Assembly: GCF_002135435.1 (NCBI RefSeq)
Contig: NZ_NEGK01000015.1
Location: 1 to 64,000 of the forward strand
Length of the DNA stretch: 64,000 nucleotides
Source: Acinetobacter sp. ANC 3813
GTDB taxonomy: Bacteria; Pseudomonadota; Gammaproteobacteria; Pseudomonadales; Moraxellaceae
Direction: 5' to 3'
Position numbers and translations under genes: made by a program. Under the pieces are notes generated by a model. It had not been told where the DNA came from, searched no databases, and saw only the letters and a list, made by a program, of their open reading frames with translations. Shown piece by piece: positions 1-64,000 of this stretch (position 1 is the first letter of the stretch; every line of letters starts with the position of its first letter).

Positions 1-312
1 AAGGATCGCGCCGTCCATTTGAGCAGCACCAGTAATCATGTTTTTAACATAATCGGCGTGGCCCGGGCAGTCTACGTGTGCGTAGTGACGAATAACTGAG
101 TCATATTCTACGTGTGAAGTATTAATTGTAATACCACGTGCTTTTTCTTCAGGTGCAGAGTCGATTGCAGCGTAATCTTTCGCTTCGCCACCGAATTGTT
201 TTGCACATACAGTTGCAATTGCAGCTGTTAAAGTTGTTTTACCATGGTCAACGTGACCGATTGTGCCCACGTTTACGTGTGGCTTATTACGTTCAAACTT
301 AGCCTTAGCCAT
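1..312 (-). CDS. tuf: Elongation factor Tu, N-terminal part (cut by window edge)
   Basis: This is the first 104 residues of EF-Tu, the GTPase that delivers aminoacyl-tRNA to the ribosome. The translation starts [20 protein letters not shown]. It carries the P-loop GHVDHGKT, the switch I region around [12 protein letters not shown], and the [12 protein letters not shown] motif. The ATG is at 312. The C-terminal three quarters lie beyond position 1. It follows four tRNA genes in the same direction, the layout of the E. coli thrU-tyrU-glyT-thrT-tufB operon, so co-transcription with them is likely. Confidence 0.97.
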
Positions 313-459
313 GTTTATTTTCCTCGTTTACGTCGAACACAGTTACAAACAACTCAGTATCGACACATCGTGTAAAAAAATCAGACACCAAATACTTGAA
401 AAGCAGACTAATAAGCCTGCTTTTTAAAAACTTTGTAGATAATCTACTAAACTGTAATC

Positions 460-534
<75 letters not shown>

Positions 535-552
535 AAATATAAGAACTTAGAA

Positions 553-628
553 TGGAGCGGGAGACGAGGGTCGAACTCGCGACATGCAGCTTGGAAGGCT
601 GCCGCTCTACCAACTGAGCTACTCCCGC
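553..628 (-). tRNA. tRNA-Gly (TCC)
   Basis: On the minus strand the gene begins GCGGGAG and ends CTCCCGCTCCA. The anticodon loop CTTCCAA between GCAGC and GCTGC gives anticodon TCC. CCA is encoded. It is the third gene of the tRNA-tuf operon. Confidence 0.95.
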
Positions 629-666
629 ACGATGTTGGCACAATCCACTTCTAGAAGTCTTAAAAT

Positions 667-750
667 TGGTGGTGAGGGAAGGATTCGAACCTTCGAAACT
701 TTCGTAGCGGAGTTACAGTCCGCCCCCTTTGACCGCTCGGGAACCTCACC
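667..750 (-). tRNA. tRNA-Tyr (GTA)
   Basis: This minus-strand gene has acceptor stem GGTGAGG/CCTCACC, an encoded ACCA end, and anticodon loop CTGTAAC between GCGGA and TCCGC (anticodon GTA). The long variable arm and 84-nt length fit a class II tRNA-Tyr. Confidence 0.95.
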
Positions 751-804
751 ATTTTACACTTACTTCAGTGCTGTCCTTTACTTTAACGACTCAAACTTCT
801 AAGA

Positions 805-880
<76 letters not shown>

Positions 881-921
881 GTTTCTTAGTGTTTCGTACG
901 TTTCGTATCGGAACGGTGTGC

Positions 922-949
922 AGTTTAGCAAAACTCAGAATCCTTGCAA
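922..949 (-). promoter_or_regulatory. Promoter of the tRNA-tuf operon
   Basis: Read on the minus strand, TTGCAA (944-949) and TAAACT (922-927) are 16 nt apart. A GC-rich stretch (GCACACCG) lies just downstream, as expected at stable-RNA promoters under stringent control. The first tRNA starts about 40 nt further on. Predicted from sequence only. Confidence 0.55.
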
Positions 950-978
950 GTGTTTTTTTTTAAAAAACCGTCAAAAAC

Positions 979-2472
979 TCATAAAATCAATCCGTTTGAT
1001 GATAATTCAACCGCTTTGATCACTGCGCGAGCTTTTATTTGGGTTTCATTCCACTCTGATTCAGGGTTTGAGTCATAAACAACCCCTGCTCCCGCCTGAA
1101 CATAGACTTTATTTTCGCGGATTACGCAGGTTCTGATGGCAATAGACATATCCATTTCACCATGCCAGCCTAAATAACCGACAGCGCCGCCAAAAATTCC
1201 GCGTTTTACAGGTTCAACCTCGTCAATAATTTCCATGGCGCGGATTTTTGGCGCCCCAGAAAGCGTGCCTGCAGGGAATGTTGCTCTAAAAACATCCAAG
1301 GCATCCACATCATCACGCACTTCACCCTGCACATTCGACACAATATGCATGACATGTGAATAGCGCTCGATCACCATTTGATCAGTCACTTGAACTTTAC
1401 CGATTTTAGAAACACGCCCCACATCGTTTCGGCCCAAATCAATCAGCATTAAATGCTCTGCAATTTCCTTTTCATCAGACAGCAAGTCTTTTTCTAATGC
1501 CAAATCTTCTTCTTTGGTTTTACCGCGTGGGCGTGTGCCTGCCAGCGGACGCACCGTAGCAACACCATTTTCCAAACGCGATAAAATTTCTGGCGAAGAG
1601 CCGACTATATGAAAGGGCTGATCGTTCTCTAAAGTCTGTCCTTGCACAAGGAATAAGTATGGAGAAGGATTCAAATGGCGCAGCGCGCGGTAAACCTGCA
1701 GCGGATCTCCATCGAAATCAGAGACCATGCGGTGTCCTGGCACCACCTGCATCACATCACCCGCTTTTATGTATTCTTTGACTTTCGCAATAGATGCAAT
1801 AAATTCGTCATGCCCTGTCAGCGATTCAAAATGCGGCGCGGTATGCTTCTGCGCTTTCAGGCTCACGGGTGTAGCCAGCAGCTCTTCCAGTACATCCAGC
1901 TGCTGCTGCGCCTTGGCATAGGCATCACCATCCTGAACATCCGCATGCACAATTAAAAACAGCGTATCCTTTAAGTTATCAAAAACAATCACTGTTTTAG
2001 ACAGCATCATCCAGATATCCGGCAAGCCAACTGGATCAGCTTCAGGCACGTTATTTAAGCGCGGTTCGATATAGCGCACAGCGTCATAACCAAAGTAACC
2101 CACTAAACCGCCAGTGAAGCTCGGCAATGCAGGCAAATCCTGCTGCGTCGGCACGCGGTACTGCGCTTGAAAATCACGGATATATTGAAAAGGATCTGTA
2201 CATGGCTGCTGACTGGCGCTGCCGTCTGCATGCTGTACCGTCAGCACACCTGCATTGCATGAAAATACAGTGGACTCACCTAAACCAATAATGGAATAGC
2301 GCGCCCAGTTTTCTCCACCCTCTACAGACTCAAATAGATAAGCCTGTTTATGCGCTCTTAAGCGAGCAAAGACTGACAGTGGTGTTTCGGTATCCGCCAA
2401 ACGCTGACGGTATACAGGAATTAAGTTATAGCCTTGCGCTTTTAAATCATTGAATTGGTTTTGCGTGGTCAT
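979..2472 (-). CDS. trpE: Anthranilate synthase component I
   Basis: TrpE (497 aa) converts chorismate to anthranilate with a glutamine amidotransferase partner, the first step of tryptophan synthesis. The N-terminal half is the regulatory TrpE domain. The C-terminal half is the chorismate-binding domain, with IDLGRNDVGRV, TFPAGTLSGAPKIRAM and a GAGVVYDSNPESEWNE tail typical of the family. The start MTTQNQF is preceded by GAGA. No trpG is adjacent, so the glutaminase must be encoded elsewhere. The nearest gene upstream is gph, about 110 nt away on the same strand. No attenuator or leader peptide was seen. Confidence 0.96.
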   Translation of the reverse strand: MTTQNQFNDLKAQGYNLIPVYRQRLADTETPLSVFARLRAHKQAYLFESVEGGENWARYSIIGLGESTVFSCNAGVLTVQHADGSASQQPCTDPFQYIRDFQAQYRVPTQQDLPALPSFTGGLVGYFGYDAVRYIEPRLNNVPEADPVGLPDIWMMLSKTVIVFDNLKDTLFLIVHADVQDGDAYAKAQQQLDVLEELLATPVSLKAQKHTAPHFESLTGHDEFIASIAKVKEYIKAGDVMQVVPGHRMVSDFDGDPLQVYRALRHLNPSPYLFLVQGQTLENDQPFHIVGSSPEILSRLENGVATVRPLAGTRPRGKTKEEDLALEKDLLSDEKEIAEHLMLIDLGRNDVGRVSKIGKVQVTDQMVIERYSHVMHIVSNVQGEVRDDVDALDVFRATFPAGTLSGAPKIRAMEIIDEVEPVKRGIFGGAVGYLGWHGEMDMSIAIRTCVIRENKVYVQAGAGVVYDSNPESEWNETQIKARAVIKAVELSSNGLIL

Positions 2473-2582
2473 ACGGTTTCTCTATTTCTGTAGGCTTTAT
2501 TCAGTTCTGTTCAATTGCTGGACTGAGTTTCGCCATCGAAAAACCATTCTGCTGCTCATGTTTATTCCTTCAATGCACTGTA

Positions 2583-3251
2583 TTACGCAAGCAATTCCCG
2601 AAGATCATCAACCACCCATTGCGGCTGGCAATCCAGGATATTTTCACCATGATTATAGCCATAGCTGACCACAATACAATCAATACCCGCACGGCGCGCA
2701 GCCTCAACATCATTCGATGAGTCGCCCACCATCAAAATTTGCGCTTTTTCTGACTGATAATGCTCAGCGCAGTGTAGCAACTGGCGCGGATGCGGCTTAC
2801 GCTCTTCAAAACGGTCTCCGCCAATCACATCTGCAAAATAGCTGCTCAGACCGAGCGCATCGACAATAGTACGTGCGGGCAGTTCGGGTTTATTGGTCAC
2901 GCAAATCAGCGTCTTGCCTTGCGCCCTACCCCAATCCAAAAACTCCTGAATCCCTGTAAATAGCTGCGTATCCACACAAGGATCTGCATTATAAATTTTC
3001 AAGAATGTGTCCAGCAAATGCTGATGCTGCGCTGCATCCACCACACCTGTAATGTGCTGCAATACACTATGGCAAAAAATAGAAGTGCCTTTACCCACCC
3101 AAACCCGCACCTGCGCTTCAGTGACCAGCGGAAGCTGCAAAGCATTCAAGCTCATGTTCATTGCGCGGTATAAATCTGCAGCAGAGTCCACCAGTGTGCC
3201 GTCCAGATCAAATAATATCAGCTGTTTTTCTGCAAGATTCAGATTTGACAT
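2583..3251 (-). CDS. gph: Phosphoglycolate phosphatase (HAD family)
   Basis: This 222-aa HAD hydrolase removes phosphate from 2-phosphoglycolate, a product of DNA 3'-end repair and side reactions. Motif I is LFDLDGTLVDSA near residue 14, motif II is VTNKPE, and the acidic motif is VGDSSNDVEAARRAG. The cap domain lies between motifs I and II. GAGGAATCT precedes the ATG at 3251. It lies upstream of trpE in the same direction, the gph-trpE pairing common in gammaproteobacteria. Related HAD sugar phosphatases cannot be excluded from motifs alone. Confidence 0.88.
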   Translation of the reverse strand: MSNLNLAEKQLILFDLDGTLVDSAADLYRAMNMSLNALQLPLVTEAQVRVWVGKGTSIFCHSVLQHITGVVDAAQHQHLLDTFLKIYNADPCVDTQLFTGIQEFLDWGRAQGKTLICVTNKPELPARTIVDALGLSSYFADVIGGDRFEERKPHPRQLLHCAEHYQSEKAQILMVGDSSNDVEAARRAGIDCIVVSYGYNHGENILDCQPQWVVDDLRELLA

Positions 3252-3345
3252 AGATTCCTCTTTTTCACTTATCTTTCATATTTTAATGGCGTTAAAACGG
3301 CAAAGGCATGCGATTGCATGCCCTTCATTGCAGTCCGTACAGGGC

Positions 3346-4047
3346 TTATTTCATCAATAGCCACGCAATAACCGCTAAAACAATAATTACAATCAGACTA
3401 ATGAGACCAATAGAGGCATTTTTTTGCGTTTCTTTTTCCTGCACAGCGCAATCGGCTGGCACTTCATTGAGGTCTGCCGTGCAGGCAGCAGGCGCATGCA
3501 CATCCACACCTTCCGGAATTGGCGCCGGCTTCGGCACACTTACATTTTGCGGCATGCCGTCACGGCTCAGCTGCATTCCGGCATGACGCTCCGCCAGCTC
3601 AGGTATGCCCTGATCATTCATACGCTGTGCAACGCTTTCCACTGGCGCTTCTGCCTGAGCTGTCTCAGAGACTGCAACGGCTTCTGAAGGCTGTACTACC
3701 ACTTCTGCTTGTGGTGCAGGTGCGGACGTTTGTTCTTCCGCATATTGTGCAGCCTGCGCTGGCTGCAATACTGAAAATTTAAGACTGGCAAATTGCACAA
3801 TGTCGCCTTCTTTCAATAAAGCTTCATTTTCAACACGCACATCATTTACAAAAGTGCCGTTTGAAGAGGTCAAATCCTGCACCCACAAAGCCTGCTCTCT
3901 TAAATGAAATGCTGCATGCTTGCGCGAAATTTCAGCCTGCGGCAATACGATATCTGCACTCTGATGACGGCCCACCAGCATATCTCGATCGATACTGATT
4001 TCCTGTCCAGTGTGTTCACCCGTAATTGCTTGTAATTTCCAAGTCAT
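3346..4047 (-). CDS. FHA-domain membrane protein next to gspD
   Basis: The 233-aa protein has an N-terminal forkhead-associated domain (about residues 8-95). It shows the usual GR, SRKHA and SSNGTFVN signatures for binding phosphothreonine peptides. A Pro/Ala/Gln/Glu-rich linker follows, and then one C-terminal hydrophobic helix (about 211-232) that would anchor it in the inner membrane with the FHA domain in the cytoplasm. It starts 11 nt after gspD and is probably co-transcribed with the secretion genes. A regulatory or assembly role in type II secretion is an inference from position; the ligand is unknown. Confidence 0.8.
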   Translation of the reverse strand: MTWKLQAITGEHTGQEISIDRDMLVGRHQSADIVLPQAEISRKHAAFHLREQALWVQDLTSSNGTFVNDVRVENEALLKEGDIVQFASLKFSVLQPAQAAQYAEEQTSAPAPQAEVVVQPSEAVAVSETAQAEAPVESVAQRMNDQGIPELAERHAGMQLSRDGMPQNVSVPKPAPIPEGVDVHAPAACTADLNEVPADCAVQEKETQKNASIGLISLIVIIVLAVIAWLLMK

Positions 4048-4058
4048 AGCAGCTAGCC

Positions 4059-6605
4059 CTATTGCGATTTTTGATTATCATAGCATATTGAATATCCTGA
4101 ACCATTATCACAGCTGGCAGCTTTTTTACTGCTCGCAGCTGCGCCAAAATAATCCTGAATATTGTCTGGCGTTAAGCGAATAATTTCATAAGGCTTAGAA
4201 GGCAAAGCCAGCGCTTGCGCTTTGACCGCTGCAGGCGCTTTAGCCGCAGCTGCTTTTTTCGGTGCTGGCGCAGACGCTTTAACAGTAACAGCAGGCTTTA
4301 CAGGAGCCGCTTTCGCAGCTGCAGGCTGAACTGGCGCAACTTGTGCAGGTACTGCAGCTGTATTTGCTTCCGCTTTTGGCGCAGCTTGCGATTCTGACCG
4401 CACTGGCGCTGTTTGGCGCTGCACCGGCGGTTCTATTGCAGTTGGCGTTGTGACTGCAGGCTGAGGCTGCACACCGCCTGAGGGCACAGACTGGTAAACA
4501 GGCTTAGGAGCATCCGCTGGCGTTTTTGATACCGGCACACGCTGCTGATAAATATCTTCTACATTTTCTGGCAGCTTGGCAAAATTACCATCTTCATCTA
4601 AAGCCAATTGCAGGCTATACAGCTGGCTGTAGCGCTGCTGTGACAGTTTACGCACATCTTTTGAATCACCGACAATGGTCGGGTGAATAAAGATCAATAA
4701 ATTGCGTTTCACGTTAGATTTGCCGTCTGAGCGGAATAAGCGGCCAATCCCAGGAATGGCGCCTAGACCCGGCACAGATTGGCGCGTATAGGCCGTATCG
4801 TCTGAAATCAAGCCGCCCAGCACAATAATTTGACCATGCTCAGCCAAAATGGAAGTTTTAATGGCGCGCTTGCTGGTCACCAAATCAGATGCTTGACCTT
4901 TATTGGCCTTAACATCAGAAACTTCCTGCTCCACCTCTAAACGCACCGAGCCGCCTTCACCAATATGCGGCACTACCTTCAAGGTCACACCCACATCTTT
5001 ACGCTCAATAGTCGTATAGGGATTGGCTGTGCCTGAAGAGCTGGTCGAAACCGAACCTGTAACAAAAGGCACGTTCTCGCCCACCACAATATAGGCTTCT
5101 TCATTATCCATGGTCAGAATAGACGGCGTAGACAACAGATTGGATTTGGTTTTTTCTTTTAAGGCTTGAATCATGGCGCCGTAGAGCTGGCGCGAACCAT
5201 CGGCATTTTCTTTATAGTCGCCCAATACAATAGATGTACCAGCACCCAGCGCACTACCCGCACCCGCTGCGCCGCCTGTCAAGAACCCAGCCGCAAGGCT
5301 TTTTAGACTTGAACCGATATTATCAAAGTTGATCAGGCCAATACCGCTGCTTAAATCACCCAGCGCCCACTGCACGCCAAGCTGATCTGCATCACTGCCT
5401 TCGACCTCAATAATTGCCGCTTCAATTAACACTTGCTGGCGGCGTATATCCAGCTGCTGAATTGCCACCTCAATTTCGCGCATCAATTGCGGATCCGCTT
5501 TGACCAGCAACGAGTTTTGCGTGGTGTCTGCGATAATGCTGACGCCGTTGCCGCTAAAACTGCTGATGCTGTTTTGATTCGAGTTGTTCGAACCTGAATT
5601 TAAATTAATGCCGGAAGATGTCCCAGATGATGATGAGTTATTGGAATTAGAGCCATTCAGCAAATTGCTGATCGCATTATTATTGTTATTGGAATTGGAT
5701 GAATTGGAATTATTTGAAGACGTGCTGACAGCTTGGCCGGTGACCAAGCCCTGTAAAATTTCTGCCAGATTTTTAGCGCTGGCATACTTTAAGCGAAACA
5801 CTTTTAAACCGCCTAAACGATTCGCAGATGGCACATCCAGCATTTCGATGGTTTGACGGATACGCTTGCGCGTATGGGTATCACCCTTAATTAAAATTCG
5901 ATTGGTTCGATTGTCTGCAATAATGCGCACACGCGAGCCTTTTAAATCTTTAGCTGCACCTGTAGAGGTCATGGACTCCAGCAGGCTGATCATTTCTTCT
6001 GCTTGACTGGACTGCAGATTGACCGCCTCAATATCATTTTGACCCGTACCATCCAAATTACGGATGATGGTTTCCAGCTGGTAAATATTGCTGGCGCGGT
6101 CTGAGACAATCAGCGCATTGGTGCCGCCCACGGCGGACAGATGCGCGAACTGCGGCATCAGCGGACGCAATGCTGGAATTAAATCATTGGCATTGGTATT
6201 TTCCAGCCAAATCACCCTTGTGACAATTTGATCGCCGGTTGCGCGGCTGCGCGCATCATAAGGAATGCCCGAGCTCTTTACATTGCTGTCTGGCACCAGC
6301 CGAATGGTATTGCCTGAGGGAATCGCCACGACACCGTTGACATTTAAAACCCCTAAAAACAGGTCATAAACTTCGCTTTTATTCAGCGCTTTATTGGAAA
6401 TGACGGTGACATTGCCGCGAACTCGCGGATCAACAGCAAAATTTTTGCCAGTAATATCGGCTACTTCATTAATAAACGCGGTTAAATCAGCATCCCGCAA
6501 ATTGATTTTCCAAGTTTGCGCATAGCTTGCAGTACTAACCATTGCAACCAACGGCGCTAAGGCATATGCGGCGAATATAGGACGATTATTATTTAATAAA
6601 GCCAT
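4059..6605 (-). CDS. gspD: Type II secretion system secretin GspD
   Basis: GspD forms the outer membrane channel of the type II secretion system. The 848-aa protein has a signal peptide (cleavage likely after SYA, residue 29), an N0 domain starting TWKINLRDADL, and repeated N1-N3 domains. The secretin core contains VPFVTGS and VPGLGAIPGIGRLFRS. Two features stand out. One is an Asn/Ser-rich low-complexity loop at about residues 293-345 inside the N3 region. The other is a long Pro/Ala/Lys-rich C-terminal extension (about 665-810) ending in a Cys-containing tail. AGGAAG precedes the ATG. It follows gspC by 38 nt in a gspN-gspC-gspD operon. Confidence 0.93.
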   Translation of the reverse strand: MALLNNNRPIFAAYALAPLVAMVSTASYAQTWKINLRDADLTAFINEVADITGKNFAVDPRVRGNVTVISNKALNKSEVYDLFLGVLNVNGVVAIPSGNTIRLVPDSNVKSSGIPYDARSRATGDQIVTRVIWLENTNANDLIPALRPLMPQFAHLSAVGGTNALIVSDRASNIYQLETIIRNLDGTGQNDIEAVNLQSSQAEEMISLLESMTSTGAAKDLKGSRVRIIADNRTNRILIKGDTHTRKRIRQTIEMLDVPSANRLGGLKVFRLKYASAKNLAEILQGLVTGQAVSTSSNNSNSSNSNNNNNAISNLLNGSNSNNSSSSGTSSGINLNSGSNNSNQNSISSFSGNGVSIIADTTQNSLLVKADPQLMREIEVAIQQLDIRRQQVLIEAAIIEVEGSDADQLGVQWALGDLSSGIGLINFDNIGSSLKSLAAGFLTGGAAGAGSALGAGTSIVLGDYKENADGSRQLYGAMIQALKEKTKSNLLSTPSILTMDNEEAYIVVGENVPFVTGSVSTSSSGTANPYTTIERKDVGVTLKVVPHIGEGGSVRLEVEQEVSDVKANKGQASDLVTSKRAIKTSILAEHGQIIVLGGLISDDTAYTRQSVPGLGAIPGIGRLFRSDGKSNVKRNLLIFIHPTIVGDSKDVRKLSQQRYSQLYSLQLALDEDGNFAKLPENVEDIYQQRVPVSKTPADAPKPVYQSVPSGGVQPQPAVTTPTAIEPPVQRQTAPVRSESQAAPKAEANTAAVPAQVAPVQPAAAKAAPVKPAVTVKASAPAPKKAAAAKAPAAVKAQALALPSKPYEIIRLTPDNIQDYFGAAASSKKAASCDNGSGYSICYDNQKSQ

Positions 6606-6643
6606 GAACTCTTATGCTTCCTAACCTGCTAGGTGATGACTCA

Positions 6644-7498
6644 TCACTTGAAATCCTGTTGTACGGTCATCACTTGATCACCACGTTTTATTTCCAGCTT
6701 CACCTGCCCTTCGCGGCGAGCTTGTTCTAATAATTGCACCTCTGTCAAGCCTGCACCGACACTTTGACCATTCATCGATACGATCTTGTCTCCAGGCTGC
6801 AAACCCAGCTTATTTCTTAATGCAGCCGGTGTGCGCGCTGTGACCTCAAAACCGCCGCCAGAAGAAGAGCTCACACCCATTTCCTGCATATACTGATCAC
6901 GGTTTTCCTGCATGCGCTGCACGGCTTGCCCTAAGGCATTCTGTGTTTGATTGCCGCTGGAGTCACTGGGCTGCACAGAGCTGTTCATTGATGGCGCTGA
7001 GGGCGCACCTGTGGGAACAATCGGCTGATTCAGCCCATTTTCAATGCCTTTAAAAGCCAGTTCGCGCACCGCGCCATTTGCGCTGCGCAAAAATACTTTA
7101 TCCCAATACACTTCGCTCAGTGTATAGGAAGAGCCTTCTACTGTCTCACCTACACGGTAACGTTCCGCAGTCTCATTGACTTTAATCACAGCCGATGAGA
7201 ACTGATTCGGATAGCCAACCACGACCCCTTGCAGCATCATATTCAGATTTTCATCTGCGCTTGAAGCGCGTCCAACTTCCTGAAATAAGGCAAATGAGCT
7301 GATATTCGGCACTTGCGGCTGCTGTGACCCCAATTCGACGCGGTCCATTTGCATCACCTGAGGCGGCGCAACCAGCAGCCAAAGCATAGACGCCACTTTC
7401 CAGCACAGACAAATGATCAGTACAGTGAGGGCAATTGGCGCCAGACGGTCTGTCGATTTCCAATTGTACTGTTTCAGCTTTTCTATCCAGTCATTCAT
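6644..7498 (-). CDS. gspC: Type II secretion protein GspC (PDZ)
   Basis: GspC links the inner membrane platform to the secretin. The 284-aa protein has a short cytoplasmic N-terminus, one transmembrane helix (about residues 20-44), a periplasmic homology region (about 60-150, containing LQGVVVG), a Ser/Gln-rich linker, and a C-terminal PDZ domain (about 205-284, with LGLQPGDKIVSMNGQSV). Its start codon shares one base with the gspN stop (TAATG), so translation is probably coupled. The PDZ domain supports GspC over shorter PulC variants with a coiled coil. Confidence 0.9.
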   Translation of the reverse strand: MNDWIEKLKQYNWKSTDRLAPIALTVLIICLCWKVASMLWLLVAPPQVMQMDRVELGSQQPQVPNISSFALFQEVGRASSADENLNMMLQGVVVGYPNQFSSAVIKVNETAERYRVGETVEGSSYTLSEVYWDKVFLRSANGAVRELAFKGIENGLNQPIVPTGAPSAPSMNSSVQPSDSSGNQTQNALGQAVQRMQENRDQYMQEMGVSSSSGGGFEVTARTPAALRNKLGLQPGDKIVSMNGQSVGAGLTEVQLLEQARREGQVKLEIKRGDQVMTVQQDFK

Positions 7499-8241
7499 TA
7501 TGAACCGCCTTTCAGCAAGGGCTGACGGCTGCTGATCACATAAGTGTCCAAACCTGCTTTTCCATCATAAGACGGGATATTCATTAATAAACGCTGCGTC
7601 AGCTGCACATCCAGCATCAGTTCTGCATCGAGCTGCAAATTTATCATTTTCTGTTCCCGCGCATCACGGACATCAATCTGCAGTTTGCCTTGATCATCGG
7701 TCAGCTTGCCGACCAGTGAAGGGACATTCATGCGGTCTTGACGCTGAGCAAAGGTATACAGCAATTCGCCGCCAGCCCATTGCAGCTGGCCATCCATTTT
7801 GCTGAAGCCTTGCTGCGGCTTATATTTGAGAGAAATATCTTTCAGCTGAATCGCGTTGCTTGGCCATTGCCAATCTGCCATTGCTTTTAACGTTTCTGGC
7901 GCAATTTGACCATTAAATGATTTGATCACTACAGTTTTACCTAAACCATAGCCAATAATGCCTTCCAGCTGCGTATTGCCGCTATGGATTTCCACATCTG
8001 CACCTGCGCGCAGCAGCAGCAAATCTAAAGGCCGTGTTTTCCAGCTGATTGAACCTTTCAGCTGGCCTTTATTCCAGTCCGCTTGCCCGCGCCAAATATT
8101 CCCGCTGACATTTTGCAGGCTTTGATTATTTTTATAAAATTTTGAAATCAGCCATGCCGCCGGCACCTGCAGCATAACGAAAATAAAAAATATGATGACC
8201 GCGAATAACAGCCATTTTACTTGTTTTGGCTTATCGCTCAT
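7498..8241 (-). CDS. gspN: Type II secretion protein GspN
   Basis: The 247-aa protein has one N-terminal membrane helix (VKWLLFAVIIFFIFVML) and a beta-rich periplasmic domain beginning NVSGNIWRG, matching the GspN family. GspN is an accessory part of type II secretion systems and is not always essential. It is the first gene of the gspN-gspC-gspD unit. The family assignment rests on the N-terminal pattern plus operon context. Confidence 0.83.
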   Translation of the reverse strand: MSDKPKQVKWLLFAVIIFFIFVMLQVPAAWLISKFYKNNQSLQNVSGNIWRGQADWNKGQLKGSISWKTRPLDLLLLRAGADVEIHSGNTQLEGIIGYGLGKTVVIKSFNGQIAPETLKAMADWQWPSNAIQLKDISLKYKPQQGFSKMDGQLQWAGGELLYTFAQRQDRMNVPSLVGKLTDDQGKLQIDVRDAREQKMINLQLDAELMLDVQLTQRLLMNIPSYDGKAGLDTYVISSRQPLLKGGS

Positions 8242-8340
8242 CCAACCCCAACCAATCTTTCAATTTTTTGCCCAATGACTCTATTTTCTTTTATAGACAC
8301 ATTATGCACACTTTTTCCGCACAGCCAATTCAAAGAGATA

Positions 8341-8368
8341 AAAAAACCAAGCAGTATTGCTTGGTTTT
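8341..8368 (-). terminator. Terminator after hns
   Basis: An 11-bp stem AAAACCAAGCA/TGCTTGGTTTT with a 4-nt loop is followed by a T-run on the minus strand, downstream of the H-NS gene. Confidence 0.8.
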
Positions 8369-8409
8369 CATAACTTAGACTGCCAATGTGACAGCCTAAT
8401 GACACCGTA

Positions 8410-8733
8410 TTAGATTAGGAAGCTTTCTAATTTAGCGCCTTTTTCCAGCTCAGCAACTAACCAGCGAGGCTGTTTGCCGCGGCCAGTCCAAGTATCTTCT
8501 GGGTTTGCCTTGCTGCGGTAGCGAGGCTCTACAGATTTACGCGTTGTTTTCTTACGCTTAGTTGCGCCAAATTCTAAAATTTGGTCAATGCTTAGACCTA
8601 CATTTTCTGCAATTGCAGAAATTTGATTATAAGCATCTTCAATTGCTTGATCTTTTTTAGATGCAATTAAAGCTTCCGCTTCTACTTGCAGCTTTTTAAG
8701 TTCTTCAACGGAAAGATTACTGATATCTGGCAC
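8410..8733 (-). CDS. hns: H-NS-type nucleoid protein
   Basis: This is a DNA-binding, gene-silencing nucleoid protein of 107 aa. It has an N-terminal oligomerisation helix region (about 1-60) and the C-terminal H-NS signature TWTGRGKQPRWL (about residues 83-94) that inserts into the minor groove of AT-rich DNA. The KRKKTTRKS linker is basic. I place the start at GTG 8733 because AGGAG lies 8 nt upstream. A longer reading from position 8811 adds 26 residues that lack a ribosome site and run through the predicted promoter. It has its own promoter and terminator. Confidence 0.9.
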   Translation of the reverse strand: MPDISNLSVEELKKLQVEAEALIASKKDQAIEDAYNQISAIAENVGLSIDQILEFGATKRKKTTRKSVEPRYRSKANPEDTWTGRGKQPRWLVAELEKGAKLESFLI

Positions 8734-8782
8734 GATATTAACTCCTAAAAAATTTGTTTTATTTTGTGTTTTAAACTCGCTC

Positions 8783-8811
8783 ATCATATTTATATTAATA
8801 TAAACATTCAA
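8783..8811 (-). promoter_or_regulatory. Promoter of hns
   Basis: On the minus strand, TTGAAT (8806-8811) and TATGAT (8783-8788) are separated by exactly 17 nt of very AT-rich sequence. Transcription would start near 8776, giving a leader of about 43 nt before the GTG start. Confidence 0.6.
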
Positions 8812-8878
8812 TATCCATTTAAGGATTTAAAACAATATTTCTACAGTTTTAACAAATTATTTTTTCAGTTATATTAAA

Positions 8879-9307
8879 TTAAATTTTATGCTGTACCCGC
8901 ATTTCTATTTGTTTTATTTTTTCCCGTATAATTTCCGGCATTGCAGTTTTCTGCATATTTACTTTATCTACGCAAACTATTACAGCTTCACCAATAGCAG
9001 CAGCTTTTTGCAGCTGCGTGCTCCATATTAAATAACTCATCCGTACTGCGCTATTTCTCAGCTCTTCAACACGTACACCTATTTTCAAATGATCTGGATA
9101 AAATATTGGATTTAAATATTTACACTGGCTGGATGCCACTACAGTCAAAACATCCTGATCTAAAATACCCAGTTCATCAAAATAGCAAATTCGGGCGCTT
9201 TCAATATAGCGGTAATATTGTACGTTATTTACATGGCCAAATGCATCCATGTCACCCCATGCAACATTTTGTTCATAAACCAATGGATAATCGTTTAGTT
9301 CAATCAT
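8879..9307 (-). CDS. Acyl-CoA thioesterase, hotdog fold (4HBT)
   Basis: The 142-aa protein matches the 4-hydroxybenzoyl-CoA thioesterase/YbgC style hotdog family. The active-site loop WGDMDAFGHVNNVQYYRYIE near residues 18-37 contains the catalytic Asp. It would hydrolyse acyl-CoA thioesters in the cytoplasm; the chain length is unknown. Its ATG shares one base with the hemY stop (TAATG), so it is translationally coupled to the heme operon, although no direct link to heme synthesis is known. Confidence 0.82.
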   Translation of the reverse strand: MIELNDYPLVYEQNVAWGDMDAFGHVNNVQYYRYIESARICYFDELGILDQDVLTVVASSQCKYLNPIFYPDHLKIGVRVEELRNSAVRMSYLIWSTQLQKAAAIGEAVIVCVDKVNMQKTAMPEIIREKIKQIEMRVQHKI

Positions 9308-10500
9308 TATATTTTAATTTCTACAAAATTTGCGTTATTTTCAAAAATTAAATTTAACTGTTGAATCAAATTTTCCTGATCTGACAGATTCGTTTTAATT
9401 CTTAAATAACTCATTAATACATCATCAGGATATTGTTTCAGCAATAATTCCGCTTCATGTTCACGGCCCGTCGCGCGGTACACATGCCATTTTGCAAAGC
9501 TGAATACTGGCAGCGCCGGATACTGATTTTCCCAAGTATTAATACGCTCTTCGATTAATTCATAATGAGGGTTTTGTTTCAGCAGCTGCTGCTGGAACCA
9601 CAAATAGAAGACTTCCTGACTAAACTGCACTGACAGCAAATGCACGGCCAGCTGTTCATGCTGTTCGCTCATTTCCGGCATACGCGCCAAAACCTTCAGC
9701 CACAGCACTTTAATATGAAACGTCCGCTCAAAAATTTGATCATTCAGCGCATCATAACGCTCTTTTAGCAGCTGCAGCCCATCACTGTCCGCTTGATCAA
9801 ACGCCGCTAACAGCTGCTCCAGCCACGCCTGCTTCATATTTTCATCTAAATGGCCGTACTTGGTCGAGCGCAGATACATCCAAGGGAATTGCAGGGCGAA
9901 CTGCCCCCAAAGCGCCGTTAAACGCTGATCATAGGCTGTGCTGACATTCTGCAGCCAAGGAGAAAGCTCATGCTGATTGAGAAACTCCAAATGCGTTAAA
10001 GCTTTTTCCCCATCCTGCTGCGATAAATACACTTCAATGCGCTGTATTTCTGCCAATTCAAACGCCATCGGGCTGGTATCATTCAAAGCATTCAGCGCTT
10101 GATCATATTCCGCGCGCATCCAATATAGCCGTGCATCCATTATGCCTTTTAATAAGCCTGATTCAGAAAATGCCTGCTGAATAAATGCACGCTGATCCTG
10201 CGCTGCATTTAGGGTCCAAATGACCGCCAATTGTTCATAAGGATGCAATTGATTAAAGCTGAATACATTTTCACACTTGCGCTGCTCACGGCTTAAATAG
10301 CGTTTCAAGCCTAGCCAGATCAATTGACCCGCTAAACTTAATACAGCCAATAGAATCAAAAAGAACCAAATATTGGTTTGAACCTGCCAGTCGCGCCAAT
10401 AAATATAGACATAGCCTGCGCCATAACCAAAACTTAATACACTGATTAAGGCAACGGCCAATAAACTGAAAAATAAATAAGCGAGTAAAATCTGTTTCAT
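9307..10500 (-). CDS. hemY: HemY-like heme biosynthesis-associated membrane protein
   Basis: The 397-aa protein has two N-terminal membrane helices (about residues 4-27 and 43-65), followed by a helical TPR-like domain as in the gammaproteobacterial HemY family. This is not protoporphyrinogen oxidase. Its biochemical role is unsettled; the family is tied to heme synthesis mainly by its operon. Here it is fourth in hemC-hemD-hemX-hemY, starting 6 nt after hemX. Confidence 0.82.
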   Translation of the reverse strand: MKQILLAYLFFSLLAVALISVLSFGYGAGYVYIYWRDWQVQTNIWFFLILLAVLSLAGQLIWLGLKRYLSREQRKCENVFSFNQLHPYEQLAVIWTLNAAQDQRAFIQQAFSESGLLKGIMDARLYWMRAEYDQALNALNDTSPMAFELAEIQRIEVYLSQQDGEKALTHLEFLNQHELSPWLQNVSTAYDQRLTALWGQFALQFPWMYLRSTKYGHLDENMKQAWLEQLLAAFDQADSDGLQLLKERYDALNDQIFERTFHIKVLWLKVLARMPEMSEQHEQLAVHLLSVQFSQEVFYLWFQQQLLKQNPHYELIEERINTWENQYPALPVFSFAKWHVYRATGREHEAELLLKQYPDDVLMSYLRIKTNLSDQENLIQQLNLIFENNANFVEIKI

Positions 10501-10506
10501 CTGTAT

Positions 10507-11343
10507 TTACCCAATTAAAGCGCGCGTATTTAAGCTTGGCGCAGCATGAGCGGGGATTTTCTGCAATTCATTTAAGCGCTGAATATATTGTTTTGACTTT
10601 GCATCAGGCAGCTGTTTTAGCGTTTGAATAGCGAGGGTGATTTCTTGCTGGAACGCAATATATTGACCTTTTTGCAGCAGCTGCTGCGCCAACAACAAAC
10701 GCAGCTGCGTTTCTTTTAAAATCATGCTGCGCTGCATTAATGCATTATTGGGCTGCTGCACAGATTCAATCTGAATCCAGCGCTGCCAAAATGATTTTTC
10801 TTTTTTCGGTTCAGTTTGCTGATATTGCGCTTGAATTTCACGCCCTATTTCGCGGTCCAGCACATCCAATACCGCCTTCATTTTATTTTGCTGTTCCGCT
10901 TCTGTATTCACCAGCTGAAGAATCATTTGCCGGTCTTTTTCAATCAGCTGATGCAAACTGGCTTGCAATGCTGGCGCCAAAGGATAAGCCGTCAGATTAT
11001 GATTCAACTCATTGAGCTTTTCTAAAGCCACAGCATATTGCCGCTGCTGCAATGCAAATTCCACCAAGTCCAGCTGCTGCTCTATCAGCGCTGCAGGCTG
11101 CAAAGCAGCGGATGCCGGTTCTTGTGCATCTTCTGCGGCAGGATCATGCGCTGCAGGCTGGACTTTACCCAGCTGGCGGTTTAAGGCGGCCAATTGATCA
11201 TTCAAGCTGGCATTGCGCTGCTCCAATTCATTTTGCTGTACCTGCATCGCCCCTTGGCCAGCGCTAAGCTGATACAGATCAAGTGTAATTTTGACCATCC
11301 AAAGGATAGCCAGAACAGCGACAAGAATAAGCAGTTTTTTCAT
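10507..11343 (-). CDS. hemX: HemX-like protein
   Basis: The 278-aa protein starts MKKLLILVAVLAILWMV, one membrane helix. A coiled-coil segment (about 35-60) and a mainly helical periplasmic domain follow, as in the HemX family (once annotated as uroporphyrinogen III methyltransferase, although no SAM motif is visible). The start at 11343 overlaps the hemD stop as ATGA and is preceded by AAGGAAATT. An upstream in-frame extension to 11460 lies inside hemD and is rejected. The role in heme synthesis is inferred from the operon. Confidence 0.8.
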   Translation of the reverse strand: MKKLLILVAVLAILWMVKITLDLYQLSAGQGAMQVQQNELEQRNASLNDQLAALNRQLGKVQPAAHDPAAEDAQEPASAALQPAALIEQQLDLVEFALQQRQYAVALEKLNELNHNLTAYPLAPALQASLHQLIEKDRQMILQLVNTEAEQQNKMKAVLDVLDREIGREIQAQYQQTEPKKEKSFWQRWIQIESVQQPNNALMQRSMILKETQLRLLLAQQLLQKGQYIAFQQEITLAIQTLKQLPDAKSKQYIQRLNELQKIPAHAAPSLNTRALIG

Positions 11344-12119
11344 GAATTTCCTTGCACCAGCGCAATGTGTTCTAAAATAGATTCTTTTCGCAAATCGGGC
11401 AGCTGCGAGATCGAAAAAGTAAAATGATGCCTGAGTCTGTCCTGCGCCAACAGCTGACATAAACGCTCACCCAAAACCAGAAAATGCGCACGGTTCAGCA
11501 GATCAATATGCTCAGCCATCAGCTTGCGCCAGTTAAGCCAGCTGGCCTCGCTGCTGACGAGCATACAATAGCGCTGCTGCAATTGCAGGCGTGAAATATT
11601 TTTTTCAATTATTTTAGGTGCTTGTTCAGGACATTGCCGCTGATACAGGATGAAGTTCAGCAGTTTGACACCCTTGGCCTGCAAGGAATCCATCATAAAC
11701 TGACGCCCGCCTTCACCGCGCCAAAAAGCCACGCTGGACGATTCAGGCAGCTGCTGCAGCACAGGCAAATTCAGCATGCCTTCGGAAGTTTCCACTTCAG
11801 GCACTTGGCTGTGAATGCCATACTGGAGCAACGCTTTTGCTGTAGCTTCCCCCACAGCAATCCAAGTGAGATGTGAGAGATGTTCCAGAGACAGTCCTGC
11901 CTGCGCCAGCCCCTGCATGCCATATTGCACAGCCGAAGGGCTCACGGCCACAACCACATGCGCCGAGGGCAAAGCTGCATATAAATGCGCTAGATGATCC
12001 GACCACGGCATAGGCGCCAATTCCAGCAAAGGCAAATCCAAAACTTCAATATCCTGCGCCTGCAGAAATTCAGTCAGTGGAATTGCCCGATCAGCTGGTC
12101 TGGTATTCAGAAAAAGCAT
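11340..12119 (-). CDS. hemD: Uroporphyrinogen-III synthase
   Basis: HemD closes the linear tetrapyrrole hydroxymethylbilane into uroporphyrinogen III. At 259 aa the length is normal. It starts MLFLNTRPADRA, the usual 'TRP' opening. The family is poorly conserved, but VVAVSPSAVQYGM and WIAVGEATAKAL match its substrate cleft segments. It begins 5 nt after hemC and overlaps hemX by 4 nt, so it sits in a tight operon. Confidence 0.9.
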   Translation of the reverse strand: MLFLNTRPADRAIPLTEFLQAQDIEVLDLPLLELAPMPWSDHLAHLYAALPSAHVVVAVSPSAVQYGMQGLAQAGLSLEHLSHLTWIAVGEATAKALLQYGIHSQVPEVETSEGMLNLPVLQQLPESSSVAFWRGEGGRQFMMDSLQAKGVKLLNFILYQRQCPEQAPKIIEKNISRLQLQQRYCMLVSSEASWLNWRKLMAEHIDLLNRAHFLVLGERLCQLLAQDRLRHHFTFSISQLPDLRKESILEHIALVQGNS

Positions 12120-12124
12120 AAAAC

Positions 12125-13042
12125 TTAATACAGCGCTTTCAGCAGCTCGCCCGCACCTTGCGCAAGCAGGTCTTTTGCTAGCGCAACCCCGAGTTGCTCT
12201 GCGTCCGCAGCTGCGCCGGTTTGCACCGCTTGCAGCAAAGTTGCGCCATCAACACTCCCCACACGGCCTTCCAAATAAATTTGGCCCTGCTGTAGAGTTG
12301 CATAACCTGCGATCGGCACTTGGCAGCCGCCTTCCAAATAAGCATTGAACGCGCGCTCTGCACGCACACAGAAATTAGTCTCGGCATGCATCAGCGGCAT
12401 AATCAGCTCTAAAACAGCCTGATCTGCTTCACGGCATTCTAGACCTAAAGCGCCCTGACCAACTGCAGGCAAGCTTGCTTCTGGCGCCAAAGTATGGCGG
12501 ATACGCTCTGCCAAGCCTAAACGTTTAAGGCCTGCGCTGGCTAAAATAATCGCATCATAATTGCCCGCATCGAGCTTAGATAAACGCGTGCCGACATTGC
12601 CGCGCAGATCAATGATCTCTAGATCCGGACGCTGTTTTAAAATTTGGCATTTACGGCGCAGGCTGGAGGTGCCCACTTTGGCGCCTTGAGGCAGATCATC
12701 AAAATGCGCATAGGTATTTGATACAAAAGCATCCAAAGGATCTTCGCGTTCGCAGATTACCGCTAAAGTGAGTCCTTCAGGCAAAGCCATCGGCACATCT
12801 TTCATGGAATGCACGGCCAAATCGGCACGGCCATCCAGCAAAGCCGCTTCCAGCTCTTTCACAAATAGGCCCTTGCCGCCAATTTTAGCCAACGGCGTAT
12901 CCAAAATTTTGTCGCCCTGAGTGACAAATGTCACCAACTCCACCGTCAAGCCTGCATGCAGCGCTTCTAAACGGGCTTTAATATGCTCTGCCTGCCATAA
13001 TGCAAGAGGGCTTTGACGAGTTGCAATTTTCAGGGTCTTCAT
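12125..13042 (-). CDS. hemC: Porphobilinogen deaminase (hydroxymethylbilane synthase)
   Basis: HemC polymerises four porphobilinogens. The 305-aa protein starts [17 protein letters not shown] and has the [13 protein letters not shown] motif (Arg residues contacting substrate). [11 protein letters not shown] carries the cysteine that anchors the dipyrromethane cofactor. It is the first gene of hemC-hemD-hemX-hemY and lies 109 nt after algR, the same neighbourhood as in Pseudomonas. Confidence 0.96.
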
Positions 13043-13151
13043 AAATTTTAAACAGCTGTAAGAATAAACATTATTCTAAACTTATCTTGCTCATATGAAA
13101 ATGCAAGTAAATTTACTAAAGATGACAACGCTTATTCTGCTGCAGGCGGCT

Positions 13152-13892
13152 TTACAGCTTGTGAATCCGTTCACGCAAATTTGGCAAATGCCTGCGGCTG
13201 ACCGCCAAGCGTTCTTCCAATTCACGGCAGCGGACTTGGTACTGGCCAGAGCTGACCACTTCCAGCCCATCCAGATAATGCACTGAAACCAGCGCATTGC
13301 GGTGAATGCGGATAAACTGATCGCCAAACTCTGTTTCTAAATCCTTTAGCGTCTCATCAATTAAAACACTGCCATTTTTATGGCGCACAGTCACGTATTT
13401 TTGATCCGCCAGAAAATAATAGACATTTTCCAGAGGCACCAATTCTACGCCGCGATAGGTCTTGGCCGCGATTTGATGGCGGCTGATTTTAAGTTCTTCC
13501 ATAATTTCTTTTTGTTTTATGCTGCTCATTTGAGCTTGGGTTAATTTTGTTAAATGATCTAAAACCTGCTGCAGTTCCTGCTGCATCACGGGTTTGAGCA
13601 AATATCCTTCTGCGTTTGATTTAAATGCATCCAATGCATGATGATCATAAGCGGTACAAAATATAATCGCGGGCATTGGCTCAAGCTGACGTAAATACTG
13701 AGCGCAAACCAAACCGTCCATTTCCGGCATTTGAATATCTAATAATACGACATCTGGTTCAAGACTTTTAGCCAGCTCAAGTGCCTGCTGCCCATGCGCC
13801 GCTGTTCCCGCCACATAGTGCCCCAATTGAGTAACTAAGCGTGACAACCGCTCTAATGCTAGAGGCTCATCATCACAAATCAGGATGTCCAT
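13152..13892 (-). CDS. algR: LytTR response regulator, AlgR type
   Basis: The 246-aa protein has a receiver domain (residues 1-120). It has the acidic pair DD at 7-8, a phosphorylatable Asp in VVLLDIQMPEMDG, and a conserved Lys near KPVMQ. A LytTR DNA-binding domain follows (about 140-242, with FIRIHRNALVSVHYL). GGAGGAG precedes the ATG. It lies 56 nt downstream of a matching sensor kinase gene and upstream of hemC, the AlgZ/AlgR-hemC arrangement of pseudomonads. In those bacteria the pair controls type IV pili and surface behaviour; its targets here are unknown. Confidence 0.88.
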   Translation of the reverse strand: MDILICDDEPLALERLSRLVTQLGHYVAGTAAHGQQALELAKSLEPDVVLLDIQMPEMDGLVCAQYLRQLEPMPAIIFCTAYDHHALDAFKSNAEGYLLKPVMQQELQQVLDHLTKLTQAQMSSIKQKEIMEELKISRHQIAAKTYRGVELVPLENVYYFLADQKYVTVRHKNGSVLIDETLKDLETEFGDQFIRIHRNALVSVHYLDGLEVVSSGQYQVRCRELEERLAVSRRHLPNLRERIHKL

Positions 13893-13948
13893 TTCTCCTC
13901 CTTAACGCAGTAACCATCATTTTTTTTATAGGATCACTGTGCTGTTTT

Positions 13949-14986
13949 TTACTTATATCGATATTGCACTACAGTGGTAAACATTCCCTCTCCTGCAAAG
14001 CTTTGAAATGACGCAGATGAGCCATAATACGCTTTCAGCCGCTGCTGCACATTTTCAACTGCAATACCATGTCCTTGACGTAATGTTATTTTATCCTGAT
14101 TGTAAGGGTTAGTAATGACTATATTGACTTGATTTTGCAATATTTCAATCAATATGCTTATCGTACTCTTTGTTAGAATTTTTTCAACTCCATGAAAAAT
14201 ACTATTTTCCACCAAGGGTTGTAAAGTTAGCAGCGGAATTTGTACGCGCGAGTACAATTCCGGATTGACCAATTTCCATTCCACCTGCAGGCGCTCCCCC
14301 AGCCGAATCTGCTCAATGGCCAGATAACGTTTGCTCAGTTCAATTTCTTCCTGCAGGCTCACCAATTTCAATTCCTGAAAACTGGCGCGAAACAGGCGCG
14401 ATAAATTCAGCAGCATCTCTTCGGCTTTATGAGGATCAATACTGATTAAACTGATCGCGCTATTTAGGCTGTTAAATAAAAAATGCGGATGAATGCGTGC
14501 CTGCATGGCTTGAATCCGCGCATTCAGTTCACTGGTCTGCTGCAGGTTCCATTGTTCGCGCATATATAAATAGCGGAAGCAAAATGCGCCCAATAAAACG
14601 CCAAAGCTGAGATTCATGCCCGAATGATGAAATACCTCATGGGCAGTTAAGCCAGAAAAACTGAGCTGTTGCCCAAAATACAGCAGGACATTCATGCTCA
14701 GCGTTGTAAACAGCACAATCACCTGCAGCAGCAGAAAGCCCAGCAGCAGGGTGAATTTCAAATTTAAAGGTGATAGGCGCTGGTCAAAATATTCCACAAT
14801 GGCAGCAAAAGACAGCAGCACCCAATTGATGAATAAAATAAATTGCATTAAGCTGCCAAAACTTAAATTTGACCATGACTGCGCTTGCGCCAAAGCCAGC
14901 ACCAGCGCCAAAATGTTGCCCGCTATAAACAATTCGGACAGATATTGCCAGCGGTCAAACCTGCTGAAAATCAACGAAACGCCCAT
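13949..14986 (-). CDS. algZ: Sensor histidine kinase, AlgZ/FimS type
   Basis: The 345-aa membrane kinase has about four hydrophobic helices in residues 20-150. The His_kinase domain carries ARIHPHFLFNSLNSAISLI, where the second His is the phosphoacceptor position of the LytS/AlgZ class. The C-terminal ATP-binding domain has PLVENSIFHGVEK (N-box) and GHGIAVENVQQRL (G-box). GAGGACAA precedes the ATG. It is the likely partner of the downstream LytTR regulator and is divergent from argH. Confidence 0.87.
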   Translation of the reverse strand: MGVSLIFSRFDRWQYLSELFIAGNILALVLALAQAQSWSNLSFGSLMQFILFINWVLLSFAAIVEYFDQRLSPLNLKFTLLLGFLLLQVIVLFTTLSMNVLLYFGQQLSFSGLTAHEVFHHSGMNLSFGVLLGAFCFRYLYMREQWNLQQTSELNARIQAMQARIHPHFLFNSLNSAISLISIDPHKAEEMLLNLSRLFRASFQELKLVSLQEEIELSKRYLAIEQIRLGERLQVEWKLVNPELYSRVQIPLLTLQPLVENSIFHGVEKILTKSTISILIEILQNQVNIVITNPYNQDKITLRQGHGIAVENVQQRLKAYYGSSASFQSFAGEGMFTTVVQYRYK

Positions 14987-15091
14987 TTGTCCTCACTGTA
15001 AAAAAGATTGATGAACTTGCACTTCGGCAACTGGGTCCGAATTTGCTATACTCTTGTCCAGTTCTACTGCTTTTTATCCTATTGAGCCGAC

Positions 15092-16522
15092 ATGACCACA
15101 TCATCTAATTCCTCAAATCCGTCACAAGCCCAAACTTCGGGTATGTGGGGCGGCCGTTTCTCTGAAGCAACTGACGCCTTTGTTGCTGAATTTACAGCAT
15201 CTGTGCAATTTGACCAACGCTTTTATAAACAAGATATTGCAGGTTCAATTGCGCATGCAACCATGCTTGCTAAAGTGGGCGTTTTAACCGAGCAGGAACG
15301 TGATGACATCGTTAACGGCTTAAATACAATTAAAGCTGAAATTGAAGCGGGCAATTTTGAATGGCGCATCGATTTAGAAGATGTGCATATGAATATTGAG
15401 TCTCGCCTGACTCAGCGCATTGGCATTGCAGGCAAAAAATTGCACACTGGACGCAGCCGCAATGACCAAGTGGCTACAGACATCCGTCTTTATGTACGTG
15501 ATGAAATTGATGCAATTTTAGCGTTATTGCAAAAATTGCAAAAAGGCATCTTGGGCTTAGCCGCGAAAAACACCAATACCATTATGCCGGGCTTCACACA
15601 CCTGCAGACTGCACAGCCTGTGACTTTTGGCCACCATTTAATGGCCTGGTTTGAAATGCTGGTGCGTGATTCTGAACGCCTGATTGACTGCCGCAAGCGT
15701 ACAAACCGCATGCCTTTAGGTTCAGCCGCTTTAGCGGGCACAACCTACCCGATTGACCGTGCATATACTGCAGAGCTGCTCGGTTTTGAAGCTGTTGCTG
15801 AAAACTCACTGGATGCAGTTTCTGACCGCGATTTCGGCATCGAATTCAATGCTGCAGCATCTCTCATTATGATGCACTTGTCGCGCATGTCAGAAGAAAT
15901 GATTCTATGGACTTCTGCACAATTTAAATTTGTGAATATTCCTGACCGTTTCTGCACTGGCTCTTCAATTATGCCGCAAAAGAAAAACCCGGATGTTCCT
16001 GAGTTGATTCGCGGTAAAACAGGCCGTGTATATGGCGACTTGATGAGCTTGCTGACATTGATGAAAGGCCAGCCATTGGCTTATAACAAAGACAACCAAG
16101 AAGACAAAGAGCCGCTGTTTGATGCAATCGATACCGTGCGCGGTTCATTGATGGCTTTTGCAGACATGATTCCAGCATTGGTTCCAAACATTGAAATCAT
16201 GCGTGAAGCAGCGCTGCGCGGCTTCTCAACAGCAACTGACCTTGCAGACTATCTGGTAAAAAATGGCGTGGCATTCCGTGATGCGCATGAGATTGTCGGT
16301 AAAGCTGTTGCGCTTGGCGTGCAAGAATCTAAAGATTTATCTGAACTGACGCTGGAACAGCTGCAGCAGTTCTCTGACCTGATTCAAGCCGATGTCTTTG
16401 AAAAAGCGTTGACGCTTGAAGCCTCTGTAAATGCCCGCAACCACATTGGCGGCACTGCGCCAGCACAAGTGGAAGCAGCGATTGAACGCGCGCACGCACG
16501 TTTGGAAAAACTCTACGCTTAA
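15092..16522 (+). CDS. argH: Argininosuccinate lyase
   Basis: ArgH splits argininosuccinate into arginine and fumarate, the last step of arginine synthesis. The 476-aa protein has GGRFSEATD at the N-terminus, [12 protein letters not shown], the catalytic His region [16 protein letters not shown], and the fumarase-superfamily signature [19 protein letters not shown] hexamer at 15047-15052 is a plausible -10. It is divergent from algZ and 12 nt upstream of yggX. A short Ser/Gln-rich N-terminal extension precedes the core. Confidence 0.97.
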
Positions 16523-16534
16523 AGGATTGATACC

Positions 16535-16804
16535 ATGACTCGACAAGTATTTTGCCGTAAGTATCAAAAAGAGATGGACGGTCTAGATTTCGCACCTTTC
16601 CCAGGTGCTAAAGGCCAGGAAATGTTTGAAACCGTGTCTAAAGAAGCTTGGCAAGCTTGGTTAAAGCATCAGACCACGCTGATCAATGAAAAGCGCCTCA
16701 ATGTGTTTGAACCAGAAGCCAAAAAGTTTTTGGAAGAGCAGCGTGAAAAATTCCTCAGCAATGACGAATCTTTAGAAAAAGCGGAAGGCCTAACGCCTGA
16801 GTAA
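16535..16804 (+). CDS. yggX: Probable Fe(2+)-trafficking protein YggX
   Basis: The 89-aa cytosolic protein starts [19 protein letters not shown], with the single conserved Cys7 and the PFPGAKGQE motif of the YggX family. That family supports Fe-S cluster integrity and oxidant resistance. AGGA precedes the ATG. It lies 12 nt after argH and is probably co-transcribed. A perfect 14-bp inverted repeat overlaps its stop codon. Confidence 0.94.
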
Positions 16805-16831
16805 TTTTTAGAGCGTTGCTCTAAAAATTAC
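16801..16831. repeat. Perfect 14-bp inverted repeat over the yggX stop
   Basis: GTAATTTTTAGAGC and its exact reverse complement are separated by only GTT. The left arm includes the yggX stop codon TAA. No T-run follows, so it is not a normal terminator. It could act as an mRNA-end hairpin together with the real terminator at 16868. Confidence 0.7.
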
Positions 16832-16867
16832 TCAAGACAAGCGAAGCGCGTAGTTTCAAATGTCATG

Positions 16868-16893
16868 AAGGAGTCCAAAGGGGCTCCTTTTTT
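16868..16893 (+). terminator. Terminator after argH-yggX
   Basis: The stem AAGGAGTCC/GGGCTCCTT (one T-G pair) is followed by TTTTTT on the plus strand. Confidence 0.8.
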
Positions 16894-17003
16894 CATGCTC
16901 CGCCACGCCGCAAGACGAGAAGCTATACTTCGAGTGGAAAAAATAAGTCACAGCCTTATTTTTCTGCAAGACAAATACCGAAGGTATGCGTAGGTTTTAA
17001 TAC

Positions 17004-17035
17004 AAAAAAATCTCCCATTTGTGGGGGATTTTTTT
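17004..17035. terminator. Bidirectional terminator-like hairpin
   Basis: The hairpin AAAAAAATCTCCCA ttg TGGGGGATTTTTTT lies between units 3 and 4 of the hairpin array. It has T-runs in both directions. No gene is visible immediately upstream, so it may end readthrough or an unannotated RNA. Confidence 0.65.
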
Positions 17036-17362
17036 ATGCACGGCCTTATTTTTCTTCTAGACAAGCAGCTCTGCTGCACGCAGGCAGACTGCTAAAATTG
17101 AGTGACACAAAAAACACTGCTGTGAGCAAGATGCTTATTTTCCCAGACTCAGGACACCTATCCATTGCATGCAGTTTCAGCCTTCAACACAGGCTGATAT
17201 CCTGCTTTTTATTCATAAAAAACTCTTTTTCAGCGGACTCTTAGACTAAAGAGAACTGCCTTATTTGTATCAAATTAATGAACTGTAATTGTGTGATACA
17301 TTTCTCAATAAATTGCAGCATTACACTACAAGAACCTACATGAATTAAATTTTCAGTTTTCC

Positions 17363-17459
17363 TATAATAATTTCCAAGGAGATGGCAACATCTCTAGAAT
17401 AATAGTGATGAATCCCCGATTTTCTTCCCAGATTTCCCCCAAAATCTGGGAATTTTTTT
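17363..17459 (+). ncRNA. Candidate small RNA upstream of the pgsA 3' end
   Basis: A TATAAT hexamer (17363-17368) is followed about 11 nt later by a hairpin with a GCAA (GNRA) loop: GAGATG/CATCTC at 17379-17394. About 30 nt on there is a perfect 11-bp terminator stem (17425-17452) with a T7 tail. This would give an RNA of about 85 nt. The -35 region is poor and no homologue is recognised, so this is a prediction. Confidence 0.4.
17425..17459 (+). terminator. Strong Rho-independent terminator
   Basis: TTCCCAGATTT and its perfect complement enclose a CCCCCA loop and are followed by seven Ts. It would end the candidate small RNA. Confidence 0.8.
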
Positions 17460-17516
17460 GTCCGCATCTTTCATATAAAACGCATATTCAAACGTCCATC
17501 AACAGATATAGCGCAA

Positions 17517-17549
17517 TAAAAAAGCCCCTTCTGAAAAGGAGCTTTTTTA
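17517..17549. terminator. Terminator after pgsA (bidirectional)
   Basis: The stem AAAAAAGCCCCTT/AAGGAGCTTTTTT has one C/A mismatch. It is T-rich in both directions and lies just past the pgsA stop. Confidence 0.75.
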
Positions 17550-17564
17550 TTGCTGGACACAGAT

Positions 17565-18152
17565 TTAAGGCTGTTTCAAATAAGGCCATGCCGCTTTTAA
17601 ATAAATAAACATCGACCACAGCGTCAAGATGACGGCAGTATAAAGCAGTGCATAAGCCAGCATTTCCAAAGGCTGCCAATTCAGTAAAAATACAGAAATC
17701 GCAATCATTTGAAAGGCTGTTTTATATTTGCCTACAGTAGATACCGCCACACTGGTGCGGGCGCCGAGTTCGGCCATCCATTCGCGCAGCGCGGATACAG
17801 TAATTTCACGTGAAATAATCACAATGGCAGCAAAGGCCATAGAAATGGTTGGCTGCCATTGCACCAGCACAATTAATGCTGTCGCCACCATCAGTTTGTC
17901 GGCCACAGGGTCTAAAAAACGCCCAAATGCCGAAGTCTGATTTAAAGTGCGCGCCAAATAGCCGTCAAACCAATCTGTGACAGCCGCAACGACAAAAATT
18001 CCTGTCAGTAAAATATGCCTGCTCATACTGGCATTATGGCCTTCCACACCCATAACCGGCGGCCAATAGGCCACAAGTAGAAATACAGGAATTAAAGCGA
18101 TACGCGCTAAAGTTAGAATGTTAGGAATATTCAGGATTCGACCTGCAGTCAT
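17565..18152 (-). CDS. pgsA: CDP-diacylglycerol-glycerol-3-phosphate 3-phosphatidyltransferase
   Basis: PgsA makes phosphatidylglycerol phosphate in the inner membrane. The family motif D-G-x2-A-R-x8-G-x3-D-x3-D is visible as DWFDGYLARTLNQTSAFGRFLDPVADK. About four to five helices surround it, and IPNILTLARIALIPV forms the N-terminal helix. I use MTAGRIL at 18152 (195 aa). An in-frame reading continues to 18197, and a TTG preceded by AAGGGG a few codons upstream is also possible. Confidence 0.92.
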   Translation of the reverse strand: MTAGRILNIPNILTLARIALIPVFLLVAYWPPVMGVEGHNASMSRHILLTGIFVVAAVTDWFDGYLARTLNQTSAFGRFLDPVADKLMVATALIVLVQWQPTISMAFAAIVIISREITVSALREWMAELGARTSVAVSTVGKYKTAFQMIAISVFLLNWQPLEMLAYALLYTAVILTLWSMFIYLKAAWPYLKQP

Positions 18153-18259
18153 AGACACCGCCAATGTTTCCCCTTTATGCACGATGCAAATGCACAATTT
18201 ATGGAGGATTTACCCTTCGTTAATTCAGTTCACTTTATACGAAATGCCCCAAAGTGTCA

Positions 18260-19054
18260 CTAGGCAAACACTGTAACTGTCTGACGCGAGGTTGCAATTA
18301 ACCGTCCCTGAGCATCCCAAAGATGCGCATATTCTGTTGAATAGCCGTCACCTGCATAATCCGTCACCACTTTATATTTCAGCCAGTCATGCAGCTGATT
18401 CTGCAGCGGATGCACACAAGTTAAATGCCATGTCAGTGAACTGGCCGGCGCCATGGTTTTAAACATTGGCAGTACACCCGGCGGCCACATGTCAAAAGCC
18501 GCCATTAAATCTGCAGCATTCATTTCGCGGTTTTCATGCAAAACAGGATCGAAACGGAACCAGCCGCCAAAGTCTGGCACAGCACTGCCCGTACATGGAT
18601 ATTGCCCTTCCGCCCAAGCCATTTGCATCTGCTTAAAACACTCTGGCGCTAGAGGATGATGCTGCGCAATCTTCAAGCTCTCTACCGGCGGATAATCTGG
18701 TGCTTCAGCTTCACGATTGACTTGAATGGATGATTCGCGCTGTGCGCCAAAACTGGCCAGCAAAATACTTTGCACGGCTCCATCCTGCCAAAGGCGCACT
18801 TCAACCGTGGTCACTGACTTGCCTTCACGCAAAACCTCTGCTGTTAACTTGACTGCGCTGAGCTGCACAGGACCGACAAACGTTACACTGGCGCTCAGCA
18901 ATGATTTGCGGGAATCCGCCACGGTCTGCTGCGCTTTCTGCATCAGCATAGCAGCCACCAAGCCGCCATAAATTGTACGCCCCTGCAGCCAGCCTTCAGG
19001 AATATCCACTGTGTCTGACTGCTGAATCTGCGCATACAATGGTGCTAATGACAT
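18260..19054 (-). CDS. Acyl-CoA thioesterase, TesB-like double hotdog
   Basis: The 264-aa protein has two hotdog-like halves, with GRTIYGGLVAAMLMQKA in the first and CVHPLQNQLHDWLKYKVV plus GDGYSTEYAHLWDAQGRLIATSRQ in the second. The last segment is the typical TesB/4HBT_3 C-terminus. It would hydrolyse acyl-CoA esters; the chain length is unknown. AGGGATG precedes the ATG. A 16-bp motif about 70 nt upstream also occurs before fadBA, suggesting shared fatty-acid control. Confidence 0.85.
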   Translation of the reverse strand: MSLAPLYAQIQQSDTVDIPEGWLQGRTIYGGLVAAMLMQKAQQTVADSRKSLLSASVTFVGPVQLSAVKLTAEVLREGKSVTTVEVRLWQDGAVQSILLASFGAQRESSIQVNREAEAPDYPPVESLKIAQHHPLAPECFKQMQMAWAEGQYPCTGSAVPDFGGWFRFDPVLHENREMNAADLMAAFDMWPPGVLPMFKTMAPASSLTWHLTCVHPLQNQLHDWLKYKVVTDYAGDGYSTEYAHLWDAQGRLIATSRQTVTVFA

Positions 19055-19120
19055 GGTTCATCCCTGCTGTCGTTTTTATTGAGCTATCTTTGGCTGATTC
19101 TCTGCTGATGTAAATGTTCA

Positions 19121-19136
19121 GTGACCCAAGCGTCAT
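19121..19136. promoter_or_regulatory. Possible operator GTGACCCAAGCGTCAT
   Basis: It is nearly identical to GTGACCCTAGCGTCAC at 24831-24846. It lies 67-82 nt upstream of the thioesterase start. The right half also forms part of a perfect 11-bp inverted repeat (19129-19159) between uvrC and the thioesterase gene. Confidence 0.4.
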
Positions 19137-19176
19137 TGAGCATTTTGGTCAATGACGCTGCAGCATGATCCGCTAT

Positions 19177-20976
19177 CTACTCATGCAAAATTTTATAAAT
19201 GGTGCGCGCCATGACATCCCCTAAACCCGGCACGACTTTTAAATCATTCTCTGACGCTTTCAGCACCCCTTGAATGCCGCCAAAATGGGTCAGCAAATCA
19301 CGGCGGCGTTTAGGTCCTAAGCCCGGAATCACTTCCAGCACGGATGAACCGCGCTTTTTATCCCGTTTGGCGCGGTGCTTGGTAATGGCAAAGCGGTGCG
19401 CTTCATCACGCACCTGCTGAATCAAATGCAGCGCTTTGTGATCTTCAGGCAACTGAATTTTTGTGCCATCAGTAAAATGCAGTGTTTCCAGCCCCGGCTT
19501 ACGCCCCTCACCTTTAGACACCCCAACCATAAAAGCATCCAGCTCTAATTCCTGCATCACATCCATAGCCATATGCAGCTGGCCTTTACCGCCGTCAATC
19601 AGCAGCAAATCGGGCAGCATATGCTTTTTATATCGCCGCGTCAGCGCTTGGCGCATAGCCGCATAGTCATCGCCTGCGGTAATGTCATTAATGGAGAACT
19701 GGCGGTAATCGCGTTTACGCGCACCGCCCGCATCAAAGACCACACAGGATGCGATGGTGGCTTCACCCATGGTATGCGAAATATCAAAGCATTCAATGCT
19801 GTCTATAGGACGGTCTACCACCTGCTCCAGCTGATGGAAGCGTTCATTCAGCTCAAAATGATTGGCCAGCTTGCCTTTAATGGCATGCTGCACATTCATC
19901 TGCGCCAGCTCTTGCCATTCGGCCCGGGTTTCCCGCACTTTACTCTTGATCTGAATCTTTTTGTCAAAATGCTGCTGCAGCGCATCTTCCAACTCTTTAC
20001 GGTTGGCTGGCTCAACATTGACGATGAGCTCAGCGGGCACTTCATCCGCCACTTGAAAATAAAAGTTGGCAATAAAATCGGACAGCATTTGCGCCAGATC
20101 ATCACCCAGCATGTCTGGGAAATAACTCTTGCCGCCCAGCATTTTACCGTTGCGCACATGCATGATCTGCACGCAGGTCACCCCGGCATGGTAGGCAATG
20201 GCAATAATATCCGCCTCACCCTTCACTTTATAAATGGCCTGCTGCGACTGCACATCGCGCAGCAATGCCATACGGTCACGGTAAAACACCGCTTTTTCAA
20301 ACTCTAAGGCCTCAGCTGCCGCTTCCATCTTGGCAATCAATTCCTGATTCAGCTCTTTGGTATCGCCCTGCAAAAAACGGATCGAGTTTTTCACATCTTC
20401 ATTATAGTCTTCAGGCGAAATCAGCCCGACACACGGCCCAGAGCAGCGTTTAATTTGATACTGCAAACACGGACGCTTGCGCTGTGAAAAATAGCTATTT
20501 TCGCATTGGCGCACATTAAACAGCTTTTGCAGCACCACCAACGTATCGCGGGCATTATAGGCGCTTGGATAGGGGCCAAAAAACTTGCCCGCCTGATGCT
20601 TGCCCTTGCCGCGGCCCGATGCAATACGCGGATAAGGTTTGTCTGCCGAAATAAAAATATATACATAAGATTTATCATCGCGCAGCATGATGTTATACGG
20701 CGGACGATGCAGCTTAATCAGGTTCTGTTCCAGCAGCAGTGCTTCTGTTTCCGAACGCACCACCAGCGTTTCTATGTCGTAAATACGCGCCACCAGCGCC
20801 TGCGTTTTCGGATGCTCAATGGTTTTAACAAAATAGCTGGATACGCGGTTTTTTAAATTCTTGGCCTTGCCGACATACAGCAACTCGCCATCCTTGCCCA
20901 GCATGCGGTACACGCCCGGCAAAGTGGTCATATTGGCTAAGATTTTTTCGATATTGTCACGCGCGTTTTCGTTCAC
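19177..20976 (-). CDS. uvrC: Excinuclease ABC subunit C
   Basis: UvrC makes the two incisions of nucleotide excision repair with UvrB. The 599-aa protein contains a GIY-YIG 3'-nuclease (GVYRML...[14 protein letters not shown]), a Cys cluster ([15 protein letters not shown]) typical of an Fe-S type UvrC, and a UVR motif around residue 210. The 5'-nuclease ([21 protein letters not shown]) and terminal helix-hairpin-helix motifs ([25 protein letters not shown]) follow. The start appears to be GTG at 20976 with no strong ribosome site. No other repair gene is adjacent. Confidence 0.95.
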
Positions 20977-21210
20977 TGGCGGCCTGTCTGCTGGTCATTC
21001 GATAAATATTGCATCTGTACTGCTTTATGATGTGATGGTTTAGGGCGCATTTTCAAGCTGGTAAGCCCGCATTTCTGCATGATTTCAGCAATAACTTGAT
21101 TGCTAAAAGCTATTATTGAAAAAACCGAAGTTTGCTATGCTCAATGTCTGCCAAAATATTGCCCAATTCAACGGTTTTGACCTTTGACTGTACTCCAAGG
21201 AATACACAGA

Positions 21211-22254
21211 ATGACCAACGCCAATCCAGCTGTTCATGTCATCAAGCCATCGACCTCAACACACAGCGCATCAGAAAAAAACCGCTTGATTGGCAAGCCG
21301 CGTTTTCATTTTGAACCCGCTGCCGTGATGCAGGCTTTAAAACAGCGGATTATTGGGCAGGATGCGGCGCTGAATGAAATTGAAAAAATGCTGCATGTGG
21401 TCAAGGCCGATTTTTCCAGCCCTGAGCGCCCGCTTTCAGTTACCCTGATGCTTGGCCCAACGGGTGTGGGCAAGACTGAAACCGTGCGCCTGATTGCCGA
21501 AGCCATTTACGGACGCGCTGATGCTTTTTGCCGTATTGATATGAACACGCTGGCGCAAGAGCATTATGCCGCAGCCATTACCGGTGCGCCCCCAGGCTAT
21601 GTCGGCTCCAAAGAAGGCCATAGCCTGTTTGATGAAACCGCCATTGCTGGCAGCCATACCCGCCCCGGCATTGTGCTGTTTGATGAATTGGAAAAAGCTT
21701 CCATTGAAGTGCTGCGCGGCCTGATGAATGTACTGGATACCGGCAAACTGACCTTAACTGCAGGCACCAAAACCATTGATTTTCGCAACTGCATGATTTT
21801 TATGACCAGCAATGTGGGCGCACAGGCGGCACAGCAGTATTTAGACAAACTGCATTTTCTGCCGCAGAAAATGCAGAGTCTTTGCTTAAAGCGGCTGCCA
21901 ACCCAGCGCATTATTGAAAAAGTCATGCAGCGCAAATTTGATCCAGAATTTCTCAACCGCATCGACCGCACGCTGCATTACCAGCCTGTGCAGAATGATG
22001 CCTTGCCAAGACTGGTCGACATTGAACTGGAAAAACTGAATCAGCGCCTGCAGCATCAAAAGCGCAGTGTGTCTTTAACCGACAGCGCCAAAGCGCATTT
22101 TTGCCAAGGCCATGACATCCGCTACGGCGCGCGGCATCTGGCGCGTAAAATGCGCACAGAGCTGGAACCAATTCTAGCACTTGCCTGCCTGCATCTTCCA
22201 GAACAGGCGCACTTTACTATTGAGCTGCGCAGCGGCCAGCTGAGCCTGCAATAA
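21211..22254 (+). CDS. Single-module Hsp100/Clp-type AAA+ ATPase
   Basis: The 347-aa protein resembles only the second AAA+ module of ClpA/ClpB. Walker A is GPTGVGKTET, and Walker B is GIVLFDELEKAS. The pore-loop-like GAPPGYVGSKEGHSL matches the Clp D2 GYVG motif. MTSNVG is sensor 1, FDPEFLNRID carries the Arg finger, and YGARHLARKMRTELEP is sensor 2. There is no N-domain, no D1, and no coiled coil; the first 40 residues are low complexity. AAGGAA lies 7 nt before the ATG. It stands alone between uvrC and an SRPBCC gene. The substrate and partner are unknown. Confidence 0.85.
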   Translation: MTNANPAVHVIKPSTSTHSASEKNRLIGKPRFHFEPAAVMQALKQRIIGQDAALNEIEKMLHVVKADFSSPERPLSVTLMLGPTGVGKTETVRLIAEAIYGRADAFCRIDMNTLAQEHYAAAITGAPPGYVGSKEGHSLFDETAIAGSHTRPGIVLFDELEKASIEVLRGLMNVLDTGKLTLTAGTKTIDFRNCMIFMTSNVGAQAAQQYLDKLHFLPQKMQSLCLKRLPTQRIIEKVMQRKFDPEFLNRIDRTLHYQPVQNDALPRLVDIELEKLNQRLQHQKRSVSLTDSAKAHFCQGHDIRYGARHLARKMRTELEPILALACLHLPEQAHFTIELRSGQLSLQ

Positions 22255-22271
22255 CAGCATCAAATTCCGAG

Positions 22272-22736
22272 CTACAGGGTCTTGGCATAATCCTGCAGCT
22301 GGTCAATCATTATATTCCAGCCGCTATAAAAGCCCATGTCTTCATGCTTCTGGCGGATTTCTGCTGATCTGTGCCGCGCAATGGCGGTCAATTTGGTTTT
22401 GCCTGCCCCAGCATCCTCCATCAGTATAATCGCGGTCATGAACGGATCTGCCGCGGGCTTCCAGCCTTCAGTATAGGTATCGCCAAAGACCAGCTTTTCG
22501 CCATCCACCACTTCTAAAAAGATGCCTTGGTTTTCGATCTGATTGCCGTCAATGTCAAATACGGTATTAAAGCGTCCGCCGGTTTTCAGATTGATTTCAC
22601 AGGCGGTGATGCGGTGCGGTTTGGGAATAAAAAAGTGTGGAATGTGCTGCGGCTGCGTCCAGCAGGCCCATATTTTCTCACGCGGCACATCTAAAATACG
22701 CTCGATTTTTAAATCGGTTTCAGGGTCCAACTCCAT
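22272..22736 (-). CDS. SRPBCC/AHSA1-domain protein
   Basis: The 154-aa protein of the START/Bet v1-like SRPBCC superfamily has RILDVPREKIWACWTQPQHIPHFF near the N-terminus and the C-terminal helix FYSGWNIMIDQLQDYAKTL. Such proteins bind hydrophobic ligands or act as Hsp90 co-chaperone-like modules; the ligand is unknown. The start at 22736 has GAGGAG upstream. Its 3' end converges with the AAA+ gene, 17 nt away. Confidence 0.82.
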   Translation of the reverse strand: MELDPETDLKIERILDVPREKIWACWTQPQHIPHFFIPKPHRITACEINLKTGGRFNTVFDIDGNQIENQGIFLEVVDGEKLVFGDTYTEGWKPAADPFMTAIILMEDAGAGKTKLTAIARHRSAEIRQKHEDMGFYSGWNIMIDQLQDYAKTL

Positions 22737-22847
22737 GTTCGCAGCTCCTCTTTTTCTTGATTTTTTAAATGCAGAGTGCACTTAAGGCACATGCCTTGCC
22801 CGCAGGTACATCCATTTTATTTTGGAGGATTCAGCACGGCAGCAATG

Positions 22848-23324
22848 TTATTTTTTGCGTTCAATTTTACAGGCAATACCCGCATTTCCCTCCTGCAGCG
22901 CTTGGCAGAATTTGGATTTATTTTTGGGTGAAATCAATACCGCTTTGGCTTGACCATTCTGCTCATACTCAATTTTTAAGCGGTCTAAAGACAATGCCGG
23001 TGAAGCGATTGAATGATCAGTTGCAGCAACCTTTTGAATCTGCTGCAAAGGAATGCGCCATTTAAACAGCATGCTTTGCACCAGCAGCGTGTCTGCATCA
23101 ATCTTATAGCGGGTGCTGAAAATTGGCCACCACACCAATGCCGCAGTTAGCACATATACAGCCGCATGCACAGGATACTGTTCCAGTGTGCCTTTGGCCT
23201 GCATAGTCAGCAGCAGCTGCAGCAGCAATCCCGTTAAAGAAATGAAAAAACCCAGCACCCACCAATCGATTTTTGAACGGAAAATTTGCATGTGTATTTG
23301 CCTAGCCTCAATGATGTTCTGCAC
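22848..23324 (-). CDS. Small membrane protein with a PH-like domain
   Basis: The 158-aa protein has two hydrophobic helices (about residues 21-41 and 53-72) and then a small beta-rich domain (about 75-150, RYKIDADTLLVQSMLFKWRI) resembling bacterial PH-like domains of YdbS/bPH type. The start is GTG 23324 with AGGAAG upstream; ATG 23291 is the alternative. It ends in a basic KIERKK tail. Function is unknown. Confidence 0.65.
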   Translation of the reverse strand: MQNIIEARQIHMQIFRSKIDWWVLGFFISLTGLLLQLLLTMQAKGTLEQYPVHAAVYVLTAALVWWPIFSTRYKIDADTLLVQSMLFKWRIPLQQIQKVAATDHSIASPALSLDRLKIEYEQNGQAKAVLISPKNKSKFCQALQEGNAGIACKIERKK

Positions 23325-23484
23325 AATGACTTCCTAAACTAGGATTTCTTGCACTCTGCATAGAGTCTAAATTAATCCCATATTTTTTTCATGGATTTAT
23401 TTTAATTTTGCAGTGCGGCGCATCCATGGCCCAAATTCACAGAAATCTTATTACTGGTTTAAACACTTGCTGGCATATATATGT

Positions 23485-24555
23485 TTACTTGGTCTGATCC
23501 GCACTTTCTTTAATCCGCTTTTTGCAGGAATACATTTGCGCATCTGCGCCGTTGACCAAGGTCATGGCATCCAAATAGCCATTGATATGATCGGTTTGCT
23601 GCACGCCAATGCTGAGGGTGATGTTCAGCCCCTCTTCCAGCAAGCACTCTAAAAGCCGCGGCACCACACTTTCCTGCACCTGAATTTCTGTACAGTGCGG
23701 CAGAACCAAACAGAATTCATCTCCGCCATAGCGGAAGCAGTGATCATCAATACGCGCGACTTTTTTGATTGCCTCCGCCACCACCTGCAGCACTTTATCC
23801 CCAAAAGGATGGCCTTGCTGGTCGTTAATGGTTTTAAAGTCATTAATATCAATAAAGACTACGGTCACAGGCTCTAATGCCCGCTGCGCAGCGTACAGCA
23901 CACTGTTTAAAATACTGGAAAAATGCCGCACATTCAGCAGCCCTGTCAGCGGATCGCGCTGCGATAGCTCTTCCATTTCCTGCGCGCGGTATTCAAGCGC
24001 ATGTGCATACTGCTCTATTTTTTCTTTGGAGCTTTTAATTTCATTGACCAAGCTCCAGACATAGGTTTCAACCACCAATGTGGTATCAAACATAAATAGC
24101 TTTTCTAAGGTTACCGCGATTGCTTCATAATGATCTGCATCGGGCAGCAGGTGTTTCAGCAGCTTCATCAGCATGGTTTTTAAAGTTTGCACCGCAGACA
24201 AATACAGCTTCGGCTCAACCCCAATGCGTTTATGCACCATGCCTATGCGCAGGCGGTTATTCACATAGTCGCTGTCATAATTGCCAGAAAAGAGATCCAG
24301 CAAATACTGATGCTGAGCGCGCTGCAAACGTTTTAAGGTATCTAAATCGCCAATTAAGGTAGAAATTTCTGGAATAGATGTCTGGTTGTCATAAAAATCT
24401 TCAACCATAGAATCCAAGCGCGGCGCAACAAGGCCGCCTATAGCTGCTAATTCGTCCAGCTCTTGATTGGTTAAGCCCAGCAGCTGTTTTCGACGTTCAA
24501 CATCCTGCATCGAAATATGCATTTGGTGCATTAAAGTTTGTTTTGCCGCCTTCAT
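23485..24555 (-). CDS. Globin-coupled sensor diguanylate cyclase
   Basis: The 356-aa soluble protein joins a globin-sensor domain (about residues 15-165), with a probable proximal heme ligand His108 in RIGMVHKRIGV, to a short coiled linker (about 175-198) and a GGDEF domain (about 199-350). The active site is YGGDEF (276-281), and an inhibitory I-site RIDD sits exactly five residues before it. It should make cyclic-di-GMP in response to oxygen or another heme ligand, like E. coli DosC. The sensor function is inferred; the cyclase motif is seen directly. Confidence 0.85.
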   Translation of the reverse strand: MKAAKQTLMHQMHISMQDVERRKQLLGLTNQELDELAAIGGLVAPRLDSMVEDFYDNQTSIPEISTLIGDLDTLKRLQRAQHQYLLDLFSGNYDSDYVNNRLRIGMVHKRIGVEPKLYLSAVQTLKTMLMKLLKHLLPDADHYEAIAVTLEKLFMFDTTLVVETYVWSLVNEIKSSKEKIEQYAHALEYRAQEMEELSQRDPLTGLLNVRHFSSILNSVLYAAQRALEPVTVVFIDINDFKTINDQQGHPFGDKVLQVVAEAIKKVARIDDHCFRYGGDEFCLVLPHCTEIQVQESVVPRLLECLLEEGLNITLSIGVQQTDHINGYLDAMTLVNGADAQMYSCKKRIKESADQTK

Positions 24556-24830
24556 GACAAGTTGCCATCCCCCGAAAAAACTGCAGATACGTCTCGCAGA
24601 TTCGATTTAACTGAAGCAAAAAATCCAACGGGCCTAAATCAGGCCTGATTAAAACAAGTTTGTATGGGTTATTGAGTGTGACGCTGCCATTGCTTTTTAA
24701 CGCAAGCTTACTTATGGGCAGCCGCTATTGATATATGCCAAATGTCTTATATATTGATGAATCGGCATTTTTTTCTTCATTTTGCATAAAATATAACCTA
24801 CAAAATTTCAAATGTCAGTGAAAATTTTAG

Positions 24831-24846
24831 GTGACCCTAGCGTCAC
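24831..24846. promoter_or_regulatory. Possible operator GTGACCCTAGCGTCAC before fadBA
   Basis: It has perfect GTGAC/GTCAC arms with a 6-nt centre, 134 nt upstream of fadB. A near-identical copy lies upstream of the acyl-CoA thioesterase gene at 19121. The rest of the 424-nt gap 24556-24979 holds no gene. A convincing -35/-10 pair was not found. Confidence 0.45.
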
Positions 24847-24979
24847 GGCTTGATACAACTTGTTATGTCCTTTTTAGATATAGTTATCGTAAGATTGGCG
24901 AAGCATAAATGTGCGCGGGAAATGCGTACATGCTTCACAACATCAACTTAGAAGTCCTCCAAAATAAAGGAGATCAGGC

Positions 24980-27133
24980 ATGATCCACGCTGGCAATGCC
25001 ATTACCGTCCAAATGCTTTCGGACGGAATTGCAGAATTCCGCTTTGACTTACAAGGTGAGTCGGTCAACAAATTTAACCGTGCAACGATTGAAGATTTTA
25101 AAGCAGCCATTGAAGCTGTGAAGGCGAATAGCGAAGTTAAAGGCTTAATCGTTACTTCGGCAAAATCTACCTTCATCGTTGGCGCAGACATCACTGAGTT
25201 TGGTGAAAACTTTGCTCAAGGCGAAAGCGCTATTGTTGAGTGGGCTATGCCTGTTCACGACATCTTCAATTCATTTGAAGATTTAGAGATTCCTAAAGTG
25301 GCTGCTATTAATGGCATGGCTTTGGGCGGCGGTTTTGAAATGTGCTTAGTCTGCGACTACCGCGTGATGTCAGAAGCGGCTCAAGTGGGCTTGCCTGAAA
25401 TCAAACTGGGCATCTACCCAGGCTTTGGCGGCACAGTGCGTTTAAGCCGTGTGATCGGTATTGATAATGCCGTTGAATGGATGGCAATGGCTGCGCCTAA
25501 AAAGCCTGCTGCTGCGCTAAAAGACGGTGCTGTAGATGCTGTGGTTGCTGCTGACAAACTGCAAGACGCTGCAATTGATTTGGTAAAACAAGCGCTTGCT
25601 GGCCGTGTAGACTGGAAAGCGAAACGCCAAGAAAAAATTGATCCTGTTAAATTGAACCCGCTTGAACAAATGATGGCGTTCAATACAGCAAAAGGCGCAG
25701 TGCTTGCAAAAGCAAACCCAGCGCAATACCCAGCGCCAAAACTGCTTCTTGACTCTTTACAAGCAGGCGCAAGCTTGCCGCGTAACGAAGCGTTAAAAAT
25801 TGAAGCTGAAGGTTTTGCTAAAGCTGCAATCACCCCGCAAGCAGGTGCACTGATCGGTTTGTTCATTAACGACCAGATCGTGAAGAAAACCTCTAAGCGC
25901 TACGAAAAAGGCGCACACCCTGTAAATCAGGCAGCTGTGCTTGGCGCGGGTATCATGGGCGGCGGTATTGCTTACCAAGCAGCCAGCAAAGGCACGCCAA
26001 TCATCATGAAAGACATTGGCAACCCGCAGCTTGCTTTGGGTATGAAAGAAGCGAATGGCCTTCTGACTAAACAAGTTGAACGCAAGAAAATGACCCCAGC
26101 AAAAATGGGCGAAACACTTGCACGCATCCGCCCTACTTTAAGCTATGACGAATTCAAAGAAGTCGACATCGTGATTGAAGCGGTAACGGAAAACCCGAAA
26201 GTGAAGGGTATCGTACTGGCTGAAACTGAGAAAAATGTTCGTGAAAACACGATCATTGCTTCAAACACCTCTACGATTTCAATCACGCGCTTGGCTGAAA
26301 ACCTGCAGCGCCCTGAAAACTTCGTCGGCATGCACTTCTTTAACCCAGTTCACATGATGCCATTGGTCGAAGTGATCCGCGGTGAGAAGACTTCTGCAGA
26401 AGCGATTGCTACAACTGTCGTTCTTGCTCAGAAAATGGGTAAAACGCCTATCGTTGTGAATGACTGCCCGGGCTTCCTTGTGAACCGTGTATTGTTCCCT
26501 TACTTCGGCGCGTTCGACCTTCTACTTAAAGATGGCGCTGACTTCCAGCAAATCGACAAAGTGATGGAAAAATTCGGCTGGCCTATGGGCCCTGCTTACT
26601 TGATGGACGTTGTCGGCATCGACACTGGCGTTCACGGTGCAGAAGTGATGGCTGAAGGTTTCCCTGACCGTATGAAGCCTGACTATAAAGGTTCTGTACA
26701 AGTAATGTACGAAAACAAGCGTTTGGGTCAAAAGAACGACGTTGGTTTCTACAAGTACGAACTTGACCGTAAAGGCAAAAAAGCCAAAGTGGTTGATCCA
26801 ACTGCGTATGAGCTGGTTGCTACTGTTGCAACTGCGGAAAAACGTGAGTTTGACGCTCAAGAAATCATTGACCGCATGATGCTGGCATTCTGCAACGAAA
26901 CTGTTCGCTGCTTAGAAGACAACATCGTAGCGACTGCTTCTGAAGCTGATATGGCGATGATTATGGGTGTAGGCTTCCCTCCATTCCGCGGCGGCCCATG
27001 CCGTTACATCGACCAAACAGGTGTTGCTGAATACGTTGCGCTTTGCGACAAATACGCGCACTTAGGTAAAGCTTATGAAGCGCCGCAATCACTGCGCGAC
27101 ATGGCTGCTAACAACAAAAAATTCTACGGTTAA
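24980..27133 (+). CDS. fadB: Fatty acid oxidation complex subunit alpha
   Basis: The 717-aa FadB combines enoyl-CoA hydratase/isomerase (residues 1-190, [18 protein letters not shown] and [15 protein letters not shown]) with 3-hydroxyacyl-CoA dehydrogenase (about 310-720). The latter has the NAD fold [12 protein letters not shown], catalytic His in [15 protein letters not shown], and [14 protein letters not shown]. It carries out the middle steps of beta-oxidation. AAAGGAG precedes the ATG. It is 12 nt upstream of fadA, forming the usual two-gene operon. Confidence 0.97.
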
Positions 27134-27145
27134 GGAGCAACGTGA

Positions 27146-28318
<1,173 letters not shown>

Positions 28319-28337
28319 TTTTTAGTTAAATACTGAG

Positions 28338-28373
28338 ATATAAAGAACCCCGCGCAAGCGGGGTTCTTTATAT
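28338..28373. terminator. Terminator after fadBA
   Basis: A perfect 16-bp stem with a GCAA loop. It also overlaps the last codons of the minus-strand gene ending at 28368, so it serves convergent units. Confidence 0.9.
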
Positions 28374-29084
28374 CCATTTGTAGAAATACAGCATATAGAC
28401 ACATAACAGCACTAGCCCTATTACACCGATCCACCGATCAGTATCAAAATTAATTTGATACCCACCCTTTTTCATTTTTAGTAATGCTTCTAAACGAATA
28501 TAACCATTAAGTAAGTAAAAAATACCACTTATAAATAATAGTGAAGGGAAGCTGTACTGGAGAAAAAATAACACCCAAAAAATTATCAGCATAAACCATG
28601 CTAATAATGTAGTAATATGAGTAAAATAATAAAGGTATTCTTTACGATTGACTTTAAATCGCACAAAAAGATTTAGTATAAAAAAATGAAAAAAACTAAG
28701 ACAGGTTAAGAACCATTTTTCGGATTGGGCTTTAAATACATTATTTTTATTTATATACTCTAAAATATCAATATTCTGACCAACCGCTCCAAATTTTTTA
28801 AAGGTGTATGCACGACTTATTATATTTAACTGATTTGAAAAGTAAGCCAATAAAAAATCATCAAGATATTCAAATTTATATTCGTAATAAGGATGTTCCC
28901 TAGGATCTGGTGAATACTCTATTATCTCAATATTTGTGCCATCAATAAGAATGTGCTTTGCAGTCTGCCTACCTTTCAAATACTCATAATTTTTCTTCTC
29001 AAATACTTTTATATTTTCGATCGTTTTAAACCCAAGTTTTTTTTGGACTTGCAGTAAAATTCTTTCTAATATTTTTGCTTTCAT
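28368..29084 (-). CDS. AT-rich hypothetical membrane protein
   Basis: The 238-aa product is not recognised. The N-terminal ~120 residues are soluble and rich in Lys, Ile, Tyr and Asn. The C-terminal half has about four membrane helices (around 125-145, 157-180, 182-198, 215-235). The DNA is visibly more AT-rich than its neighbours, and codon usage differs from fadBA, suggesting acquired DNA. The start is uncertain: ATG 29084 lacks a clear ribosome site, and the frame stays open to a TTG at 29141. The stop lies inside the fadA terminator. Confidence 0.55.
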   Translation of the reverse strand: MKAKILERILLQVQKKLGFKTIENIKVFEKKNYEYLKGRQTAKHILIDGTNIEIIEYSPDPREHPYYEYKFEYLDDFLLAYFSNQLNIISRAYTFKKFGAVGQNIDILEYINKNNVFKAQSEKWFLTCLSFFHFFILNLFVRFKVNRKEYLYYFTHITTLLAWFMLIIFWVLFFLQYSFPSLLFISGIFYLLNGYIRLEALLKMKKGGYQINFDTDRWIGVIGLVLLCVYMLYFYKWI

Positions 29085-29243
29085 TTTACGGGGTGTATTA
29101 TTTTTAATAAGAATATTACATTTAAAATTATTTAACAACAATATCTAAATTTAAAAATCACAAATTGTGTGTAATTTAGGAAAATATATATCAGTAGAAA
29201 TTTGGTCAGGAAAACTATTTCCTTATATAGACCTGACTTATAT

Positions 29244-29269
29244 AAAAGAGGTCCAAAGAACCTCTTTTT
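29244..29269. terminator. Terminator-like hairpin
   Basis: AAAAGAGG/CCTCTTTT with a 9-nt loop and T-rich ends on both strands. It lies just downstream (minus strand) of the tehB remnant and probably served as its terminator. Confidence 0.65.
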
Positions 29270-29300
29270 ATTTCTTAGATTGTTCACATATTAATGCAAA

Positions 29301-29492
29301 TTATTCCACTGTAATTTTCTGCGCCAACAACGTCGCAAAATGCTGCTTAATCTGCTTGCCCTGCTCATCGACCCGATGCAGCTCCCCTACATTTTCATTG
29401 TATTTCACAATTTTCCAGCCATCGTACAGCGCACTTAATTCCCCTACTTTAAAGCTAAATGGAAAGTCAGGCCAAATAATAAAATCTATCAC
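29301..29492 (-). pseudogene. C-terminal remnant of tellurite methyltransferase TehB
   Basis: The reading [20 protein letters not shown] then [13 protein letters not shown] closely matches, from memory, the last ~55 residues of E. coli TehB ([33 protein letters not shown], ending FATMLARK versus FATLLAQK here). The SAM-binding N-terminal two thirds are absent. The upstream in-frame sequence (about 29493-29530) does not resemble TehB. It is therefore best read as a 5'-deleted gene. A 63-aa ORF remains but has no ribosome site. Confidence 0.7.
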
Positions 29493-29629
29493 TCCACTGC
29501 ATTGATCAACATACAGAAATTTATTACTTCAAAATTTGAGTTTGACGACTTTTTGAGCGTTTTAATGGTAGGCTTAAAGCCAATAAAAAATTCAGCTTAA
29601 CTATATTTCAAATGAGTCGGAGTCTATCG

Positions 29630-30328
29630 ATGTTTGCATCCACTTTAAAAACCATCATTTGCTTAGGCCTCATGGGAACTTTATTTACAGGCTGCGCCAC
29701 TAAAACCCTGATGACTAAAGACAATAAAACCTATACCCGTACCAATAACGTGACCTTAATCGAAGACCAAGTCGTAGCTTTTGGCCAACCCGCTCAGCCT
29801 CTGCCAAATTTACCTGCACATAGTTTAGTGATTGCAGGCAAACAAAACAGTTATATCCTGACCCAAGGCGGGCCTCAATTTGTCAGCTTAATTGGGAAAC
29901 TGGACCCGAAAAATATTCAAGTGACCCGAGACCTGCGTTTCAATTCAGAAAAGAACGATGGTCATTTCACAGGCACGCTGCCATTGTCTTATGTGAAGCT
30001 TAAAGAAGACATCACTAAGAAAGATCGGGAATTTTTTATTGAAAATGGCGCTAAGGAATGCTCAAGCTCCAGTGATGACCGCATGGCTGCACAGCGCTTC
30101 TGTTTCGAGATTAAACTGGCAGGTGTGGTCTATCCTGCAGCGAACAATTTAGCGTCTTTAAAAGCCTTGAGTAAGCCTTATCAGGTGAGTATTTATACCC
30201 AGCAACAGGAAAGTTATAAATCCAAATCGGGCATGAATCCTCTTGAAAAATTAGTACTGCTGCCTTTTGCCGTCGCGATCGATGTCGTGAGCCTCCCTTT
30301 CCAAGCAGCCAATAAAATTTTTGACTAA
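29630..30328 (+). CDS. Hypothetical lipoprotein
   Basis: The 232-aa protein has a lipoprotein signal peptide (MFASTLKTIICLGLMGTLFT) and lipobox FTGC. The rest is a soluble, probably periplasmic or outer-membrane-attached domain with two further Cys (in KECSSSS and RFCFEI). The C-terminus has a hydrophobic stretch LVLLPFAVAIDVVSLPF. I chose ATG 29630 because GGAG lies 7 nt upstream; ATG 29612 is in frame but lacks a site. Function is not recognised. Confidence 0.75.
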   Translation: MFASTLKTIICLGLMGTLFTGCATKTLMTKDNKTYTRTNNVTLIEDQVVAFGQPAQPLPNLPAHSLVIAGKQNSYILTQGGPQFVSLIGKLDPKNIQVTRDLRFNSEKNDGHFTGTLPLSYVKLKEDITKKDREFFIENGAKECSSSSDDRMAAQRFCFEIKLAGVVYPAANNLASLKALSKPYQVSIYTQQQESYKSKSGMNPLEKLVLLPFAVAIDVVSLPFQAANKIFD

Positions 30329-30365
30329 CCGTCAAATCTTCATTTTTATTAAAACTTAGATTCTC

Positions 30366-30393
30366 AAAAAGCCCCTCAACATTAGGGGCTTTG
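30366..30393 (+). terminator. Terminator after the lipoprotein gene
   Basis: AAGCCCCT/AGGGGCTT with a 7-nt loop and a short T-run. Confidence 0.75.
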
Positions 30394-30617
30394 ATATTTG
30401 GCGCTGAACAAGATCAAATAACTAATTTCTAAATACCTATTTAAAAATAGAAAGCCAAAATGTAACCGATCCGAAACATCATGTTATCACTCTGTAAATA
30501 TGGTTGAATAATCACACAACTTTAGCTTACAACACGATCAACTCCAAAAAAAACAATCATTTAAGCATTAACATAGTGTCCTCTTTCAACCCAATCACAA
30601 AATTCAGGATGCTACCC

Positions 30618-31250
30618 ATGAATGCGATTAAAACTGCTATGGCTATTGCTCTAGTTGCAGGTACAACTTCAGCTATGGCTGCAGAAGCAACTCCAGCTGT
30701 AAACCCACTTGCACAAGTAAAAGCTGATGCAGTAGATGCTGCAGCTGCTGTTAAAACAAGCACTGTTGCTACTAAAGACGCTACTGTTGCTAAAACTGTA
30801 GAAGTTAAAGATGCTGCTGTTGCTAAAACTGTAGCTGCTAAAGATGCCACTGTTGCTAAAACTGTAGCTGCTAAAGATGCTACTGTTGCTAAAACTGTAG
30901 CTGCTAAAGACGCTGCTGTAGCTCAAACTGTAGAAACTAAAGACGCTGCTGTTGCTAAAACTGTAGCTGCTAAAGACGCTGCTGTAGCTCAAACTGTAGA
31001 AACTAAAGACGCTGCTGTTGCTAAAACTGTGGCTGCTAAAGACGCTACTGTTGCTAAAACTGTAGAAGTTAAAGACGCTGCTGTAGCTAAAACTACAGAG
31101 GTTAAAGACGCCGCTGCGACTGCAACGATGAGTGCTGAAGCGAAAAAAGCATGTGCAGAAAAATGCGCAGAGAAAAAAGCTGAAGCTGCAAAAGCTCAAA
31201 CTGAAGAGAAAAAAGGTTTCTTCTCTTGGTTCAAGAAAAAAGCGGCTTAA
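30618..31250 (+). CDS. Exported undecapeptide-repeat protein
   Basis: The 210-aa protein has a signal peptide (MNAIKTAMAIALVAGTTSAM, cleavage likely after AMA). Ten perfect-length 11-residue repeats (about residues 54-163) follow, with consensus DA(A/T)VAKTV(A/E)(A/V)K. Eleven-residue periodicity with Ala, Val, Lys and Asp predicts long amphipathic, coiled-coil-like helices, as in LEA group 3 or apolipoprotein-type proteins. The tail has two Cys (KKACAEKCAEKK) and ends in KKGFFSWFKKKAA, a cationic aromatic segment that could touch membranes. AGGA precedes ATG 30618; an upstream in-frame extension to 30504 is rejected. Function is unknown. Confidence 0.75.
   Translation: MNAIKTAMAIALVAGTTSAMAAEATPAVNPLAQVKADAVDAAAAVKTSTVATKDATVAKTVEVKDAAVAKTVAAKDATVAKTVAAKDATVAKTVAAKDAAVAQTVETKDAAVAKTVAAKDAAVAQTVETKDAAVAKTVAAKDATVAKTVEVKDAAVAKTTEVKDAAATATMSAEAKKACAEKCAEKKAEAAKAQTEEKKGFFSWFKKKAA
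30777..31106 (+). repeat. Ten tandem 33-bp repeats
   Basis: The DNA encoding the 11-residue repeats is exactly 10 x 33 bp. Units 5-6 and 7-8 encode the same 22 residues, a 66-bp higher-order duplication. This is a site prone to slippage and copy-number change. Confidence 0.85.
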
Positions 31251-31265
31251 TTCTGATTAAGTGAC

Positions 31266-31299
31266 AAAAAAAAGATGCCTCAATAGGCATCTTTTTTTT
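31266..31299 (+). terminator. Terminator after the repeat-protein gene
   Basis: A8-GATGCCT caat AGGCATC-T8, a clear Rho-independent terminator. Confidence 0.9.
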
Positions 31300-31317
31300 G
31301 CATATCGCCTTCATCGC

Positions 31318-32661
31318 TCAATTGGGGTAAGGGTATTCTTTAAACTGGTATTGATTTTTTCCCAGCGCCTTAGCAAGATATAAGCATTGATCGACATGCT
31401 GCAGCATGCTGGAATAATTTGAAATATCCAGCTGTTTAAAAGCCGTCATTCCCATACTAAACGATAGATTTAAGCTTAGATCGCCATGATGAAATGGCGT
31501 AGCCGCGCAGCGGTCCAAAATTGATTTGCACAGCGCGCGCCCCGTGTCGGCAGTACAGTCAGCGGTGACAATTAAAAACTCCTCCCCGCCCCATCGGCTA
31601 ATAAAACTCTCTGGCGGACAGCTTTTTTTCAAAATCTGCGCCAAGTGAATTAAAACCAAATCTCCGACATGATGCCCATATTGGTCATTCACACTTTTAA
31701 AATCATCGACATCCAGCAAAATCACGCAGCCTTGCTTCACAGCGTTCTTTGCAAAGACTTGCTCTTTCAATGAATGCCGGTTTTTCAATCCCGTTAATTC
31801 ATCATTAAACGTAACACGCTGCAAACGCAGGTACAGACGCTGATTGCGCATGTACAATTCACAAATAAACAGGAAAAGAATTAAATAAATCCCCAGCGCC
31901 AAACGGTAAGCACTAATGCGTGAAAGCATATGGATTTGCGCATCCGACCAGTATTCGCCAGCCAGCGGCATTGCCGCATAGCAGCCGCAGATTAGCGTCA
32001 TCAGGCCAATCAGCCAGCAAAAGGCCTTAACCTTGTATTTCACCGCGAAATAGCACATGAGCAGCGGCAAAACCATGCAGGCATAAAAAATCTGATCATG
32101 CGAAATCACATACTGAATCAGCAGCGCCGCAGCCAAATAAAAATAATCAATCAGCGGAATGGATGACCATTGTTTTGCGCCATACAGCAGGCAAATCACA
32201 CTTAAACCCGTGGCAGCCTGCTCTAAAAAATAATCGATAAACTCAAGATAATTACGCCCAACCTGAAAAATAGCCGCAAACAATAGACTGCCGGCGAAAG
32301 CGCTTAAAATAATGGGCAGCGTTAGAATGATGGTGTGCTTAAAGCGCAGGCCTTTAATCCGGCTCAGCGCCAAATGCAGTTTAATAAACAGCCAAATCTG
32401 CAGCGCAGAAATTCCGCACAGTAAAAATCTTTGCTCCACTGTTTTCACTTGATCGCTGAGCAAAGAGGCTGTAAAAATTGCACTGAAGGCATACAGCAGA
32501 ATCAATAGATCATGGCTTAATTGTTTACGCAGCCGGATTAAAAAAAATGCTGCAAAGGCATTAATCACCCAGATCGGGCTGATTAAAAAATCTTGGGTAT
32601 AGCCAATAGTCACCCAAGCCAATGTAAAAATGGCCAGCCACAGCAATATTAATGGTTTCAT
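31318..32661 (-). CDS. Membrane-bound diguanylate cyclase
   Basis: The 447-aa protein has about eight to nine hydrophobic helices in residues 1-265 and a C-terminal GGDEF domain (about 280-440). The latter has DELTGLKNRHSL, LDVDDFKSVNDQYGH and the active-site motif RWGGEEF. No RxxD inhibitory site lies five residues upstream (PPES is there). It probably makes cyclic-di-GMP at the inner membrane without product inhibition. The signal sensed by the membrane part is unknown. Confidence 0.86.
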   Translation of the reverse strand: MKPLILLWLAIFTLAWVTIGYTQDFLISPIWVINAFAAFFLIRLRKQLSHDLLILLYAFSAIFTASLLSDQVKTVEQRFLLCGISALQIWLFIKLHLALSRIKGLRFKHTIILTLPIILSAFAGSLLFAAIFQVGRNYLEFIDYFLEQAATGLSVICLLYGAKQWSSIPLIDYFYLAAALLIQYVISHDQIFYACMVLPLLMCYFAVKYKVKAFCWLIGLMTLICGCYAAMPLAGEYWSDAQIHMLSRISAYRLALGIYLILFLFICELYMRNQRLYLRLQRVTFNDELTGLKNRHSLKEQVFAKNAVKQGCVILLDVDDFKSVNDQYGHHVGDLVLIHLAQILKKSCPPESFISRWGGEEFLIVTADCTADTGRALCKSILDRCAATPFHHGDLSLNLSFSMGMTAFKQLDISNYSSMLQHVDQCLYLAKALGKNQYQFKEYPYPN

Positions 32662-32734
32662 TCTTTAAAAGCAGTCATGGGGATATTACGCGGTATGTCA
32701 AAAATTGAGCAGCGGCAATATTAGCAAATCGTCT

Positions 32735-32765
32735 GCCGCTTACGCAGAGTGATAATGTAAGCGGC
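32735..32765. repeat. 9-bp inverted repeat
   Basis: GCCGCTTAC and GTAAGCGGC are separated by 13 nt, between the diguanylate cyclase and the next gene. There is no T-run on the minus strand, so a terminator role is uncertain. Confidence 0.5.
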
Positions 32766-32851
32766 AAAAACAAGGTCCTTCTGTTTAAAAATACACTTTT
32801 TGCGGTTTTAACAGGCATCATGCAAATAACGATCAGCCCAATAAATACGCA

Positions 32852-33601
32852 TCACAGCTTCTCTGCAATCTGCTCCTGATTCTCTGCTGTCACCTGCCTC
32901 ATTTGCTGGTTCAGCGCAGAAATTTCTTTATACAGCGCATTAAATTGCGCCAAAGGGGCATCTTCATAAAACATGAAAGTCTTGCCTTTCTTCTCCCATT
33001 TATTATTTTTCAGCACCAGAAATATCGCATCTGCTTTGGCTAAGCTTTGCTGCTCCAGTGCATACAGCGCTTGGCTATCATCACTTTGCTGACTCTCCCG
33101 CAAGCTCTGGATCAGCTGATGGCGGTATCGGCTTTCAATTGGCAAATTTTTTGCCTGTTCCAAGCTGTTTTGCTCAAATTGCTGCATCTTCTGCGCATAG
33201 CTTTCTACAGCAGCATGCACATTTTTCAGCATATCCGCAGTAGCTTTATAGTCCTGTTTTTTATCTGCCGCCAAGCGGTCAATATCTAAAAACCGATCCC
33301 AGTCCAGCGCTTTTAATTGCCGGATATACGCATTGCGCGCTTCGGCATTTTGGATCATCTGGCTCAGCACAAAATTGGCCATCACCTGATAATCGCCCTG
33401 CAGGCGCGGGTCAGTCACATTGACCTGTATCGGCTGATCTGCATCTTGAGCCTGCTTAAAAATCAGCTCAGTTTTTTCCAGCAGCACAGTTTGATACAGC
33501 TGCAGCTGATCCGCTTCTTTTTGCTGCTCACGGTATTGATAGAACATGCCGCCAAAAATCAGCACGGTTGCAGCAGTGAGAATAATCAAGATACGCGGCA
33601 T
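32852..33601 (-). CDS. Hypothetical single-pass membrane protein, helical
   Basis: The 249-aa protein starts MPRILIILTAATVLIFGGMF (one membrane helix). A Gln/Ala/Leu-rich, mostly helical periplasmic domain follows, with predicted coiled-coil segments near residues 25-55 and 225-245. No catalytic motif is seen. GGAG lies upstream of ATG 33601. The longer frame to 33670 has no ribosome site. Confidence 0.65.
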   Translation of the reverse strand: MPRILIILTAATVLIFGGMFYQYREQQKEADQLQLYQTVLLEKTELIFKQAQDADQPIQVNVTDPRLQGDYQVMANFVLSQMIQNAEARNAYIRQLKALDWDRFLDIDRLAADKKQDYKATADMLKNVHAAVESYAQKMQQFEQNSLEQAKNLPIESRYRHQLIQSLRESQQSDDSQALYALEQQSLAKADAIFLVLKNNKWEKKGKTFMFYEDAPLAQFNALYKEISALNQQMRQVTAENQEQIAEKL

Positions 33602-33682
33602 AAAAATACTCCGAATCCCATTTCTTTCAGTGTAATTCCGAAATAGGGAAAGTGATGAATAAATATGCAATTTCTGGCGATA

Positions 33683-33853
33683 TTTTTAAATTCAAAGGCA
33701 GTTTTCCACAATTTTCACTTTGAATTTAAAAAAACTCGATCTTAAAAATTTGAATTCAAAATGGAGACGCTGTTTTAAATTCAAAAGTTTTGATGCAAAA
33801 AATAAAAAAATCCGCAGTACAGTCTGCGGATTTTTATTTTTGAATTTAAAAAA
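33683..33853. repeat. Five TTTTAAATTCAAA-type repeats in alternating orientation
   Basis: Copies lie at 33683-33696, 33719-33734 (inverted), 33749-33760 (perfect palindrome TTTGAATTCAAA), 33773-33786 and 33837-33853 (inverted), with spacings of about 20-60 bp. The whole 190-bp gap between two minus-strand genes is AT-rich. A terminator sits between copies 4 and 5. Confidence 0.6.
33804..33835. terminator. Terminator
   Basis: AAAAAATCCGCAG/CTGCGGATTTTT with a 6-nt loop, downstream of the minus-strand gene ending at 33862. Confidence 0.8.
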
Positions 33854-33861
33854 TTTCAGTG

Positions 33862-34377
33862 TTATGGATTAGTCATGCCATTCAGCAATGAACGGTCAAT
33901 TGTTCCCAAATTCATCTGCTCACGGCTGATTTGAACATTGGCGGCATCGCGGTCAATGCCGAAAGGCTGCAGCATGGTATAGATGCCATTTCTCGGATCT
34001 GATGATTGCAGCCCGCTGGCAATATTCAGCACATGCTGCTGTAAAGCAGGAGACAAGCTGGACATATCCACCTGAGGCACAGGCAATACATCCAGATTGG
34101 CCACTATGGTCGGATCTACAGTAAAGGACTGCGTATCACCTTCTAATTGCATAACACGGTGCTGCAAAGCTTTACGGCGTCCTGTTTCCTGCTGGTACGG
34201 CTCTACTGCGGTTTCTTCACGCATTTCACGCTCAGCCATCACCGTCAGTACTGGCAAGTGCACAACATTCTTTGCGGCATGCTCTTTATCTTTGGCTTTG
34301 TCTGCAGCCACTGCAGATAAAGAAACTGTACTGGCCAGCAGGATGGCAATATATGAAAACTGTATAGGGAGATTCAT
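33862..34377 (-). CDS. Hypothetical exported protein
   Basis: The 171-aa protein has a signal peptide (about residues 1-25, ending SAVAA) and a charged, mostly polar mature part containing HLPVLTVMAEREMREE and a C-terminal domain around LQQHVLNIASGLQSSDPRNG. The LPVLTV segment looks like the start of a TonB-receptor plug, but the rest does not fit. Not recognised. Confidence 0.65.
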   Translation of the reverse strand: MNLPIQFSYIAILLASTVSLSAVAADKAKDKEHAAKNVVHLPVLTVMAEREMREETAVEPYQQETGRRKALQHRVMQLEGDTQSFTVDPTIVANLDVLPVPQVDMSSLSPALQQHVLNIASGLQSSDPRNGIYTMLQPFGIDRDAANVQISREQMNLGTIDRSLLNGMTNP

Positions 34378-34551
34378 GGTTTACACTCAATTTCAAATTT
34401 AGTTATGCCAATTGCACATAGGCAAAACTGGCACTTTGTTTTGAACTTCATCTAAAATGTACAATAAACCGCCATATTTTTATGTTGCAGTCAGATAAAC
34501 GGCAGTACTGCAGGATAGTGAAAAATGTCTTTTTCACATTTTTTAAAAGTA

Positions 34552-35286
34552 TCAATTTACTGTACCGACCCGCAGCAGTACGGGAAACTTTACTGCATAC
34601 TGCGCTGCATTTTGCTGCTTTAAATACGCATCTATTGCTTCTAACGGGTTTAGCCCCTGCCGCTTCACATAGTGCTTTAAGCCCGACCAGGTATTGAAAT
34701 AATTCAGCAGCTGCTCAGCGCTCCAGCTGTAATTCAATGACAGTTCTGGAACCGCCTGCTCTAAAAATGGGAAAGGAATGGTTTTATACAGCGCATCAAC
34801 ATAACGGCGCTCTGCATCCCAATAGCCTTGCAGCGTGTCTGCATACAGTGATTGAATCAGCCGATTCAGCTCCAGATCTTCCGCTGTAATGAGGCCATAG
34901 CCAATCACCGCCAAACAGCCGCTCGGTTTCAGCACACGCCGCACTTCGCGGTAAAAATCATCAAAATTAAACCAGTGAATGGCCTGCGCGACCGTGATCA
35001 AATCTGCGCTGTGATCTGGCAGACCCGACTGCTCAGCAGGCGCTGCGCGGTAAGCCACATTGGCCAATGCTTGCGCCTGCGCCAATTGAGCAGCGCTCAA
35101 ATCTGTTGCCAAAACCTGCTGAAAATACGGCGCCAGCCATTGCGTAAACTGCCCCGAACCTGCACCGCAGTCCCAAGCCAGCTGGCGTTCAGGCACATAT
35201 TTTAAAACCGCTTCTAAAATAGAGTCAGAATAATCTGGACGCGCCTGCTGATAGAGCTGACTGTTGTCTGAAAATAAGTCTTTCAT
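34552..35286 (-). CDS. Class I SAM-dependent methyltransferase
   Basis: The 244-aa protein has motif I AWDCGAGSGQFTQWL (about residues 38-52), the acidic motif ATDLSAAQL, and a motif region DLITVAQAIHWFNFDDFYRE. This places it in the UbiE/Methyltransf_11 class. The substrate is unknown. It is a single gene with no operon partner. Confidence 0.85.
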   Translation of the reverse strand: MKDLFSDNSQLYQQARPDYSDSILEAVLKYVPERQLAWDCGAGSGQFTQWLAPYFQQVLATDLSAAQLAQAQALANVAYRAAPAEQSGLPDHSADLITVAQAIHWFNFDDFYREVRRVLKPSGCLAVIGYGLITAEDLELNRLIQSLYADTLQGYWDAERRYVDALYKTIPFPFLEQAVPELSLNYSWSAEQLLNYFNTWSGLKHYVKRQGLNPLEAIDAYLKQQNAAQYAVKFPVLLRVGTVN

Positions 35287-35394
35287 GGCAGGGATTCATG
35301 GGCCTGATTTTTAATCACTATACCCCAGTTATTGGCAGCCGATGTACTATTCAGCTTGAGATGAAACGAGGTGCGCAGAAAAATGTTCCGCATT

Positions 35395-36135
35395 TCAATT
35401 TTGCACAATGACCTGCTGTATGTAAAAGCTGGTTTGCGCAATGGGCTGCATTTGGTCATTCATTTGGTAATACTTCACATCATAATGCCCAGCTTTCCAG
35501 CCCGAAACCGGATAAAAGCTGACCCAATTCTGCTGATTTTCACTAACTTTACGCGGTGTAAACAGCAAAATTTCGCCGCTGTCGCGCTGAGTCCAGCGCA
35601 CCATGACCTGTGCATTCGGCGGCACTTTGCCTAAGGTATCAAAATGCGCATATAGTGGTTGTTTGGCATAGATTTCTCTGGGCAAGACATGCTGTGAATC
35701 CAGCACCTGCTGATCTGTCACATAAGCCTGTCCAGCCAGCTGCTGCTGCGGGTCATTCTTCGCCTGCACAAACTCATTCAGCATCTGCTGCGCAAACTGC
35801 TGCTTATTTTTAATCTGATCAAAACTGTAATCTGGAAAGGCCTGCTGCAAATAATGCGCCAGCTGCTGTTCAGAAGCCTGCTGAATCAAACTTTGGACTT
35901 GCTGATATTGGCTTTTAAGATGACGCTGAGCCTCTGCGGAAGGCATTGATTTCATAGTGTCAATCGCCAAGCCAGAAACAGGATTGCCACCCGAAGTGAC
36001 ATCATTTATTGATGGCGCTGGCAACACTGCAATATCTGTTCTGAAAGATGCAACGGCATAGCCCAATGCAAAACACAGCGCCCCAACAGCGCTGTATTGA
36101 ATAAAAGACCTATGCATTGAATTGAGTCGAATCAA
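35395..36135 (-). CDS. Hypothetical membrane-anchored protein
   Basis: The ~240-aa protein has an N-terminal helix (SAVGALCFALGYAVASF), a Gln-rich helical middle (about 65-135), and a C-terminal beta-type domain (about 155-240, VMVRWTQRDSGEIL, WVSFYPVSGWKAGHYDVKYY) that resembles extracytoplasmic Ig-like or DUF2914-like folds. The start is ambiguous: a TTG at 36135 overlaps the upstream stop, and ATG 36117 is also possible. Probably in an operon with the Cys-rich lipoprotein just upstream. Confidence 0.6.
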   Translation of the reverse strand: MIRLNSMHRSFIQYSAVGALCFALGYAVASFRTDIAVLPAPSINDVTSGGNPVSGLAIDTMKSMPSAEAQRHLKSQYQQVQSLIQQASEQQLAHYLQQAFPDYSFDQIKNKQQFAQQMLNEFVQAKNDPQQQLAGQAYVTDQQVLDSQHVLPREIYAKQPLYAHFDTLGKVPPNAQVMVRWTQRDSGEILLFTPRKVSENQQNWVSFYPVSGWKAGHYDVKYYQMNDQMQPIAQTSFYIQQVIVQN

Positions 36136-36602
36136 GAACTGCTGCAGCGTAAAGTTTCAGATGTAATCGCTGAATTAAACTCACCTGATGGATGTGCCGT
36201 ACCATTGATGCTGAGCTGGTTCAAGGTATAGCCTAATCCAGCTAAAACTTTAAGAGTGCCTGCAGCGCAATAAACGCTGTTTTTGCTTCCGCTTTTCATC
36301 GCGGCAACACAGCCTGCATTGGTCACAGCATAAATCGTCTGTCCAGCATCCACACTGCTCGAACAGGCTGCTGTAATCACTTTATCCTGAGAGGATTCGC
36401 AGGATGAGCAATTGCCGTTTTCACACAGTTTGGCTGCATTTTCACTTTTGCATTCATAAGTGATCCCTGCTTTTACAATGGTTTTTGAGTATGAGGAATT
36501 GACATTGTCACCGCTGCCTCCGCCTCCGCATGCTGAAAGCAGAGCACTGAGTGCAATTGTCAAAGGAAGCAAGATTATTTTCATATTCATATCTGTATCC
36601 AT
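36132..36602 (-). CDS. Cys-rich lipoprotein
   Basis: The ~156-aa protein has a lipoprotein signal (LLPLTIALSALLSAC) followed by GGGGSG, and a mature part with about nine Cys (for example YECKSE, LCENGNCSSCESS, GCVAAMK, VYCAAG, LRCSSS) suggesting several disulphides. The exact start among three close ATGs (36602, 36590, 36584) is unclear. Function is unknown. It overlaps the next gene's start. Confidence 0.65.
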   Translation of the reverse strand: MDTDMNMKIILLPLTIALSALLSACGGGGSGDNVNSSYSKTIVKAGITYECKSENAAKLCENGNCSSCESSQDKVITAACSSSVDAGQTIYAVTNAGCVAAMKSGSKNSVYCAAGTLKVLAGLGYTLNQLSINGTAHPSGEFNSAITSETLRCSSS

Positions 36603-36715
36603 TCATTTTTAATGTTTATTTTTTAATGTTCACTGATGCCCAGCGGGCAAATTCTTTTCAAATGGATTGTAGCATCTAAATTGGTTAAATCATCATCAGC
36701 AGTAAATGCCAGCCA

Positions 36716-36750
36716 TAAAAAAAGCCCCAAACAATGTTTGAGGCTTTTTG
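36716..36750 (-). terminator. Terminator after tRNA-Phe copy 1
   Basis: AAAAAGCCTCAAAC att GTTTGGGGCTTTTTTT on the minus strand (one mismatch), directly downstream of the tRNA. Confidence 0.75.
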
Positions 36751-36754
36751 AATA

Positions 36755-36830
36755 TGGTGGCGAGACCCAGGATCGAACTGGGGACACACGGATTTTCAAT
36801 CCGTTGCTCTACCTACTGAGCTATCACGCC
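36755..36830 (-). tRNA. tRNA-Phe (GAA), copy 1
   Basis: The minus-strand gene begins GGCGTGATAGCTCAG and ends GGGTCTCGCCACCA. Anticodon loop TTGAAAA gives anticodon GAA. CCA is encoded. The acceptor stem has a T-T mismatch at pair 5:68. Promoter TTGACT (36864-36869), 17-nt spacer, CTTAAT (36841-36846). Confidence 0.95.
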
Positions 36831-36840
36831 GATGCGGTGT

Positions 36841-36869
36841 ATTAAGCCGTAATTGATGGCATTAGTCAA
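36841..36869 (-). promoter_or_regulatory. Promoter of tRNA-Phe copy 1
   Basis: TTGACT and CTTAAT on the minus strand with a 17-nt spacer; the tRNA begins about 10 nt after the -10. Confidence 0.5.
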
Positions 36870-36911
36870 TCAAAATCATCAATATTTTTTACTGAGTGCT
36901 TTTTTTTTAAA

Positions 36912-36941
36912 CAAAAAAAATCCCTGATGGGATCAGGGATT
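36912..36941 (-). terminator. Terminator after tRNA-Phe copy 2
   Basis: AATCCCTGAT/ATCAGGGATT with a 3-nt loop and a run of T on the minus strand. Confidence 0.75.
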
Positions 36942-36965
36942 GAAACTTTAAATAAGTTTTGAATA

Positions 36966-37041
36966 TGGTGGCGAGACCCAGGATCGAACTGGGGACACAC
37001 GGATTTTCAATCCGTTGCTCTACCTACTGAGCTATCACGCC
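36966..37041 (-). tRNA. tRNA-Phe (GAA), copy 2
   Basis: Identical in sequence to copy 1, including the acceptor-stem T-T mismatch. The near flanks (TTTTGAATA on one side, GATGC.G.GTATTAA on the other) are also shared, so the pair arose by a local duplication. It has its own promoter and terminator. Confidence 0.95.
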
Positions 37042-37051
37042 GATGCCGCGT

Positions 37052-37080
37052 ATTAAACAATTTAAGCGCCATGCCGTCAA
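37052..37080 (-). promoter_or_regulatory. Promoter of tRNA-Phe copy 2
   Basis: On the minus strand TTGACG (37075-37080) and TTTAAT (37052-37057) are 17 nt apart, followed by a GC-rich discriminator. Confidence 0.65.
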
Positions 37081-37207
37081 GCGTCGAATTTGCTTTTTTC
37101 GCCATTTGTTTACTTTTACACCAAATAAAAGCTTAATTGCTTATTTTTTGTTTAAATCTCAATACATTATTCGACTTTATAGCGCTTTGCATTCTATTTC
37201 TGCACCT

Positions 37208-37229
37208 AAAAAAGCAGCCCGCAGGCTGC
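37208..37229 (-). terminator. Terminator after the GNAT gene
   Basis: GCAGCC/GGCTGC hairpin followed by TTTTTT on the minus strand. Confidence 0.7.
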
Positions 37230-37252
37230 CTGAATATTGATAAAACCACGCT

Positions 37253-37633
37253 TTAAGACATTTTGTCTAAATGCGCCAAACAGCGGTGAATCGCGCCGCA
37301 GCCCGGCACAAAAGCTTTCACGCCTTTTTCTTCCTCTATGCGGCAAACTTCGCTGACCAGCCTTTCCGCGACGCCTCTGCCCCTGTTTGCCGGATGCACC
37401 ACAATATATTCTAAGGTTTTACTTTCACCCTGACCGCTGCACCAAATTGCACCTATCAGTTTCGTATTAAATTCTGCGGTATAAAGTAAGGTATACTGAG
37501 AGAGGTTTTGCTCAAGCTGTTCAATCGCATCTGCACCGTCGCTGAATTCTGGGCTGGTGTCATACAGTCGCTCAAGCTGGCTGCGCACTTCATCATTTTC
37601 CAAAGAAGTATAGGCATGTACGGTAATAGGCAT
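37253..37633 (-). CDS. GNAT-fold protein, possibly PanZ-like
   Basis: The 126-aa protein has the acetyl-CoA-binding motif A VHPANRGRGVAERLVSEV (about residues 79-96) of GNAT acetyltransferases. Its small size and lack of a clear substrate domain resemble PanZ/PanM, the acetyl-CoA sensor that triggers aspartate decarboxylase maturation. That assignment is tentative. AGGAGGG precedes the start. It is divergent from hisB. Confidence 0.7.
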   Translation of the reverse strand: MPITVHAYTSLENDEVRSQLERLYDTSPEFSDGADAIEQLEQNLSQYTLLYTAEFNTKLIGAIWCSGQGESKTLEYIVVHPANRGRGVAERLVSEVCRIEEEKGVKAFVPGCGAIHRCLAHLDKMS

Positions 37634-37731
37634 TGATAAACCCTCCTGAGCAATCTAATATGCGGTGACTTTTCGTCACAGCGAAAAACATTTTTACATC
37701 AATCATTTTGACGTATTTGAGGAACGTGTCT

Positions 37732-38325
37732 ATGACCGATCGTATCAGTGAAGTGGTAAGAAACACTAACGAAACCAAAATTCGAGTTCGCGTGAATCTT
37801 GATGGCTCCGGTCAAGGCACTTTAAACACTGGTGTTCCATTTTTAGATCATATGATTGATCAAATCAAGCGCCACGGCTTATTTGATATTGATATTCATT
37901 GTGACGGCGATTTGGAAATTGACGACCATCATACCGTTGAAGACTGCGGCATCACGCTCGGTCAGGCTTTTGCTCAAGCGCTGGGCGATAAAAAAGGCCT
38001 GAAACGCTACGGTCATTTCTATGCGCCTTTAGACGAGTCTTTAAGCCGCGTTGTGGTGGATTTGTCTGGCCGTCCGGGCTTATTTATGGATATTCCATTT
38101 ACACGTTCAATGATTGGCCGTTTTGACGTGGATTTATTCTCTGAATTTTTCCAAGGTTTTGTGAATCATTCACTCATGACGCTGCACATCGACAACCTGA
38201 AAGGCAAAAACAGCCATCACCAGATTGAAAGCGTGTTCAAGGCCTTCGCCCGCGCGCTGCGCATGGCGTGTGAAGTTGATCCTCGCGCTGCCAACACAGT
38301 TGCGTCAACCAAAGGCAGCCTGTAA
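37732..38325 (+). CDS. hisB: Imidazoleglycerol-phosphate dehydratase
   Basis: This is the histidine pathway enzyme that dehydrates imidazoleglycerol phosphate. The 197-aa protein has metal-binding His/Glu clusters [23 protein letters not shown] and [15 protein letters not shown]. This is the monofunctional form without a phosphatase domain. GAGGAA precedes ATG 37732; an in-frame extension to 37708 has no site. Its stop overlaps the hisH start by one base. Confidence 0.96.
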
Positions 38326-38942
38326 TGACCCGTATTGCCCTTCTTGATTATGGCATGGGAAATCTGCACTCCGCAGCCAAAGCCTTAGAACACGTTGGTG
38401 CACAGGTTGATGTGACCAATGACCCGAAATTGATTGCGAAAGCGGACAAAATTGTGTTCCCTGGTGTCGGCGCAATGCGTGACTGCATGCAGGGCATGCA
38501 TGAAGCAGGCATTGATGAAGTCGTCCGCAAAGCGGCATTTAATAAGCCGGTTCTGGCGATCTGTGTCGGCATGCAGGCGCTGATGCAGCGCTCTGAAGAG
38601 AATGGCGGCGCAGAAGCCTTAGGTATTTTTGAAGGTGAAGTAAAGCGTTTTCCAGATATGGAAGGCATTAAAGTACCGCATATGGGCTGGAACCAAGTGC
38701 ATCAGGCAGATCCAAGCCACCCAATGTGGAAAAACATTGAGCAGGATGCGCGCTTCTACTTTGTGCACAGCTACTATGTCGAACCGAAGGATGCCGCTAT
38801 TGTGGCAGCGACTTGTGATTACGGCTTAGCGTTCTGTACGGCCATCCATAAAGAAAATCTGTTTGCGACGCAGTTTCACCCAGAAAAAAGCCATACAGCT
38901 GGCCTGCAATTACTGAAAAATTTTGTGGAATGGGATATTTAA
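38325..38942 (+). CDS. hisH: Imidazole glycerol phosphate synthase glutaminase subunit
   Basis: HisH supplies ammonia from glutamine to HisF. The 205-aa class I amidotransferase has the nucleophile in [11 protein letters not shown] and the His-Glu pair in [13 protein letters not shown] overlap couples it to hisB. HisF, its partner, is encoded about 7 kb away at 45607, not adjacent. Confidence 0.96.
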
Positions 38943-38955
38943 CCCCTGCCCATTT

Positions 38956-38982
38956 AAAAAGCCCGCATCATGCGGGCTTTTT
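38956..38982 (+). terminator. Terminator after hisBH
   Basis: AAAAAGCCCGCA tca TGCGGGCTTTTT. Confidence 0.9.
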
Positions 38983-39077
38983 ATTTATTTGATATTTATG
39001 CTTTTATATCTGAAAGAAACCTTTTATGCTTTGACAGCACATTAAACATACTAATTAAAAGTCAGAGGTCTATAACA

Positions 39078-39548
39078 ATGAACAATTATTCGAATGATTC
39101 AGCCCTTAGCGCAGCCGGACGCTTTGGACGCTTTTCTTATTTAGCGTGGAACTGCTTAATTGCAATTGTTGCAATGCTGATTGGCGTCGGATTAGCGGCT
39201 ATGTTTCCCAACCTGCTCATCAATATGGAAACTGGAAATTTCGGCTCTGGCGCTCTAATTTTCGGCATCCTTTATCTTGCTGTGCTGTATTTTACGTTTA
39301 TTTTCGCGATTCGCCGCTTGCATGACCGCAATCACTCTGGCTGGCTGTCTTTATTATTTTTAGTGCCTTTGGCCAATATCCTGATTGGACTTTATTTAGT
39401 ATTTGCCCCTGGCGATGCGCAAAGCAATAGCTACGGCGCGCCAAGGCCTACTGCTGGATGGGAAAGTGTCCTCGCTTGGATTTATATTATTTTAATTATC
39501 TTGGCGATTGTCGGCGGCGGATTTGCGGCTATTAGCCTGAATCAATAA
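39078..39548 (+). CDS. DUF805-type membrane protein
   Basis: The 156-aa protein opens with a short polar region and GRFGRFSYLAWNC, then about four membrane helices, with IRRLHDRNHSGW in the middle loop. The R-x-RR-LHD-x4-GW pattern and length match the DUF805 family. Function is unknown. AGAGG precedes ATG 39078; the frame extends upstream to 38970 without support. Confidence 0.8.
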   Translation: MNNYSNDSALSAAGRFGRFSYLAWNCLIAIVAMLIGVGLAAMFPNLLINMETGNFGSGALIFGILYLAVLYFTFIFAIRRLHDRNHSGWLSLLFLVPLANILIGLYLVFAPGDAQSNSYGAPRPTAGWESVLAWIYIILIILAIVGGGFAAISLNQ

Positions 39549-39567
39549 TCTATTCCGGCAAGATCAT

Positions 39568-39594
39568 AAAACCTGCGCATAGCAGGTTTTATTT
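39568..39594 (+). terminator. Terminator after the DUF805 gene
   Basis: AAAACCTGC/GCAGGTTTT with a 5-nt loop and a T-rich tail. Confidence 0.7.
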
Positions 39595-39648
39595 TGCCTT
39601 TAAAATTAAAAAGCGCTAGTCTGCTCAAAAGGCATCTCAAATATTCGC

Positions 39649-40314
39649 ATGAATAATCTCAGCAACGCAGCCACGCTTCCCAGTAAAGAACAAATACAAA
39701 GCTTCCCGCGCTTTCCTAACCTATGCGCCAGCAATATTCACGTCATTCAAAATCTTGCTCAATGCCATGCCATTGAATCTGAATTGAAACATGCAGTGGT
39801 GCTTGGCTTTGATACAGAATCCAAGCCCACATTCAATAAAGGCGAAGTTGCCACAGGGCCACATCTGATTCAGCTGGCCACGCTTGAGCAGGCCTATTTA
39901 TTTCAGGTCAGTGATGAGATTTTAGAGTTTTTAAAACCTGTATTGGCAAACCGCGCTCAAATTAAGACTGGTTTTGGCCTCAAAAATGATGCGCATCTGT
40001 TCCGTAAAAAAGGCATTGAACTGAACAGTGTGATTGAACTGTCAAAATGCTTTAAAACCTTCGGCCTGAATAATCCCGTGGGCTTGAAAAATGCAGTTGC
40101 GCTGCTGTTTCAGCAGAATTTTCCAAAAAGCAAAAGTGTCAGCACCTCAAATTGGTCTAAAAAGCAGTTAAGCCCTCAACAGATTGCCTATGCCGCCGCA
40201 GATGCTCACGCCCCGGTCTTGATTTTTGAAGAATTGCTGCGCCTCGGCTTATTGCCTAAAGATATCCCCAATACCTCACTCAAACTGAGAATTCGGCCAT
40301 CTCATCAAAAATAA
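39649..40314 (+). CDS. 3'-5' exonuclease, RNase D-like (DEDDy)
   Basis: The 221-aa protein has the DEDDy catalytic set: GFDTES (motif I), KTGFGLKNDAHLF (motif II) and AYAAADAHA (motif III, Y-x3-D). It lacks HRDC domains, so it is the short single-domain form rather than full RNase D. The substrate (RNA or DNA) is not determined. Confidence 0.85.
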   Translation: MNNLSNAATLPSKEQIQSFPRFPNLCASNIHVIQNLAQCHAIESELKHAVVLGFDTESKPTFNKGEVATGPHLIQLATLEQAYLFQVSDEILEFLKPVLANRAQIKTGFGLKNDAHLFRKKGIELNSVIELSKCFKTFGLNNPVGLKNAVALLFQQNFPKSKSVSTSNWSKKQLSPQQIAYAAADAHAPVLIFEELLRLGLLPKDIPNTSLKLRIRPSHQK

Positions 40315-40767
40315 ATACCTATATTTTATATGGGTTTGTCTCAAATTCTTTATTGTAAAAAGTCTGTAACTTGCAGAAGCACAATTGAAGTGCAGGATAT
40401 AAAACTCATAATTAATTGACTAAAAAACTTAAACTTAAGCTATTTTTTAAATGTAACTTTAAATTTCAATGCAATACACTTGTGCATAAAGTGCGAGTAT
40501 CCGTTGCATTAATGCACCAATAAATTACATATAAGCCATTGTTTTCAATATTTTATTTACATTAATACACATTATTCTGCATCTCATAAATAACCCTTTG
40601 TAATTCTTTATGTTTATTGATTTTTTACATGACTTTTCACTATCTATCTATTTTTTCATAATTTGTGATCTATTCATAACTTTGCTAAAAAAACTGTGCT
40701 GCAGCAGATACAACAAAATATAGTTCATCCAAAAACATTACATTTTAAATATATGGAGAAATTCCAC
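40315..40767. other. 453-nt AT-rich non-coding stretch
   Basis: No gene is supported here. It holds a perfect 12-bp palindrome TGCATTAATGCA (40505-40516), with related TGCA half-sites just upstream. It probably contains a long leader or regulatory region for the gene starting at 40768. No clear -35/-10 pair was found. Confidence 0.5.
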
Positions 40768-41535
40768 ATGTTCGGTTTATTTACTGGAAAACTTAGCGGC
40801 GTACTTAGCTTGGCTTTGCAAGGCATCACACAGACGGTTGGTTCAGTGCTGAATACACTCTTAAACACTGCCGAAACAGTACTGGACACCGTGAGTAGCA
40901 TTACAGCGCCTGTTACAGATATTCTCACAAGCTTACCGCTGGTCGGCGAAACCGTATCCAAAGTTTTGGATATTAAAACTGGCCTGCTCGACACACTTAC
41001 TGACACGCTGCAGGACACTACAGGTCAATTAGCTCAAGGCAATGTACTGGGTGCAGTCGATTCAGTATTGGATGGCGCAACAGATTTAGCTGGTCAAGTG
41101 ATTGGCAATGTTGCGGGCTTGGCGGATACCGCTTTAGATTTAGCTGCACCTTTGCTTGACCCTTTGGCAAATGTTCCAGTATTGGGCGGATTACTGGATG
41201 CAGTTACAGATACAGCAGGTAATTTAGTCGGTTTTGTCGGCGAAACTGCAGATACGGTTTCAAATCTTGATCCACTCGAATTAATTGGCAGTGTGCTTGA
41301 TAACCCGCTCGGCGCCGTGGGCGGCACTTTGCAGGATGTATCTGGCTCAGTGGATGCGCTGCTGGCAGATTTAGCGCCAATTACAGATATTGCTGCATCT
41401 TTACCGCTGGCTGGCGGAGTTGTCTCTGTAGCGGGTGATGCCGCAGCGGCATTAACGCAAGGCTTGTATGACGCGGGCGCTGCTTTGCAAGCCATCAATC
41501 TTGATTTGCTGAATGCTCCAGCGGCATATGTTTGA
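40768..41535 (+). CDS. Repetitive hydrophobic acidic protein, unknown
   Basis: The 255-aa protein is built almost wholly from Leu, Val, Ala, Gly, Thr and Asp, with nearly no Lys, Arg or aromatic residues after position 70. It has an internal repeat: TAPVTDILTSLPLVGETVS (46-64) resembles LAPITDIAASLPLAGGVVS (202-220), and VPVLGGLLDAV fits between. There is no classical signal peptide and no continuous membrane helix. GGAG precedes ATG 40768. Not recognised; a surface or amphipathic structural protein is conceivable. Confidence 0.65.
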   Translation: MFGLFTGKLSGVLSLALQGITQTVGSVLNTLLNTAETVLDTVSSITAPVTDILTSLPLVGETVSKVLDIKTGLLDTLTDTLQDTTGQLAQGNVLGAVDSVLDGATDLAGQVIGNVAGLADTALDLAAPLLDPLANVPVLGGLLDAVTDTAGNLVGFVGETADTVSNLDPLELIGSVLDNPLGAVGGTLQDVSGSVDALLADLAPITDIAASLPLAGGVVSVAGDAAAALTQGLYDAGAALQAINLDLLNAPAAYV

Positions 41536-41602
41536 GAAACTTAAAAAAAATCTTCTGAAAGCCAGATAAAAACAATAACTAACGATAAATCAAAATCTGC
41601 TC

Positions 41603-41627
41603 GCCTGACTCCTGTCAGGCTTTTTTT
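41603..41627 (+). terminator. Terminator
   Basis: GCCTGAC tcct GTCAGGC followed by seven Ts. Confidence 0.9.
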
Positions 41628-41721
41628 CAGCTCAAATGAATTAGCGTTTAGTGAATTGCTGTTTATTTGTTAAGATATGCCCCAAATCAATTCTTTATGA
41701 GATTAGGCAAGGAGCGAAAGC

Positions 41722-42453
41722 ATGCTGATCATCCCTGCAATTGACCTGAAAGATGGCAAGTGTGTCCGTTTAAAACAAGGCCGTATGGAAGACGATACCG
41801 TATTTTCTGACGACCCTGTGGCAACAGCACAGCATTGGGTAAATGAAGGCGCGCGCCGCTTGCATTTGGTCGACTTAAACGGCGCTTTCGCAGGCACGCC
41901 AATCCATAAGCCAGTGGTTGAAGCCATTGCTAAGGCACAGCCTGAATTGCCAATTCAAATTGGCGGCGGCATCCGTTCATTAGAAACCATCGAGCATTAT
42001 TTAGATGCAGGTGTTTCTTTTGTGATTATTGGCACTAAAGCTGTTCAGAACCCTGAATTTGTAGAAGAAGCCTGCAAAAAATTCGCGGGCCGCATCATTG
42101 TCGGCATTGATGCCATGAACGGCATGGTTGCAACAGACGGCTGGGCAAATGTCACTGATGTGAAAGCCACTGATCTTGCCAAACGTTTTGCCGATGCTGG
42201 CGTATCCAGCATTGTCTACACAGACATTGCGCGTGACGGCATGATGCAGGGCGTAAACGTTGAACAAACGGTTAATCTTGCAACATATTCAGGCTTGCCA
42301 GTGATCGCTTCTGGCGGTGTGACCAACTTGGATGATGTACGCAACTTGAAAGGCCAGCCGGGCATTTTAGGCGCCATTACGGGCCGCGCAATTTATGAAG
42401 GCACTTTAAACCTTCGTGAAGCGCAGTTGCTGCTGGACCAGCAAGCACTGTAA
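41722..42453 (+). CDS. hisA: ProFAR isomerase (HisA)
   Basis: HisA performs the Amadori rearrangement that makes PRFAR in histidine synthesis. The 243-aa TIM barrel has the first catalytic Asp in [17 protein letters not shown] and the second in [12 protein letters not shown]. Phosphate-binding loops are GGGIRS and SGGV. AGGAG precedes the ATG. It is a single-gene unit between unrelated genes. Confidence 0.97.
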
Positions 42454-42471
42454 AGCTGCCTACTGTTCTTT

Positions 42472-42499
42472 AAAAGAGGTCTGCGGGCCTCTTTTTTTA
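42472..42499 (+). terminator. Terminator after hisA
   Basis: AAAGAGG/CCTCTTT hairpin with an 8-nt loop and a T-run. Confidence 0.8.
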
Positions 42500-42519
42500 T
42501 TTGTTGAAATTGATCAATC

Positions 42520-43425
42520 ATGAATTCTCCTACATGGCTGCAAACCAAAGCGCCGCAAATCTCCCTCATCTTAATTACAGTCATTTGGGGCGGCAGCTTT
42601 TTGACCGTAAAATATGGCCTGAACTACAGTACACCTGTCATGTTAGTCGGCTTGCGTTTTGCTGCAGCGGCCCTTGCGGTCAGCCTGCTGTCTCTCAAAT
42701 ATTTAAAAGGCTTTAATGCCTACGAAGTCTTTGCAGGCTTTTGTATTGGTGCGGCCATTGCTCTTGGTTATGGCACGCAAACGATTGGCCTGCAAAGCAT
42801 CAGCAGCAGTGAATCGGCGTTCTTGACTGCCCTGTATGTGCCGCTGGTGCCCATTTTTATGTGGCTGTGCTTTAAAAGCCGCCCGCATATCATGACGTGG
42901 CTTGGCGTATGCTTTGCTTTTGCAGGCTTAGTCTTTTTAACGGGCAATGGCTTTGGCACGATTCAGCTGAGTTTTGGACAGCTGATTACCATTTTAGGGT
43001 CGATTGCGATTGCCTTTGAAATAATCCTCATCAGTTATTTTGCCAGCAAAGTGAATCTGCGCAGAGTCACCGTACTGCAGCTGGCTTTTGCTTCACTGCT
43101 GTGTTTTATCATTGCCCCATTGAATGGCGAAACCCATCTCCCTTCTTTTGAATGGCCTTTGCTGGCAGTGCTGTTCGCACTGGGATGCGCCAGCGCAGTC
43201 ATTCAGCTGGTCATGAACTGGGCGCAGCGCATGGTCGAGCCTTCACAAGCTGCTATTATTTATGCAGGAGAACCAGTTTGGGCTGCGCTGATTGGACGTA
43301 TTGCCGGTGAGCGTTTGCCAGCGCTAGCGCTGCTGGGCGGTTGCATGGTGGTATTGGGTGTGATCATCAGCGAATGGCGGCCGAAGTTTCTCAAAAAACG
43401 GCGCATGCACAGCAGCCAAGAATAA
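42520..43425 (+). CDS. DMT-family transporter (EamA)
   Basis: The 301-aa protein has about ten membrane helices arranged as two EamA repeats, beginning ISLILITVIWGGSFLTVKY and repeating near EPVWAALIGRIAGERL. The drug/metabolite transporter family exports metabolites such as amino acids; the substrate is unknown. A basic C-terminal tail is cytoplasmic. Confidence 0.86.
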   Translation: MNSPTWLQTKAPQISLILITVIWGGSFLTVKYGLNYSTPVMLVGLRFAAAALAVSLLSLKYLKGFNAYEVFAGFCIGAAIALGYGTQTIGLQSISSSESAFLTALYVPLVPIFMWLCFKSRPHIMTWLGVCFAFAGLVFLTGNGFGTIQLSFGQLITILGSIAIAFEIILISYFASKVNLRRVTVLQLAFASLLCFIIAPLNGETHLPSFEWPLLAVLFALGCASAVIQLVMNWAQRMVEPSQAAIIYAGEPVWAALIGRIAGERLPALALLGGCMVVLGVIISEWRPKFLKKRRMHSSQE

Positions 43426-43452
43426 AAAAAAGCAGCCTCGGCTGCTTTTTTT
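43424..43452. terminator. Bidirectional terminator
   Basis: A8-GCAGC ctcg GCTGC-T7, between convergent genes. Confidence 0.85.
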
Positions 43453-43472
43453 ATTTAGAATTGCGCCATAAA

Positions 43473-43865
43473 TTACTGATACATGGCGGCATTGTCATTG
43501 ACGCGGATCAAGCCTTTAATTGCGCGGTAAACGATCCAAATCCAAGACAGGCCTATGACCGCCACACAAAATGCCGAGGCGCCGAATGCTACGCCAGCAA
43601 AAGCATTCGGGTTTTCACCGGTAAAAAATAAAAAGAAAAACGGCACGAATGCCATGATGTTCCAAAACAGATACCACCAGAAGGTGCGGATTTGCCAAGT
43701 GAAATGACTCTCAAAAATGGAGCCCTGCACAGCGCTGCGCTTGACGTAGTTAATGACCAGCGCGACAACAGCCAATAACCCTGCAGAAAAAATTGCAACG
43801 ATATAAAGCACATACAGCGCAATGGTTAAACTGCGGTTCGGATCTTTATCAATGGAATAATTCAT
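43473..43865 (-). CDS. Small membrane protein, DUF4870-like
   Basis: The 130-aa protein has about three to four helices and a conserved-looking SHFTWQIRTFWWYLFWN segment, which matches the H-F-x-WQ-x-RTF pattern of DUF4870-like proteins. GAGAGGGCGC precedes the ATG. Function is unknown. It lies 26 nt after the cold-shock/DUF1294 gene on the same strand. Confidence 0.75.
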   Translation of the reverse strand: MNYSIDKDPNRSLTIALYVLYIVAIFSAGLLAVVALVINYVKRSAVQGSIFESHFTWQIRTFWWYLFWNIMAFVPFFFLFFTGENPNAFAGVAFGASAFCVAVIGLSWIWIVYRAIKGLIRVNDNAAMYQ

Positions 43866-43891
43866 GCGCCCTCTCTATTTTTATGCGTCTA

Positions 43892-44518
43892 TTAACTTTG
43901 AAAAGGATTGAATGGCGAAATCAGCCATAAAATCAATAATATGTTAAAAGCTATAGTACAAAAATAAATTTGGCGGAACGGTTGTTTTTGTGTTTTATGA
44001 CGCAGGCGCTGCTGCGCCAGCCATGCCGCCGGCCAGCCGCCCAAAAAGGATAATATATGCAGGGTATTTTCCGGCACACGGCGGTTGCCGAGCTGCGCCG
44101 CTTCCTTATCCTGAGCATAGAACCAATAGGTTGCCGCATTCACCAAACTGATCGCCAGCAGCGCCATGCCATTCAGCAAACCCACTGCACTCAAGATGAC
44201 CAGCGCCAAAATATAGGCAATGCATAAAATCTGCATTGGCGAGACTTTTTTCGGCATGCGCACCACATTGTCTTTGGCCTTTTTAGGTTTGGCCTTGACT
44301 TGCGCTGCTTTTAAATAGGTGACCTGCTGCGCGCGGTAACGTCCGCGCTCATCCAAAATAATCAGATATTCCAGCGCACAGCCCACGATAGGCCGCGGGC
44401 CTGGGCGGGCAAAATCCTTAATATGCAAAAATACGCGGTCTTTGGCGCTGTCATTGGGCTGAATGAAGCCGTAGCCTTTATCATCAAACCATTCAATTAA
44501 GCGGCCTTGATCGCGCAT
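43892..44518 (-). CDS. Cold-shock domain fused to DUF1294 membrane domain
   Basis: The 208-aa protein has a cold-shock fold (residues 1-70, GRLIEWFDDKGYGFI and DRVFLHIKDF, the RNP1/RNP2-like motifs), a basic linker (AKPKKAKD), one or two helices, and a C-terminal DUF1294 domain (about 120-208, with DKEAAQLGNRRVPENTLHILSFLGGWPAAW). It is probably an inner-membrane protein that binds nucleic acid; the role is unknown. AAGGAAAAT precedes the ATG. Confidence 0.85.
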   Translation of the reverse strand: MRDQGRLIEWFDDKGYGFIQPNDSAKDRVFLHIKDFARPGPRPIVGCALEYLIILDERGRYRAQQVTYLKAAQVKAKPKKAKDNVVRMPKKVSPMQILCIAYILALVILSAVGLLNGMALLAISLVNAATYWFYAQDKEAAQLGNRRVPENTLHILSFLGGWPAAWLAQQRLRHKTQKQPFRQIYFCTIAFNILLILWLISPFNPFQS

Positions 44519-44542
44519 ATATTTTCCTTTTCATTTATTCAA

Positions 44543-45493
44543 TTAAGCGGTGACAAACTTCAGTCGTTCGATCAGCATATTACGCATTTCTGCTGGGTTT
44601 TTCTGCAAAATGTCGCCGCCTGTCCGGCCTTCCGCCGCATTTTTCTGTGCAACCTGCAGACGCATCATCCAGAACCGCCCTGCCGCCATGGCCAAATACA
44701 GCTCCAAGCAGGCTTTTTCATCCGCAGTCAGCGGACGCACCGTTTCATAAGCATTCAAAAATGCCACGGCGCGCGCTTCATTCAAAGTCACATCAGGGTA
44801 TTCAGTACAGAAGTCATTTAAGGTAATCGCAATATCAAACAGCAGCTCGTCTTTATTCAGCTCATAAAAATCTAAAATGCCTTTTAGCGTATCACCTTCA
44901 AACAACGTATTGTCGCGGAACAAATCTGAATGGATAAAGCCTTTCGGACGGTTCGGATACATCGCAGTCAGCGCATCATACAAACCCAGCAGACTGTTCA
45001 GCAGCATGGTGTCCGCTTCATTCAAGTTTGGCTTGACCTCACGCGATACTTGGCGCCAATAGGCATGATCACGGTAAAACGCGCGCTCTAAAGGAAAGTC
45101 CTGCAGCGCCACGTGCATTTTAGCCTGTGCGATGGCAATGGCTTCGGCCTGCGCCAGTGTCGCTGGCATGGGATGCTCTCCCTGCATGCGCGGCGCGATC
45201 TGTGCAGGTTTATTTTTGAGCGTGTGAATCGCTTTACCCTGATAGGATAATGGCACAGGCACCGCCAGCCCCGCTTGGCCCAAATGTTCCAGCACAGGCA
45301 CCAGTTCGCCGGCACCTTGCTCATCCATCTCTTCAAAAATGGTCAAAACATACTGCTGGCGGTTTTCACAGACGATAAAATAGTTGGTATTTTGAATTCC
45401 GCCTTGAATTGGAATCAGGTCAATCACCTGCAATCCATAGGGCGCTGCGAAATCCTGAACTTCCTTTAAAGTCAAAGTGGTATAAACCGACAT
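44543..45493 (-). CDS. thrB: Homoserine kinase, APH-fold type
   Basis: The 316-aa protein belongs to the aminoglycoside-phosphotransferase-like homoserine kinases (ThrB of pseudomonad type). It has GGIQNTNYFI in the nucleotide-binding lobe, the catalytic loop FIHSDLFRDNTL, and metal-binding ILDFYELNKD. It phosphorylates homoserine for threonine synthesis. I place the start at MSVYTTLTLKEV (45493), which fits the family; the frame runs on to 45550. It is divergent from hisF. Confidence 0.88.
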   Translation of the reverse strand: MSVYTTLTLKEVQDFAAPYGLQVIDLIPIQGGIQNTNYFIVCENRQQYVLTIFEEMDEQGAGELVPVLEHLGQAGLAVPVPLSYQGKAIHTLKNKPAQIAPRMQGEHPMPATLAQAEAIAIAQAKMHVALQDFPLERAFYRDHAYWRQVSREVKPNLNEADTMLLNSLLGLYDALTAMYPNRPKGFIHSDLFRDNTLFEGDTLKGILDFYELNKDELLFDIAITLNDFCTEYPDVTLNEARAVAFLNAYETVRPLTADEKACLELYLAMAAGRFWMMRLQVAQKNAAEGRTGGDILQKNPAEMRNMLIERLKFVTA

Positions 45494-45606
45494 ACAAAAC
45501 CTGCGAAAAATCTTACATAAGTTTGATAGAATACCCGCTGAATCTGCCAAGGTGTAGCGCTTGAGCAGGTGAGTTTCATAATCGGCTGTAATTATTGGAA
45601 AAAATT

Positions 45607-46365
45607 ATGCTTGCTAAACGTATTATTCCTTGCCTCGACGTCGACAACGGCCGAGTAGTGAAAGGTGTTCAATTTCTTGACATCCGTGATGCAGGCGATC
45701 CAGTAGAAGTAGCGCGCCGTTATAATGAGCAAGGCGCCGATGAAATCACCTTCTTAGACATCACAGCAACCTCAAGCGGCCGCGATACCACTTACCGCAC
45801 CGTTGAACGCATGGCGGAATCGGTTTTTGTCCCGCTGACTGTGGGCGGCGGCGTGCGTAAAGTCGAAGATATCCGCTTATTGCTGAATGCAGGCGCAGAT
45901 AAGGTCAGCATTAACTCGGCAGCGATTTATAATCCTGAATTTGTTCAGGAAGCGTCACAGCGTTTTGGCGCGCAGTGCATTGTGGTCGCGATTGATGCGA
46001 AAAAAACCGGCGACAACAAATGGGAAATCTTCACCCATGGCGGCCGCAAAGAAACAGGGATTGACGCCATTGAATGGGCCGTCAAAATGGCGGAATTTGG
46101 CGCAGGCGAATTGCTGGTCACATCTATGGATGCTGACGGCACCAAAGCGGGCTATGACCTTGAGCTGATGCGCAACATCAATGACCGCGTAACCATCCCG
46201 ACCATTGCCTCTGGCGGCGTAGGCAACTTACAGCATTTGGCAGACGGCATTTTAAAAGGCGGCGCAGATGCGGTTCTGGCGGCGTCTATTTTCCACTTTG
46301 GCCAATACACCATTCCAGAAGCAAAAAAATATCTTGCAGACCAAGGTATTGAAATGCGCCTGTAA
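45607..46365 (+). CDS. hisF: Imidazole glycerol phosphate synthase cyclase subunit
   Basis: HisF cyclises PRFAR with ammonia from HisH to give imidazoleglycerol phosphate and AICAR. The 252-aa TIM barrel has catalytic Asp in [14 protein letters not shown] and VVAIDAKK, and phosphate loops VGGGVR and ASGGVG. The start at ATG 45607 has GGAA upstream; the in-frame TTG 45595 is less likely. It is a single-gene unit ending in a UUCG-loop terminator. Confidence 0.97.
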
Positions 46366-46394
46366 ATGGCAGTAGCATTAAAAAATTGATTACC

Positions 46395-46418
46395 AAGAGC
46401 GCTTCGGCGCTCTTTTTT
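46395..46418 (+). terminator. Terminator after hisF
   Basis: AAGAGCGC ttcg GCGCTCTTTTTT, with a stable UUCG tetraloop. Confidence 0.9.
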
Positions 46419-46472
46419 GATTTTAGGGCAAAATAATATTCAGCAAAGTCAACATATAATAAGACCAATAAA

Positions 46473-46874
46473 ATGCATATTTTAAGAGTCCAAATGCCGC
46501 TCTCTTCAAAAAAAATATTCGAATTTGTCATTCTTGCCGTCATGGGGACTGCACTTTATATTGGAGTCACTTTGTACCGTGACTCCAATTATGAAAAAGC
46601 CGTACAGTCTCCAAATCAAATTCATCATTGCGGCAAATTTCTTGAGCGCACCAAAGTCGTACATGAGCTTTTTGGTGGTTCGGATCAAGTTGAATATCTT
46701 TATACCTTTGCAGATGAACTCGGTGTTTCATACAGCTTTACGGGGAGCAGACAAGTCATTAAACACCTTCCACGATTAACGAGCTTGCAGCCCAAACAGC
46801 CTATTTGTTTTCAATACACGCCTACTGCTCAAGATCGAAATGGACTATTCGCTACACTGACTAAAATTGAATAG
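46473..46874 (+). CDS. Small membrane-anchored protein, paralogue A
   Basis: The 133-aa protein has one N-terminal helix (about residues 14-35) and a small extracytoplasmic domain with two Cys: HHCGKFLERTKVV and PICFQYTP. It is 3 nt upstream of a gene encoding a related domain (same Cys spacing, same LP..(T/I)(S/T)L..(K/N)Q.(I/Y)C pattern). Alternative start ATG 46494. Function is unknown. Confidence 0.65.
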   Translation: MHILRVQMPLSSKKIFEFVILAVMGTALYIGVTLYRDSNYEKAVQSPNQIHHCGKFLERTKVVHELFGGSDQVEYLYTFADELGVSYSFTGSRQVIKHLPRLTSLQPKQPICFQYTPTAQDRNGLFATLTKIE

Positions 46875-46877
46875 AAC

Positions 46878-47333
46878 ATGTATTTAGACACCGCGTTATT
46901 TGTCATCGCCTTCTGTAGCCTAATCGTATTTGGCCTGCTGGCTTATGTATTAAAAATCAAGCAAGAAACGCAGGGCATCATGGTCATAATGATGTTTTTT
47001 GGCTATCTGTATGCTTATCTCTTCGGGCTGAATCTATATCGTGAAATGCGCTATCAAAAAGCGCTGGATTCACATCAGCAGCAGAGCCAATGTGCTAAAT
47101 TCATTAGGCATGTTCAATTTAATCACGGCAGGAAAGGATCCTATGAAACTGCCTATCAATTTCAAACCGGCCAATCCCAATTTATTGAATTTAATGGCGG
47201 CTTGCCTGCATTAAATCATGTTCCGCAAATCACGCAGCTAAAGCAAAACCAACGCTACTGTTTGCGCTATGCAGCAGATATTACAGACTGGAATGGGCGC
47301 TGGATGATAACAGCCCTTCAAGCAGAGTCATAA
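46878..47333 (+). CDS. Small membrane-anchored protein, paralogue B
   Basis: The 151-aa protein has two N-terminal helices (about 5-26 and 33-53) and an extracytoplasmic domain with QCAKFIRHVQF and PQITQLKQNQRYCLRYAADI, clearly related to the protein just upstream. The two form a tandem pair, almost certainly co-transcribed. Function is unknown. Confidence 0.65.
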   Translation: MYLDTALFVIAFCSLIVFGLLAYVLKIKQETQGIMVIMMFFGYLYAYLFGLNLYREMRYQKALDSHQQQSQCAKFIRHVQFNHGRKGSYETAYQFQTGQSQFIEFNGGLPALNHVPQITQLKQNQRYCLRYAADITDWNGRWMITALQAES

Positions 47334-47370
47334 AACTCATTCGGACAATACTGAACAAATGCAGCAGGCA

Positions 47371-47395
47371 AAAAAAAGGAGTCCGCAGGACTCCT
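47371..47395 (-). terminator. Minus-strand terminator downstream of the desaturase
   Basis: AGGAGTCC tgc GGACTCCT followed by TTTTTT on the minus strand. It ends either a long desaturase 3' untranslated region or the short transcript proposed from 47484. Confidence 0.8.
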
Positions 47396-47484
47396 ATAAA
47401 CCAAGAAATTACAGCGCTCGGTTATTTTTAAATGACCAGTGAAATATACAGCAGTTTATCGAAAGCCATTGGGCAGCTTCGATA
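47371..47484 (-). ncRNA. Candidate short transcript with a 13-codon ORF
   Basis: A TATGCT (47490-47495) sits at the same distance from the three-half-site element as the TATAGT of the desaturase promoter. A start near 47484 and the terminator at 47371 would give about 110 nt. It contains ATG at 47469 to TAA at 47428 (MAFDKLLYISLVI), with only a weak ribosome site. This is a prediction with no homologue known to me. Confidence 0.3.
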
Positions 47485-47516
47485 CTCACAGCATAAACAA
47501 TGCGTTCTGTAAAATA

Positions 47517-47555
47517 TTGACAATCGAATAACGAATTATTGACAATACACGACAA
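47517..47555. promoter_or_regulatory. AraC-type phased element, copy A
   Basis: TTGACAAT (47517), TTGACAA (47539, 22 bp later) and ACGACAA (47549, a further 10 bp). The same three elements at the same distances occur at 48246-48284. It lies just beyond the 3' end of the desaturase gene. Confidence 0.5.
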
Positions 47556-47575
47556 AACAGCAGCAAAAAAAATGC

Positions 47576-48193
47576 CTAAGCCATTACATTTTCTATATTT
47601 TTCACTTTATTTTCAACCCAATTTGCGGGACGGAAACGATTGACTGCGCTATTCAAAATATCGGATAAAACAGGCGGCAAAGCAATGCCGAGCGGATTGC
47701 GCTCTTGAAGTTCTGGCGATGAAATCACCCGCGTGCCCATCACATAATCAAACCAAGGCTTGGTCACACACCAGTTGGCATCCTGATTGGAATTCATATG
47801 ATGATCGTAGTGCCAAGGAATTTTTTTGCGTGCCCACTCTGGCTCTAAATGCGCGCGGCGGTGAATATAATAATAGTTGCCCGCTGCATAAAACACCGCC
47901 AAGCTCATGCCTTTGGAAACCGGATAAAACAGCGGCGCAAAGACACCGACAGCCACAGCCAAAGACAATACTTCATTTTGCGTACGCCAGTTTTTTAGAC
48001 CTTCCACATAGCCGAAATCTTCAAAATTGGTTTTGCGCACCTCACGGTGATGCTCCCAATGCGATTTCATATTGCTGGGCGATGGACTCCAGCGCGACTT
48101 TCCTGCCCGATGCGTGCCATGCAGAATATACTTATGCGCCACCCATTCAAATGCATTGGCAACCACTAAGCCTGCAATAAAACCCTTTAACAT
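47576..48193 (-). CDS. Membrane fatty acid hydroxylase/desaturase-type protein
   Basis: The 205-aa protein has the histidine clusters of the sterol desaturase/fatty acid hydroxylase superfamily: HKYILH (20-25), HWEHH (45-49), HRRAH and HYDHH. These bind a di-iron centre at the membrane. Three or so hydrophobic helices fit an integral membrane enzyme. GAGGGAG precedes ATG 48193; the frame continues to 48220. The substrate is unknown. It is divergent from an AraC regulator and probably controlled by it through the element at 48246. Confidence 0.83.
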   Translation of the reverse strand: MLKGFIAGLVVANAFEWVAHKYILHGTHRAGKSRWSPSPSNMKSHWEHHREVRKTNFEDFGYVEGLKNWRTQNEVLSLAVAVGVFAPLFYPVSKGMSLAVFYAAGNYYYIHRRAHLEPEWARKKIPWHYDHHMNSNQDANWCVTKPWFDYVMGTRVISSPELQERNPLGIALPPVLSDILNSAVNRFRPANWVENKVKNIENVMA

Positions 48194-48218
48194 GCGATTT
48201 TCTCCCTCTATTAAGGGC

Positions 48219-48284
48219 ACTATAGAGAATGTAAAAGACTAGATATTGACCGATTTTTTAAATATCATTGACAAATTACGACAA
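48219..48284 (-). promoter_or_regulatory. Desaturase promoter with AraC-type element, copy B
   Basis: On the minus strand -10 TATAGT (48219-48224) has no good -35. Instead the nearest half-site of the three-part element (TTGACC 48246, TTGACAA 48268, ACGACAA 48278 on the plus strand) overlaps the -35 position. This is the geometry of class II activation by AraC proteins. The element also covers the region just before the regulator gene's own start. Confidence 0.5.
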
Positions 48285-48301
48285 TACTCAAAAAACAAAA
48301 A

Positions 48302-49309
48302 ATGCAGCAGTTAAAGAATTACACTGGATCCGTCTATGGCGGGCTGGGCCATTTGCTCTATGCTTTTTATACGGCTCAAGGACTAGCGATCCCTGAACAG
48401 CTGGAACGCATTCAAAATTTAGAGCGCTTTGATTACATCATTTGGCGCAACCTTTTAATGACCTTAGATAACCAGCTGCAGCGCCCAGCGCTGGGTTTAG
48501 AAATTGCAGAATATGTCCAGCCTAAACATCTTGGCATTATTGCCTATATTGCCATGTCCTGTGAAAATTTAGGCGAGGCGCTGCACCGCTATCACGATTT
48601 TCATCGGCTGGTATATGACGGCTCGCCTTTGCAGGTCCATGCACAAGATGATGTGCTGTGCATCCGCTGGTCAGACCTGCCAAAAAATATGGCCACACAG
48701 CTGACGGATGAAGTTGCCATAGCCATTATGGTGGGTTTTTTAAAGCATTTTATGGACTTTAGAGACATTAGCCTGCATGAAGTGCATTTTCAAAATCCAG
48801 CACCCAAGCATGTCGCGCTGTATGAACAATACTTCCGCTGCAAAGTACGTTTTTCCCAGCCCTGTTCGCAAGTGCTGATGCCCATTCAAGAGCTGTCTAA
48901 ACCTTTTTTGCAAGGCGATCAGACCTTGCAGATGCTGCTGACCCAGCAGGCCAATTCGCTCTTGGAAAAACTGCCCAACACCACACAAACCGATCAGCGC
49001 CTGCAACAGGCGATTTTATCGGGTTTGCAGAAAAACTTATTTCAAATTGAACATGTTGCCAGCCAGCTGAATATTTCTGTACGGCAGCTGCAGCGTCATT
49101 TGCAGCAGCAAGGCACGTCTTATCAGCAGCGTATGCAGGAAATCCGCTGCATGATGGCGGAAGAATATTTGCGCGACCCGCATCTGAGCCTGCATGAAAT
49201 TTCGCTGCTGCTGGGCTATTCAGAACAAAGCGCTTTTCAGCGCGCCTTTAAACAATGGCAGCAGCAGACCCCGCAGCAATGGCGGCAGCGCAATCTGCAG
49301 TCGGGTTAA
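48302..49309 (+). CDS. AraC-family transcriptional regulator
   Basis: The 335-aa protein has an N-terminal ligand-binding domain of the OruR/ArcR-like type (about 20-200). A C-terminal double helix-turn-helix follows (about 230-330; HVASQLNISVRQLQRHLQQQ, then LSLHEISLLLGYSEQSAFQRAFKQW, the AraC signature). No ribosome site is obvious before ATG 48302. Divergence from the desaturase gene and the repeated half-sites suggest it activates that gene in response to an unknown ligand, possibly a lipid. Confidence 0.88.
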   Translation: MQQLKNYTGSVYGGLGHLLYAFYTAQGLAIPEQLERIQNLERFDYIIWRNLLMTLDNQLQRPALGLEIAEYVQPKHLGIIAYIAMSCENLGEALHRYHDFHRLVYDGSPLQVHAQDDVLCIRWSDLPKNMATQLTDEVAIAIMVGFLKHFMDFRDISLHEVHFQNPAPKHVALYEQYFRCKVRFSQPCSQVLMPIQELSKPFLQGDQTLQMLLTQQANSLLEKLPNTTQTDQRLQQAILSGLQKNLFQIEHVASQLNISVRQLQRHLQQQGTSYQQRMQEIRCMMAEEYLRDPHLSLHEISLLLGYSEQSAFQRAFKQWQQQTPQQWRQRNLQSG

Positions 49310-49417
49310 CTTTATTTACTATAATGCTCTTGTTTTGAACAATTATTCATCATAAAAGTTTAAAAGTTAATTTTCTTACCTAAAACAACAGCTAAAAATA
49401 ACATTACTGGAGCATTT

Positions 49418-50104
49418 ATGAATAAATACATTGCAGAACTTATCGGTACATTTTGGCTCGTCTTTGGCGGCTGCGGCAGCGCAGTACTGGCGGCGGCTTT
49501 TCCTGAACTCGGCATTGGTTTTGCGGGCGTATCGCTGGCTTTCGGTTTAACGGTACTTACTGGAGCTTATGCGCTGGGCCATATTTCAGGCGGACATTTC
49601 AACCCTGCTGTCAGCATTGGCTTATGGGCAGGCGGACGCTTCGGCAGCAAAGACCTCGTTCCTTATATTATTTCCCAAGTGATTGGCGCGACACTGGCCG
49701 CTTGGGTGCTGTATTTAATTTTCAGCGGACAGGCAGGTTTCAGCGGTACGGGCGGTTTTGCCACAAACGGCTTTGCAGAACTATCTCCGGGCAAGTATTC
49801 CATGATGTCTGCATTGATTATTGAGGTCGTGCTGACCGCCATGTTCCTCATCATCATTATGGGCGCGACAGATAAACGGGCGCCTGCGGGCTTTGCGCCA
49901 ATCGCCATTGGTTTGGCTTTAACCTTGATCCACTTAATCAGTATTCCAGTGACCAATACCTCTGTAAACCCTGCGCGAAGCACAGGTGTAGCCTTCTTTG
50001 CAGAAACGGCTGCGCTAAGCCAATTGTGGCTGTTCTGGGTTGCGCCAATTGTTGGTGCAGTCATTGGTGCTGTGATTTATAAATTTACCGCCAAAGAAGA
50101 ATAA
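49418..50104 (+). CDS. aqpZ: Aquaporin Z
   Basis: The 228-aa water channel has six helices and both NPA boxes, [11 protein letters not shown] (about 62-72) and [13 protein letters not shown] (about 186-198). The opening [25 protein letters not shown] matches AqpZ. TGGAG lies upstream of the ATG. Confidence 0.95.
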
Positions 50105-50143
50105 GCATACCTTCAGACGCATTGCATTCATGCACTGAACAAT

Positions 50144-50176
50144 AAAAAAAAGCGCCATGGATTGCGCTTTTTTTTT
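50144..50176. terminator. Terminator after aqpZ (bidirectional)
   Basis: A7-GCGC/GCGC-T9 with an 8-nt loop. Confidence 0.8.
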
Positions 50177-50205
50177 ATTGACTCATCACGGGCTTTAAAC
50201 ACCGT

Positions 50206-50451
50206 TCAAAGAAACGGGTTTTCAACTTCGCCGCTTTGCTCACGCTCTACCGCTTCGGGCAAGTCCGCAGTATTTTCTAAAGCTGTCACCACATCATTGA
50301 GCAAAGCCTGCAGCGCTTTCGCCGCTTTTAAACCCGCCTGATCTTTGGTCAGCTGTAAATTGCCAGACAGACTGACGCAGTCCGTGTCATTTTCTACGGT
50401 TAAATCATGGATGGCATGTGATTCCGTGCCGTTTTCATAAGGCTTAAACAT
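50206..50451 (-). CDS. Small acidic hypothetical protein
   Basis: The 81-aa product starts MFKPYENGTESHAIHDL, has a predicted helix around KDQAGLKAAKALQALLNDVVTAL, and an acidic C-terminus. The codon pattern supports a real gene. No domain is recognised. The longer frame to 50496 begins in AT/GC-mixed non-coding sequence and lacks a site. Confidence 0.6.
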   Translation of the reverse strand: MFKPYENGTESHAIHDLTVENDTDCVSLSGNLQLTKDQAGLKAAKALQALLNDVVTALENTADLPEAVEREQSGEVENPFL

Positions 50452-50511
50452 GGTTTTCTCTGGTCTTGTTGTTATCAAATGAGGGGGTCCCCTCATCCTA
50501 ATGCATGCACA

Positions 50512-51594
50512 TTATTTCAACAACTGTAAAATATACTGCAGCAGCGCCTCAATCAGCTGTTTCACAATCGCATCTTGTGTTGCTGTATCTACGCCAGAAG
50601 CATTGCCTTGTGTTTGAGATGCCGAGCTGCCGTTTGGCTTAAACTCTTTTTGCATCGCCTGCAGCGCGCTGTTGTCGACATCTTCCGCGCATTGGCTTTC
50701 TGCATCCCAATGTGAATATTCAATAGGTTTGGCCGCTTTCACTGCAGTGGCTTTCAAAGGCAAATTATAGGTATTGCGCTTTTGCTCTTCCGTCAGCTGC
50801 GGAAATAGGTTGATGCCCAGCTGCTCTTCCAGATAGCAGACGCTCACCACTTTCACCTGCAGTGAATTATTATTGGGCGCGTAATAAGCGCCGATTGCGC
50901 CCGTTTTCGGCATATAGACCGCTTTATAGGTTGCTGTCGGCACAATCACGCCTTTACCAATGGTCTTCAGCTTTTTACCGCTGAAAACAGGCCCTGTCAC
51001 GACATATACATCCTGCTTCTGCTTGGTCACCAGCGCACGGGTGGCCTCTTCAAGCTCACGCCAAACCTGCTGATTGTTCTTTGGCGCTTGCGGCACCATA
51101 TTGGCCAATGAAAAACTGTCAAACTGAGCAGCAGTATTCGGCATATCCGCATTTGGCGCCATATGGCCGCGGTCATAGCCTGAAGCGCGGTAATCCGACA
51201 GCATGGCGCGGTGCGCACTGTCTACACGGCTTTCTTCATGAAAGTTGTCTTCACGCGGAATTTTCTGGCTGAGCCGCTCTGGGGTTAAGGCTTCCGCCAC
51301 CCACAGCGGGGTTTTCGAGACCCCAGAATACATTACATTAAAGCCATTAAAACACAGCGGATAACTGTGCTTATTCAGGCTGTCTTTCATTAAATATGGA
51401 GGAACATCGCGGTAAAACTGATCGAGGCAAGCCGTATTGGACGGTGCGGCTTTCGCGACAAATTGCTGAATTTTTTCCTGCCCAAAAGCAAAGGCAAAAC
51501 TTCCGGCGGCCACCAAGCCTAACAGCATTTTGACACCATTTTGATTCATTAACTGGGTCAAAATATTCCCTGAACTGCTTTTCTTTTTGGCCAT
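50512..51594 (-). CDS. DNA/RNA non-specific endonuclease (NUC1 family)
   Basis: The 360-aa protein has an N-terminal helix (VKMLLGLVAAGSFAFAF), so it is exported or membrane-anchored. A NUC1-type nuclease domain (about 85-265) carries the DRGH active-site motif (SGYDRGHMAPNAD) and the metal-binding Asn segment (LANMVPQAPKNNQQVWRELE). The C-terminal tail is Gln/Ser-rich. It probably degrades nucleic acid outside the cytoplasm. Start ATG 51594; a GTG one codon earlier is possible. Confidence 0.87.
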   Translation of the reverse strand: MAKKKSSSGNILTQLMNQNGVKMLLGLVAAGSFAFAFGQEKIQQFVAKAAPSNTACLDQFYRDVPPYLMKDSLNKHSYPLCFNGFNVMYSGVSKTPLWVAEALTPERLSQKIPREDNFHEESRVDSAHRAMLSDYRASGYDRGHMAPNADMPNTAAQFDSFSLANMVPQAPKNNQQVWRELEEATRALVTKQKQDVYVVTGPVFSGKKLKTIGKGVIVPTATYKAVYMPKTGAIGAYYAPNNNSLQVKVVSVCYLEEQLGINLFPQLTEEQKRNTYNLPLKATAVKAAKPIEYSHWDAESQCAEDVDNSALQAMQKEFKPNGSSASQTQGNASGVDTATQDAIVKQLIEALLQYILQLLK

Positions 51595-51863
51595 CACTTA
51601 CAACATTAGTATTTAAAAAGAACTATTTTTCACGAGCTTAGCAAGCACTTGATATGAAGTATATGGATTTTCTATTGCGTTGATTAACAAATACACAGAA
51701 GTTGTCCAACAATACAGCAGTCGGTGTAACAAATTGTCGCGCATGTGCGCCCTTTTCTGTGTGCAATTGGAGCCTTTGCGTATGTTTCGTTGAAAACAGC
51801 AAAATAACTATGACAAGGTAAGGTCACACAAACAGCTAAAAATATTAAGATTTAGGAGCCACT

Positions 51864-52436
51864 ATGCCTTTTCAAGCTAAAGTTCTCGCTTTGGGTTTTA
51901 TCAGCAGCCTCATGAGTGCAGCCGCAATGGCGGAGCCGCCCCTTCAGCTAGGTGATACCTTAGAAAGCCTGTCTCAAGTGAAAGTATCAACGACAGTCAA
52001 TGGTCAGCCAGGCTCTATTGAGGAACTGGCTGCCAGCGGTCAAATTCGAGTGGTTCAGGTGCAGGCGCCTGCTGCAGGCAGTGAAGCCGCTTCTGCTGAC
52101 CCAAATGCGCTGGCTGCTGAACAGCCAAATGCAGACTTGGCTGCGCAGCAGGCAGGAGCAGATTCTGAAAATTTAGCCGCAGCGCAAGATGCCCAAAACA
52201 CCCTGAATCAAGAACAAACAGCGGCCCAAGCTCAAGCGCCTGCCATTGAAAATGGCAATGTAGCAACGCTGAGCGCACCATCCCTCGCTTCATCTGCGGA
52301 TGCACCCGTCAATGCTGATGTACCTGCAGCAACTGAAGCGGCATTAAGCGCTGCGCCTGAAGCGCCAGCTGCGGACAGTGAAATTCAAGCATCTCCAGAA
52401 GCCCCAGAAGCTTCGGCTGATCCAGCGGCACAATAA
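51864..52436 (+). CDS. Exported Ala-rich hypothetical protein
   Basis: The 190-aa protein has a signal peptide (cleavage likely after AMA, residue 23), a short ordered part (EPPLQLGDTLESLSQVKVST to about residue 70), and then a long disordered Ala/Glu/Pro/Gln-rich tail. GGAG precedes the ATG. Function is unknown; composition suggests a periplasmic or surface protein. Confidence 0.7.
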   Translation: MPFQAKVLALGFISSLMSAAAMAEPPLQLGDTLESLSQVKVSTTVNGQPGSIEELAASGQIRVVQVQAPAAGSEAASADPNALAAEQPNADLAAQQAGADSENLAAAQDAQNTLNQEQTAAQAQAPAIENGNVATLSAPSLASSADAPVNADVPAATEAALSAAPEAPAADSEIQASPEAPEASADPAAQ

Positions 52437-52481
52437 CAGCCATTGAAGCTGATATTAAACATACCTAACCCAACACAAGAC

Positions 52482-52513
52482 AAAAAAAACCAGAGATCAA
52501 CTCTGGTTTTTTT
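52482..52513 (+). terminator. Terminator
   Basis: A8-CCAGAG atcaa CTCTGG-T7. Confidence 0.9.
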
Positions 52514-52588
52514 ATTTGCTCAGCCTAGATGAAACAGCTGTTCAAGCAATGCATATTTGCCTGCCGAACAGCTGCCTCAGCCAGCGCT

Positions 52589-54469
52589 TTAAATTTCAAT
52601 CTGACTGCCCAGCTCCACCACACGGTTGGTTGGGATCTGATAAAAGTCACTCACAGGACTGGTATTTCGCTGCATGGAAATAAACAATTTTTCACGCCAC
52701 GGCGCCATGCCCTCCCCCAAGGTATGAATGATGCGGTCACGCGAAATAAAGAAACTGATTTGCATTAAGTCATAATCGAAACCCAGTTCGGCATAGGCTT
52801 TTTCCAAAGCGGCTGGAATATTCGGCTGGTCTTTGAAACCATAATCCAGCGTAATGCGGTAAAAGCGCTCATCCAGTTTTTCGACACGGCAGCGCTCGGC
52901 ATCAGACACATAGGGGATGTCGCGTGTCATGACCGTGACCATAATATTGCGCTCATGCAGCACTTTATTGTGCTTAATATTATGCAGCATGGCATGCGGC
53001 ACAATATTAGGCGTCCCTGTGAGGAATACAGCATCGCCTGGCACAAATTTGGTTTCATTGCTGAAGCCAATACTCTTGATGAACAGATCAATCGGCAATG
53101 AATCTTTTTCCAAACGGTTAAACACCAGCGCCCGACCATCTTTCCAGGTCATTAAGATGGTAAACAGCGCCGCGCCGATTAAAATTGGCACCCATCCGCC
53201 TGAAAGGATTTTCAGAGAAGTCGAAGCGACAAAAATGAAATCCAGCAGCAAGAATGGCGCAGCGAAAATCGCGACTTTCCATAGCGGCCAGCGCCATAAG
53301 CCATAGGCCAATACTGAAATCAGAATCGTGCCGCACAGCATGGTCATTGTTACGGCAACACCATAAGCGCTGGCTAAGTTTTCGCTGTTTTCAAACAGCA
53401 GAATTAAAATCAGCACAGAGATGTACAGCGTCCAGTTAATGAACGGCAAATAGATTTGGCCGCGCTCTACATCTGAGGTATGGCGCACAGCCAAACGCGG
53501 CAAATAGCGCAGCTGAATCGCCTGATTGACCATAGAAAATACACCGGTAATCACCGCTTGCGAGGCAATGACTGCGGCAGCTGTTGCTAAGCCAATCATT
53601 GGATACAGCGCCCATTCAGGAATCTGCATATAAAATGGGTTCGCCAGTGCATCCGGGTTGCGCAGCAGCAATGCGCCCTGTCCCGCATAGCTCAGCAGCA
53701 GGCACGGCAGCACCACTATAAACCACGCTAAACGGATGGGCAGGCGGCCAAAATGGCCCATATCCGCATATAAAGCTTCACCGCCAGTCATGGTCAGAAT
53801 CACCGCGCCCATAGTCAAAAAGGCCACATAAGGCTGATTGACCACGAAGCTGAAGGCCCAATACGGATTAACCATCAGCAGCACATGCGGCGTCTGCAGA
53901 ATGCTCCATAAGCCAAAAAAGCCGATCGATAAAAACCACAGCATGGTGATTGGGCCAAAGAATTTTCCCATGGTGCCTGTACCGTGGCGCTGCACTAAGA
54001 ACAGCCCTGTCAAAATACCAATCGACAAAGGTTCCAGCCACTGGTTAAAGATAGGCGTCGCAATGCTTAAGCCTTCGATGGCCGACAGTACGGAAATGGC
54101 GGGAGTAATGATGCCGTCACCAAAGAACAGCGACGCGCCGATAAAGCCCAATGCAATTAAATAGACTTTTTTCTTGTCACTGATCAGGGTGGTCCGCAGA
54201 TTTAATGCCAGCAGCGACATAATGCCGCCTTCACCATTGTTGTCTGCGCGCATGATAATCGTGACGTATTTGAAACTGATGGACAGCATCATGCACCAGA
54301 AAATCAGTGACAGGATCCCCAGCACCGACGCTTCTGATATGGCTAGATGCGCCGTGAGGAAGCATTGACGCAGCGCATATAATGGACTGGTGCCAATGTC
54401 TCCGAATACCACACCTAAGGCTGCTAAGGTGATAGCAGGAAGTGCGGCTTTTTGTGCAGTGCTTTGCAT
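52589..54469 (-). CDS. kup: Low-affinity potassium transporter Kup
   Basis: The 626-aa proton/potassium symporter has about twelve membrane helices in residues 15-430 ([20 protein letters not shown] at the N-terminus and [14 protein letters not shown] are family signatures), with a cytoplasmic C-terminal domain (about 450-626). The length is normal for Kup. Upstream on the opposite strand is tRNA-Ser, with divergent promoters in a short gap. Confidence 0.96.
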
Positions 54470-54551
54470 ATTATTGTCTTCAATTTTAGACAGTATTTTT
54501 GCAAATCATATCACCACCTTAAAAGTTTTTCTCTAAATCAATTGTTTCAGC

Positions 54552-54580
54552 TTGGCAGTCTGTTTTTTTTTGGGTATTAT
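54552..54580 (+). promoter_or_regulatory. Promoter of tRNA-Ser
   Basis: TTGGCA (54552-54557), 17-nt spacer, TATTAT (54575-54580), each 5 of 6 to consensus. The tRNA begins 15 nt after the -10. Confidence 0.7.
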
Positions 54581-54594
54581 CCACCGCGCAATAT

Positions 54595-54684
54595 GGTGAG
54601 GTGTCCGAGTGGCTTAAGGAGCACGCCTGGAAAGTGTGTATACGTTTGCGCGTATCGAGGGTTCGAATCCCTCTCTCACCGCCA
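54595..54684 (+). tRNA. tRNA-Ser (GGA), island insertion site
   Basis: GGTGAGG...CTCACC with an encoded GCCA end, a long variable arm, and anticodon loop CTGGAAA (anticodon GGA). The 3' end is the usual target of the P4-type integrase encoded just downstream, so attL is inferred at its 3' end. The matching far end is not in this window. Confidence 0.95.
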
Positions 54685-54716
54685 GCATTCATTCCAAAGA
54701 TGTCCAGTGGAATACG

Positions 54717-54751
54717 AAAAAGCTTAAATCCAAAGGGTTTAGGCTTTTTTT
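54717..54751 (+). terminator. Terminator after tRNA-Ser
   Basis: AAGCTTAAATCC/GGGTTTAGGCTT (G-T pairs included) followed by seven Ts. Confidence 0.75.
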
Positions 54752-54807
54752 GTTATTCCAAGGAATCCTACCGTATCCATTGCAATCCCTCATATGCTGG
54801 GGGATAA

Positions 54808-54846
54808 TTGGGGGACGAATTTTCTATGCTGTTTTTCGTCCCCCAA
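54808..54846. repeat. Perfect 12-bp inverted repeat before the integrase gene
   Basis: TTGGGGGACGAA and TTCGTCCCCCAA around a 15-nt centre, ending 22 nt before the integrase ATG. Another GGGGGATAA lies just upstream at 54799. It may be an integrase or repressor binding site controlling int. Confidence 0.65.
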
Positions 54847-54868
54847 ATTTGCACGGATACCATTTAAA

Positions 54869-56065
54869 ATGCTTACTGATGCTCAAGTTAGAAAAATAAA
54901 GCCACTTGATAAAAAAAAACGCTATTCTGACGAAAAAGGACTATATCTGGAGGTTACACCTTCAGGTGGAAAATTTTGGCGTTTAAAATATAGATTTAAT
55001 GGTCGTGAAAGTACCCTAACTATTGGTAGCTATCCTGAAATTACGCTTGCTCAGGCTCGCCGTTCGCGTGATGAAGCACGTATTCAGCTTTACAGCAATA
55101 TTGATCCTAATGCTATAAAAAATGAACGCTTACAACAAATTGATGAAAGTATTCTTTTTAAATCCCTCGCTATGGAATGGATGGACGACCGAAAAGCGGT
55201 TATTAAAGAAAATACCTATTTACGTGATTTATCTGTATTTGAAAAGGATTTGTTCCCAGCTTTAGGTAATATGCCTATTGATCAAATCAAGGGTAAAGAT
55301 GTGCTCGCCTGCGCCAAAAAAATTGAAGCTCGCGGCGCATTAGAAATGGCTAAGCGGTCTATTCCTCTTGCTGGCCGTATTTTTCGTTTTGCCATCCGTA
55401 AAGGACTTATTGAGAACGATCCTACACCGCACTTAGGCGAAGCCTTAAAACCGCGAAAAACAAAGCATATGGCTCGCTTGGATATTTCTGAATTTCCGCC
55501 TTTCCTTGAGCGTATGGACCGCTATCACGGTAATCCAATGATTAAGACAGCCATACAGCTTATGACTTTAACTTTTGTACGTACAGCTGAACTCAGAATG
55601 ATGGAATGGGATGAAATTGATTTTGATAATTATTTATGGAGAATTCCGGCAGAGAAAATGAAAATGGCACAGCCTCATATTGTTCCATTATCTAGACAGG
55701 CTATAGAACTCATTGAAGGGCTACGCCCTCTTACAGGCAATAAACAATATGTTTTTTATAATCACAGTACAGCCAAACCGATGAGCAGCAATGCTCTGCT
55801 ATGTGTAATTCGTACAATGGGTTATAACGGTAAAATGACCGGACATGGTTTCCGTGGGCTTGCCTCTACAACACTACATGAACAAGGTTACATGCATGAT
55901 GCCATTGAGATTCAGCTCGCTCATAGGGTTGGAAATGCTGTATCACAGGCTTATAACCATGCACAGCATTTGGAATACAGAACAAAGATGATGCAGGACT
56001 GGTCAGACTATATTGATAGCTTAAGAGATAAAATAATTCCTTTTCCAAAACAAAAATTTGGATAA
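54869..56065 (+). CDS. P4-type tyrosine integrase
   Basis: The 398-aa site-specific recombinase has an N-terminal arm-binding domain typical of P4-like integrases (DAQVRKIKPLDKKKRYSDEK, GLYLEVTPSGGKFWRL). A SAM-like core-binding domain (about 100-190) and the catalytic domain (about 200-380) follow. R-H-R-Y residues are visible as FVRTAELRMM, GHGFRGLAST (HxxR) and HRVGNAVSQAYNHA, with the Tyr nucleophile at the end. ATG 54869 fits the family; the frame extends to 54794 across the inverted repeat. It drives insertion of the island at tRNA-Ser. Confidence 0.93.
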   Translation: MLTDAQVRKIKPLDKKKRYSDEKGLYLEVTPSGGKFWRLKYRFNGRESTLTIGSYPEITLAQARRSRDEARIQLYSNIDPNAIKNERLQQIDESILFKSLAMEWMDDRKAVIKENTYLRDLSVFEKDLFPALGNMPIDQIKGKDVLACAKKIEARGALEMAKRSIPLAGRIFRFAIRKGLIENDPTPHLGEALKPRKTKHMARLDISEFPPFLERMDRYHGNPMIKTAIQLMTLTFVRTAELRMMEWDEIDFDNYLWRIPAEKMKMAQPHIVPLSRQAIELIEGLRPLTGNKQYVFYNHSTAKPMSSNALLCVIRTMGYNGKMTGHGFRGLASTTLHEQGYMHDAIEIQLAHRVGNAVSQAYNHAQHLEYRTKMMQDWSDYIDSLRDKIIPFPKQKFG

Positions 56066-56294
56066 GGGCTCCACTCAACTAAGTGAATGAGCTTTACTAA
56101 TTTTCATTTGAAAAAACTTTCTCGATAAAATACCCCCAACGTAACAACTCAATACAGTTCGAAAAATGACCACAACTCAGTGGATATTGATTGATAAATA
56201 GTTTTTATTTTCATCCTTTAAGCTTGAATTTTCTTTTTTTATTTATTTTTAAATATTACAATCAATAACTTAAAATATAAAACCTGAGAATCCA

Positions 56295-56819
56295 ATGAGA
56301 ACAAATATTTTTAAAATTTCAGTAATTCTTTTTTCTCTAACTTCTTTAACGGCTTGCTCTAAACAAAGTGATCAACCGTCGAATCAAGTTGAGGCTTCCT
56401 CAGCTACTGTTATTGAAAAGGCTGCGGCTTCTGAAACCATTACCCCCGTATCAGAACCTATGGAGAATCAAAAAGTAAAAAGTGAAGACGCTACTAAACA
56501 AGCATTAGCTTCATACAAAAAAGAAAAAGAAGATTCTAAATATAAAGATTATGCAGCTGCTGTAATTTATTCAATTGATGAACTTAAAAGTTTAGATTAC
56601 GAGATTAATTCTGCTGCGGAAACTGATGGCTTATTTCAAGTTACAGAAATAGAAGATTTAAAATTTCTTAACAGTAAAGATAAATCAGCCACTTACAATG
56701 TTAAAGTCGGTGTTATTAGAGGCGGGCACGTTACCTCTTCTTGTAATGTAAAAGCTACCTACGATGACTCAATTGGTCAAATTGAATGGACAGTACCTAC
56801 AGCATGTTATGACTTCTAA
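56295..56819 (+). CDS. Island-borne lipoprotein
   Basis: The 174-aa protein has a signal peptide with lipobox LTAC (residues 18-21), a Ser/Glu/Thr-rich linker (about 22-75), and a small folded domain with two more Cys (SSCNVKA and TACYDF). The DNA is AT-rich. No family is recognised. It converges with the next gene through a shared terminator. Confidence 0.75.
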   Translation: MRTNIFKISVILFSLTSLTACSKQSDQPSNQVEASSATVIEKAAASETITPVSEPMENQKVKSEDATKQALASYKKEKEDSKYKDYAAAVIYSIDELKSLDYEINSAAETDGLFQVTEIEDLKFLNSKDKSATYNVKVGVIRGGHVTSSCNVKATYDDSIGQIEWTVPTACYDF

Positions 56820-56827
56820 GTATCTGC

Positions 56828-56864
56828 TAAATAAAGGGAGAGGCTTATACCTCTCCCTTTATTT
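56828..56864. terminator. Terminator shared by two convergent genes
   Basis: AAATAAAGGGAGAGG ctta... CCTCTCCCTTTATTT, symmetrical and T-rich both ways. Confidence 0.8.
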
Positions 56865-56865
56865 G

Positions 56866-57171
56866 TTACTTAGAACAAGGTACTTTTTTTACAGAATTTA
56901 TTTGGTCCACTGAGTAATAGCCATCATATTTAATTAATTGATCAGGTGTTGTAATAGAAACACACTCCCCTTTTTTCAAAGAAGTTAAAATTTTTGTGTG
57001 TGATAATTTTAGATTAACAGCATAAATGGCCAACTGCCCTTTATCCGTTTTGATTTGAATCGATTCTTCCCCATAGTTATTCGGATTATTCTGCACTACT
57101 TTAAAAGTCGTTGTAGCAGCAAAAGCAGAAGCTGAAATAAAACCTAAAAATAACACTGCTATTTTTTTCAT
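56866..57171 (-). CDS. Small exported protein
   Basis: The 101-aa protein has a signal peptide (MKKIAVLFLGFISASAFA) and a mature domain of about 80 aa with two Cys (KGECVSIT and KVPCSK) that could pair. GAGGG precedes the ATG. Not recognised. Confidence 0.75.
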   Translation of the reverse strand: MKKIAVLFLGFISASAFAATTTFKVVQNNPNNYGEESIQIKTDKGQLAIYAVNLKLSHTKILTSLKKGECVSITTPDQLIKYDGYYSVDQINSVKKVPCSK

Positions 57172-57283
57172 AAAAAACCCTCAAATATATTTTATTAAAT
57201 GAATATAGAAACTTACATAAATTTTGGTATAAAAAAAGAGTTCATATCATTTTATATAGTTTCAACAACTTAAATTATTAAAG

Positions 57284-60200
57284 CTATCTCAAAGGCGTCT
57301 GCCCACGATTCGCCAACATATCAAAAATTAAATGACCAAAAATATGTGCCTTAGATGGATCTGAAAGCAACTGCATCATCTGCTCTCTATGCGCTTCATG
57401 ACTGCCGAGAATGGCATCATCAATGGCACGAGGGAAATCACCTAGCATCGCTTGCTCACGTGTGTTGTTGGCAATCTGTGACATCACCCCATTATTCTCA
57501 TAAACCTTGTCTGCAATGGTATTCGCGTAATTAATCATGTCTTGATCGGTCAGCTTATCCGTCACAAAGACTTCATTTAAACGATGAATAATGCTGGATA
57601 AAAAATCTTCCTTTTTATCTTTAGCAGTCGCACTGCCGACATCATTACCTGGCTCTAGCAGATGTTCGGTACTATTGGCTTGTAGCTCAATATCAATCTG
57701 ACGCAGTTTAGACAAGCGATAGTGACTCATCTCAATATTACTTAAATCAATTTCATCATTTAAGATGATATTTTCACGCAGCATCGGTCTTAGGTTACGC
57801 GCAAACAGACTCAGCTTCTCCAGCTCCTTATCATCATAATCCACGATTTGTGACATGAACTCATAAAAGCGGGTAAACGTCCCTAAATCCTTTTTAAAGA
57901 TTTCCAGTTCATCTTTGGCTTTTTTGGCTTCAGTAAAATCTTTTTCCGCATTACCCACCAACACCGCATCACCGCTTTGTTTACAACGTTCCAGCATGTC
58001 TTTGGTTTTGCTATATGCAGCAATTGCTTTGTTATAACGCTGTTGCCAACGCTCAATGGCAGGCTTACAGATATTCGCCAATACAGCATTGGATTTATTA
58101 CGGCTAAAGAATGCCGTGGCAAACTGCTCTACTTCCGACCACAAAAATATGCCATTACTTTTGAGTTTGTTAAATAGCTCAAAGATCTTATCTGGATCGG
58201 TTACATCTGCCAGTTCAGCAGTCTGATAATAAGGCTGGAATGCTTCTAAAATTTCATCGGGTTCATTAAAGAAATCTAATACAAAAGTGCCTGACTCAGC
58301 TTTACCTGGATACGTGCGGTTTAAGCGAGACAGGGTTTGTACGCACTCTACCCCACCGAGTTTTTTATCTACGTACATGGCACAGAGCTTTGGTTGATCA
58401 AAACCCGTCTGGAATTTGTTGGCTACCAACATCACCTGATAGTCATCACTGTCAAATGCCTTACGCATTTCACGCCCTTTTAAATTCGGGTTCATATTGT
58501 GTTCAGTAAATTTCTGCCCGATTAGAGCACTGCTGTTCGGATCTGAATCGGTAAACTCTACCTCACCCGAAAATGCCACCATGGCTTGAATCGACTGATA
58601 GCCTTGTTCAGTGACATATTTATCAAACGCCAGTTTATAACGTACGGCCTCTTTACGTGAGCTAGTAACCACCATAGCTTTGGCTTGTCCGCCCAATAGC
58701 CCCATTACATTCTTTTTAAAATGCTCAATAATCACTTTTACTTTTTGTGAAATATTGTAGTCATGTAAGCGCACCCATTGATTGACCTTGAGCTTGGCCT
58801 TTTTAGCATCAACCTCCTGATCTTTGCTTGCCAGTTTTTGCGTTAGCTTATACACCACTTTGTAATTGGTATAGTTCTTCAGGACATCTAAAATAAAGCC
58901 TTCTTCAATCGCTTGGCGCATAGAATAGACATGATAGGCTTCAGGCTTATTCTCTGCTGACGGTGGTAATAAAGGATTTGGGCAACGTCCAAATAATTCT
59001 AGGGTTTTGGCTTTAGGTGTTGCAGTAAAGGCGTAATAACTGACGTTTGGATTGGCACGACGCGCTGCCAAGGTTGCATCTAAAATATCTTCCGAGGACA
59101 GCAGGACATCTTCATCACTACTATCGGTCATCAAAACTTCTTTGAGCTGTCGCGCCGTTGAACCGCTTTGCGATGAATGTGCTTCATCGGCAATGACTGC
59201 GTAACGTCTTTCTTTGAGCGCAGTGCTGTTCTCAATGGCTTTAAGGACAAAGGGGAACGTCTGAATGGTGACAATAATAATCGGTTGAGATTTTTCCAGT
59301 GAGGTTGCCAGCTTCTCTGACTTAGAACCGTCACCCTCTTTATTGTTAATCCGTCCGACCACGCCATCAGCATGTTCAAACTGATAAATCGTATCTTGTA
59401 ACTGGGCATCGAGAATGGTGCGATCCGTCACTACAATTACAGAATCAAACTGTTTATTACCTTGCTCATCGTACAAGGTAGAAAGCTGATGCGCTGTCCA
59501 TGCAATCGAATTGGATTTACCTGAACCGGCACTGTGCTGGATCAGGTATTTATGTCCTGTGCCATTCTCTTTGGCATCTTGAACCAGCTTGGTTACCACA
59601 TTCCACTGATGATAACGTGGAAATATCAGGCTTTCTTTCTTGCATTTACGCCCTTCAGCATCTTCTTTGTCTTCAATATTCAAGTGAACAAAACGTCCCA
59701 GAATATTCAGCAAATTGTCAGGTGTTAAAACTTCATTCCACAAATAGTCTGTGGCATAGCGGGTCTGGTCTTCAGGTGCATCATTCCCTGCACCACCGTC
59801 ATGCGTACCTTTGTTAAAAGGCAGGAAAAAAGTGCTATCACCTGCCAAATGTGTAGTCATATAGACTTCATACTGACTCACGGCAAAATGTACCAATGCA
59901 CCACGCTTAAAGGTCAATAAGGGTTCTGGCTTGTTGGTGTCGGGATCTTTTGGTGAGCGGGTCTTTTTATATTGAGTAATCGCGTTTTGTACAGTCTGCT
60001 TAAATTCAGATTTAAGCTCCAGCGTAGAGACAGGTAAGCCGTTGATAAACAGCACCAGATCGATGCGCCATTTTTTAGCTTGCTTGCCTGTACTTTCTAA
60101 TTCTGCTTTCGTGGCATATGGGCTATATACTAACTCAGGCACCACACGGCAAATGTTCTGCTCATAACGTGCCAAGGTATCGGCATTGAGATTATGCTCA

Positions 60201-60550
60201 GGTTTAAACTGGCACAGTTTAAAACGGGCATTACGGATTTTTAGCCCATGACGCAACACACCCAAGGTGCCGTAGCTGCGTGATGCTTGATCTGTGGCAT
60301 TGATATCGGCTTTTTTAAGTTGTGCGACTAAGGAATCAATAAATTTTTGTTCTGAATCGATAGGATAGTTTTGGAAAAACTTGTTCCATTCTTCAGGCTG
60401 CGTAGTTTGCACAAAGCTTAAAACGTCTGCGCTATACAGTGCATTTTCACGATCATAGTGTTTGGCTGTACCCAATACCCAACCGCCACTTTGTAATTGC
60501 CTGATAATATCGTTTTGGAAATTATTTTCCCGAGTAGCATCTAAAATCAT
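57284..60550 (-). CDS. hsdR: Type I restriction endonuclease subunit R
   Basis: The 1088-aa HsdR translocates DNA and cuts it when the site is unmethylated. The N-terminal nuclease has the PD-(D/E)xK-like core (DLVLFINGLPVSTLELKSEFK, about 165-185). The helicase motor has Walker A HSAGSGKSNSIAW (about 340), DEAH box VIADEAHSSQSG (about 455), and motif VI FQTGFDQPKLCAMYVDKKL. The start overlaps the hsdS stop by four bases (ATGA). It is the last gene of hsdM-hsdS-hsdR. Confidence 0.95.
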   Translation of the reverse strand: MILDATRENNFQNDIIRQLQSGGWVLGTAKHYDRENALYSADVLSFVQTTQPEEWNKFFQNYPIDSEQKFIDSLVAQLKKADINATDQASRSYGTLGVLRHGLKIRNARFKLCQFKPEHNLNADTLARYEQNICRVVPELVYSPYATKAELESTGKQAKKWRIDLVLFINGLPVSTLELKSEFKQTVQNAITQYKKTRSPKDPDTNKPEPLLTFKRGALVHFAVSQYEVYMTTHLAGDSTFFLPFNKGTHDGGAGNDAPEDQTRYATDYLWNEVLTPDNLLNILGRFVHLNIEDKEDAEGRKCKKESLIFPRYHQWNVVTKLVQDAKENGTGHKYLIQHSAGSGKSNSIAWTAHQLSTLYDEQGNKQFDSVIVVTDRTILDAQLQDTIYQFEHADGVVGRINNKEGDGSKSEKLATSLEKSQPIIIVTIQTFPFVLKAIENSTALKERRYAVIADEAHSSQSGSTARQLKEVLMTDSSDEDVLLSSEDILDATLAARRANPNVSYYAFTATPKAKTLELFGRCPNPLLPPSAENKPEAYHVYSMRQAIEEGFILDVLKNYTNYKVVYKLTQKLASKDQEVDAKKAKLKVNQWVRLHDYNISQKVKVIIEHFKKNVMGLLGGQAKAMVVTSSRKEAVRYKLAFDKYVTEQGYQSIQAMVAFSGEVEFTDSDPNSSALIGQKFTEHNMNPNLKGREMRKAFDSDDYQVMLVANKFQTGFDQPKLCAMYVDKKLGGVECVQTLSRLNRTYPGKAESGTFVLDFFNEPDEILEAFQPYYQTAELADVTDPDKIFELFNKLKSNGIFLWSEVEQFATAFFSRNKSNAVLANICKPAIERWQQRYNKAIAAYSKTKDMLERCKQSGDAVLVGNAEKDFTEAKKAKDELEIFKKDLGTFTRFYEFMSQIVDYDDKELEKLSLFARNLRPMLRENIILNDEIDLSNIEMSHYRLSKLRQIDIELQANSTEHLLEPGNDVGSATAKDKKEDFLSSIIHRLNEVFVTDKLTDQDMINYANTIADKVYENNGVMSQIANNTREQAMLGDFPRAIDDAILGSHEAHREQMMQLLSDPSKAHIFGHLIFDMLANRGQTPLR

Positions 60551-61923
60551 GCGCTAAACTCCATTTTAGCCTCATTATTGTTATTAGGATTTTGCCAATT
60601 GCGTACGTCGATTTTACCGGTCACAGCTGCGGAAATAAGAGCGATGCGGCGTTCTCGCATGAGTTGAATTGCTAATTCAGCTTTTTGAATTAAACTATTA
60701 AACTTATTCTTTTGCTGTTGAATGAAATTATAAATATTATCCTGTTCTATTCTAGGAGGAATAACAGCAACAATCTCATTTAGAATACCAATATTAATTA
60801 CACCCATCGTTCCACCTCTCGACAGTTGTTCAAACTGTTTGAAGACTGCATCACTTTTTAGATACTCTCGGAAGAAATAAGGATTAAATTTATTTAATAA
60901 GGTTGCTTTTATTAGACGTGGATTGATAATCCCTTTTTGTGCATTTTCAGGAAAAACGGCAATCTTTCCGAATGTTCCTACACAGCTGATTAATATATCT
61001 TTAGGACATACTACGTAACGACTGAGTTCTGTATAGTCTTTCTCAGAAATATAGTAATCCCCAATTTCAAAATCATTAGGAATTACCTGTTCTTGACCAT
61101 AAACCTTATACCCACTGGGTACATACATATCCTTAGTGATACTCGATCCAAACGGTCCTGCAATAATATTAGTACATACAAACTTAAATCGTGAAACATT
61201 CCAATGCTCAGGCACTTCCCCTAACCATTCCACAACCGAGTCTTTCATCGGGACATTTGGATTCAGTCCTTTGGTCACGGCATGACTAATCACCGCTTGA
61301 CGTTTTTCTTTTAACAGCTGAATTAGCTGTTGTTGCTTTGCAATCAGACTGTCAATTTTTGCGGTTTCATGGTCGAGGAATTCAGATATTTTTTCTGCTT
61401 CTTCAATACTTGGATAAGGAAAAGACAAATTATCAATCGTTGTCATACCCAAGTTTTTTTGGGTATTCGAATTCGAAAAAACGTCACATTGTAGTTGTAA
61501 CTCATAAGATTGAAGGCAATAGTAAATAAATTTACCTAATTTAATATCTTTGGGCCTAATAACTGCTAGTGGTGACCAAACATTAAAGTCTTTGTCACTC
61601 TCTACGAAAGCAACCTTACCCACTGATGCCGCTTTACCAAGTAAAATATCGCCTTTCTGAGGTTTACACTTAAGACTAAATCTAGCGTCATCTTCTGTAG
61701 AAATATATCTACAACCGTCAAAGAGCAATTTATTGTTTTGAATACCATCAACTGATAAAAAAGGCACACCTTCATCTATAAATTCAGGTGTTTCATGAGG
61801 GCCATCTTTAACAAACCCATGGCACATATACTTTAAAGGTACAATTTTCCAATCTGTAGGAATCAACTTTACCCAATTATTATTTGTTGCAGTTTGATTT
61901 GAATAGATCTGATACTTTGCCAT
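60547..61923 (-). CDS. hsdS: Type I restriction-modification specificity subunit S
   Basis: The 458-aa HsdS chooses the DNA target. It has two target-recognition domains (about residues 15-160 and 235-385). Each is followed by a conserved helix: ISEFLDHETAKIDSLIAKQQ with LLKEKRQAVISHAVTKGL, and FNSLIQKAELAIQLM with RERRIALISAAVTGKID. WLGEVPEHWNV opens the second half. The two halves are the same general length, as in full HsdS. It overlaps hsdM by one base and hsdR by four. The recognition sequence cannot be read from the protein. Confidence 0.93.
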   Translation of the reverse strand: MAKYQIYSNQTATNNNWVKLIPTDWKIVPLKYMCHGFVKDGPHETPEFIDEGVPFLSVDGIQNNKLLFDGCRYISTEDDARFSLKCKPQKGDILLGKAASVGKVAFVESDKDFNVWSPLAVIRPKDIKLGKFIYYCLQSYELQLQCDVFSNSNTQKNLGMTTIDNLSFPYPSIEEAEKISEFLDHETAKIDSLIAKQQQLIQLLKEKRQAVISHAVTKGLNPNVPMKDSVVEWLGEVPEHWNVSRFKFVCTNIIAGPFGSSITKDMYVPSGYKVYGQEQVIPNDFEIGDYYISEKDYTELSRYVVCPKDILISCVGTFGKIAVFPENAQKGIINPRLIKATLLNKFNPYFFREYLKSDAVFKQFEQLSRGGTMGVINIGILNEIVAVIPPRIEQDNIYNFIQQQKNKFNSLIQKAELAIQLMRERRIALISAAVTGKIDVRNWQNPNNNNEAKMEFSA

Positions 61924-64000
61924 TAGGAATGCACCTCTTGAAGAAGTGCCATAATTTCACGGCTCATCGCATCCAAATCCACATCAATCTCTGCTAAATC
62001 ACGTGGCGGTTCATACATGTAGAAATGACGGTTAAACGGAATTTCATAACCGACAATGCCAATCTCACCATCTTTATCATCACGCTTATCGGTATTGATC
62101 CATGCATCTGGCACATGCGGCTGAACTTCACGTTCAAAGTAAGACTCAATTAAATCGGTAGTATTTACGTTTGGATTTAAAGCAATATTTTCGGCATCAC
62201 GTAAATCACCATCCTGAACAAACTCAACCACTTTTCCTTTATAGCTAAACTGACCATACAGTGGGTTTTCAATACCTTTTACCACTTTACTAATGACTGG
62301 CTCAGCTTCAGGGTTTTTCCAAGTAATCACATCGAGGAATTGTTTTTTCTCTTTAATATCGAACTTAATACCAGTCGCTTTAAAGGCTTGTTTTAAAGTT
62401 TCATCATACTGATTAAAGTCATCAAATTGCGCAGTACCAATGTGGTCTTGTAAAGCTTGAGCCTTGTGCATGAGTTCTTTTTGGAATAACCAAATTTTGC
62501 TATCCAGTACATCTTTAATATCTTTTTCTTTCAGCTCAGGATATTCGGCTTTAACTAAGGCACGTACTTCAAGCGCAATCTCAGATAAATCACCATAGCT
62601 TTGGTCTGTGGATACATCTGTCCATATCGTACCAAACTGCTCATAAATGCTTTGCATCACCGCATTAAATGGTTTTGGCGCAAAACGCAAAGAAGCAATC
62701 GCTTCATCGGTAATTTGTGCCGATAAACGCAATGGACGTTCAATAGTCACGCGGCGGTAACCAAATTCATAACTGTTAAAGATTTTACTGGCAAAGGTTT
62801 TGGCAGTTTCAGTTTTTGGACTGGCAGACTGGCGACCACGGTTAGATTTTACATCTGCGGGTTTATCCAGTGTACGTGCGTCCATCACTTCAAAGTCACC
62901 AAAACTGCGGATAATAGTCTTGATATCATCTTCGCTCATCTCATTACGCTTAGAGCCGAGAGACTTACGCATTTTGCTGTATAAATGACTACCATCAATC
63001 AGCTGTACTTTGCCTTTACGCTCAGCGTCTTTTTTATTGCTCAGCACCCAAATATAAGTGGCAATGCCGGTGTTATAGAACATGTCATTCGGTAAGGCGA
63101 TAATCGCTTCCAGCAAATCGGCTTCTAAAATATAACGACGGATTTCACTTTCACCACTGCCTGCACTACCGGTAAACAAGGGTGAACCATTCAGGATAAT
63201 CCCGATCCGGCTACCTTGATTATTGGCTTGGTCACGATTACGCATTTTGCTAATCAGGTGCATCAGGAATAATAACGACCCATCCGATACACGCGGCAAG
63301 CCTGCACCAAAACGCCCATCAAAGCCTTTTACTTGATATTCATCTTTAATCTCAGCTTCAATCTTTTTCCAGTCCACACCAAAAGGTGGATTGGACAGCA
63401 TGTAGTCAAATTTATCATGTGAGAGTTGGTCATTAGATAAAGTATTGCCGAGTTTTATTCGGCTGACATCCTGACCTTTAATCAGCATGTCTGCTTTACA
63501 AATGGCATAAGACTCTGGGTTTAGCTCCTGACCAAAAGCACGCATCACTGCATTCGGGTTTAGCTCCAGTACATATTCCATCCCAGAGGATAGAAAACCG
63601 CCCGTACCCGCCGTTGGGTCATATATGGTACGAATAATGCCCTCTTTACTTAAGGCTTCATCATCTTCCATAAAGACCAGTGATGTGGTTAAACGCACGA
63701 TATCACGCGGGGTAAAGTGCTCCCCAGCGGTTTCGTTCGAGCCTTCAGCAAAGCGACGGATCAGTTCCTCAAACACTAAACCCATTTCATGATTCGAAAC
63801 AGCTTCAGGACTGAGATCAGTCGTAGCAAACATCTTTACGACTTTATAGAGTAAGTTGGCATCATCGAGTAAACCGACAAATTCATCGAATTTAAAATGC
63901 TCAAAAATCTCACGTGCATCTTTAGAAAAACTTTGCACATAGGTTTTAAGATTGGCTTTAATATCGGTTTGACCCATCTTGCCCAAATCCATAGGCGAAG
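61923..64000 (-). CDS. hsdM: Type I restriction-modification methyltransferase subunit M (5' end outside window)
   Basis: HsdM methylates adenine with HsdS. The visible 690 or so residues include motif [18 protein letters not shown] and the catalytic motif IV NPPFG ([14 protein letters not shown]). The long C-terminal region is typical of larger HsdM versions. An ATG at 63992 is in frame, but coding clearly continues past it, because the usual N-terminal helical domain of HsdM is missing. The gene therefore runs off the right edge. It shares a TAATG overlap with hsdS. Confidence 0.93.

Follow-up and report, generated by a model that had tools for sequence, protein, structure and literature searches.

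A predicted two-promoter regulon of an AraC-family protein in Acinetobacter, comprising a desaturase-family gene and a putative small RNA

In Acinetobacter sp. ANC 3813, the stretch of 64,000 nucleotides analysed here (the window) contains two divergently oriented genes, designated des and araC. The des gene (47576..48193, minus strand) codes for a protein of 205 amino acids from the fatty-acid-hydroxylase/sterol-desaturase family; it matched PF04116 with an E-value of 7.2e-07 and 30.1 bits, just below the cut-off of 31, and a homologue bears the name 'sterol desaturase family protein'. The araC gene (48302..49309, plus strand) codes for a regulator of 335 amino acids, which was assigned to the AraC family by its N-terminal match to PF12625 (Arabinose_bd, 105.3 bits, cut-off 27.6) and its C-terminal match to PF12833 (HTH_18, 66.8 bits, cut-off 33.6). 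Against the NCBIfam equivalogs QhpR and GliR, the protein scored 197.3 and 197 bits, respectively, below their cut-offs of 250 and 570 bits. It is 89% identical to the AraC proteins of the A. bouvetii and A. pragensis loci L004 and L015. Two adjoining small genes on the plus strand (46473-46874 and 46878-47333) are located between hisF and the small RNA described below; their products have hydrophobic N-terminal parts and look alike by eye, with no match in Pfam or NCBIfam.

An element with the pattern TTGAC-N17-TTGACAA-N3-ACGACAA, in which the half-sites are placed at 0, 22 and 32 bp (steps of 22 and 10 bp), is present twice in the window as an exact match. Copy A (47517..47555, plus strand) has its half-sites at 47517, 47539 and 47549, and copy B (48246..48284, plus strand), located between the divergent des and araC genes, has them at 48246, 48268 and 48278. 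The coordinates and the two steps had been given for both copies in a sequence-only reading of the window, and they were matched exactly. It had also been argued there that equal geometry in two places speaks against chance, and this was borne out, since no element was found in 100 dinucleotide shuffles of the window, and a scan of the whole genome identified copies A and B as the only matches, with none for the reversed pattern. A chance repeat was consequently rejected as an explanation, the reversed control being empty in all 175 Acinetobacter genomes.

Judged by the information per position over the named loci, the element can also be understood as two AraC-type sites in tandem, separated by two helical turns, in place of three half-sites. 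The distal site would have both of its boxes (TTGACAA and ACGACAA, at a distance of 10 bp), and in the promoter-proximal site the TTGAC box is the only one conserved. In A. tandoii (L025) and in genome G159 (L148), from which copy A and the RNA are gone, copy B is shorter by 22 bp between its two TTGAC boxes when compared to L050, so that a single TTGACAA...ACGACAA unit remains near the promoter. A loss of 22 bp is what would be expected of an element consisting of a single AraC site repeated in tandem.

For the -10 regions, the offset was measured from the G of the proximal GTCAA, and nine offsets were scored against TATAAT. At copy B, the mean match peaks at offset 26 with 4.68 of 6 (73 unique sequences, next-best 2.86), and at copy A it peaks at the same offset with 4.02 of 6 (59 unique sequences, next-best 2.90). 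The predicted -10 of des, TATAGT (48219..48224, minus strand), was already named in the earlier reading, and its distance to the proximal GTCAA of copy B is 26 bp. The corresponding -10 at copy A, TATGCT (47490..47495, minus strand), also 26 bp from its proximal GTCAA, was absent from that reading; with 4 of 6 positions, it is weak in the window. The class II-like geometry proposed earlier is thus supported on the sequence level by the step of 22 bp and the best -10 offset of 26 bp at both copies. Tandem direct repeats, a proximal box over the -35 region and a fixed distance to the -10, which define a class II AraC-type promoter, are all predicted here. The proximal TTGAC is preceded by a flank of the sequence GCTAGAT or GCTAAAT, which is conserved at copy B and not at copy A, with 0.55-1.29 bits at copy B versus 0.03-0.38 bits at copy A (reversed positions 43-47). 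This flank could be the -10 of araC, and the araC start would then be located inside the element, so that AraC bound at copy B would activate des and repress araC.

Copy A had been described as lying beyond des without an annotated gene to control, and an overlooked second target had been proposed. It is correct that no gene is annotated there; however, a predicted small RNA gene, likewise unannotated, follows copy A, and the nature of the target, a non-coding RNA on the minus strand and not a protein gene, had been missed. A conserved RNA with a terminator behind copy A makes it very probable that an overlooked second target exists, and this target is predicted to be a conserved small non-coding RNA encoded on the minus strand. 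Copy A would accordingly act leftward, as a tandem AraC-type site in the promoter of the small RNA. The predicted RNA comprises about 114 nt (47370..47483, minus strand), with its start deduced from the -10 and its end given by the U tract of the terminator. The intrinsic terminator (47370..47395, minus strand) consists of a stem of eight pairs (47395-47377) followed by a T run, and probably serves the des mRNA as well. Upstream of it, a stem-loop 2 is predicted at 47399..47423 (minus strand), in which an AACCGAG/CTTGGTT stem presents a CGCUGUAAUUU loop.

Among the 59 unique copy-A loci, the T run was chosen by rule as the first one with a good hairpin, and a hairpin of -8.6 kcal/mol or better was identified in all 59; the predicted RNA length ranges from 61 to 148 nt with a median of 115. 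The 3' part of the RNA is conserved, with a majority sequence over 36 loci of approximately ACCAAG-CGCUGUAGUUUU-CUUGGU-UUAUAGG-GAGUC...GACUCC-U8, and the GCUGU loop of stem-loop 2 is near-invariant. The covariance model R1, the alignment of which includes the window sequence, matched the window at 47443-47370 with 72.1 bits (E-value of 7.5e-10 genome-wide). A known RNA family was rejected, since a search of 45500-50500 against Rfam gave no match at 47370-47555 even at an E-value of 1 or below. No ORF common to the genus was identified, the longest ATG frame in the 59 predicted RNAs ranging from 0 to 30 codons. With a predicted promoter of its own, an intrinsic terminator, a length within 50-300 nt and no conserved ORF, the RNA has the sequence features of a trans-acting small RNA.

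The stem enclosing the loop was better than shuffles, with a mean z of 1.97 for 50 sequences and of 1.70 by 26 stem types; 12 sequences of the second clade and L039, which has no anchor, were omitted from this test. The stem varies in sequence yet tends to keep its pairing, for example CAAGAAA/TTTCTTG versus TAAGAAA/TTTCTTA. Several stem types were no better than shuffles (L019, L023, L043, L060, L066, L080 and L144). For the folding of the stem-loop 2 window, a mean z of -0.68 was obtained in the main set and of -1.15 in the second clade. Stem-loop 2 rests on the comparison of stems to shuffles, since the automatic consensus fold recovers the terminator and not this stem-loop. Without the terminator, the folding stability of the RNA is hardly above that of shuffles (mean z of -0.13 for 42 sequences and of -0.53 for 12 second-clade sequences), so that the RNA is defined by its promoter, loop, terminator and conservation, and not by overall stability.

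The element was searched for in related genomes, as had been suggested in the sequence-only reading, by means of a pattern scan. With the relaxed pattern TTGAC-N17-TTGACMA-N3-RCGACA, it was identified in 130 of 175 Acinetobacter genomes, with 0 of 175 for the reversed control, and in none of 173 genomes from other genera of the family. Orthologs of araC were separated at a gap in the E-values, with 143 genomes at 1.5e-91 or below and 32 genomes, counted as devoid of the ortholog, at 7.7e-51 or worse. The element is present in 130 of the 143 genomes with an araC ortholog and in 0 of the 32 without; as these genomes belong to one genus, such counts of presence and absence are not independent events. 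This co-occurrence, in addition to the shared best -10 offset of both copies, supports the earlier proposal that both sites are read by a single regulator, namely the neighbouring AraC protein. The 13 araC-bearing genomes devoid of an exact element are G007, G024, G038, G065, G087, G088, G090, G119, G134, G142, G151, G159 and G169. Three of them were inspected; copy A has one mismatch in G087 and two in G119, and G159 contains the shortened copy B.

The des gene was found in 143 of 175 genomes at an E-value of 1e-30 or below, in 142 of them together with the araC ortholog; the exception, G100, has no exact element. As named loci with the des gene, the best 80 of 162 matches were fetched, in which up to four mismatches in 19 scored positions were allowed for the element. 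Here, copy B was found in 75 loci and copy A in 53, and the spacing, the loss of which in related species had been named as evidence against the proposal, is kept across the genus. With both strands of the 80 loci counted, a single other match was found, on the minus strand and overlapping the copy-B region of L062. Among the matches listed, each matching genome contains the element once or twice, except for G084, which contains four in two loci; these two loci carry one of each RNA type. In G031, one of the two elements listed is located away from araC. This extra exact element (L145:2482; G031:C4:1246481) lies 206 bp upstream of a gene for an alpha/beta-hydrolase and is oriented towards it. 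The hydrolase is apparently secreted and lipase-like, and its gene is a possible third target in this one species. Together with des, it gives a hint of a lipid-related regulon, the signal of which is probably lipid-related, too.

The RNA itself was followed with two covariance models. R1, built from 36 sequences and used with filters that lose some weak matches, found the RNA in 73 of 175 genomes, with one match each. In the clade containing A. vivianii, the RNA has diverged and has a different hairpin and terminator; this version is covered by R2, built from 12 sequences of this second clade. R2 matched 32 of 175 genomes, 30 of them strongly at an E-value of 3.4e-12 or better; the two weak matches, in G009 and G080, both without an araC ortholog, are probably due to chance. 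Among the 143 araC-bearing genomes, the RNA was identified in 101 (72 by R1 and 30 by R2, with G084 found by both). Apart from the weak R2 matches, a single R1 match, in G047, was obtained among the 32 genomes without the ortholog. Across the 80 named loci, R1 gave 47 matches and R2 gave 12, without overlap. All 53 copy-A loci contain an R1 or R2 match, a result which is partly circular, because part of these loci had gone into building the models. The 27 loci without copy A gave six R1 matches, of which four are weak at 32-42 bits.

In a number of lineages, parts of the system are missing. Genome G087 is without des and, in the stretch read, without copy B, and it keeps araC, a copy A with one mismatch and the RNA, with araC facing copy A and the RNA directly. 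In the loci of the A. baumannii complex and its close relatives (L021, L022, L026-L029, L034 and L042) and of A. baylyi (L072), des, araC and copy B are kept and copy A is absent, and none of these nine loci gave an R1 or R2 match. Between the des stop and the adjacent hisF, neither such an element nor the RNA is present in L021, L034 and L072. Four A. baumannii records (L180-L183) contain an exact copy B and, in the des-araC stretches searched, neither copy A nor an R1 or R2 match. Since the loci of the ACB complex and of A. baylyi keep araC, des and copy B without the RNA, the RNA is dispensable. L065, labelled A. baumannii ACIN00150 and the only record with this species label among the 80 loci, was matched by R1 at 53.2 bits, and its copy A is degenerate, with five mismatches. 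Its AraC protein is 59% identical to that of the window, compared to 65-66% for L180-L183, which are in this respect like L021, L034 and L042; L065 is possibly another species under the A. baumannii label. The records of L180, L182 and L183 (NZ_CP064203.1, NZ_CP077849.1 and NZ_CP104448.1) are filed as A. baumannii plasmids and have a chromosome-like size of 3.7-4.1 Mb. In G104 (L087), the RNA core directly follows des without a copy A. G047 has no araC ortholog, des or element, and an RNA-like core is present there behind a TATAAT, so that this RNA may be decoupled from AraC; the diverged core is located near hisF (L143:2532-2609).

It is very likely that the two promoters form the regulon of one AraC-family activator, made up of des and a non-coding RNA of about 114 nt, and the araC product is the probable activator of both. 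The element, its geometry, its conservation, the terminator, the RNA core and the co-occurrence with araC were read from the sequence; binding of the AraC protein, activation, the transcript ends, the base-pairing role and the signal are what we infer. In the presence of a signal, presumably a lipid-related one, the AraC protein would bind to the tandem sites with the proximal box over the -35 region, and would activate two leftward promoters which have a -10 and no consensus -35. From copy B, the protein would drive des and probably also repress araC, which is transcribed divergently. Copy A is located within the 3' untranslated region of des, and from there the protein would drive the RNA that ends at the intrinsic terminator. 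The des transcript probably reaches the same terminator and would hence include the RNA sequence, too. In the predicted layout, the RNA consists of a variable 5' hairpin, a middle stem with the conserved GCUGU loop and the terminator, and it probably base-pairs with mRNAs through this loop, perhaps with Hfq. A fuller reading, which we regard as tentative and rather doubtful, is that the AraC regulon has the small RNA as its core output and not as an accessory. If this was true, a lipid-sensing AraC protein would add post-transcriptional silencing to a lipid-modifying enzyme, with the enzyme being losable and the regulator and the RNA staying, as in G087, and the A. baumannii and A. baylyi lineages would have rewired the same response through the loss of the RNA.

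Other readings of the locus have to be weighed against this regulon. The RNA might be real and mainly processed from the des mRNA as a small RNA derived from the 3' untranslated region, with copy A only boosting it. In favour of such processing, the sole terminator-like site found beyond des on this strand (47300-48330) is the RNA's own, and L087 contains the core without copy A; it is still unlikely, since copy A was found in 53 of the 59 named loci with an R1 or R2 match, with the -10 at a fixed offset, and since G087 retains copy A and the RNA without des. Copy A might also be an auxiliary AraC site that affects des through looping or blocking; the RNA would then be nothing else than the des terminator region. 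The -10 with its offset of 26 bp, which copy B shares, the loop sequence conserved beyond the needs of a terminator, and G087, in which araC, copy A and the RNA are kept without des and copy B, make this quite improbable, although copy A is located between the des stop and the likely des terminator and the core of L087 directly follows des without a copy A.

That a regulator other than the adjacent AraC protein reads the elements is conceivable insofar as binding is predicted from the sequence, and would nevertheless be surprising, because no exact site was found in any of the 32 genomes lacking the ortholog or in the 173 genomes of other genera in the family, and the element is located within the regulator's own intergenic region. 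It is hardly credible that copy A drives a small protein gene. The RNA of the window contains an ATG frame of 13 codons; however, the peptides agree among close relatives, or where a frame happens to run over the conserved core, and not between clades, and this candidate was rejected, since no frame is common to the genus among the 59 predicted RNAs.

For the predicted RNA of the regulon, targets were searched for in two ways. Duplex energies of the loop region with the start regions of eight locus genes, calculated with the second clade omitted, gave nothing convincing, with mean z values from -0.83 (araC) to +0.61 (hisF). The loop complement AAATTACAGCG was present at 69 places in five related genomes versus 35 for a reversed control; this excess is hard to interpret, since the control does not keep dinucleotides and some of the 69 places are the RNA genes themselves. 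Loci were available for 30 of the 69 places, and a single one of these 30, in L152, is close to where an ORF of at least 80 codons begins; this ORF is overlapped by a longer antisense ORF. Pairs of AAATTACAGCG places recurring between genomes fall inside ORFs, in sense or antisense. No target of the RNA was found by the duplex energies for the eight locus genes or by the seed search in the five genomes.

The arrangement has several known counterparts. At araI1-I2 of E. coli, a class II site, tandem direct repeats lie at a distance of about two helical turns, and the proximal box extends over the -35. The tandem repeats and the proximal box overlapping the -35 are alike here, and the differences are the spacing of 22 bp, the single conserved box of the proximal site and the binding, which is predicted. 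In the SgrR-SgrS and OxyR-OxyS systems, a transcription activator is encoded beside the small RNA under its control. Here, the activator gene also adjoins the small RNA that it would control; in contrast, the regulator belongs to the AraC family and the RNA is located in the 3' untranslated region of des; a divergent arrangement of regulator and RNA is seen in G087 alone.

Among open-licence papers in PubMed Central, the nearest precedent would be ToxT-TarB. For ToxT of Vibrio cholerae, an AraC-family protein, direct repeats of its box were described before the gene for the small RNA TarB, which has a terminator at its 3' end, and binding of ToxT at TarB was supported by gel shift (PMC3136459). 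Both systems share an activator of the AraC family, direct repeats in front of the gene for a small RNA, and an intrinsic terminator that closes this RNA. They differ in regulator, RNA, genus and gene neighbours; in Acinetobacter, binding of AraC is predicted, the genes for the regulator and the RNA are near each other, and a lipid-type enzyme is the partner target. In Acinetobacter, a small RNA designated Aar was described as being about 100 nt long in A. baumannii, restricted to this genus, with conserved 3' hairpins and a variable 5' end, and as being present in A. baumannii and A. baylyi (PMC11472050). By this description, Aar resembles the predicted RNA in its length, its restriction to Acinetobacter, its conserved 3' hairpins and its variable 5' end. 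The two RNAs are probably distinct, since Aar is set apart by its described presence in these species, and R1 and R2 found nothing in L072 or in the des-araC stretches of the four A. baumannii records. The main text of the Aar paper (PMC11472050) contains none of the terms 'hisF', 'AraC' and 'desaturase'.

Among the titles and opening parts of abstracts of open-licence papers in PubMed Central, no description of the locus, the regulator or the RNA was found, and no paper in this collection combines 'Acinetobacter', 'sterol desaturase' and 'AraC family'. Judged by sequence, the small RNA family and the AraC regulon appear to be new, both being of a known kind. A conserved unannotated small RNA thereby gains a likely regulator and a promoter logic, and the regulon of an uncharacterised AraC protein becomes testable with few constructs. 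As far as the literature was covered, Acinetobacter small RNAs were surveyed mostly in A. baumannii, and this RNA is absent from the four A. baumannii records checked. Natural experiments are offered by the absence of des, the absence of the RNA, its decoupling and its carriage on a plasmid. In A. schindleri, the whole module of araC, des, both elements (L179:3764 and L179:4559) and an R2-type RNA (L179:3627-3730) is located on plasmid NZ_CP030755.1 (locus L179, 83007-91516). This plasmid of 223 kb was typed as mobilizable, and IS elements flank the module on both sides.
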